Virus record (IMG/VR): IMGVR_UViG_3300025853_000833
Location: 1-20,795 of that record
Length of the DNA stretch: 20,795 nucleotides
Direction: 5' to 3' (one strand)
DNA from: a virus
Shown here: piece by piece, positions 1 through 20,795 of the stretch
Layout: each line of letters begins with the position of its first letter
Numbering within the stretch: position 1 is the stretch's first letter
The notes under the pieces: model-generated
What the model was told of the DNA's origin: nothing
Seen by the model: the letters and a program-made list of their open reading frames with translations, nothing else
The model's database searches: none
Translations under genes and position numbers: made by a program

Positions 1-2
1 AT

Positions 3-299
3 TCAATAGGAATGAAAGTATTAATGGGACCATATGCAAAATATTTAGACGTACCTGGCAACAGAGGTTTAACAGTTGCAGCAATAATAGAAACTTCACA
101 CATCGTAATGCACACTTGGGACGAACCTGTTCCTGCATTAATTCAATTTGATGTGTATTCTTGTGGTGAATTTGATGAAAATGATATCTGTAAAAAGATT
201 GCAAAAGACTTTGAATTGACTAAAATAGAATATAAATATTTAAACAGGGAAACAGGATTAATGGATATCTCTGGAGGAATATTAAATTATAGAAAATGA
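3..299 (+). CDS. speD: S-adenosylmethionine decarboxylase-like protein (SpeD family), 5' partial
   Basis: The family comprises pyruvoyl-dependent decarboxylases that self-cleave before a serine. AdoMet decarboxylase supplies the aminopropyl donor for spermidine. The frame is open to the left edge of the window, so the methionine at 12 is probably internal and the N-terminus is missing. Counting from that Met, Ser29-His30 (in ETSH) fits the self-cleavage serine, His34 the second conserved histidine, and Cys51 (in YSCG) the catalytic cysteine. The run HTWDE followed by FDVYSCGEFD is typical of SpeD. The residue before the serine is Thr instead of the usual Glu, and there is a two-residue insertion before the Cys. 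The substrate may therefore not be AdoMet, because SpeD homologues with changed specificity are known. The stop overlaps the start of the next gene by 4 nt. Confidence 0.82.
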   Translation, partial: SIGMKVLMGPYAKYLDVPGNRGLTVAAIIETSHIVMHTWDEPVPALIQFDVYSCGEFDENDICKKIAKDFELTKIEYKYLNRETGLMDISGGILNYRK

Positions 300-760
300 A
301 ACTTACAGCCAATATCAGTTTAGACGAACTGATAAAGTCACAAGTTGCCGAGCGTAAAGGCATCAACAATAATCCATCACCAATGCAAATAGAAAATTTA
401 AAAGCATTGGCAGTAAATATTTTACAACCCATACGTAGTCATTTCGACAGGCCTCTGATTATAAGTTCGGGATTTCGTTGTGCAGAATTATGTATCGAGA
501 TAGGATCAAAAATTACCAGTGAACATTGTGCAGACAATAAATCAGCAGCAGCCGACTTTGAAATCCCAGGAATAGATAATAAAGAATTAGCACAATGGAT
601 AAGAGATAACCTCATTTGGAATCAATTAATTTTAGAGTTCTACAAAGAAGGAGAACCATCATCAGGGTGGGTCCATTGCAGTTATTCATCAGACTTAAAT
701 AAAAAAGAAAGTCTCATTGCATATAGGGAAGATAATAAGGTAAAGTATAAACCGTGGTAA
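296..760 (+). CDS. Peptidase M15-family endolysin (D-Ala-D-Ala carboxypeptidase-like)
   Basis: This is a 154-residue zinc peptidase predicted to cut peptide stems of peptidoglycan at lysis. The first zinc-ligand block is SEHC...AAADFEI (His77, Asp87), following the family-typical ISSGFRC at about 56-62. The third zinc ligand is His127 in WVHCSY, and Glu114 may be part of the active site. No signal peptide or membrane helix is visible, so export would depend on a holin. The gap between His77 and Asp87 is about three residues longer than the usual SxHxxGxAxD. The start overlaps the SpeD stop by 4 nt and the stop overlaps the GTG start of the next gene, so the three genes look translationally coupled. 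Confidence 0.85.
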   Translation: MKLTANISLDELIKSQVAERKGINNNPSPMQIENLKALAVNILQPIRSHFDRPLIISSGFRCAELCIEIGSKITSEHCADNKSAAADFEIPGIDNKELAQWIRDNLIWNQLILEFYKEGEPSSGWVHCSYSSDLNKKESLIAYREDNKVKYKPW

Positions 761-963
761 AAACAATTAAATTAGGGCACATAGATACAGTTAATGGCAT
801 TTGCCCAGAATGCCAAGAAGATACAATTTTAGTTGCAATCGTAACTGATTTTTATAGATGCACAAATTGTGGTTATGACGTTAAACAATATGTTAATGGT
901 TCAATTAAATATTTAAAATTAGAAGATCAAGACGTAGAATGGCTAAGAAAAAATCATCCATAG
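754..963 (+). CDS. Small zinc-ribbon protein
   Basis: A 69-residue protein with two cysteine knuckles, CPEC (17-20) and CTNC (36-39), in the arrangement CxxC-x15-CxxC of a single zinc ribbon. It ends in a charged tail. The start is GTG, read within the last codons of the endolysin gene; no ATG is available in this frame near the N-terminus. Zinc ribbons of this size in phages can bind nucleic acid or partner proteins, but the specific role is unknown. Its last 25 bases overlap the next small gene in another frame. Confidence 0.7.
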   Translation: MVKTIKLGHIDTVNGICPECQEDTILVAIVTDFYRCTNCGYDVKQYVNGSIKYLKLEDQDVEWLRKNHP

Positions 964-1070
964 GTTCAATAACTTTCATCAAAGAATTTCCAAGAAAGCG
1001 TCCAGGTAGACACGCTAAATCATTTAATAAAAGATTACCAAAAAGAAAAAAAGCAAGAGGACAAGGATGA
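939..1070 (+). CDS. Tiny highly basic protein, conserved-looking
   Basis: A 43-residue ORF beginning MAKKKSSIGS and ending in KRKKARGQG. The middle holds the run RPGRHAKSFNK. About a third of residues are Lys or Arg and there are no acidic runs. The RPGRHxK...RGQG layout resembles short basic proteins common in marine tailed phages (from memory, not searched). It starts inside the zinc-ribbon gene and its TGA overlaps the next ATG as ATGA, which fits real coupled translation. Function is unknown; nucleic-acid binding is plausible from charge alone. Confidence 0.6.
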   Translation: MAKKKSSIGSITFIKEFPRKRPGRHAKSFNKRLPKRKKARGQG

Positions 1071-1279
1071 AGTCTTTAGTAGTCATAGTAGTATTATTAT
1101 CTGGCCCTGATAACCTAGAAAAAAATTATTATCCTGTTGATACGGAAGATAATTGTACTGTAGTTGGTCAAAGAATAATTGAACAAATTGCAAAGTACAG
1201 AGACAACATTGGTGAACACCAGGGTTGGTATACTTTAGATAATAAATTAGTTGTTGGACACTATTGTAGTATTAAGTAG
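1067..1279 (+). CDS. Small exported-looking protein, unknown
   Basis: A 70-residue protein with a hydrophobic N-terminus (MKSLVVIVVLLSG) resembling a short signal peptide or membrane anchor, then a polar domain with two cysteines (Cys30 and Cys67) that could form a disulfide. The ATG overlaps the previous stop as ATGA. It ends tail-to-tail with an oppositely oriented gene of similar size and architecture (8-nt overlap). The family is not recognised. Confidence 0.6.
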   Translation: MKSLVVIVVLLSGPDNLEKNYYPVDTEDNCTVVGQRIIEQIAKYRDNIGEHQGWYTLDNKLVVGHYCSIK

Positions 1280-1481
1280 ATTCTTGTTCCTTACAGGAAA
1301 AATTAACTAAGAGTTTATTTTTATTTACTTCTTCAACACCTATTTCTCTTATAGCACCCATAGCATTAATAAAACCTGCGGTTGCACAATCAAAATGGTC
1401 CTTATATCTGCCTATTTCAACAGGTTGAGTACATTGTTGCGCAATTACAGAACATATTTGAATTACTAATAAAAATTTCAT
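1272..1481 (-). CDS. Small exported cysteine-containing protein, unknown
   Basis: A 69-residue minus-strand protein with a short hydrophobic N-terminus (MKFLLVIQICSVIAQ), then cysteines at positions 17, 32 and 63 within a mixed alpha/beta-looking domain. The layout suggests a small periplasmic or envelope protein with a disulfide. An AAGG sits just before the ATG on the minus strand. It is divergent from the ribbon-helix-helix gene, and the palindromic TATATA element between them could serve both directions. Small proteins beginning MKFLLVIQIC look familiar from marine phages, but no function is known to me. Confidence 0.65.
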   Translation of the reverse strand: MKFLLVIQICSVIAQQCTQPVEIGRYKDHFDCATAGFINAMGAIREIGVEEVNKNKLLVNFSCKEQEST

Positions 1482-1488
1482 TTTAGCC

Positions 1489-1522
1489 TTGACTGTTTAA
1501 AAATAAAGTCCTATATATAGGA
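1489..1522 (+). promoter_or_regulatory. Sigma70-type promoter with palindromic -10 region
   Basis: TTGACT (1489-1494), a 17-base spacer, then TATATA (1512-1517). The -10 lies inside the perfect 14-bp palindrome TCCTATATATAGGA (1509-1522). It points to the ribbon-helix-helix gene at 1555, with a leader of about 30 nt. The dyad would suit a dimeric repressor and could also give a -10 for the divergent minus-strand gene. Confidence 0.65.
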
Positions 1523-1554
1523 TATTAAAATAAATAAATGAAAGGATATGTTAA

Positions 1555-1734
1555 ATGACTGACTTTAGCAAGTACAAAAATATAACGGTTGACAATCAGA
1601 CCTATGAGACAGTCACAAAACTACAAACTAAGATGACACCTGATGTTAAACTTAGTCGTAGTCAAGTGATAAAAACTTTAGTAAGAGAGAAAGCGAGAAA
1701 GTTAAATGGCAAGTTGGATAAAAAACAATCTTAG
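1555..1734 (+). CDS. Ribbon-helix-helix-like DNA-binding protein
   Basis: A 59-residue protein with the pattern of the Arc/MetJ/CopG fold. A short strand (KNITVDNQTYE, about 8-18) is followed by a helix (TVTKLQTKM), a turn, and a second helix beginning LSRSQVIKTLVREKARKL (33-50). Such proteins bind palindromic operators as dimers. An AAAGGA lies upstream of the ATG. The gene directly follows a promoter whose -10 is a 14-bp palindrome, so autoregulation is a reasonable inference. Its 3' end overlaps the next gene by 29 nt in another frame. Confidence 0.65.
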   Translation: MTDFSKYKNITVDNQTYETVTKLQTKMTPDVKLSRSQVIKTLVREKARKLNGKLDKKQS

Positions 1735-2062
1735 ACAAGACGAAGTTGAACGAGAAAAACTTCCAGAGCAAAAACTATGGAAGGCAGTTCTATCACAAGC
1801 AGTTTATGAAGCCTGCACTAACTTTTATCAAGGTAGTCCATTGACAGCTGCAGAAAGAGGTAGAGCAAAAAATTGGATTAACATTTTTAATCCTGATTTT
1901 AAACAAGTGTGTGAATGGGCAGGTTATAATCCTGAATACATTTTGTTTAAAGCAAAACAACTTGAGGTTAAAAAGGATAGAATTAATGAAGAGATTTCTT
2001 TGAAAAGAAAACATTATCGTGAGGCTAGAAACGAAGTAGTAATTCTAGAAAGTATATCATGA
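1706..2062 (+). CDS. Conserved-looking phage protein, unknown
   Basis: A 118-residue soluble protein. The N-terminal half (LPEQKLWKAVLSQAVYEAC, about 19-37) is followed by WINIFNPDFKQVCEWAGYNPEYI, which reads as a compact helical domain. The last 35 residues are a charged helix rich in Lys and Glu. I know this LWKAVLSQAVYEAC...WI...F..VCEWAGY pattern only as a marine-phage hypothetical. The stop overlaps the next ATG as ATGA. No enzymatic motif is visible. Confidence 0.65.
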   Translation: MASWIKNNLRQDEVEREKLPEQKLWKAVLSQAVYEACTNFYQGSPLTAAERGRAKNWINIFNPDFKQVCEWAGYNPEYILFKAKQLEVKKDRINEEISLKRKHYREARNEVVILESIS

Positions 2063-2241
2063 GCGGTAAGATAGTTTGTAATGCTTGTATGGGAAATGGG
2101 TACAGAAGAATTTGGAAAGATCAAAATGAAAAGGAAAAGATCATAATTCAATGTGCTAAATGTAATTCTTCAGGTGAAGTAGAAATAACTGAAGAAGAAA
2201 TATTAGGGGAAATAAAAGAATGGGAGAAAAAACTACAATGA
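2059..2241 (+). CDS. DnaJ-type zinc-finger small protein
   Basis: A 60-residue protein with two DnaJ-like repeats, CNACMGNG (8-15) and CAKCNSSG (32-39), matching the CxxCxGxG cysteine-rich pattern that binds one zinc. A Glu/Lys-rich tail follows. There is no J domain, so it is a stand-alone finger; such proteins can act in protein or nucleic-acid binding. The start overlaps the previous stop by 4 nt, and the stop overlaps a candidate next start as ATGA. Confidence 0.7.
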   Translation: MSGKIVCNACMGNGYRRIWKDQNEKEKIIIQCAKCNSSGEVEITEEEILGEIKEWEKKLQ

Positions 2242-2408
2242 TACCAGAAGAAAGAAATAATATAGTAAATATATTAAAGACAATAACTAATTATGTTTTT
2301 GACAATAAAAAAGACATAAAAAATATATACAGTATGATGAACATATTGCTTTGCATAAACCTATGTTTAATTGCTTGTATAGTAATATTAACCATAAAAA
2401 TATTTTAA
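2238..2408 (+). CDS. Small membrane protein, single C-terminal helix
   Basis: A 56-residue protein (MIPEERNN...) with a polar N-terminal half and one strong transmembrane segment near the C-terminus (ILLCINLCLIACIVILTI). The chosen ATG at 2238 overlaps the preceding stop as ATGA, with GGGAGA upstream. An alternative in-frame ATG at 2220 would add six residues. The orientation and role are unknown. A tail-anchored topology is the simplest reading. Confidence 0.55.
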   Translation: MIPEERNNIVNILKTITNYVFDNKKDIKNIYSMMNILLCINLCLIACIVILTIKIF

Positions 2409-2593
2409 TGAGTGATAAAAGACCAAATGATCTAGAGGCTCAGATTGAGCGTTGGAAGTTTAGAAACGAACAACTTCACAAACACAATCAAAAAATAACT
2501 TCTGAACTTAGAGAAGTAAGAAAAGATAACGAAAAATTAGCGAAAGAAATTAACGATAAAATAAAACTACTAAGAGAAAAAGGAGTAATATGA
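2408..2593 (+). CDS. Small coiled-coil protein
   Basis: A 61-residue protein beginning MSDKRPND and continuing as one long amphipathic, highly charged helix (about residues 9-58) with heptad-like spacing of Leu and Ile. A coiled-coil oligomer is likely. I chose the start at 2408 because it forms a TAATG overlap with the upstream stop; an in-frame ATG at 2351 would lie inside the membrane-protein gene. The function is not recognised. Confidence 0.55.
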   Translation: MSDKRPNDLEAQIERWKFRNEQLHKHNQKITSELREVRKDNEKLAKEINDKIKLLREKGVI

Positions 2594-2739
2594 TACGTTT
2601 AAAAAAACTAATCGTAAAACTTCGAATATGGTACGCTGATCTTCGTGGTCATCACGGTAAACGATGGGATTACGAACCAGGAGACTGGTATATGGGAAGA
2701 AAAAAAATAAGAAAGGAACAAAATGAAAAACAAAGATGA
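2590..2739 (+). CDS. Small basic aromatic protein, unknown
   Basis: A 49-residue ORF beginning MIRLKKLIVKLR, with a distinctive centre RGHHGKRWDYEPGDWYMG (19-36) and a basic C-terminus. The ATG overlaps the previous stop as ATGA with AGGAG upstream. The 3' end overlaps the next gene by 17 nt. The N-terminus could be an amphipathic helix. I see no known domain, but the tight coupling and composition argue for a real gene. Confidence 0.5.
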   Translation: MIRLKKLIVKLRIWYADLRGHHGKRWDYEPGDWYMGRKKIRKEQNEKQR

Positions 2740-3145
2740 AATATACTATAATAAATGTAATACACCTATCATTACACATATGATGAATTTAATGCAATTT
2801 GTCTATGGTGATGAACACGTTAGAGGTTCGCACGATGAAGCAATTATTAATGGAGAAACAAAACAAGTGGCTCCATTATTTTCAGCACTTCAAGCCTTTA
2901 TCTTAACAACGGCAATCTGTATGAGAGGCCCAGGTCAACAATTTATTGATGCTAATATTACTAATGAAGAGATATTAGATAAATCGGCTAAAGTTATGTT
3001 AGCCCTTGAAGAAATGTTATGCGAACAACCTGTTAAAGCAAACCTACTTACTTCAATAGAAAAATTTGTAATGAATGGTAATTTTAAACGTCAAACAGCA
3101 ACTGATACAGAAGCAGAAATTTTATTGAGAGGTAAAAATAATTAA
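2723..3145 (+). CDS. Hypothetical phage protein
   Basis: A 140-residue soluble, mainly helical-looking protein with a good ribosome site (AAAGGA about 9 nt before the ATG). It contains several Met-rich stretches (HMMNLMQF near 19) and two moderately hydrophobic helices (LFSALQAFILTTAICM near 52-68). No catalytic motif or domain is recognised. It lies between small coupled genes and an HNH-like nuclease, which suggests an early or middle role. Confidence 0.6.
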   Translation: MKNKDEIYYNKCNTPIITHMMNLMQFVYGDEHVRGSHDEAIINGETKQVAPLFSALQAFILTTAICMRGPGQQFIDANITNEEILDKSAKVMLALEEMLCEQPVKANLLTSIEKFVMNGNFKRQTATDTEAEILLRGKNN

Positions 3146-3751
3146 ATGGGTAAAACAGGAGGAGATAGGGTTTCTGAAAATTATAAAAAAGAACAACTTC
3201 TTATAGATAAAATAATATTAAAATATCAACAAAAAATTTGTAGTAAATGTGGAGTAATGACTCCTTTACATTTATTTACTAAATCTAAAAATAGAAGGTT
3301 AGGACTTGGAAGTATATGCCTGAATTGTAAAAAAATAAGCAATGTAAAAACTTTAAATACAGAAAGAGGTTATTTTAGTGAACTATTTCATAGTATGAAA
3401 AAATCAGTTAAAAGAAAAAAAGCACCTATGCTAGAGTTTGTTGATACAGATGATCTTTTAAACCATTGGAGAGAACAAGAAAAAATATTTGGTAACTACT
3501 GTCCTGGTCTTGGAATTGAAATGACTTTTATTAAAGGACACAATGAAGGAAAAGAAAAAAAGAAACTGCTTGATACCAATTGTTCAATCGACAGGATTTT
3601 ACCTTGGGAAGGTTATACAAAAACAAATACTATTTTTACTTCTTGGAAATACAACAATATGAAAGGTAATATGACACCAAAAGCTGCTTATAGTTATTTA
3701 CAAATGGTTAAACTAAGATATAATACTCATATCGTTAATACAGAAGAATGA
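3146..3751 (+). CDS. HNH-type endonuclease-like protein with zinc ribbon
   Basis: A 201-residue protein. Residues 32-61 form a zinc-binding pair, CSKC and CLNC. Residues 147-174 read SIDRI...GYTKTN...SWKYNNMKG, which resembles the HNH core in which a DR pair, an Asn about 12 residues later and an N-x-K motif line up around the metal. These enzymes nick or cut DNA and often occur in phages as free-standing homing endonucleases. The first histidine of the classic HNH is not obvious, so activity is uncertain. An AGGAGGAG lies just inside the reading frame after the ATG and is not positioned for this start. The stop overlaps the methyltransferase ATG as ATGA. Confidence 0.65.
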   Translation: MGKTGGDRVSENYKKEQLLIDKIILKYQQKICSKCGVMTPLHLFTKSKNRRLGLGSICLNCKKISNVKTLNTERGYFSELFHSMKKSVKRKKAPMLEFVDTDDLLNHWREQEKIFGNYCPGLGIEMTFIKGHNEGKEKKKLLDTNCSIDRILPWEGYTKTNTIFTSWKYNNMKGNMTPKAAYSYLQMVKLRYNTHIVNTEE

Positions 3752-5037
3752 AAATATTAGATTTATTTAGTGGTTTAGGTGGTTTTAGCCTAGGCTTAGA
3801 AAGAACAGGAAAGTATAAAACCGTAGCCTTTTGCGAAATGGATAAATATTGCAAATTAGTGCTGCAAAAACATTGGAAAGGAGTTAAGATATATAACGAT
3901 GTCAAAGAAATTACAAAAGAAAGACTCGAAGCAGATGGAGTTGAACTTCCCGAAATCATCACGGGTGGTTTCCCATGTCAGCCGTTCAGCGTCGCGGGTA
4001 AACAAAAAGGAACAAGTGATGATAGACATCTCTGGCCTGAGATGTTTCGAATCATCAAAGAGCTTAAGCCGAGGTGGGTTATTGGAGAAAATGTCAAAGG
4101 TCTTATTAACCTCGAAAACGGCATGGTCTTCGAAACTGTGTGCGCTAACTTGGAAGGAGAAGGATACGAAGTCAGGGCGTTCAATATTCCAGCTGCAGGT
4201 GTCGGCGCTCCCCATAGAAGAGAAAGAATTTGGATTATTGCCCACTCCGAAAGCGAGAGATTACAAAGGAGCAGAGGGCAAGAGAGTGGTGGAAACGCCA
4301 ACGGGTTTCAGCAAGATAAGGAAAGAATCAAAAGTGAAATACGGGGCGAGTCTGAACGACGTAGCAGAGCATTTGGATATGAAAATATGGAGAACTCCCG
4401 ACGCACATTGCGACAGGGGACCTTCATCGGAGAAACGAATGAAGATGAAATTAGAAAAGAAAATGCCAATCAGTCTGAACGATCAAGTGGCTCATCCGAA
4501 ATTAATGTGGCCAACGCCAACAGTGATCGATCGACCGAACGAGGGGAACGTTCGAATGCTACGCAAGAAGGTAATGGCGGGCGAGATATCGAGAGAAGAA
4601 GCGAAGAAGATGTTGGGCAAGGACGTATTCGAGAAACAGGGGAACGTACCGAAAATGATGTGGCCAACACCATCTCAAGGGATGTGGAAACAGGACGTGA
4701 ACGACAACGGGGAGTACGCAAAGAGAGTCAAGGACAAGGGACATCAAGTGATGTTACCAGCAGCGGTGAAACTGTGGCCAACACCGAGAGCAGCCATCGG
4801 AATGACAATGAAACTATCAGAGGGAATGGCGAAACTTCGACACAAGAAATATTTGGAGACGGAAGTAGCTTATGTGGAGAAAGCGCCTGGTGGGACTTTG
4901 AACCCAACGTGGGTCGAGTGGCTCATGGGATACCCGGCAGGGTACACAGACTTAAAGCATTGGGAAACTCTATCGTCCCCAAGATCGCGGAAGAAATCGG
5001 TAAAGCAATCATAGAAGCAGAAAATGAAGTGGAATAA
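3748..5037 (+). CDS. C5 cytosine DNA methyltransferase with degenerate target-recognition region
   Basis: A 429-residue protein of the Dcm/C5 family, which transfers a methyl group from AdoMet to cytosine C5. Motif I is DLFSGLGGF (5-13), motif IV GGFPCQPFS with catalytic Cys77, motif VI ENVKG (114-118), and motif VIII HRRERIW (156-162). The C-terminal RVHRLKALGNSIVP supplies the motif IX/X region. Between about 168 and 385, where a folded target-recognition domain is expected, the frame is a low-complexity Ser/Arg/Glu/Asn/Gly sequence with repeated VANxxS units. The same bases carry a long ORF in the +1 frame. The gene is visibly richer in GC than its neighbours. It probably acts in modification against host restriction. 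Its end overlaps the exonuclease start by 14 nt. Confidence 0.88.
   Translation: MKILDLFSGLGGFSLGLERTGKYKTVAFCEMDKYCKLVLQKHWKGVKIYNDVKEITKERLEADGVELPEIITGGFPCQPFSVAGKQKGTSDDRHLWPEMFRIIKELKPRWVIGENVKGLINLENGMVFETVCANLEGEGYEVRAFNIPAAGVGAPHRRERIWIIAHSESERLQRSRGQESGGNANGFQQDKERIKSEIRGESERRSRAFGYENMENSRRTLRQGTFIGETNEDEIRKENANQSERSSGSSEINVANANSDRSTERGERSNATQEGNGGRDIERRSEEDVGQGRIRETGERTENDVANTISRDVETGRERQRGVRKESQGQGTSSDVTSSGETVANTESSHRNDNETIRGNGETSTQEIFGDGSSLCGESAWWDFEPNVGRVAHGIPGRVHRLKALGNSIVPKIAEEIGKAIIEAENEVE
3899..5014 (+). CDS. Embedded +1-frame ORF with WPTP repeats, possible methyltransferase partner
   Basis: A 371-residue ORF lying wholly inside the methyltransferase gene, in the +1 frame. 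It is not random. The pattern LTWKEKDTKS...FQLQVS...GLLPTP is followed by repeated WPTP-type units: LLPTPKARD, IWRTPDAHC, MWPTPTVID, MWPTPSQGM and LWPTPRAAI. It ends with GGTLNPTWVEWLMGYP and TDL. I recognise this series from proteins encoded with or over phage C5 methyltransferases. Codons look fuller and less repetitive than in the other frame over 4240-4880. An AAAGGAG lies 15 nt before the ATG, a long spacing. The precedent is M.EcoHK31I, whose beta subunit is read from another frame of the alpha gene. It could still be a shadow kept open by the methyltransferase. Confidence 0.5.
   Translation: MSKKLQKKDSKQMELNFPKSSRVVSHVSRSASRVNKKEQVMIDISGLRCFESSKSLSRGGLLEKMSKVLLTSKTAWSSKLCALTWKEKDTKSGRSIFQLQVSALPIEEKEFGLLPTPKARDYKGAEGKRVVETPTGFSKIRKESKVKYGASLNDVAEHLDMKIWRTPDAHCDRGPSSEKRMKMKLEKKMPISLNDQVAHPKLMWPTPTVIDRPNEGNVRMLRKKVMAGEISREEAKKMLGKDVFEKQGNVPKMMWPTPSQGMWKQDVNDNGEYAKRVKDKGHQVMLPAAVKLWPTPRAAIGMTMKLSEGMAKLRHKKYLETEVAYVEKAPGGTLNPTWVEWLMGYPAGYTDLKHWETLSSPRSRKKSVKQS
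4506..4785 (+). repeat. Three 13-bp repeats TGTGGCCAACRCC in the overlap
   Basis: Copies lie at 4506-4518, 4659-4671 and 4773-4785. Each encodes VAN(A/T) in the methyltransferase frame and WPTP in the +1 frame. Related, more diverged units occur near 4241 (CCCACTCCG) and 4388 (TGGAGAACTCCC). Confidence 0.8.
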
Positions 5038-5710
5038 AATATACGAGTACCCAAAATCTATTAGATCATTGATTAATGATAAAAGACACTATGAGGTTGG
5101 TGACGAAAAGCTACCATCTGTTACGACTATCTTGAGTGCCACAGAAAGCGACGAGAAACGAGAGTCTTTGGCTAGGTGGAAATCTAGGGTGGGTGAATCT
5201 GAAGCCGATCGTATAAAGAATGAAGCAGCCAAACGTGGAACCTCAATGCATAGTTATTTAGAGCATTATATAGCAGGAGAAGGCCTATTAGACCTGTCTG
5301 AGGAAGGCGTACAAGCGCAAAAGATGGCTGAGACTATCAGGGACAAGGGTTTTGGTGATTTGGAAGAAATTTGGGGTTCTGAGTGCGTTTTATACTATCC
5401 TGGACTGTATGCAGGGCAAACGGACCTTTGCGGTATTTATCAAGGGCGTGAAAGTATAATAGACTTTAAACAATCGAACAAGCCTAAAAGGGAAGAGTGG
5501 ATTGATAATTATTATCTTCAAGGTGCTGCTTATGCAACTGCTCACGATTGGGTCTATAAAACCCAAATTGAACAAATTGTAATATTGATGTGTACGCCTG
5601 ATCTTTACTTTCAGAAATTTGTCATAAATGGGTCTAGATTTAGGCAGTATAAATGGGAATGGTTAAAAAAGGTTGATGAGTATTATAGAAAAATTAACGA
5701 AAGAGGCTGA
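5024..5710 (+). CDS. RecB-like PD-(D/E)XK exonuclease
   Basis: A 228-residue nuclease of the PD-(D/E)XK superfamily, the type phages use for recombination or for recycling host DNA. RGTSMH places the early helix histidine at 76, GLYAGQTDL the metal-binding Asp134, SIIDFKQS the D-x-K pair Asp147/Lys149, and YYLQGAAYA the Q-x3-Y motif at 166-170. This order is complete for a RecB-type exonuclease core. The ATG at 5024 lies within the last codons of the methyltransferase gene, so the two are coupled. The 3' end overlaps the next small ORF. Confidence 0.85.
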   Translation: MKWNKIYEYPKSIRSLINDKRHYEVGDEKLPSVTTILSATESDEKRESLARWKSRVGESEADRIKNEAAKRGTSMHSYLEHYIAGEGLLDLSEEGVQAQKMAETIRDKGFGDLEEIWGSECVLYYPGLYAGQTDLCGIYQGRESIIDFKQSNKPKREEWIDNYYLQGAAYATAHDWVYKTQIEQIVILMCTPDLYFQKFVINGSRFRQYKWEWLKKVDEYYRKINERG

Positions 5711-5870
5711 CGCTTTCGCTGTTCGTTTCCACAAATCAGCAGAATCGGACCGGAGTCGAGTGGCGAGAGGCTGGGAAAATAAGGTAAAAGAGGCCTCCAG
5801 GGCGATAAATTTCCACAAAAAACAGAAAATTGACCTACGTAAAATAAGGGTTTTTGGAGGTAAAAAGTGA
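5676..5870 (+). CDS. Small basic protein, unknown
   Basis: A 64-residue ORF beginning MSIIEKLTKEADAFAVRF and ending in a Lys/Arg-rich tail (KKQKIDLRKIRVFGGKK). It is helical-looking and soluble. The ATG at 5676 is preceded in frame by a TTG at 5673; I prefer the ATG. It overlaps the exonuclease by 35 nt. Two of the TTTCCACA repeats lie within it, and both fall in frame as FHK. It could be a genuine gene or a reading of the repeat region. Confidence 0.45.
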   Translation: MSIIEKLTKEADAFAVRFHKSAESDRSRVARGWENKVKEASRAINFHKKQKIDLRKIRVFGGKK

Positions 5871-6017
5871 AATTTGTGGATTTGTGGAACAAAATGTGGA
5901 AGCTGGAATCGTTGGTATTCCTTACTAATAGTATCATTTTCTACATTTCCACATTTTTTTTTTAGAATTTGACATAGCGCTTATATAAATTAATAAATTA
6001 TATCTATATATGTGGAA
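5726..6017. repeat. TTCCACA iteron-like cluster beside an AT-rich tract (candidate origin)
   Basis: The 7-mer TTCCACA or its complement TGTGGAA occurs at 5727-5733, 5811-5817, 5883-5889, 5895-5901, 5947-5953 and 6011-6017, with a TGTGGAT variant at 5876-5882. Three copies read on the plus strand and four on the minus strand. Between 5981 and 6010 lies a nearly pure A/T tract. The core resembles the 3' part of a DnaA box (ends in CCACA). Clustered sites next to an unwinding-prone tract is the layout of a replication origin. This is an inference; skew was not computed. Confidence 0.5.
5969..5997 (+). promoter_or_regulatory. Possible promoter
   Basis: TTGACA at 5969-5974 is followed 16-17 bases later by the weak -10 candidates TAATAA or AATAAA inside an A/T tract. 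It would drive the gene at 6035. The -35 is perfect but the -10 is ambiguous. Confidence 0.4.
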
Positions 6018-6034
6018 TTGGTATAAGAAGGGGT

Positions 6035-6328
6035 ATGACTACAAAAAGGAAGAGAAAAAAGAGATACAAACATGCGGTTATTAACAAAAAGTGTTATTAT
6101 TTTTATAATATACATTGGGTTGATATCACCGGGGATAGCGGACACGCTACTGTTGAGGAATTTGACAAGTTTGAGCCAAGTTTTATGGTCACTAACGCTT
6201 ACGTGTATAAAAAAACCAGTAAGTATTTGTACACCTTTGCCTCTTATGATGAAAAAGATGAAGTCTTCTCAGACAGAAACATCTTTCCAATCGGATGCAT
6301 TACAAAAATGGAAAGAGTAGATATATGA
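6035..6328 (+). CDS. Conserved-looking phage protein, unknown
   Basis: A 97-residue protein with a very basic start (MTTKRKRKKRYKH) and a compact beta-rich body containing IHWVDITGDSGHATVEEF (25-42), then FASYDEKDEVFSDRNIFPIGCI. The core HW-DI-GDSGHA together with FSDRN..PIGCI looks like a conserved small domain that I have seen only as a marine-phage hypothetical. AAGGGG lies just upstream of the ATG. No catalytic assignment is made. Confidence 0.65.
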   Translation: MTTKRKRKKRYKHAVINKKCYYFYNIHWVDITGDSGHATVEEFDKFEPSFMVTNAYVYKKTSKYLYTFASYDEKDEVFSDRNIFPIGCITKMERVDI

Positions 6329-6504
6329 GTAGTAGAGAAAAAGTTAATAAACTAAAAGTTTTAAAATACGTTCAGGAAAAATGGGAACAAGCAAAAGAAA
6401 TGAAGATGTTTCAAATGCTTCGTAAAGAAGTTGAAATTGGTAAACATGGTACTCAAAAATACGTTATCAAAAAAGGAAAGAACAAAGGTAAAATAGTAGG
6501 TTGA
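6325..6504 (+). CDS. Small basic protein, unknown
   Basis: A 59-residue, Lys-rich helical protein (MSSREKVNKLKVLKYVQEKW...). The ATG at 6325 overlaps the previous stop as ATGA. Starts further upstream would read through the preceding gene and are less likely. The stop codon lies inside the -35 of the next promoter. The function is not recognised. Confidence 0.55.
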   Translation: MSSREKVNKLKVLKYVQEKWEQAKEMKMFQMLRKEVEIGKHGTQKYVIKKGKNKGKIVG

Positions 6505-6546
6505 CAAACAACCTAAATTATCCTATATAATATATTACAGAAAGGA
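6501..6546 (+). promoter_or_regulatory. Sigma70-type promoter with ACAGAAAGGA leader
   Basis: TTGACA (6501-6506), a 17-base spacer, then TATATA (6524-6529), or TATAAT at 6526 with a 19-base spacer. The leader holds ACAGAAAGGA (6537-6546), the same ten bases found before four other genes. The segment ATTATCCTATATAAT recurs near 9248. Confidence 0.7.
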
Positions 6547-6552
6547 TATAAT

Positions 6553-6933
6553 ATGGAAATTAAATCAACAGATATAAAAGACCATCAACAATACTGTTAC
6601 ACACAATGTCAGGTTAGTTGTAATAAACAAACTAAACATATGTTTGTTAACACAGAAGATAAAACACAAATTACTTTAGCGTGTTGTGAATGTGTTTTGA
6701 AAAAAACTAAATATACTTTTAACAAAAATGATATGACTATCATTAGTGCTATGATGGATTTGTTGAGTCAAAAATGTCTACCACTAAGTTGTAGTGAAGA
6801 AATAATCAAATATGTTAATAACAAACCAGGCTTTTATACAAAAATTAATTTGTATGAAATTTCTAGTTTTTTAGAAAAAGTTATTAAGTATGATGAAACA
6901 ATAAGAACCAGGGACAGTTTAAGAAAAGATTAA
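6553..6933 (+). CDS. Cysteine-containing protein, unknown
   Basis: A 126-residue protein. The N-terminal half carries many cysteines (CYTQC at 15-19, SC at 22-23, CCEC at 44-47), arranged like a metal site. The C-terminal half is helical and cysteine-poor except for CLPLSC. It has its own promoter and leader, so it is likely an early gene. It runs into the minus-strand terminase small subunit with a 4-nt tail overlap. No family is recognised. Confidence 0.6.
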   Translation: MEIKSTDIKDHQQYCYTQCQVSCNKQTKHMFVNTEDKTQITLACCECVLKKTKYTFNKNDMTIISAMMDLLSQKCLPLSCSEEIIKYVNNKPGFYTKINLYEISSFLEKVIKYDETIRTRDSLRKD

Positions 6934-7397
6934 GTGTTAGTTATTTCTGTGAAGTCAGCCTCAATAAGACCTTTGTTATCTTCAACGATCTTTTTCATTT
7001 TTTGAAGCCATTCGTTAGGGTCTTTTGAGTCTGATTGTTTTGTATGATGTATAATTTTTTGTTCAATATATAATCCTGCTGCCTTACCTCTAGCAATTTC
7101 TGCGTTGTTAGCTGCCGACCAAGATTTATTTTCTCTTGCCCCATCTCTGAGTCTTGCTAGTTCTGATATGTGGTTGTGATAAGTTACTTCGTATTTTCTC
7201 TGATACTCTTCTCTAATCTCATTAATATATTTTACAACCAATGGATATCTGTTTGGATTTCTAAGTTCTGATGCCCTTACATATGCCGATTCTTCTGCAT
7301 ACCCTGCTTCTATGGCACACTCTGTTGGCGTTTTTCTGCCTTCATTAACCACAAGCAATTGGGCAAATTTTATTTGCTGTTCTGTCAATTTCTTCAT
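6930..7397 (-). CDS. terS: Terminase small subunit (TerS-like)
   Basis: TerS binds the packaging site and loads TerL. The protein is about 155 residues, starting MKKLTEQQIKFAQLLVVNEG, then CAIEAGYAEESAYVRASELRNP and VVKYINEIREEY, the typical helix-turn-helix N-terminus of phage terminase small subunits. The C-terminal half is an alpha-helical, charged oligomerisation-type region. I chose the ATG at 7397, with GGGA just upstream; an in-frame ATG at 7406 adds three residues, and a longer start at 7442 would overlap the putative -35. It is encoded against the direction of the other packaging genes and lies about 4.4 kb from TerL, which is unusual. Confidence 0.8.
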   Translation of the reverse strand: MKKLTEQQIKFAQLLVVNEGRKTPTECAIEAGYAEESAYVRASELRNPNRYPLVVKYINEIREEYQRKYEVTYHNHISELARLRDGARENKSWSAANNAEIARGKAAGLYIEQKIIHHTKQSDSKDPNEWLQKMKKIVEDNKGLIEADFTEITNT

Positions 7398-7413
7398 TAA
7401 TCCCATAATTTGA

Positions 7414-7442
7414 CATTTAGAGTAAATAAGAGTAAAAGTCAA
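7414..7442 (-). promoter_or_regulatory. Possible promoter for the terminase small subunit
   Basis: On the minus strand, TTGACT (7442-7437), a 17-base spacer and TAAATG (7419-7414). The -35 matches the other promoters here; the -10 is poor. It would give a very short leader. Confidence 0.3.
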
Positions 7443-7444
7443 TA

Positions 7445-7705
7445 ATGGGCCAGGACGGGAGACTGCACTGGCCCACCTTTATGATAAACGGAAAGCAATT
7501 AAAATTAGTCGTAGATAAGTTTATGAAAGGCGAAGTTAGCCAAAACGCTAGAGTTCAGGTGATACTTCCCAATGGAGAATTTTACGATATCAAAGGCATT
7601 CAATTATTAGAAAATAAACTGTTTGGAGTCAGAGAAAGTCATAGAATCGCAATCACTATTGAGCCTGAAAAATGGCGTATGGGTAGGGTGGTCAAGAAGG
7701 TATGA
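7445..7705 (+). CDS. Small conserved-looking protein, unknown
   Basis: An 86-residue frame. The likely conserved part begins at the in-frame ATG at 7481 (MINGKQLKLVVDKFMKGEV) and continues with ARVQVILPNGEFYDIKGIQLLENKLFG, a beta-rich small domain. The longer start at 7445 has no Shine-Dalgarno sequence. The region between the two starts contains an inverted repeat (GGGCCA...TGGCCC). It is divergent from TerS. No function is recognised. Confidence 0.55.
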   Translation: MGQDGRLHWPTFMINGKQLKLVVDKFMKGEVSQNARVQVILPNGEFYDIKGIQLLENKLFGVRESHRIAITIEPEKWRMGRVVKKV

Positions 7706-7711
7706 TTTACT

Positions 7712-8080
7712 TTGAATCCTGAGAGAAAATTATGGCTAGATTTGAAAAAATCTTCCCCAAATATTGTTTGGAATAGAGTAGAAAATTTGGCAGTTCCAGG
7801 GCTTCCTGACTTGCTTGGATATAATAAAAATCAACGATTTTTCACATTAGAATTAAAAGTAAAACAGAGTAAAAAAGTGAGGTTCTCACCACACCAAATA
7901 GCCTTCCATGTGCTACATCCTAAGAACAGTTTTATCTTGGTAAAGGCCCTCGCTCCTTTACACTACAAACTTTTTGAAGGCTCCCGGATCGAGTCGCTTG
8001 TGACTTCTTTTGTAGATACCCCTTCGCTTGCGGGTGGCGAGTCGCTTGCGGCTTGCGTACTTTCGCTTGAGCGTTTGTAG
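7712..8080 (+). CDS. VRR-NUC-like PD-(D/E)XK nuclease with repeat-derived tail
   Basis: A 122-residue protein. Residues 22-50 (RVENLAVPGLPDLLGY...FFTLELKV) carry the PD-(D/E)XK core with Asp33, Glu47 and Lys49, and HQIAFH (61-66) fits the following helix. This matches the VRR-NUC/Holliday-resolvase-like group, whose members cut branched DNA. The only possible start is TTG at 7712, since a stop lies directly upstream in frame. After about residue 90 the tail is odd: four TCGCTTG words, all in the same phase, are read as Ser-Leu (ESLV, PSLA, ESLA, LSLE). The tail may be an accretion from the repeat field. Confidence 0.65.
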   Translation: MNPERKLWLDLKKSSPNIVWNRVENLAVPGLPDLLGYNKNQRFFTLELKVKQSKKVRFSPHQIAFHVLHPKNSFILVKALAPLHYKLFEGSRIESLVTSFVDTPSLAGGESLAACVLSLERL

Positions 8081-8220
8081 TTAGTAAAATGTTTTGTATT
8101 TTCCCTGTGGAGATCCTCTGCTGCTACGCTTGAGCCTTCGCTTGAGCGTTCGCCTGTGCGTGTACGTTTAGCTGCTCGCTTAAGTTTTTTGTAATAAGAA
8201 GGGTGGCGGAATACGTGCAT
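7963..8220 (-). CDS. Questionable minus-strand ORF built from CAAGCG repeats
   Basis: An 85-residue frame starting directly after the stop of the GP88-like gene (TAAATG). The first 25 residues are basic (MHVFRHPSYYKKLKRAAKR). The rest is a Ser/Glu/Thr-rich low-complexity tail in which each repeat is read as SSE, ASD or TSD. No Shine-Dalgarno sequence is seen, and it overlaps the tail of the nuclease on the other strand. Direct stop-start adjacency allows reinitiation, but it may be a by-product of the repeats. Confidence 0.25.
   Translation of the reverse strand: MHVFRHPSYYKKLKRAAKRTRTGERSSEGSSVAAEDLHRENTKHFTNYKRSSESTQAASDSPPASEGVSTKEVTSDSIREPSKSL
7994..8182 (+). repeat. TCGCTTG repeat field, left of the GP88-like gene
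   Basis: Exact TCGCTTG at 7994-8000, 8024-8030, 8042-8048, 8063-8069 and 8138-8144, with variants ACGCTTG at 8126, TCGCCTG near 8150 and TCGCTTA at 8176. Nearly all point the same way. The stretch is clearly more GC-rich than the surrounding genome. Confidence 0.75.
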
Positions 8221-8901
8221 TTAGTGCTTGCCATATGTTATATTTTTAATATCAGAATTCCAACATTTTCTACAATTTCCGCAATGGCCTAAATCTAGTT
8301 CTTTTTTCTGATCTTTAGTAAAAGCTTTAAAATTTTCTAAAGTGTGGACAGTCCCTGTTTTATCAGTTCTAAAAGCGGGGCAATTATCCTCGCTGTGGGT
8401 ACTTGATACTGTGGAAGTGTTAGGCCAGCTGCTTTGGGCCTGTTGGTCTATTAATGGTGCACTAAAACGAATGGTCAAGTTACCGGGAGCTCTCGCTACA
8501 TACTTTTTAAGCCACGCCTCACGCGTTGGCAGCCAGTGGCTTACTGTTGGCGTTTGCCTGCAAACTTTAAAAATTTTGGCTAAGTGTTTTAAGTGCTGTA
8601 CGTCTCCAGCGTCATGCCATCTAAAGTATTTTGATTTTTTAGAATTAATAATTGAAGACATGGCTTTAACCCATAGCGGGTGGCTGATGGCCTTCAGGCG
8701 CTTGTATTGTGCTTGCTTGATTGCTGAATATCTTGCGTAGTTACCTTTTAGGGCGTAACAGGTTGAGCAAACGCTGTTAGGAACCAGCCGAAGCTTACTA
8801 CCTGTTTTACACTCCCACGCGGGCAAGCCGTAAGCATGGCCCGGCATCTTAGAGGGTTTGCTTAAGCTACCTGTGATAAGTAATGCATTTTTAATTTTCA
8901 T
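8221..8901 (-). CDS. GP88-like protein (phage gene product 88 family)
   Basis: A 226-residue minus-strand protein. The pattern matches the GP88-type family of phage proteins: GLPAWEC (25-31), VCSTCYALKGNY (44-55), a conserved FRWHDAGD (93-100), SHWLPTREAW (121-130) and a C-terminal CGNCRKCW (207-214). The clustered cysteines suggest a metal or iron-sulfur site; the biochemical role of the family is not established to my knowledge. It has its own consensus promoter 13 nt before the ATG, with almost no leader and no Shine-Dalgarno sequence. With its opposite orientation, private promoter and flanking repeats, it looks like a mobile 'moron' cassette. Confidence 0.65.
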   Translation of the reverse strand: MKIKNALLITGSLSKPSKMPGHAYGLPAWECKTGSKLRLVPNSVCSTCYALKGNYARYSAIKQAQYKRLKAISHPLWVKAMSSIINSKKSKYFRWHDAGDVQHLKHLAKIFKVCRQTPTVSHWLPTREAWLKKYVARAPGNLTIRFSAPLIDQQAQSSWPNTSTVSSTHSEDNCPAFRTDKTGTVHTLENFKAFTKDQKKELDLGHCGNCRKCWNSDIKNITYGKH

Positions 8902-8914
8902 AATTTCTAGATCC

Positions 8915-8943
8915 TATATAGTCCCTTTTCCAGGCGTTGTCAA
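8915..8943 (-). promoter_or_regulatory. Sigma70-type promoter of the GP88-like gene
   Basis: On the minus strand, TTGACA (8943-8938), exactly 17 bases, then TATATA (8920-8915), followed by GGATC. Transcription would begin only about 5-8 nt before the ATG at 8901. Confidence 0.75.
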
Positions 8944-9175
8944 GGCTGGAAGCAGCTGGCTTAACAAATTTTTTAAGTATTTGGTGATATCTTTTTGAAA
9001 ACAGCGTGGGCCAGCTTCACCGGGTCGCTTGCAACTTTCGCGAATAGAGGCAAGCGAACAGCAGCGGAGCTGCTCGCTTGTCGCTTGTGATTTTCTAACC
9101 TTTTTAAAATGTAATAAGATACCAGAGAGCTCTCGCTTGTGCCTTGTTAGTAAAAATAAAAATAAACCTTTAAAA
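8944..9175. other. Intergenic region with no gene
   Basis: Part of the 416-nt gap between the divergent genes at 8901 and 9318. I find no ORF with support here. It holds the right-hand TCGCTTG field and an imperfect cruciform at 9051-9080 (CAAGCG/CGCTTG and AGCAGC/GCTGCT arms around GGA). The remainder of the gap holds the terminator and promoter listed separately. Confidence 0.6.
9025..9139. repeat. TCGCTTG repeat field, right of the GP88-like gene
   Basis: Exact copies at 9025-9031, 9074-9080, 9081-9087 and 9133-9139, and an inverted copy (CAAGCGA) at 9051-9057. The inverted copy and the one at 9074 form the arms of a bulged hairpin. Confidence 0.75.
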
Positions 9176-9225
9176 TAAAAAACCCACTTTGGACATTTAG
9201 AACACCAAAATGGGTTTTTATTATT
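9176..9225 (+). terminator. Hairpin terminator, probably bidirectional
   Basis: AAAACCCACTTTGG (9179-9192) pairs with CCAAAATGGGTTTT (9205-9218) with one mismatch around a 12-nt loop, followed by a T-rich run (TTTTTATTATT). The A-run on the left makes it usable from either side. It separates the GP88 cassette from the operon beginning at 9318. Confidence 0.6.
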
Positions 9226-9262
9226 AACAGAAAAGATTTACTTTTCATTATCCTATATAATC

Positions 9263-9313
9263 CCCTTGACAATAATTTCAAGGGCGTGCTATAACTTTTT
9301 TTAACAGAAAGGA
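9263..9313 (+). promoter_or_regulatory. Promoter with operator-like inverted repeat and ACAGAAAGGA leader
   Basis: TTGACA (9266-9271), an 18-base spacer, TATAAC (9290-9295). A perfect 7-bp inverted repeat, CCCTTGA (9263-9269) and TCAAGGG (9278-9284), straddles the -35 and spacer and would suit a repressor dimer. ACAGAAAGGA at 9304-9313 precedes the ATG by 4 nt. A TCCTATATAAT element lies just upstream at 9251. Confidence 0.65.
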
Positions 9314-9317
9314 AAAT

Positions 9318-10253
9318 ATGGCTAAACTAGCACTAAACGCTGAAAGGCGAAACTCGATTGGGAATGTAATCGAGGAACATTTTCGTAATAAAGATAGTAT
9401 TGCAAAAAGAAATTGGGATAATGCTATTCAAAATTACGAAAGCAATCGACCTCTCATTGAACGATTAATTGAAACAGTAGTTCGTATGCACCAACCTCAA
9501 AATGATGTTGATACGATTAAAACTATGATTAGTCGTTATGGGGATAGTGGTGGAAACATTTATTCAGATAATTGTTTTTACTTTACTGCCCCTGACTATG
9601 ACGAGGACGGCAAAAGAAAAGAGGACGACAAATCAGTTCATATTTCGTTTAAGTTAGAAAGAGACTTTGCTTATTCTTATTTTGATAAAAAAATAAGAGA
9701 CGCAAACCTTGACCCTAACAATGAACACAAATATGGAAGTAATACAAATCCTAGATATAACCAAATGCAAAATGACATTGGAAAATTTTTAGGATTTAGG
9801 TCGTCAAGTAATGATGACGCGAGCAAAGCAAATATTGCGTCTCAATGGGACGACAAGTTTAGACTTGAAGTGATTGGCACTTCTTATTGTCATAGTAGAC
9901 AATTTGGAGTGAACGAAACCGACTTTCAAGTTTTGAATAATTTTAAAATTATTCAGGAACAAGTCGTTCAAACTCACGAGGCATTTTACGATTATATAAA
10001 ATCTAAAATGGATAAGGTGAGACTAGGTCTGAAATCTTATAAGTATTTCGATCAAGCAAAAGAGTTGTGTGATAATTTGGGGATTGCTTTAAATGAAAGT
10101 ATCTTAAATGAAAAATCATCTTTAGCATTATCCATTTATAACCCTACTGCCCTTGCAGATATACTTAAAGATAATGACATAGAAAACGCAGACAAAAAGG
10201 CGTCAATAATTGCTAAATTCAAAAAAGGGGAATTAAATCAGGCAATTAATTAA
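9318..10253 (+). CDS. Hypothetical phage protein, 311 residues
   Basis: A 311-residue soluble protein, the largest unknown in the window. The N-terminal 60 residues are helical and charged (LNAERRNSIGNVIEEHF...). The middle is Asp/Asn-rich with aromatic beta-type stretches (NIYSDNCFYFTAPDYDEDGK, SVHISFKLERDFAYSYF). The last 100 residues are helical and end in KGELNQAIN. No signal peptide, membrane segment or catalytic motif is recognised. It is the first gene of the 9318-11573 operon and has a strong promoter and ribosome site, so it is probably abundant early in infection. Confidence 0.75.
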   Translation: MAKLALNAERRNSIGNVIEEHFRNKDSIAKRNWDNAIQNYESNRPLIERLIETVVRMHQPQNDVDTIKTMISRYGDSGGNIYSDNCFYFTAPDYDEDGKRKEDDKSVHISFKLERDFAYSYFDKKIRDANLDPNNEHKYGSNTNPRYNQMQNDIGKFLGFRSSSNDDASKANIASQWDDKFRLEVIGTSYCHSRQFGVNETDFQVLNNFKIIQEQVVQTHEAFYDYIKSKMDKVRLGLKSYKYFDQAKELCDNLGIALNESILNEKSSLALSIYNPTALADILKDNDIENADKKASIIAKFKKGELNQAIN

Positions 10254-10254
10254 A

Positions 10255-10305
10255 TTGACAATAGTAGGGGATAATATATTATCCCCTACTAGATAACAGA
10301 AAGGA
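10255..10305 (+). promoter_or_regulatory. Promoter overlapping a perfect 28-bp palindrome
   Basis: TTGACA (10255-10260) and TATTAT (10277-10282) with a 16-base spacer. Positions 10263-10290 are a perfect palindrome with 14-base arms AGTAGGGGATAATA and TATTATCCCCTACT, covering the spacer, -10 and likely start site. ACAGAAAGGA (10296-10305) precedes the ATG at 10310. Confidence 0.6.
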
Positions 10306-10309
10306 AACT

Positions 10310-10516
10310 ATGGCAGAAAGCACTAAATTTTTTAGACAGAAAAAAGGGGCGTGGATTTACTATTATGACCCTTTAACTAATAGGTCTAAGAAACTTGAAT
10401 TGCAATATCTATTAGATAAAATAAATAATTCTCTTTTAACAAAAAATAAATATTTTGTTTTAAAAGAGGATTTAAAAGAGTATAAAAGAAAGCAGAAAGA
10501 AAAACAGAAAGGATAA
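10310..10516 (+). CDS. Small basic protein, unknown
   Basis: A 68-residue protein. The first third holds aromatic residues (KKGAWIYYYDPLTN), then a Leu-rich helix and a strongly basic C-terminal helix (KEYKRKQKEKQKG). The RNA leader and spacing are the same as for its neighbours. No domain is recognised; DNA or RNA binding is possible from charge. Confidence 0.6.
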   Translation: MAESTKFFRQKKGAWIYYYDPLTNRSKKLELQYLLDKINNSLLTKNKYFVLKEDLKEYKRKQKEKQKG

Positions 10517-10517
10517 T

Positions 10518-10796
10518 ATGTTCTATAATGATAAAAATGAAAATTCTATAAGTCGTAAAGATGAAAACGAATTATTAGAATTATTAAAGGCAAAACCTTT
10601 TTTTACAATTTGCTATCACGCTGAAAAGCACAAAGGATTGATTATAAGAAAAGGTCTGTGGATTGAGGGTTGTGTAGTAAATAAAAACTTCATAACTTAT
10701 TGGGACATTGAGAAAGAGGGATTTAGACGAGCAAGTAATAAAACTTGTCCCCCTCTAATTATTGTTAATGAAAATAACGAAAGGGTATTACAATGA
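10518..10796 (+). CDS. Hypothetical protein, 92 residues
   Basis: A 92-residue soluble protein with an acidic N-terminal helix (DENELLELLKAKPF) and a beta-rich body (LIIRKGLWIEGCVVNKNFITYWDIEKEGFRR). It begins 1 nt after the previous stop, with ACAGAAAGGA 4 nt before the ATG. The stop overlaps a following micro-ORF as ATGA. No catalytic motif is seen. Confidence 0.6.
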   Translation: MFYNDKNENSISRKDENELLELLKAKPFFTICYHAEKHKGLIIRKGLWIEGCVVNKNFITYWDIEKEGFRRASNKTCPPLIIVNENNERVLQ

Positions 10797-10861
10797 CACT
10801 TATTGAATTAGGCGTTTTATTTTTTGTAGGGTTAATTATAATATTGTGGTATTCAAAATGA
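10793..10861 (+). CDS. 22-residue transmembrane micro-ORF
   Basis: MTLIELGVLFFVGLIIILWYSK is too long to count as noise in composition: essentially one membrane helix ending in a basic residue. Its ATG overlaps the previous stop and its stop overlaps the next ATG, both as ATGA. It could be a real micropeptide or simply a reinitiation bridge between genes. Confidence 0.4.
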   Translation: MTLIELGVLFFVGLIIILWYSK

Positions 10862-11031
10862 GTTTAGAATTAGCACTTACTTTATTGGGTCTACTATTAA
10901 TGATAGTCGGCTCAATTTTTTATATTATCGCAATGTTATTAGAAAGACACTACGACCGAAAGCTTTGGGAGTTAGACCGAAAATTAAAACAAGATCAAAA
11001 ATGGAGAGATAAAAATGGACGATCGATTTAA
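10858..11031 (+). CDS. Small single-pass membrane protein
   Basis: A 57-residue protein with an N-terminal membrane helix (ALTLLGLLLMIVGSIFYIIAMLL, about 5-27) and a charged cytoplasmic-type helix (RHYDRKLWELDRKLKQDQKW). I chose ATG 10858 because it overlaps the micro-ORF stop as ATGA; a GTG at 10846 would add four residues. The layout (short exterior, helix, basic tail) fits a small inner-membrane protein such as a lysis or superinfection factor, but nothing specific is recognised. Confidence 0.55.
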   Translation: MSLELALTLLGLLLMIVGSIFYIIAMLLERHYDRKLWELDRKLKQDQKWRDKNGRSI

Positions 11032-11332
11032 TTGGTGTCATAATCCTAACTGCCATACAAGATTGACTAAAGATAGAGTTAAAGGTAGTGGCGACAATCT
11101 AGTTAGTAGGACTAGAAAAATAAATAATAGTAAAGGTTATGACTGTTCCCCTAATTCTAGGTGGTGGCATTTCTTTTGCACTACAAGTTGTCGCGAGGAA
11201 TACATTAACAAAAATTTAGTTCAGTTCGTTGCAATCAATCCTATTGTTGAGCCAAAAGAAATTCCCGTTGAGGAATACACTACTCAATATGGATATAAAG
11301 ATTTCAGAATTAAGAGGGTTGCAAATGATTGA
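11015..11332 (+). CDS. Putative zinc-binding protein, unknown
   Basis: A 105-residue protein with cysteine pairs CHNPNC (8-13) and FCTTSC (54-59), plus WWHFFC. This could be a treble-clef-like zinc site with His residues between. The C-terminal third is Pro/Glu-rich (NPIVEPKEIPVEEY). It overlaps the membrane-protein gene by 17 nt. Function is unknown. Confidence 0.6.
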   Translation: MDDRFNWCHNPNCHTRLTKDRVKGSGDNLVSRTRKINNSKGYDCSPNSRWWHFFCTTSCREEYINKNLVQFVAINPIVEPKEIPVEEYTTQYGYKDFRIKRVAND

Positions 11333-11369
11333 AATGAATTATATATTTGAGGACAACAGAAAGGATAAT

Positions 11370-11573
11370 ATGAATATAAATAAATCAAACCTAAGTTTTA
11401 ACTCTAATTGGAAAGATAGACGAGTAGACGCGATCAACCGACTATCAAAAATTAAGGGTTATCCTTGTAGTGATAATAACCCTTACTTTGACCAATACAT
11501 TAAACTAACGACAACAAAAGCACCTAACTTAATTGCTTTCAAACAAGAGTTAAAAAGAAAGGGGATTAAGTAA
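11370..11573 (+). CDS. Small basic protein, unknown
   Basis: A 67-residue protein (MNINKSNLSFNSNWKDRRVDAINRLS...). I chose the ATG at 11370 because ACAGAAAGGA sits exactly 4 nt upstream, as for the genes at 9318, 10310 and 10518; longer in-frame starts at 11229 or 11325 lack this. It is the last gene before a strong terminator. No domain is recognised. Confidence 0.55.
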   Translation: MNINKSNLSFNSNWKDRRVDAINRLSKIKGYPCSDNNPYFDQYIKLTTTKAPNLIAFKQELKRKGIK

Positions 11574-11600
11574 TACTATTTGACATAACTAATCGGACAC

Positions 11601-11639
11601 TCGCCACGCGTGATAGTCTCACGCGTGGCGATTTTTTTT
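11601..11639 (+). terminator. Strong Rho-independent terminator
   Basis: A perfect 13-bp GC-rich stem, TCGCCACGCGTGA (11601-11613) and TCACGCGTGGCGA (11619-11631), with a 5-nt loop and eight T (11632-11639). It ends the 9318-11573 operon and insulates the late module. Confidence 0.92.
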
Positions 11640-11646
11640 CCTTAGA

Positions 11647-11676
11647 GTATTGGTGCCTCGATAGAGGTACCAATAC
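11647..11676 (+). other. Second RNA hairpin downstream of the terminator
   Basis: GTATTGGTGCCTC (11647-11659) pairs over all 13 positions (one G-U) with GAGGTACCAATAC (11664-11676) around a GATA tetraloop. There is no T-run, so it is not a normal terminator. It could be an RNase III site, an RNA stabiliser or a back-up stop. Confidence 0.6.
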
Positions 11677-11808
11677 CTTTCTAAATATATTAGAGTACGA
11701 AGTTCCTTATTATGTTAGTTGAAAAAGGAGTCTCAATGTAGTACAGTTTAGTCAAGTTTTAGACATAGATAACCCTAAAAAACTTTTGAGGTTCCAAAAT
11801 TAAACCTT

Positions 11809-11832
11809 AAAAAATTTTGCAAAAAAATTTTC
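11809..11832 (+). repeat. Tandem A-tract repeat before terL
   Basis: AAAAAATTTTGC (11809-11820) is followed by AAAAAAATTTTC (11821-11832), immediately before the terL ATG. Such tandem A/T tracts bend DNA. No Shine-Dalgarno sequence is seen here. The rest of 11677-11808 shows no gene and no clear promoter. Confidence 0.5.
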
Positions 11833-11835
11833 GAA

Positions 11836-13305
11836 ATGGAAATAGATTTAGAAAAGATTAGTAAGTTACCGAAAGAAGCAAGAGATCAATTTGAAGAAGC
11901 CCTTCAAAATTATACTTTGTCAAAAAAGGTTTTGAAAGTTGAATCTGACTTTATGTCATTTGTCAAACACGTTTGGCCTGAGTTTATTGAAGGTAAGCAT
12001 CATAAAATTGTAGCACAAAAATTTAATCAAATTGCTGAAGGCAAATTAAAAAGATTGATTATCAATATGCCACCAAGACATACGAAGTCCGAGTTCGCTA
12101 GCTACTTGCTGCCCGCTTGGATGGTGGGTAGAAACCCGAAACTAAAGATTATCCAATCTACCAACACGACAGAATTATCTATGCGGTTTGGTCGGAAAGC
12201 AAAACAACTTATCGACTCCCCTGAATACCAACAAGTTTTTAAAACTAGATTAAGTGAAGACAGTCAAGCTGCTGGTAAATGGGAAACCCAACAAGGCGGT
12301 GAATACTATGCTGCAGGTGTTGGATCAGCAATTACTGGACGGGGTGCAGATTTACTTATCATCGATGACCCGCATTCAGAACAAGATGCTATGAATAGAG
12401 ATGCAATGGATAGAACTTATGAATGGTATACTTCAGGTCCTCGTCAACGTTTACAACCAGGCGGTGCCATTGTTCTCGTTATGACGAGATGGAACACTAA
12501 GGATCTCACAGGGAGATTACTTGGCGCGCAACGGGAAGCTAAAGCTGATCAATGGGACATCATAGAATTTCCTGCTATCTTACCAAGCAATAAACCTTTG
12601 TGGCCTGAGTATTGGAAGTTAGAAGAATTAGAAACAGTAAAGGCTTCAGCTGGAGTTCAAAAATGGAATGCACAATATATGCAAAATCCAACTTCAGAAG
12701 AAGGTGCAATCATCAAACGTGAATGGTGGCAGAGATGGGAGAATGATTGGATACCTGCATTGAAGCACGTAATACAATCTTACGATACGGCTTTTAGTAA
12801 AAAAGAAACTGCAGACTTTTCTGCTATCACAACGTGGGGAGTTTTCTATGAAAATGATGATAGTCCTGCTAGTTTAATTTTATTAGATGCTAAAAAAGGT
12901 AGATGGGATTTTCCTGAACTAAAACAAATTGCTTTTGAACAATGGAAGTATTGGGATCCTGACACAGTTGTTATTGAATCCAAAGCATCAGGACAACCTT
13001 TAACTGATGAAATGAGAAAGATGGGTATCCCTGTAGTCAACTTCAGTCCATCAAAAGGAAATGATAAACACACTAGAGTAAACTCTGTTGCACCTTTATT
13101 TGAATCTGGTATGATATGGGCTCCTTTACAGGATTGGGCGGATGAAGTTATTGAAGAATGTGCTGCTTTTCCTTTTGGAGATAATGATGACCTTGTTGAT
13201 ACAGCGACACAAGCCATTATGAGATTTAGACAGGGTGGTTTTGTGTTACACCCTGATGATGAAAAAGAAGAACGTATTGAACACAGAAAAAGGGTTTACT
13301 ATTGA
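11836..13305 (+). CDS. terL: Terminase large subunit (ATPase and nuclease)
   Basis: A 489-residue motor that packages DNA through the portal and cuts it. The ATPase domain carries Walker A PPRHTKSE (79-86), Walker B LLIIDD (173-178) and a coupling motif MTRWN (216-220). The RNase H-fold nuclease has Asp317 (SYDTAF), Glu381 (VVIESKASG) and the acidic cluster near 449-455 (DNDDLVD). All key residues are present and the length is normal. It lies at the head of the late module and its stop overlaps a TTG-start small ORF. The small subunit is absent from its usual place upstream. Confidence 0.95.
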   Translation: MEIDLEKISKLPKEARDQFEEALQNYTLSKKVLKVESDFMSFVKHVWPEFIEGKHHKIVAQKFNQIAEGKLKRLIINMPPRHTKSEFASYLLPAWMVGRNPKLKIIQSTNTTELSMRFGRKAKQLIDSPEYQQVFKTRLSEDSQAAGKWETQQGGEYYAAGVGSAITGRGADLLIIDDPHSEQDAMNRDAMDRTYEWYTSGPRQRLQPGGAIVLVMTRWNTKDLTGRLLGAQREAKADQWDIIEFPAILPSNKPLWPEYWKLEELETVKASAGVQKWNAQYMQNPTSEEGAIIKREWWQRWENDWIPALKHVIQSYDTAFSKKETADFSAITTWGVFYENDDSPASLILLDAKKGRWDFPELKQIAFEQWKYWDPDTVVIESKASGQPLTDEMRKMGIPVVNFSPSKGNDKHTRVNSVAPLFESGMIWAPLQDWADEVIEECAAFPFGDNDDLVDTATQAIMRFRQGGFVLHPDDEKEERIEHRKRVYY

Positions 13306-13466
13306 AAAAGTTAACTAAAACCATACCCCCATTAAAAGGACCTCAATCACAAGGGTTGAATATTAATTATAATACTGTTAATAATGCAAGTTCGGAGAAA
13401 ATAAATGGCAGACATAGACAAGTCTCTACCAAACGTAGAGCAAACAATAAACGTTCCATCACCTGA
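13302..13466 (+). CDS. Small basic ORF with TTG start, between terL and portal
   Basis: A 54-residue frame beginning with TTG inside the terL stop (TATTGA), with MKKLTKTIPPLKGPQSQGLN at its N-terminus. The KKLTKTIPP.KGP.SQG run looks like a short protein often seen after terL in marine podoviruses (recollection only). The last 62 nt overlap the portal gene in another frame, where the sequence becomes less distinctive (KRRANNKRS). Confidence 0.45.
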   Translation: MKKLTKTIPPLKGPQSQGLNINYNTVNNASSEKINGRHRQVSTKRRANNKRSIT

Positions 13467-15876
13467 AGAAATTGATCTTGCTAAATTAGAAGAGCAAAAA
13501 GAAATTGATGAGTCGGGTGAACCTGTAGAAGTTACAGAAAATGAAGATGGCTCTGTTGATATTAATTACGATCCAGCAATTGCTGCTGTTGAAGGCGAAC
13601 AAAATCATTATGATAACTTAGCAGAACATTTACCTGATGATGTCTTAGGACCATTAGGTTCAACTCTTTATCAAAATTATCAAGACTATAAAAATTCTAG
13701 AAAAGATTGGGAAAGAACTTACAGAGAAGGATTAGATCTTTTAGGATTTAAATACGACAATCGAACAGAACCTTTTCAAGGAGCTAGCGGCGCTACGCAC
13801 CCGGTTCTCGCTGAAGCCGTAACTCAATTCCAATCACTAGCCTATAAAGAATTACTTCCTGCTGATGGTCCTGTGCGAACACAAATTTTAGGACTACCAA
13901 GTATGGAAAAAACCGAACAAGCTCAACGGGTAAAAGATTTTATGAATTATCAAATTATGGATCAAATGACTGGCTATGAAGCAGACTTTGATCAAATGTT
14001 ATTCTATTTACCCTTAGCAGGTTCATCATTTAAAAAAGTTTACTATGATGAAGTTGAACAACAAGCTGTTTCTAAGTTTGTTCCTGCAGATGATTTGATT
14101 GTTCCGTACACGGCTACCTCATTAGACGATGCGGAAGCAATCATCCATCGAGTTCAAATTTCTGAAAACGATTTAAGAAAACAACAAGTAGGTGGTTTCT
14201 ATAGAGACATAGAATTAAAACCAGGATTATTAAATGAAACAGATGTTCAAAGAAAAGAACGTGAACTAGAAGGCCAATCAAAAGGTCGTGAAGAAGATGT
14301 ATTTAATATTTTAGAGTGTCACGTTAATTTAGATTTAGAAGGTTACCAAGATATTAATCCTGAAGATGGTGAGCCAACAGGAATTAAATTACCTTACGTT
14401 GTAACGATTGAAGAAAATTCTAGAGAAATTTTATCTATCAGAAGAAATTATGAAGTAGGTGATCCAAAGAAAAAGAAAATACAATACTTTGTACATTTCA
14501 AATTTTTACCAGGTTTAGGTTTTTATGGTTTTGGTTTAATTCATATGATTGGTGGATTATCTAGAACTGCAACAACAGCACTAAGACAATTATTAGATGC
14601 TGGAACATTATCAAACTTACCTGCTGGATTTAAACAGCGAGGAATAAGAATTAGGGACGACGCACAGTCTATTCAACCTGGCGAATTTAGAGATGTCGAC
14701 GCACCAGGAGGAAATATACGTGACGCATTTATGATGCTTCCATTTAAGGAGCCGTCTCAAACACTCTTAGCACTTATGGGCGTCGTAGTACAAGCAGGTC
14801 AGCGTTTCGCATCTATAGCTGATCTACAAGTAGGTGAGGGTAATCAACAAGCCGCAGTGGGTACGACAGTTGCGTTGCTTGAAAGAGGATCAAGGACAAT
14901 GTCGGCGATCCACAAAAGAATTTATGCTTCACTTAAAAATGAATTTAAGTTAATGGCTAGAGTTTTTAAACTTTATCTACCACAAGAATATCCTTATGAT
15001 GTTGTTGGCGGTCAAAGACTAATTAAACAAACAGACTTTGACGACAGAGTAGATATCCTGCCAGTTGCAGATCCTAATATATTTTCTCAAACACAGCGTA
15101 TTTCCCTTGCGCAAACGGAATTGCAACTGGCCACATCTAATCCAATGATTCACAATCAATATCAAGTTTATAGAAATATGTATGAAGCATTAGGTGTTAA
15201 AGACATTGATAAAATTTTAATTCGACCACAACCCCCTACACCAAAGGACCCTGCGTTAGAACACATTGATGCTCTCGCAGGGAAGCCGTTCCAAGCGTTT
15301 CCTGGTCAAGATCATAGAGCACACATTACGGCTCATTTAAATTTTATGGCAACTAATATGGCAAGAAATAATCCTGTCATTATGGCTGCCTTAGAAAAAA
15401 ATTGTTTTGAACACATTTCGTTAATGGCTCAAGAACAAATTGAAGTAGAATTTAAAAATGAACTTCAACAATTAATGGCTATGCAACAAAATCAACAAGC
15501 AATGATAAATCCACAAATTCAAATGCAAGTTAAAATGTTAACTGAAAAAATTGAAGCAAGAAAAGCACAACTTATTGCTGATATGATGGGTGAATTTATG
15601 GATGAAGAGAAAAAAATTACTTCACAATTTGATAATGATCCAATTGCTAAATTAAGATCAAGAGAATTAGACCTACAAGCACAAGAAAATGCTAGAAAAC
15701 GTGCTGAAGGTGAAGATAGAATGAACTTAGATCGTATGAAAGCGATGATGAATCAAGCAACAACTCAACAAAAACTTGATCAGAACGAAGAATTAGCAAA
15801 TTTACGTGCTGATACTTCAATTCAAAAAACAATTTTATCTAAAACAATACCAAATCCAGGAAAAGGAGGATTCTGA
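13405..15876 (+). CDS. Portal protein (P22-like)
   Basis: An 823-residue protein that would form the dodecameric ring at the capsid vertex, through which DNA enters and to which the tail attaches. After an acidic, disordered first 60 residues, the body contains FKKVYYDE (209-216) and FVPADDLIVPYTATSLDDAEAIIH (223-246), the pattern of P22-like portals of marine podoviruses. A Gln/Met/Lys-rich helical C-terminal region (about 690-823) resembles the barrel of P22 gp1. GGAGAA precedes the ATG. It follows terL, the normal gene order. Confidence 0.85.
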   Translation: MADIDKSLPNVEQTINVPSPEEIDLAKLEEQKEIDESGEPVEVTENEDGSVDINYDPAIAAVEGEQNHYDNLAEHLPDDVLGPLGSTLYQNYQDYKNSRKDWERTYREGLDLLGFKYDNRTEPFQGASGATHPVLAEAVTQFQSLAYKELLPADGPVRTQILGLPSMEKTEQAQRVKDFMNYQIMDQMTGYEADFDQMLFYLPLAGSSFKKVYYDEVEQQAVSKFVPADDLIVPYTATSLDDAEAIIHRVQISENDLRKQQVGGFYRDIELKPGLLNETDVQRKERELEGQSKGREEDVFNILECHVNLDLEGYQDINPEDGEPTGIKLPYVVTIEENSREILSIRRNYEVGDPKKKKIQYFVHFKFLPGLGFYGFGLIHMIGGLSRTATTALRQLLDAGTLSNLPAGFKQRGIRIRDDAQSIQPGEFRDVDAPGGNIRDAFMMLPFKEPSQTLLALMGVVVQAGQRFASIADLQVGEGNQQAAVGTTVALLERGSRTMSAIHKRIYASLKNEFKLMARVFKLYLPQEYPYDVVGGQRLIKQTDFDDRVDILPVADPNIFSQTQRISLAQTELQLATSNPMIHNQYQVYRNMYEALGVKDIDKILIRPQPPTPKDPALEHIDALAGKPFQAFPGQDHRAHITAHLNFMATNMARNNPVIMAALEKNCFEHISLMAQEQIEVEFKNELQQLMAMQQNQQAMINPQIQMQVKMLTEKIEARKAQLIADMMGEFMDEEKKITSQFDNDPIAKLRSRELDLQAQENARKRAEGEDRMNLDRMKAMMNQATTQQKLDQNEELANLRADTSIQKTILSKTIPNPGKGGF

Positions 15877-16037
15877 TGAGAAAAAAGATGACAAAATCAG
15901 ATAAAAAAGTTAAAACTGTAATGAAAGAGTTCAAAAAAGGTGAACTCAACATAGGTAAAAGCAAAAAGAAGGTGAAAAGCCGTAAACAAGCAATTGCGAT
16001 TGCACTTTCTAAAGCAGGTAAAAGTAAAAAAGGCTAA
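15876..16037 (+). CDS. Small basic protein, DUF6496-like
   Basis: A 53-residue, about 40 percent Lys/Arg protein. The core VKTVMKEFKKGELNIG...VKSRKQAIAIALSKAGK matches the short motif of the DUF6496 type (KVMxEFKxGxL...RKQAIAIALSEA), assigned from memory. The ATG overlaps the portal stop by 1 nt, with AGGAGG upstream. It is the first of a cluster of small basic proteins. The function is unknown. Confidence 0.65.
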   Translation: MRKKMTKSDKKVKTVMKEFKKGELNIGKSKKKVKSRKQAIAIALSKAGKSKKG

Positions 16038-16038
16038 T

Positions 16039-16188
16039 ATGAAAAAACAAAATAAAAAATCAGTTAAAGTTGAGCACAAAATGCCAGTTGAAGTTGAGAT
16101 GACTAAGCCAAATGAATCTCAAAAAGATATGGTTAAAGGTCAAGGCAAGATTTTAGCTGAGAAAAAAAGATCAGCAACTTGGTATTAG
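16039..16188 (+). CDS. Small Lys-rich protein, unknown
   Basis: A 49-residue protein (MKKQNKKSVKVEHKMPVEVEM...) ending in KGQGKILAEKKRSATWY. I start it at 16039, 1 nt after the previous stop; the longer frame from 15994 would overlap the previous gene. Basic with an aromatic C-terminus. The function is unknown. Confidence 0.55.
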   Translation: MKKQNKKSVKVEHKMPVEVEMTKPNESQKDMVKGQGKILAEKKRSATWY

Positions 16189-16189
16189 T

Positions 16190-16582
16190 ATGATTCCATG
16201 GGGATTATTCGGTTCAGGAATAAAAGCTGGACTAGAGATTTACAAAAATAAAAAAGCAGCTGACGTTGCAATGTCGGAAGCTAAACTCCTGCACATAGAA
16301 AAAATGAAGCGGGGAGAAATTGAGTATACTGGAAAAATTCAAGATGCTCAGAAAAACGACTGGAAGGACGAATTTGTACTTTTAGTACTGACATCGCCGC
16401 TGGCAATTTTATTTTATTCTGTATTTGCTGAAGACGAAAAAATGCAAGCCAAACTTGATTTGTATTTTACTAAACTGCAAGAGATGCCATGGTGGATTGT
16501 CAGCTTATGGGTTTCAGTCGTAGCTGCGATTTACGGAATCAAGGCAACTGATTTAATAAAAACAAACGGGAGTAAAAAATAA
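16190..16582 (+). CDS. Holin-like membrane protein
   Basis: A 130-residue protein. The first 55 residues are polar and helical. Two membrane helices follow, about 63-80 (LLVLTSPLAILFYSVFA) and 101-120 (WWIVSLWVSVVAAIYGIKA), separated by a short charged stretch. This arrangement, with NDWKDEFVLL before the first helix and P-WW before the second, resembles the 3TM holin family of gene transfer agents and marine phages. A holin would release the M15 endolysin encoded at 296. The assignment rests on pattern and topology only. Confidence 0.55.
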   Translation: MIPWGLFGSGIKAGLEIYKNKKAADVAMSEAKLLHIEKMKRGEIEYTGKIQDAQKNDWKDEFVLLVLTSPLAILFYSVFAEDEKMQAKLDLYFTKLQEMPWWIVSLWVSVVAAIYGIKATDLIKTNGSKK

Positions 16583-16761
16583 TGTCAAATAGAAGATGGA
16601 ACACGCAAAACATACCTGCTAAAATGAAAGTTAGTCGGGTAAAAAGAAAAGATGGTTCTCCAAAAGGAGGAGAAAACATTAAGAAAAAATACAAAGGTTT
16701 CAGTAAACTACCTGAAAGTGTTCAAAGAAAAATTAATAAAAAACTAGCGGCTAAAGTATAA
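16582..16761 (+). CDS. Small basic protein, unknown
   Basis: A 59-residue protein beginning MSNRRWNTQNIPAKMKVSRV and ending in SVQRKINKKLAAKV. Strongly basic, with a Gly-rich centre (SPKGGEN). It is joined to its neighbours by 1-nt TAATG-type overlaps on both sides, which supports it. No domain is recognised. Confidence 0.6.
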   Translation: MSNRRWNTQNIPAKMKVSRVKRKDGSPKGGENIKKKYKGFSKLPESVQRKINKKLAAKV

Positions 16762-17021
16762 TGGCAAAACTTTGTGCAAGAGGAAAAGCAGCAGCAAAGC
16801 GTAAATTTAAAGTTTACCCTTCAGCATATGCTAATATGTATGCCTCTGCAGTTTGCTCTGGGAAAGTAACACCAGGCGGAAGAAAAAACAAAGCAATGGG
16901 CGGATCCATAAATTCAGTTTCTCAAGAGAGAAAAACTAGATCCAATTACAACCAAGGCGGAGTTGCAAAAGGTTGTGGTGGAGTAATGAACAATAGAAGA
17001 AAAGTAACTAAGAAATATTAA
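16761..17021 (+). CDS. Conserved-looking basic phage protein, unknown
   Basis: An 86-residue protein. The N-terminal half (LCARGKAAAKRKFKVYPSAYANMYASAVCSGKV, 4-36) is a distinctive block familiar from marine phages. The C-terminal half is Gly/Asn/Arg-rich and ends in VAKGCGGVMNNRRKVTKKY. Three cysteines are present. Its place beside the portal suggests a virion or assembly role, but none is known to me. Confidence 0.65.
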   Translation: MAKLCARGKAAAKRKFKVYPSAYANMYASAVCSGKVTPGGRKNKAMGGSINSVSQERKTRSNYNQGGVAKGCGGVMNNRRKVTKKY

Positions 17022-17022
17022 T

Positions 17023-17316
17023 ATGGCTGACAAAAATAAATTTTCTAAAAGCCCAAAAAATAAAAAAGGATTTAAATTTACAGGTCTTGAACCTAAAATG
17101 GAATACAAAGGTAACCCTTACGAATCTATAAAGGATACTGACACTGAAGTAGATATGAAGGATATGGCTGTTGTATTTAGCAAAGATGATGATGATGGAT
17201 TTACTGATATTTTAATTGGGCCTAAAAGAGCAGGCATAAGAATTAAAAAGAAATTTTCTAAAGGTGGTTTAGTTAGACAAGGTAAACCTAAACTAACAAA
17301 AAAAGGATGGAAATAA
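17023..17316 (+). CDS. Small phage protein with basic tail, unknown
   Basis: A 97-residue protein, Lys-rich at both ends, with an acidic middle (DTDTEVDMKDMAVVFSKDDDDGFTDILIG, 39-66). The C-terminus FSKGGLVRQGKPKLTKKGWK is a Gly/Lys pattern shared in style with its neighbours. It begins 1 nt after the previous stop. Function is unknown. Confidence 0.6.
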   Translation: MADKNKFSKSPKNKKGFKFTGLEPKMEYKGNPYESIKDTDTEVDMKDMAVVFSKDDDDGFTDILIGPKRAGIRIKKKFSKGGLVRQGKPKLTKKGWK

Positions 17317-17317
17317 T

Positions 17318-17560
17318 ATGGCTCAAGGAGGTTTAAGAAAATGGGTACAAGAGAAATGGGTAGACATAGGAGCACCGAAGAAGAACGGCAAATATCAACC
17401 TTGCGGTCGATCGAAGGGGAGCAAAAGAAAATATCCAAAATGCGTACCACTTGCCAAAGCCACACGAATGACAAGTTCGCAAAAGGCGAGTGCTGTCAGA
17501 CGAAAAAGACAAGCAGGAAATAAAGGACCTAAACCAACTAACGTAAAAACATTTGTATGA
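17318..17560 (+). CDS. Basic phage protein, DUF5872-like
   Basis: An 80-residue protein. The block WVQEKWVDIGAPKKNGKYQPCGRSKGS...KYPKCVPLAKATRMTSSQKASAVRRKRQ (9-65) is close to the DUF5872 pattern (EKWVDI..PKK...PCGR...YPKCVP..KA..MT...AVRRKR), assigned from memory. Two conserved cysteines sit in PCGR and PKCVP. AAGGAG overlaps the ATG region. The stop overlaps the next start as ATGA. Biochemical role unknown. Confidence 0.65.
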   Translation: MAQGGLRKWVQEKWVDIGAPKKNGKYQPCGRSKGSKRKYPKCVPLAKATRMTSSQKASAVRRKRQAGNKGPKPTNVKTFV

Positions 17561-17856
17561 GAAAATATTTTAAAAATGGAAGTACACCAGCGTGGACAAG
17601 AAAAGAAGGTAAATCAGCTTCAGGCGGTTTGAATAGAAAAGGAATTGCATCTTATAGAAGAGCAAATCCTGGTTCAAAACTTTCAATGGCCGTTACTACC
17701 AAGCCATCGAAATTAAAAAAAGGTAGCAAAGCAGCAAACAGAAGAAAGTCTTTCTGTGCCCGAATGACTGGGATGAAAAAGAGATTAACTTCTGCAAAAA
17801 CAGCAAGAGATCCAAATTCTAGAATTAATAAATCTTTAAGAAAATGGAATTGCTAA
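17557..17856 (+). CDS. Basic phage protein, DUF6321-like
   Basis: A 99-residue, strongly basic protein. KSASGGLNRKGIASYRRANPGSKL (19-42) and NRRKSFCARMTGM...DPNSRINKSLRKWNC (61-99) match the family pattern GGLN..G...YR.....L...V......R..SFCARM.GM...DPNSRIN.SLRKW.C. Two or three conserved cysteines could bind metal. It is the last of the small basic series before the chaperone-scaffold block. Function is unknown; I call the family from memory. Confidence 0.65.
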   Translation: MRKYFKNGSTPAWTRKEGKSASGGLNRKGIASYRRANPGSKLSMAVTTKPSKLKKGSKAANRRKSFCARMTGMKKRLTSAKTARDPNSRINKSLRKWNC

Positions 17857-17865
17857 AGGAGATAA

Positions 17866-18105
17866 ATGCAAGACTTAGAAATAATAGCTAAAATACAGAA
17901 ACAGTTAAAACAATTATATCAAAATGTTGGTGACTCTATGATGAGTGGAGGCGTTGACAATATGGAAAAATACAAGTATATGTTAGGACAGGCACATGCC
18001 TACCAATATATTTCACAGGAAATCTCTAACCTGCTAAACACAAAGGAGCAAAAAGATGAGCAAGGAACAATTATCGACTTTGGAAAAGGAAATTCCAAAA
18101 CATAA
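17866..18105 (+). CDS. Small helical phage protein, unknown
   Basis: A 79-residue helical protein (QDLEIIAKIQKQLKQLYQNVGDSMMSGGVDN...). The first 65 residues look like a two-helix hairpin joined by the Gly-rich turn MMSGGVDNMEKYKYMLGQ. An AAGGAG lies 6 nt before the ATG. The last 50 nt overlap the GroES-like gene, so the two are coupled. No known domain. Confidence 0.6.
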   Translation: MQDLEIIAKIQKQLKQLYQNVGDSMMSGGVDNMEKYKYMLGQAHAYQYISQEISNLLNTKEQKDEQGTIIDFGKGNSKT

Positions 18106-18511
18106 AAACGCACTAGAAGAAAAATACCAATCAACAAAAGTTAAAAGATTAGATGAAAACAACATAAATGATGTTGTTGATCAATTACCAAATCCATCGG
18201 GTTGGAGAATGTTAGTATTACCATTTACTCCAAAAGAAAAAACAAAAGGTGGAATTATATTTTCTCAAGAATCTTTAGATAAAGCAAGAATCGCAACTAA
18301 TTGTGGTTATGTTTTAAAGATGGGACCTCTTTGTTATCAAGACAAAGAAAAATTTCCAACAGGTCCTTGGTGTAAACAAAAAGATTGGGTGATCTTTGCA
18401 AGGTATGCTGGATCACGATTACCAATAGAAGGCGGAGAAGTTCGTCTTCTTAACGACGATGAGGTTTTGGGTACTGTTAATGATCCAGAATCTGTATTGC
18501 ATTACATTTAA
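18056..18511 (+). CDS. GroES-like co-chaperonin
   Basis: A 151-residue protein of the Cpn10 fold. GWRMLVLPFTPKEKTKGGIIFSQES (49-73) matches the GroES first strand and mobile loop, with Ile-Ile-Phe (67-69) where GroES has the GroEL-contacting Ile-Val-Leu. GYVLKMGP, DWVIFARYAGSRLPIEGGEVRLLNDDEVLGTV and the C-terminal VLHYI complete the beta barrel. It is about 50 residues longer than GroES at the N-terminus. By analogy with T4 gp31 it may replace or help host GroES for folding the capsid protein. It lies directly before the scaffold gene. Confidence 0.82.
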   Translation: MSKEQLSTLEKEIPKHKNALEEKYQSTKVKRLDENNINDVVDQLPNPSGWRMLVLPFTPKEKTKGGIIFSQESLDKARIATNCGYVLKMGPLCYQDKEKFPTGPWCKQKDWVIFARYAGSRLPIEGGEVRLLNDDEVLGTVNDPESVLHYI

Positions 18512-18525
18512 CATAGGAGGAAACT

Positions 18526-19536
18526 ATGCAAGAACAAGAAGAAAACAAAAAAGAAGTTCCTATGGTGGATATTGATACTTCAGGACCCGGTGCTGATATT
18601 GAATTACCAGAGGAAAAAGAAAAAGAGAAAGTTGAGGTACAAGATGAAACTATTACTGACGATAGTAAGTCCGATGACACATCTCAGAAATCTGATGAGC
18701 AGTTGGATGTTCAAGACAACAAGGATGAAGAAAAACAGGTGGAAGAAAAACCTGAGGATAAAAAAAATGAACTAGAAAGTTATTCTAAAGATGTTCAAAG
18801 AAGAATAGCAAAGTTAACTAAAAAATGGAGAGAAGCAGAGAGACAAAAAGACGAAGCATTGTCATATGCTAAACTTCAATTAACTGAAAAAGAAAAACTA
18901 GAAAAAAGATATTCTTCCGTTGAACAAGCAGGAGTTAAGGATAGAGAAGCAAAAATCAAATCAGGTTTAGAGGCTGCACAAGCAAGGCTTCTAGCTGCTC
19001 GAAACGACTCTGACTTTAAAGCCGAAGTTGAAGCACAAAAAGAAATTGCTAGACTTGGTTATGAAGAAGCAAGACTTGAAGAATATAAATCTATGGCTCA
19101 AGCTAAAACTAGTACTGAGCCTAAAAAAGACATTAATTTAAGCAGAACAGAGCAACAAGTTTCGCCTGATCCAATGGCGGAAGCATGGGCTGCAAGAAAT
19201 AAATGGTTCGGAACTGATACAGCAATGACGTATACAGCGTTCGATTTACATAAAAAATTAGTAGATGATGAAGGTTATGACCCTCAATCTGATGAATATT
19301 ATGCTGAAATTGATAAAAGAATAAGACTTGATTTTCCGCATAAATTTGCTAATAATGATAGTAAGGTTCAAAATTCGACCAAACCTACACAAATAGTAGC
19401 TTCAGCGAAGCGAAGTGTGAACAACCCTGGTCGCAAAACTGTGAGACTCACCCCTTCTCAAGTTGCTATCGCTAAAAAATTAGGAGTGCCATTGGAAGAA
19501 TATGCGAAACAATTAAAAATCACGAAGGAGGTATAA
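18526..19536 (+). CDS. Scaffolding protein
   Basis: A 336-residue, very acidic protein. The first 85 residues are Glu/Asp/Lys/Ser-rich and disordered. About 85-195 are a long coiled coil (ELESYSKDVQRRIAKLTKKWREAERQ...). The rest includes AEAWAARNKWFGTDTAMTYTAFDLHKKL (223-250), the pattern of scaffold proteins of marine podoviruses. The basic C-terminus (KRSVNNPGRKTVRLTP...) fits the coat-binding end. AGGAGG precedes the ATG. It lies just upstream of capsid genes, as expected. Confidence 0.82.
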   Translation: MQEQEENKKEVPMVDIDTSGPGADIELPEEKEKEKVEVQDETITDDSKSDDTSQKSDEQLDVQDNKDEEKQVEEKPEDKKNELESYSKDVQRRIAKLTKKWREAERQKDEALSYAKLQLTEKEKLEKRYSSVEQAGVKDREAKIKSGLEAAQARLLAARNDSDFKAEVEAQKEIARLGYEEARLEEYKSMAQAKTSTEPKKDINLSRTEQQVSPDPMAEAWAARNKWFGTDTAMTYTAFDLHKKLVDDEGYDPQSDEYYAEIDKRIRLDFPHKFANNDSKVQNSTKPTQIVASAKRSVNNPGRKTVRLTPSQVAIAKKLGVPLEEYAKQLKITKEV

Positions 19537-19540
19537 GCAT

Positions 19541-20002
19541 ATGGAAAAAGATAAATTAAAAACTTCTCGTGCGAGTCAGTCTAGAGTTTCTGATAAGAGA
19601 CCTACAACTTGGACTCCACCATCAAGTTTAGATGCACCACCTGCGCCTGACGGATTCAGACACAGATGGATAAGAACAGAGGTATTAGGATTTGACGATA
19701 CTAAAAACATGTCAGGTAAATTTAGATCTGGCTGGGAATTAGTTAGAGCAGATGAATATCCTGATCACTCTTATCCACAAGTGGCAGAAGGTAAATACGC
19801 AGGAGTCATCGGAGTTGGCGGCCTTGTGCTGGCAAGGATACCAGAGGAGATCGCAAAAGCTCGAGAAGCCTATTTTGCACAACAAACTAGGGATCGAGAC
19901 GAAGCAGTTAACAACGATCTTATGAAGGAGCAGCATAGTAGTATGCCAATCAATAGTGAGAGGCAGACTCGTGTAACTTTCGGTGGTACAAAGAAAAGTT
20001 AA
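19541..20002 (+). CDS. Conserved-looking phage protein upstream of capsid genes
   Basis: A 153-residue protein. The N-terminus is disordered and basic (KDKLKTSRASQSRVSDKRP). The core FRHRWIRTEVLGFDDTKNMSGKFRSGWELVRADEYPD (39-75) is followed by GVIGVGGLVLARIPEEIAKAREAYF (89-113) and a charged helix. This looks like a small alpha/beta protein known only as a marine-phage structural-region hypothetical. Its position between scaffold and head genes suggests a head role; this is inference. Confidence 0.6.
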   Translation: MEKDKLKTSRASQSRVSDKRPTTWTPPSSLDAPPAPDGFRHRWIRTEVLGFDDTKNMSGKFRSGWELVRADEYPDHSYPQVAEGKYAGVIGVGGLVLARIPEEIAKAREAYFAQQTRDRDEAVNNDLMKEQHSSMPINSERQTRVTFGGTKKS

Positions 20003-20051
20003 TTTTTTAACGATTCGAGGTTTAATCCCTACCATTGAATTAACATTAACC

Positions 20052-20075
20052 GTAAAACTATTTAGTTAGTTTTAC
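20052..20075 (+). other. Hairpin before the head-protein ribosome site
   Basis: GTAAAACTA (20052-20060) and TAGTTTTAC (20067-20075) form a 9-bp stem with a 6-nt loop. AAAAGGAG follows directly, then the ATG at 20091. It could stabilise the mRNA end or affect access to the ribosome site. No T-run follows. Confidence 0.5.
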
Positions 20076-20090
20076 AAAAGGAGAAAAAAT

Positions 20091-20657
20091 ATGGCAAACC
20101 AAGACGCTGCTTTCGGATTGAAAGCAATCGGCAAAGTTGGTCAGAATAAAGATAACCAAGGTTTATCTGAATACAGTATTGCTGCAAGTTCATCTGCGAT
20201 CTATCAAAACGATCCAGTGAAAACTGCGGGCGGTTACTTACTAGTAGCTGGCGCTGGTGATACTTTAAGAGGAGTACTAAATGGTGTCTTTTACACTGAT
20301 GCTTCTTCAAGCAAACCAACTTGGGCAAACCATCTTGAGGCTTCAAACACTGCGACTGACATTGTCGGTTTCGTAGCGGATGATCCTTATGAAAGGTTTG
20401 AAATCCAATCAAATAATAGTGGAGCTTCTGCTGTAACAGACGTAGGTAAAACTGCGGATCTAGTTTACGCAGCTGGTTCTTCACCAAACTATGTGTCTAA
20501 AGTTGAGTTAAATGACTCTACTCTTAACACGACTGCACAACAATTAAAGATCATGGGAATCTCAAAAGATCCAGATAATAACGATGTAGCTTCTGCTAAC
20601 GTTAACTGGGTTGTAATGATCGGTGAACATGAACTAGTTGTAGCAACAGGAACGTAA
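20091..20657 (+). CDS. Head decoration/structural protein
   Basis: A 188-residue beta-rich protein starting MANQDAAFGLKAIGKVGQ, with GLSEYSIAASSSAIYQNDPV (23-42), GVLNGVFYTD, and NTATDIVGFVADDPYERFEIQ. These blocks match a structural protein found next to the major capsid protein in marine podoviruses, usually proposed as a capsid decoration protein. Long stretches of Gly/Ser/Thr/Ala with few charges fit a virion protein. An optimal AAAAGGAG precedes the ATG. It is followed 14 nt later by the capsid gene. Confidence 0.7.
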   Translation: MANQDAAFGLKAIGKVGQNKDNQGLSEYSIAASSSAIYQNDPVKTAGGYLLVAGAGDTLRGVLNGVFYTDASSSKPTWANHLEASNTATDIVGFVADDPYERFEIQSNNSGASAVTDVGKTADLVYAAGSSPNYVSKVELNDSTLNTTAQQLKIMGISKDPDNNDVASANVNWVVMIGEHELVVATGT

Positions 20658-20671
20658 TAGGAGAATAAATT

Positions 20672-20795
20672 ATGGCAATATCACGATCACAACTAGTTAA
20701 AGAACTAGAGCCAGGATTGAATGCACTATTCGGCCTGGAGTACAAAAGATACGAAAATCAGCATGCTGAGATTTTCGACAGCGAGAATTCAGACA
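20672..20795 (+). CDS. Major capsid protein, 5' end only
   Basis: The first 41 codons (MAISRSQLVKELEPGLNALFG, then LEYKRYENQHAEIFDSENSD) run off the window. The N-terminal pattern SRSQLVKELEPGLN...L...Y......EIF.. is that of marine-phage major capsid proteins, probably of the HK97 fold, though the fold cannot be judged from this part. AGGAG lies 10 nt upstream. Its position after scaffold and decoration genes supports the call. Confidence 0.72.
   Translation, partial: MAISRSQLVKELEPGLNALFGLEYKRYENQHAEIFDSENSD

Follow-up and report, generated by a model that had tools for sequence, protein, structure and literature searches.

The beta chain of the methyltransferase M.EcoHK31I is encoded in another frame of the alpha gene, and the Bacillus phages SPR, phi3T, rho11 and H2 are known as multispecific C5-methyltransferase phages. 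M.EcoHK31I consists of two polypeptides, the large one carrying motifs I–VIII and X and the small one motif IX, with the predicted TRD placed in alpha; M.AquI, a C5-methyltransferase split after motif VIII, has both IX and X on its small chain (both according to PMC3404938). In temperate phages of Bacillus, multiple TRDs occur in a single polypeptide, with protection against many RM systems (PMC12707154).

The present analysis concerns a virus contig of 20,795 bases (IMG/VR record IMGVR_UViG_3300025853_000833, taken whole and called the window below), which carries a single copy of an overlapping gene pair. Judged from its sequence and that of its relatives, this locus very probably specifies a single cytosine-5 DNA methyltransferase made of two chains, which are read from overlapping frames. 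The likeness to M.EcoHK31I drawn in the initial annotation is borne out: motifs I–VIII and X are on alpha, a segment that resembles IX by its position and motif reading is on the second chain and, from its position and evolutionary signature, this second chain appears to lie in another frame inside the alpha gene. Set against the available description of M.EcoHK31I, whose TRD is in alpha, the selected variable region of the window is a cassette array in beta. The split into two chains after VIII is shared with M.AquI as described, whereas X is in alpha in the window and on the small chain in M.AquI; seven relatives with X in beta, out of 292 distinct loci, resemble the description of M.AquI in motif content. 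Like the multispecific enzymes of Bacillus phages, again compared by description, the window has several units at the position of the recognition region, but a second chain, read in an overlapping frame, carries its array, which in those enzymes is part of one polypeptide. The nested beta of the Paenibacillus phage Lily (gp63, phrog_1008, annotated "g62 internal gene") is of the same type as that of the window; its cassettes are different, and "DNA methyltransferase" is its sole function label.

As these systems are described, the window joins two known ideas, the motif split of the M.EcoHK31I type and the TRD arrays of Bacillus phages. The two-chain C5 enzyme was already known; beta as a cassette mosaic in a nested frame is new here. 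Our literature search, which covered mainly openly available papers, found no description of a nested-frame cassette array or of the rule relating the alpha frame to motif X.

Organisation of the locus

The two ORFs proposed in the initial annotation are present on nearly the same DNA (Table 1), alpha with 429 aa and beta with 371 aa in the +1 frame relative to alpha. The protein search of both frames that it called for returned PF00145 for alpha and phrog_1008 for beta. Alpha aligns to M.HhaI over residues 2–175 (phmmer, E 6.2e-24). In its AF2 model, residues 1–198 are mostly ordered, with low-confidence stretches at 78–84 and 120–125, the linker (residues 199–393) is disordered with block pLDDT of 32–52, and the C-terminus forms helices at residues 398–403 and 409–428 (motif X). 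A fold search matched this model to M.HaeIII and M.HhaI over about 173 columns; alpha alone was used, the AF2 prediction for beta being too poor (mean pLDDT 56.9).

Table 1. Features of the overlapping gene pair in the window.
Feature	Position	Strand	Basis
Alpha, C5-methyltransferase catalytic chain (motifs I–VIII, linker, motif X)	3748..5037	+	PF00145 E 1.4e-52; phmmer to M.HhaI; AF2 fold match M.HaeIII/M.HhaI
Alpha motifs I–VIII domain (DLFSGLGG, GFPCQPFS, ENV, RRERIWI)	3748..4242	+	M.HhaI alignment; AF2 order, residues 1–198
Alpha shadow linker, residues 199–393, stop-free, no detectable amino-acid constraint	4342..4926	+	mid-region dN/dS; pLDDT; stop statistics
Alpha C-terminal segment WWDFEPNVGRVAHGIPGRVHRLKALGNSIVP with motif X, partly over beta motif IX DNA	4891..5031	+	ORF reading; AF2 helices
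Beta, nested +1-frame chain (putative recognition region and motif IX)	3899..5014	+	phrog_1008 E 1.5e-28; +1-frame dN/dS; kept in relatives
Favoured beta start, ATG	3899..3901	+	upstream-ATG and SD statistics; alternatives ATG 3935, TTG 4082, ATG 4091
Beta conserved N-terminal segment (LLEKM...LTWKEKDTKSGRSIFQLQ...) opposite alpha motifs VI–VIII	4076..4264	+	both frames constrained; conserved alignment columns
Beta cassette 1 (LLPTPKARDYKG...)	4235..4387	+	cluster 5
Beta cassette 2 (WRTPDAHCDRG...)	4388..4507	+	cluster 0
Beta cassette 3 (WPTPTVIDRPNEGNVR...)	4508..4660	+	cluster 18
Beta cassette 4 (WPTPSQGMWKQD...)	4661..4774	+	cluster 9
Beta cassette 5 (WPTPRAAIGMTMK...)	4775..4888	+	cluster 6
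Beta motif-IX-like segment GGTLNPTWVEWLMGYPAGYTDL	4889..4954	+	invariant residues; position and motif reading

The segments of alpha that we take to be C5-methyltransferase motifs I, IV (PCQ), VI (ENV), VIII (RRER) and X (GN) are all present. The initial annotation was mistaken in attributing all catalytic motifs to the first frame, since a segment that resembles motif IX, LNPTWVEWLMGYPAGYTDL, sits in the +1 frame. Motif IX and the TRD are thus not found in the same chain as the PF00145 domain: the IX-like segment and the constrained variable region are both in the +1 frame. The ordered motifs reported for that frame, five (W/L)xTP-type units and NPTWVEWLMGYPAGYTDL, are indeed found in beta.

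Beta matches no Pfam family at E≤1 and its matches to the PDB by sequence are at chance level (best E 0.88), so that sequence comparison with Pfam, NCBIfam and the PDB gives nothing of use; profiles of beta match no solved structure in the PDB either. Because beta is poorly predicted and its profiles match no solved structure, the identity of motif IX depends on position and motif reading. Residues L334, P336, V339, M343 and G344 of beta are invariant in 73 aligned sequences.

At positions 4900–4957 of the window, alpha EPNVGRVAHGIPGRVHRLK and beta NPTWVEWLMGYPAGYTDLK are read from the same DNA. In relatives that have X in the beta frame (L226, L286, L292, L318, L320) and in the Paenibacillus phage Tadhana the equivalents of these two segments are in tandem, and therefore it seems that two conserved segments have been superimposed in the window, or else separated by duplication in the relatives.

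Collection and classification of the relatives

Two scans of viral contigs, one per chain, with the best 80 matches kept from each, gave 159 loci together with the record of the window. All of them were recruited by similarity to this alpha/beta pair. Among the 143 complete loci (those with all four marker segments, duplicates included), both frames are open in 142, where alpha is one ORF and beta one +1 ORF inside alpha; the single exception, L026, begins at a contig edge. The remaining 16 loci are without one or more marker segments.

With a genome scan and two further viral scans (best 80 loci each), 403 loci were classed. After removal of 84 duplicates, 18 loci without I–VIII upstream and nine without IX, 292 were kept. 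In 276 of these, IX is in the +1 frame, X is in the alpha frame and alpha is open through IX. In seven, IX and X are both in the beta frame, and alpha stops before IX. One is a single-frame enzyme and eight are irregular (L188, L194, L195, L235, L237, L330, L349 and L377).

The single-frame locus (L176, 1378–3567), from a contig of an Actinomycetota MAG, has a single frame for I–VIII, several TPTP units, IX and X, and it is possibly a single-chain ancestor or a fusion. In L188 and L237, the alpha frame contains IX and the third frame contains X, as if after one indel in the mid region; this may be a natural variant, an inactivation or an assembly error. L195 (2070–3726, Flavobacteriales contig) has a short alpha followed by a separate beta-like gene downstream. 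In the uncultured marine phage KM23-C739 (L162, 2249–3192), alpha is interrupted near motif IV, its two pieces lying in different frames, and beta is intact; the break is either a sequencing error or real. In the plasmid pAP1 of Paenibacillus polymyxa (L412, 1342–2409), the +1 frame of a single alpha contains two segments that resemble motif IX.

The cassette array of beta

Between VIII and IX, the beta of the window contains five different cassettes. When a simple pattern is used to divide beta at its xxTP ("WPTP"-type) units, the 292 loci yield 994 cassettes, mostly of 30–49 residues, with 0–7 detected per beta. They form 147 single-linkage clusters at 45% identity, 86 of which are singletons, and are arranged in 248 distinct arrays among the 292 loci; many clusters are found at several positions of the array and some prefer one. 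When the I–VIII domains are at least 85% identical, the arrays differ in 544 of 609 pairs. There are also 436 pairs of loci which have a cassette in common at 80% identity or more and I–VIII domains that are at most 55% identical, many of these pairs being non-independent, and those without an I–VIII alignment having been entered as 30%.

Within a single array, no cassettes are alike (0 of 1477 pairs with at least 45% identity over 85% of the length, cassettes shorter than 20 residues being unable to score). For 188 dereplicated loci, a shuffle that preserves position predicts 9.1 ± 2.8 repeats of 60% clusters (minimum 2 in 1000) and a shuffle that does not predicts 12.2 ± 3.2 (minimum 0); 0 are observed. 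The number of a looser cluster can recur in one array (1-0-15-0, for instance) because cluster 0 is chained.

Since the cassettes of this mosaic recur in distant enzymes and are not repeated within an array, they suggest that beta is a multi-specific recognition array, with exchangeable units, that is read in an overlapping frame. The cassettes would read DNA, as argued by their position, their exchange and their non-redundancy, and they probably choose which DNA sequences are marked. It may be instead that both chains are made but that the cassettes are structural spacers, or form a single recognition surface, in an enzyme that has one target. The cassettes have no known target, the fold of beta is weakly predicted and M.EcoHK31I has the single target YGGCCR (PMC3404938), all of which would agree with this explanation. 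On the other side, the number of cassettes varies, they are common to distant enzymes (the non-independent pairs above), and they lack the within-array repeats expected under the position-preserving shuffle, while tandem duplication would presumably be expected of spacers. We regard spacers or a single surface as unlikely, although a possibility to be taken seriously.

We think it rather probable that the window belongs to a widespread class of phage and bacterial enzymes whose exchangeable recognition cassettes are carried by a separate chain, written over the linker of the catalytic chain. Recombination of cassettes between viruses would obey a two-frame rule: each cassette has to be a recognition unit in the +1 frame and a stop-free linker in frame 0, and this rule would be gone where X has moved into the cassette frame. 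If this is true, a single phage enzyme could protect against several restriction systems and be re-targeted by cassette swapping, and a library of such small cassettes would give access to phage anti-restriction and to programmable 5mC marking.

In five loci (L016, L047, L290, L358 and L368), TP-cassettes that follow IX extend past the alpha stop, in DNA that has 16–21 alpha-frame stops. Of these ten post-IX cassettes, two begin 59 bases and two 17–23 bases before the alpha stop; compared with the cassettes found between VIII and IX, seven match clearly, one weakly and two not at all. L047 (1789–2208) also has a recurring cassette of about 139 residues with a weak helix-turn-helix-like stretch, TPKELSEKSGIEYTTVEHWFR, whose matches are weak (phrog_4779, E 9e-4; PDB, E 0.24).

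Selection on the two frames

Substitutions were counted in 49 disjoint pairs at 72–97% identity. Out of 114 loci with non-identical alpha genes, 109 were kept; four 5'-truncated loci were dropped, as was L159, the window's own copy, whose proteins are identical to those of L001. The positions of the changes, counted in pairs with a recognised motif X, depend on the region. In the N-terminus of alpha, 61% of the changes are at alpha third positions; between VIII and IX, 66% are at alpha first positions, which are the third positions of beta, and 12% at alpha third positions; at motif X the changes are back at alpha third positions (63%).

The dN/dS ratios were obtained by our own OLGenie-style count and are given for beta as dNN/dNS and dSN/dSS. 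Upstream of the overlap, in the N-terminus of alpha, which serves as an internal control, they are 1.39 and 0.99. Opposite the ENV..VIII region they are 0.48 and 0.41, with 0.24 and 0.20 for alpha. Beta has values of 0.27 and 0.08 in the mid region, and of 0.26 and 0.12 around IX, where alpha has 0.86 and 0.42; at motif X, beta has 0.71 and 0.43. Past the beta stop, a control with few sites, the values are 1.69 and 1.99. The initial annotation had reasoned that a +1 frame without function would have a dN/dS near 1 and frequent stops; the opposite is found, with the exception of the stretch from −66 to −2 before ENV (opposite motifs I–IV), where the dNN/dNS of beta is indeed 1.05 (dSN/dSS 0.44).

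In the mid region, alpha has a dNN/dSN of 2.38 and a dNS/dSS of 0.72 (bootstrap 0.54–1.04), so that there is no detectable constraint on its residues. Between VIII and IX, alpha is thus, as read from these ratios, a shadow translation of beta, stop-free but without detectable amino-acid constraint. The way in which the locus has evolved shows that selection acts on both frames as coding sequence, and which frame matters where; the +1 frame has the appearance of a real gene.

The stop codons were examined in 55 representatives (less than 85% identity) by shuffling codons synonymously in one frame, the protein being kept. When beta is recoded in this way, 359 stops are expected in the mid region of alpha and 0 are present. 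When alpha is recoded, 185 beta-frame stops are expected in the mid region and six are observed, all of them at or past beta's own end. The third frame, used as a control, shows no effect (871 stops for 860.5 expected). These deficits indicate that both frames are selected to stay open. Together with the open frames and the +1-frame dN/dS, they support the proposal, already made in the initial annotation, that a partner or specificity subunit is nested in the +1 frame.

The position of motif X provides a clean natural experiment on overlapping genes. X was scored as being in the alpha frame by frame alone (278 loci), so that an alpha stop could show, and two of these loci (L194 and L235) do contain one. 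In the 275 that are long enough, one alpha stop is observed between VIII and IX for 1236 expected. In the seven loci with X in the beta frame, the alpha frame has 87 stops for 98 expected, which is chance level. For 116 dereplicated loci, the counts are one alpha stop against 460 expected, and 866 against 838 in the third frame. It follows that alpha is kept open in nearly every locus that depends on X in its frame, and in none of the seven that have X in the beta frame: these counts show that an alpha frame which carries motif X remains open. The alpha frame would act as a tether that has to stay open, a requirement that ends once the tethered motif has moved.

The start codon of beta

All 55 representatives have a beta-frame ATG 44–68 codons upstream of ENV (48.4 expected). 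Such an ATG is preceded by an SD of at least 5 bases in 32 of them (14.1 expected) and of at least 4 in 42 (25.0 expected). In all 55, the beta frame is open over at least 50 codons ahead of ENV, for 6.2 expected when codons are shuffled over the whole N-terminus; under a stricter shuffle within regions, 46.9 open loci are expected, and 9.4 stops, of which 0 are observed. The codon inside ENV, an attractive candidate in the window (GGAGAAAATG), was rejected as the start of beta: of 114 loci, 99 have ATG there and the other 15 ACG, and the SD context of this codon shows no enrichment (23 versus 20.8). A start at the upstream ATG and not at the ENV-ATG is therefore favoured by these statistics. 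Against it, dNN/dNS is near 1 in the −66..−2 stretch. No SD was scored within the scanned spacing of the ATG at 3899 in the window, and L155 and L156, whose 5' ends are intact, have an open beta frame with no ATG before ENV.

Proposed mechanism

The two proteins themselves, the start of beta, the formation of a complex, methylation and the reading of DNA cassette by cassette are parts of a scheme that we infer as follows. Alpha, in frame 0, would provide the AdoMet-binding and catalytic domain (I–VIII), then a disordered stretch, and then motif X, which would complete the catalytic domain. Beta would be produced by internal initiation within alpha in the +1 frame, probably at the ATG that lies 44–68 codons before ENV, and would supply its conserved N-terminal segment, the five WPTP-type recognition cassettes and motif IX. 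Once assembled, beta would occupy the slot of the recognition domain between motifs VIII and X of alpha, whose middle part would stay stop-free so that X remains tethered to I–VIII. Each cassette would read a DNA sequence, and the phage DNA would be shielded from several restriction enzymes.

The initial annotation also considered programmed frameshifting, which would fuse I–VIII of alpha to beta as a single chain, with no separate initiation of beta. The two frames are indeed offset by +1 and share DNA at motif VIII, and the single-frame MAG locus shows that a version with I–VIII, TP units, IX and X in one frame exists. However, keeping alpha open as far as motif X (one stop for 1236 expected) would be pointless if ribosomes left its frame at VIII; constraint on beta is found opposite ENV..VIII as well, a part that would not be translated after a shift at VIII; the +1 frame is open and the SD enriched at the upstream ATG; and the fusion would be devoid of motif X in the 276 loci that have X in the alpha frame. 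Frameshifting is therefore very improbable, and separate initiation of beta is the reading that we keep. That the +1 ORF is a non-functional shadow, open through conservation of the methyltransferase alone, as its overlap with a conserved gene and the ratio of 1.05 opposite motifs I–IV might suggest, can be practically dismissed if the alignments are sound, since the substitution positions and dN/dS between ENV and IX say the opposite (between VIII and IX the shadow is the first frame), the cassettes carry on in DNA beyond the alpha stop, and beta matches phrog_1008.

Distribution, annotation and neighbouring genes

The genome contigs that carry the pair include Paenibacillus, Brevibacillus, Clostridia, Proteobacteria, Bacteroidetes and Synergistaceae (best 80 of 330 relatives). 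Of these 80 loci, 68 are nested, five have an alpha that ends before IX, four have I–VIII and IX in one ORF and three are without I–VIII, some of them having been re-sorted in the later classification of 292 loci. Two plasmid records match beta.

We examined 16 annotated phage and plasmid records, hand-picked and thus non-random. The nested pair is found in 14 by HMM and in Sulfitobacter phage phiGT1 by eye, while Streptococcus phage Javan105 has a canonical single-frame enzyme without a nested pair. Among the 15 records with the pair, ten annotate alpha alone, two beta alone, one beta and a fragment of alpha, and two both, the frames being derived from the listed coordinates and the plasmid counted among the features listed. 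In Xanthomonas phage FoX4 (L163, 2426–3151) and Escherichia phage ST20 (L406, 1340–1993), it is the beta frame that was deposited as the gene, and alpha has no annotation. The phages of Paenibacillus larvae are an exception, with two features under the match in 23 of the 60 matches listed. Since annotation frequently settles on a single frame of the two, what is probably the specificity subunit often goes unseen, and when beta is unannotated the targets cannot be predicted from the annotated protein.

An endonuclease VII/HNH-like gene (3146–3751 in the window, phrog_1035, E 2.4e-16, no Pfam match) has its end overlapping the start of alpha. It was considered as a restriction partner and rejected: tblastn finds it in the fetched flanks of five of the 292 distinct loci only, and it is therefore not a conserved partner. 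On the other side, an exonuclease-like gene (5024–5710, phrog_298, E 1.2e-50) overlaps the end of alpha, and is found in the flanks of 43 of the 292 distinct loci, at varying distances.

Follow-up and report, generated by a model that had tools for sequence, protein, structure and literature searches.

The DNA analysed here, which we refer to as the window, is a 20,795-base (20.8 kb) stretch of virus DNA, record IMGVR_UViG_3300025853_000833. Around the locus of interest its genes run in the order TerS (minus strand), a small gene, VRR-NUC (plus), GP88 (minus), a conserved 311-aa gene and TerL, and the same order is found in Pelagibacter phage HTVC027P and in phage 023Pt_psg01. Coordinates are collected in Table 1. 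The GP88 protein of the window matches PF17338 with E = 1.3e-26 (94.3 bits, against a gathering cut-off of 24.4); its AlphaFold model has a pLDDT of 74, and a fold search with it returned no PDB match better than E = 0.03. The VRR-NUC protein is modelled with a pLDDT of 88, and the top PDB matches of this model are archaeal Hjc enzymes, with the VRR_NUC structure 4qbn matched too.

Table 1. Features of the locus, in window coordinates
Feature	Position	Strand	Remarks
Terminase small subunit gene	6930..7442	-	phrog_51; in most relatives it neighbours the locus
VRR-NUC / Hjc-like Holliday-junction-resolvase-fold nuclease gene	7712..8080	+	phrog_2165; array runs through the last codons
gp32-like small ORF (MHVFRHPSYYKKLK..., 'MH.F.HP.YYK')	7963..8220	-	Second gene of the minus-strand unit, after GP88
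Left field (array A)	7994..8146	+	GCTTG at 7996, 8026, 8044, 8051, 8065, 8128, 8140
GP88-family gene (PF17338), homologue of HTVC027P gp33	8221..8901	-	Profile match
GP88 promoter	8913..8943	-	TTGACA (8943-8938), N17, TATATA (8920-8915)
Right field (array B)	9025..9139	+	GCTTG at 9027, 9076, 9083, 9135
Bidirectional terminator-like hairpin	9177..9221 (hairpin 9182-9215)	.	ACCCACTTTGG/CCAAAATGGGT, T-runs both ways
Divergent promoter pair	9254..9295	.	Serves the minus strand and the right-hand plus-strand genes
Conserved 311-aa gene (HTVC027P gp35)	9318..10253	+	Right-hand bound of the island

A sequence-only reading of this DNA had singled out the word TCGCTTG, reporting ten copies in two fields, and we find the same number: nine copies on the plus strand and one on the minus strand, all within 7994-9139. 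A comparison with a shuffled background gives 1.45 expected copies (dinucleotide shuffles of the whole window), and none of 100 shuffles reaches ten; when the local 1.2 kb is shuffled alone, 0.2 copies are expected and the maximum in 1000 shuffles is three. Two independent contigs, L005 and L006, bear the same ten copies, so these are not an assembly artefact. The surroundings are largely as described: the fields are GC-rich (42-48%, against 32-37% to either side), GP88 lies on the opposite strand with a promoter of its own (TTGACA-N17-TATATA, 8943-8915), and a terminator-like element lies beyond the right field, in the form of the bidirectional hairpin at 9182-9215. Contrary to what had been claimed, GP88 is not alone between the fields: it is followed by another minus-strand ORF (gp32-like, 7963-8220), which contains the left field.

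The left field is decayed and irregularly spaced. It spans the VRR-NUC stop codon at 8080 and overlaps the tail of the minus-strand gp32-like ORF together with the antisense nuclease tail. The right field has the GP88 promoter on one side and, on the other, a minus-strand leader unit that lies upstream, and it includes one inverted copy (9051-9057) which forms a hairpin at 9051-9080. The leader-like unit itself (9177-9259) is short and has its own promoter and bidirectional terminator; the hairpin that ends it was missed by simple terminator scans and was identified from the sequence. On its minus side the divergent promoter pair has a -10 box TATATA at 9259-9254 and a TTGAAA-like -35 box, and on its plus side TTGACA at 9266-9271 and TATAAC at 9290-9295; no array lies upstream of the pair in the window, and the same array-free pair is seen in relatives. 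An Rfam search returned nothing at the arrays and only a sub-threshold PyrR-like score (33.5 bits, gathering cut-off 54) at 9175-9287.

Comparison with related phages shows that the true unit is a GCTTG core plus a free spacer, and that the leading TC of TCGCTTG is incidental. An array of one polarity with the core GCTTG (CAAGC on the minus strand) is present in about 110 loci of related phages, counted as those with both VRR-NUC and GP88. In interval A, which we define as the nuclease domain to the 3' end of GP88 (32 kb in total), these relatives have 1396 GCTTG on the plus strand against three on the minus strand; in interval B, the 500 bp upstream of GP88, the corresponding numbers are 629 and 118, and the rest of the loci contains GCTTG at approximately 0.6-0.9 per kb. 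The most frequent core-to-core spacing is 7 nt (828 cases in interval A, 344 in interval B), with the two bases between cores so spaced being almost random; some lineages have octads, in which 8-nt spacing leaves a 3-nt spacer, and spacings of 7 and 8 are mixed within arrays. Copy number is approximately 13 at the downstream end of the minus-strand island and approximately 3-7 between units inside it.

The homologous places in HTVC027P bear GCTTGAAGCTTGAGGCTTG-type arrays, not TCGCTTG. All 16 forward pairs of cores in that genome lie at 16.5-17.7 kb, and 10 of its 33 GCTTG lie outside the island; a whole-record scan of a 56 kb relative (G002) found ten forward pairs and no reverse pair, all at 51.3-52.3 kb, and the reversed-pattern control gave no match in any of the 18 whole records scanned. 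A search of 2.9 million contigs with a pattern of four consecutive heptads returned at least 119 viral loci, and 113 of the 119 listed have the VRR-NUC or GP88 of this group. The arrays are thus real, polar and found at one locus per genome, in relatives of a phage group that ranks among the most abundant in the ocean. The window shares gene order, and arrays at homologous places, with the gp29-gp35 locus of HTVC027P (HTVC023P-type), but differs from it in lacking gp34 and regular array spacing, and belongs to a separate lineage. Because that lineage is nested within a heptad clade in a tree of the nuclease domain, we regard the window's array as a decayed copy. Among the open papers searched on the phage group of HTVC027P, none describes these arrays, and a literature search by array words returned only unrelated primer-like matches.

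We compared core and spacer positions between related phages, labelling cores on one member of each pair; as the loci are related, the comparisons are many and the independent events are not, and with this caution core positions change in 0.7% of cases, spacers in 30% and other positions of the intervals in 15%. For the first, second and third codon positions inside the nuclease ORF, change in the core is 8.6%, 8.5% and 9.6% respectively, against 30% at third positions of the nuclease domain and 27-60% in spacers in the same comparison. Beyond the nuclease stop codon the core changes in 10.7% and spacers in 56%, and in octad lineages the values are 2.4% and 27%. Since conservation of the core ignores codon position and extends into non-coding DNA, selection must act on the nucleic acid: on these comparisons the GCTTG core is selected as such, and the spacer is not. 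The possibility that the fields are protein-binding arrays, one of three raised by the sequence-only reading, gains support at the nucleic-acid level from this combination of conserved core and free spacer.

Protein-level constraint is present in the nuclease tail as well. The repeat-encoded tail is modelled as two helices (pLDDT 79-93), and its pattern L.A.GL.L.AC..GL.AC.L.LE.L is retained in array-free clades; protein and nucleic-acid constraints therefore overlap there. The sequence-only reading held that the repeats had been drawn into this tail, always in phase. Repeats are indeed superimposed on it, but the tail is itself a conserved and confidently folded part of the protein; of the copies of TCGCTTG, the four that lie within the VRR-NUC ORF keep the phase, and the GCTTG at 8051 breaks it. 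Across relatives the core occupies all three frames (326, 275 and 215 cases). Protein selection on the tail was rejected as the sole cause of the arrays, because conservation of the core does not vary with codon position and is as strong past the stop.

A spreading short repeat had also been suggested. Of 492 pairs of neighbouring spacers, 11 (2.2%) are identical, whereas 7.4% would be expected by chance, and arrays whose neighbours are alike less often than by chance are not products of slippage. Among cellular look-alikes retrieved by the same pattern search, neighbouring units are identical in 328 of 402 cases (82%). For instance, runs of GCTTGCA or GCTTGTA in Pseudomonas are GCTTGNN heptads by pattern, like the phage arrays, but have the neighbour identity of slippage repeats. 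That many bacteria have slippage-made heptads of this kind, and that an amino-acid pattern is conserved in the nuclease tail, could be taken to favour a spreading or slippage repeat, or a by-product of protein selection on the tail; the divergence of neighbouring spacers, the codon-flat conservation of the core past the stop codon and the presence of arrays in non-coding B intervals make either origin scarcely credible, and we rule out slippage on the spacer statistics. Less-than-chance spacer identity and codon-flat core conservation together tell a selected spaced-core array from a simple repeat. The bacterial loci (L165-L282) comprise runs of identical GCTTGNN in Pseudomonas, Stutzerimonas, Halomonas, Alcanivorax and others, and are simple slippage repeats.

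The third suggestion was a mobile-cassette boundary around GP88, with the proposal that genomes with and without the gene be compared. Of 168 GP88 loci, 166 have array A, taken as at least three cores; so do 31 of 61 loci without GP88 (at least three cores, beside VRR-NUC). In one locus, L110, the same nuclease-tail array and an array-plus-promoter surround entirely different minus-strand genes, and in the GP88-less L145 each of the small minus-strand genes has a tail that contains CAAGC. The repeats do not leave with GP88; their presence at sites without the gene, which the sequence-only reading had itself named as a refutation, weakens the mobile-cassette idea and contradicts a boundary specific to GP88; as arrays persist without GP88 or with other cargo, they belong to the slot and not to the gene. 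The slot between arrays holds variable cargo: the GP88 unit, the L110 operon or, in L145, a many-gene operon. This variability, and the predicted Holliday-junction-resolvase fold of the adjoining nuclease, would suit arrays that served as short homology or as nuclease targets, perhaps of the Hjc-like VRR-NUC, for swapping minus-strand cargo. We consider such exchange improbable, as homology explains neither a fixed core with free spacers nor the less-than-chance likeness of neighbours, and most relatives keep both GP88 and the gene order. The runs of small minus-strand genes in GP88-less loci (L145 5900-8310 and L127 300-1300) include many that end in (E)QASEQKG or something very similar. This is due to a linker, CAAGCGAGCGAGCAGAAGGGATAATATG, which comprises a CAAGC word, a Shine-Dalgarno sequence and ATG and is repeated between the genes.

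With promoters and transcription units assigned by consensus, arrays accompany 66 of 71 inner minus-strand promoters (66:5) but only one of 55 first (outermost) minus-strand promoters, those of the divergent pair (1:54). Arrays other than A adjoin a minus-strand -35 box in 196 of 285 cases, against 1.9% of random positions, and in 122 of the 196 the array is fused to the -35 box exactly, as CAAGC-TTGACA. HTVC027P has two inner promoters with adjoining arrays, and an array precedes each of gp33 and gp34; published transcriptomes place these two genes (gp33 being GP88) in a separate temporal expression cluster (PMC12753301). As inner promoters have arrays and the first promoter does not, each array lies downstream of a minus-strand unit. 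On this consensus mapping, the arrays stand between minus-strand units and at their 3' ends, with array A closing the island. An operator of every minus-strand promoter was rejected, the first promoter having no array.

The polarity of the arrays, their restriction to one locus per genome and the presence of TerS approximately 0.5 kb away in nearly all relatives could also be read as marks of a packaging site, with the arrays as the pac/cos recognition site of the small terminase. Several separate arrays per genome are found, however, fused to promoters, and L139 and L141 have the same TerS and TerL but no arrays; we judge a packaging site very improbable.

Intrinsic terminators on the minus strand are rare at the array A junction: five of 167 loci have one, against 1.4 in shuffled sequences. 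The gp32-like minus-strand ORFs of relatives contain at least three CAAGC in 88 of 89 cases; CAAGC-NN heptads are stop-free in every minus-strand frame, so the ORF over array A may be open by default. In the window a terminator-like sequence on the minus strand, GGTGTGGTGAGAACCTCACTTTTTTACT (approximately 7871-7898), lies just past the decayed left array in this one lineage only, as if compensating for the decay. Arrays at 3' ends that have no intrinsic terminators might be Rho utilisation (rut) sites in the minus-strand RNA, forming a generic Rho-dependent terminator, and the array RNA, having no complementary words, should be unstructured. Yet the minus strand is not rich in C over G (C 26%, G 23%), the base preceding each C has no pyrimidine bias, and Rho needs no almost invariant 5-nt core. 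We rejected rut sites on composition (C over G, spaced YC) and regard a Rho-based explanation as decidedly improbable.

The conserved core with its free spacer thus points to what may be a recognition site not described before, placed at the ends of a gene island that is transcribed separately. Our best reading, held with somewhat less than even confidence, is an array for a multimeric protein that punctuates the minus-strand island by terminating or insulating its units. Such a protein would bind many GCTTG/CAAGC cores at once. Once bound, it would end the minus-strand units or insulate them from one another and from VRR-NUC, the gene that converges on them, so that the array would take over the role of intrinsic terminators. 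A plausible target would be (CAAGC-NN)n in nascent minus-strand RNA. Protein binding, the multimeric state, a target of RNA and not DNA, and termination or insulation as the effect are all features that we infer.

The closest precedent on the RNA side is TRAP, whose sites in the Bacillus trp leader are 11 copies of (G/U)AG with 2-3-nt spacers; when it is bound to nascent RNA, TRAP can bring about termination of transcription (PMC3913778). The phage arrays resemble these sites in having many short fixed cores (approximately 11-14 copies) of one polarity with 2-3 free spacer nucleotides. They differ in their core, which has 5 nt (GCTTG/CAAGC) where that of TRAP has 3 nt, in a pitch of 7-8 against 5-6, and in standing at the 3' ends of units whereas TRAP sites lie in the leader. 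An RNA target is favoured to the extent that the free spacer of 2-3 nt follows the design of TRAP sites and that TRAP is able to act as a terminator. A fuller version, in which a multimeric RNA-binding factor of phage or host origin would read (CAAGC-N2-3)n on the nascent minus-strand RNA and terminate transcription, is rather unlikely as a whole. If true, it would define a sequence-specific, array-programmed class of terminators, TRAP-like but placed constitutively between genes, in very abundant ocean phages.

Two points count against the punctuation reading: ribosomes translating the minus-strand ORF over array A could strip an RNA-bound protein, and the fusion of arrays to the -35 box would fit a DNA-level regulator equally well. 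On that alternative, a small omega/ParB-like dimer (ribbon-helix-helix or similar) would coat unspaced heptads beside promoters as an operator or centromere. It would regulate the promoters of GP88 and gp34 and might also position the DNA, with array A as a reservoir or loop partner. The precedent is the parS of pSM19035, which consists of 7-10 unspaced non-palindromic 7-bp repeats at promoters, is bound by omega (a ribbon-helix-helix ParB) and requires at least four contiguous repeats for full activity (PMC9499535). The phage arrays recall it in part, with unspaced, non-palindromic 7-bp direct repeats and several arrays at promoters; they adjoin the -35 boxes of inner minus-strand promoters, often in one register, and HTVC027P has two such promoters. 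A DNA target is favoured to the extent that the -35 fusion and the 7-bp pitch recall the omega/parS heptads. However, the phage core is GCTTG and not WATCACW, two of its seven positions are free, and 8-nt and mixed 7/8 spacings are found in place of a fixed 7-bp pitch. The island's first promoter has no array in 54 of 55 cases and the largest array (A) lies away from promoters, which argues against a plain operator. Pfam and PHROGs scans of ten HTVC027P proteins gave no DNA- or RNA-binding candidate; neither omega nor ParA, nor any ribbon-helix-helix protein, was found among the ten. We therefore consider a DNA-level operator or centromere unlikely, though a serious contender. The arrays are best described, on their sequence, as probable spaced-core recognition arrays that belong to neither the TRAP nor the omega system. 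Being strongly selected, confined to one locus and linked to a gene island with a timing of its own, the array lends itself to direct testing.

Several further observations were made at these loci. A palindrome, TTAGAATNATTCTAA, is present in 66 of 282 phage loci (including L050, L056, L075, L077, L081, L084, L323, L353, L384, L398 and L400), often next to arrays and promoters, and in none of 118 cellular control loci; a related palindrome, TTTAGAATTGTT, follows the nuclease stop in the array-free L137 and L139. The former resembles alphaproteobacterial Irr/Fur iron boxes, and iron control of the island is possible. In HTVC027P, positions 17753-17873 (L003 5529-5649, minus strand) match the Rfam RNA RF02976 'Flavobacterium-1' with 90 bits (gathering cut-off 58.9), just upstream of the array of gp34; the match was not found in 12 other loci. 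Elsewhere in the window, a 371-aa ORF (3899-5014, plus strand) that matches the phrog_1008 methyltransferase family (E = 1.5e-28) shares 1.1 kb, read in a different frame, with a C5-methyltransferase gene (3748-5037, plus strand; PF00145, E = 1e-52). This is apparently a case of dual coding of two family-recognised proteins, and the 371-aa ORF has tblastn relatives in other phages.
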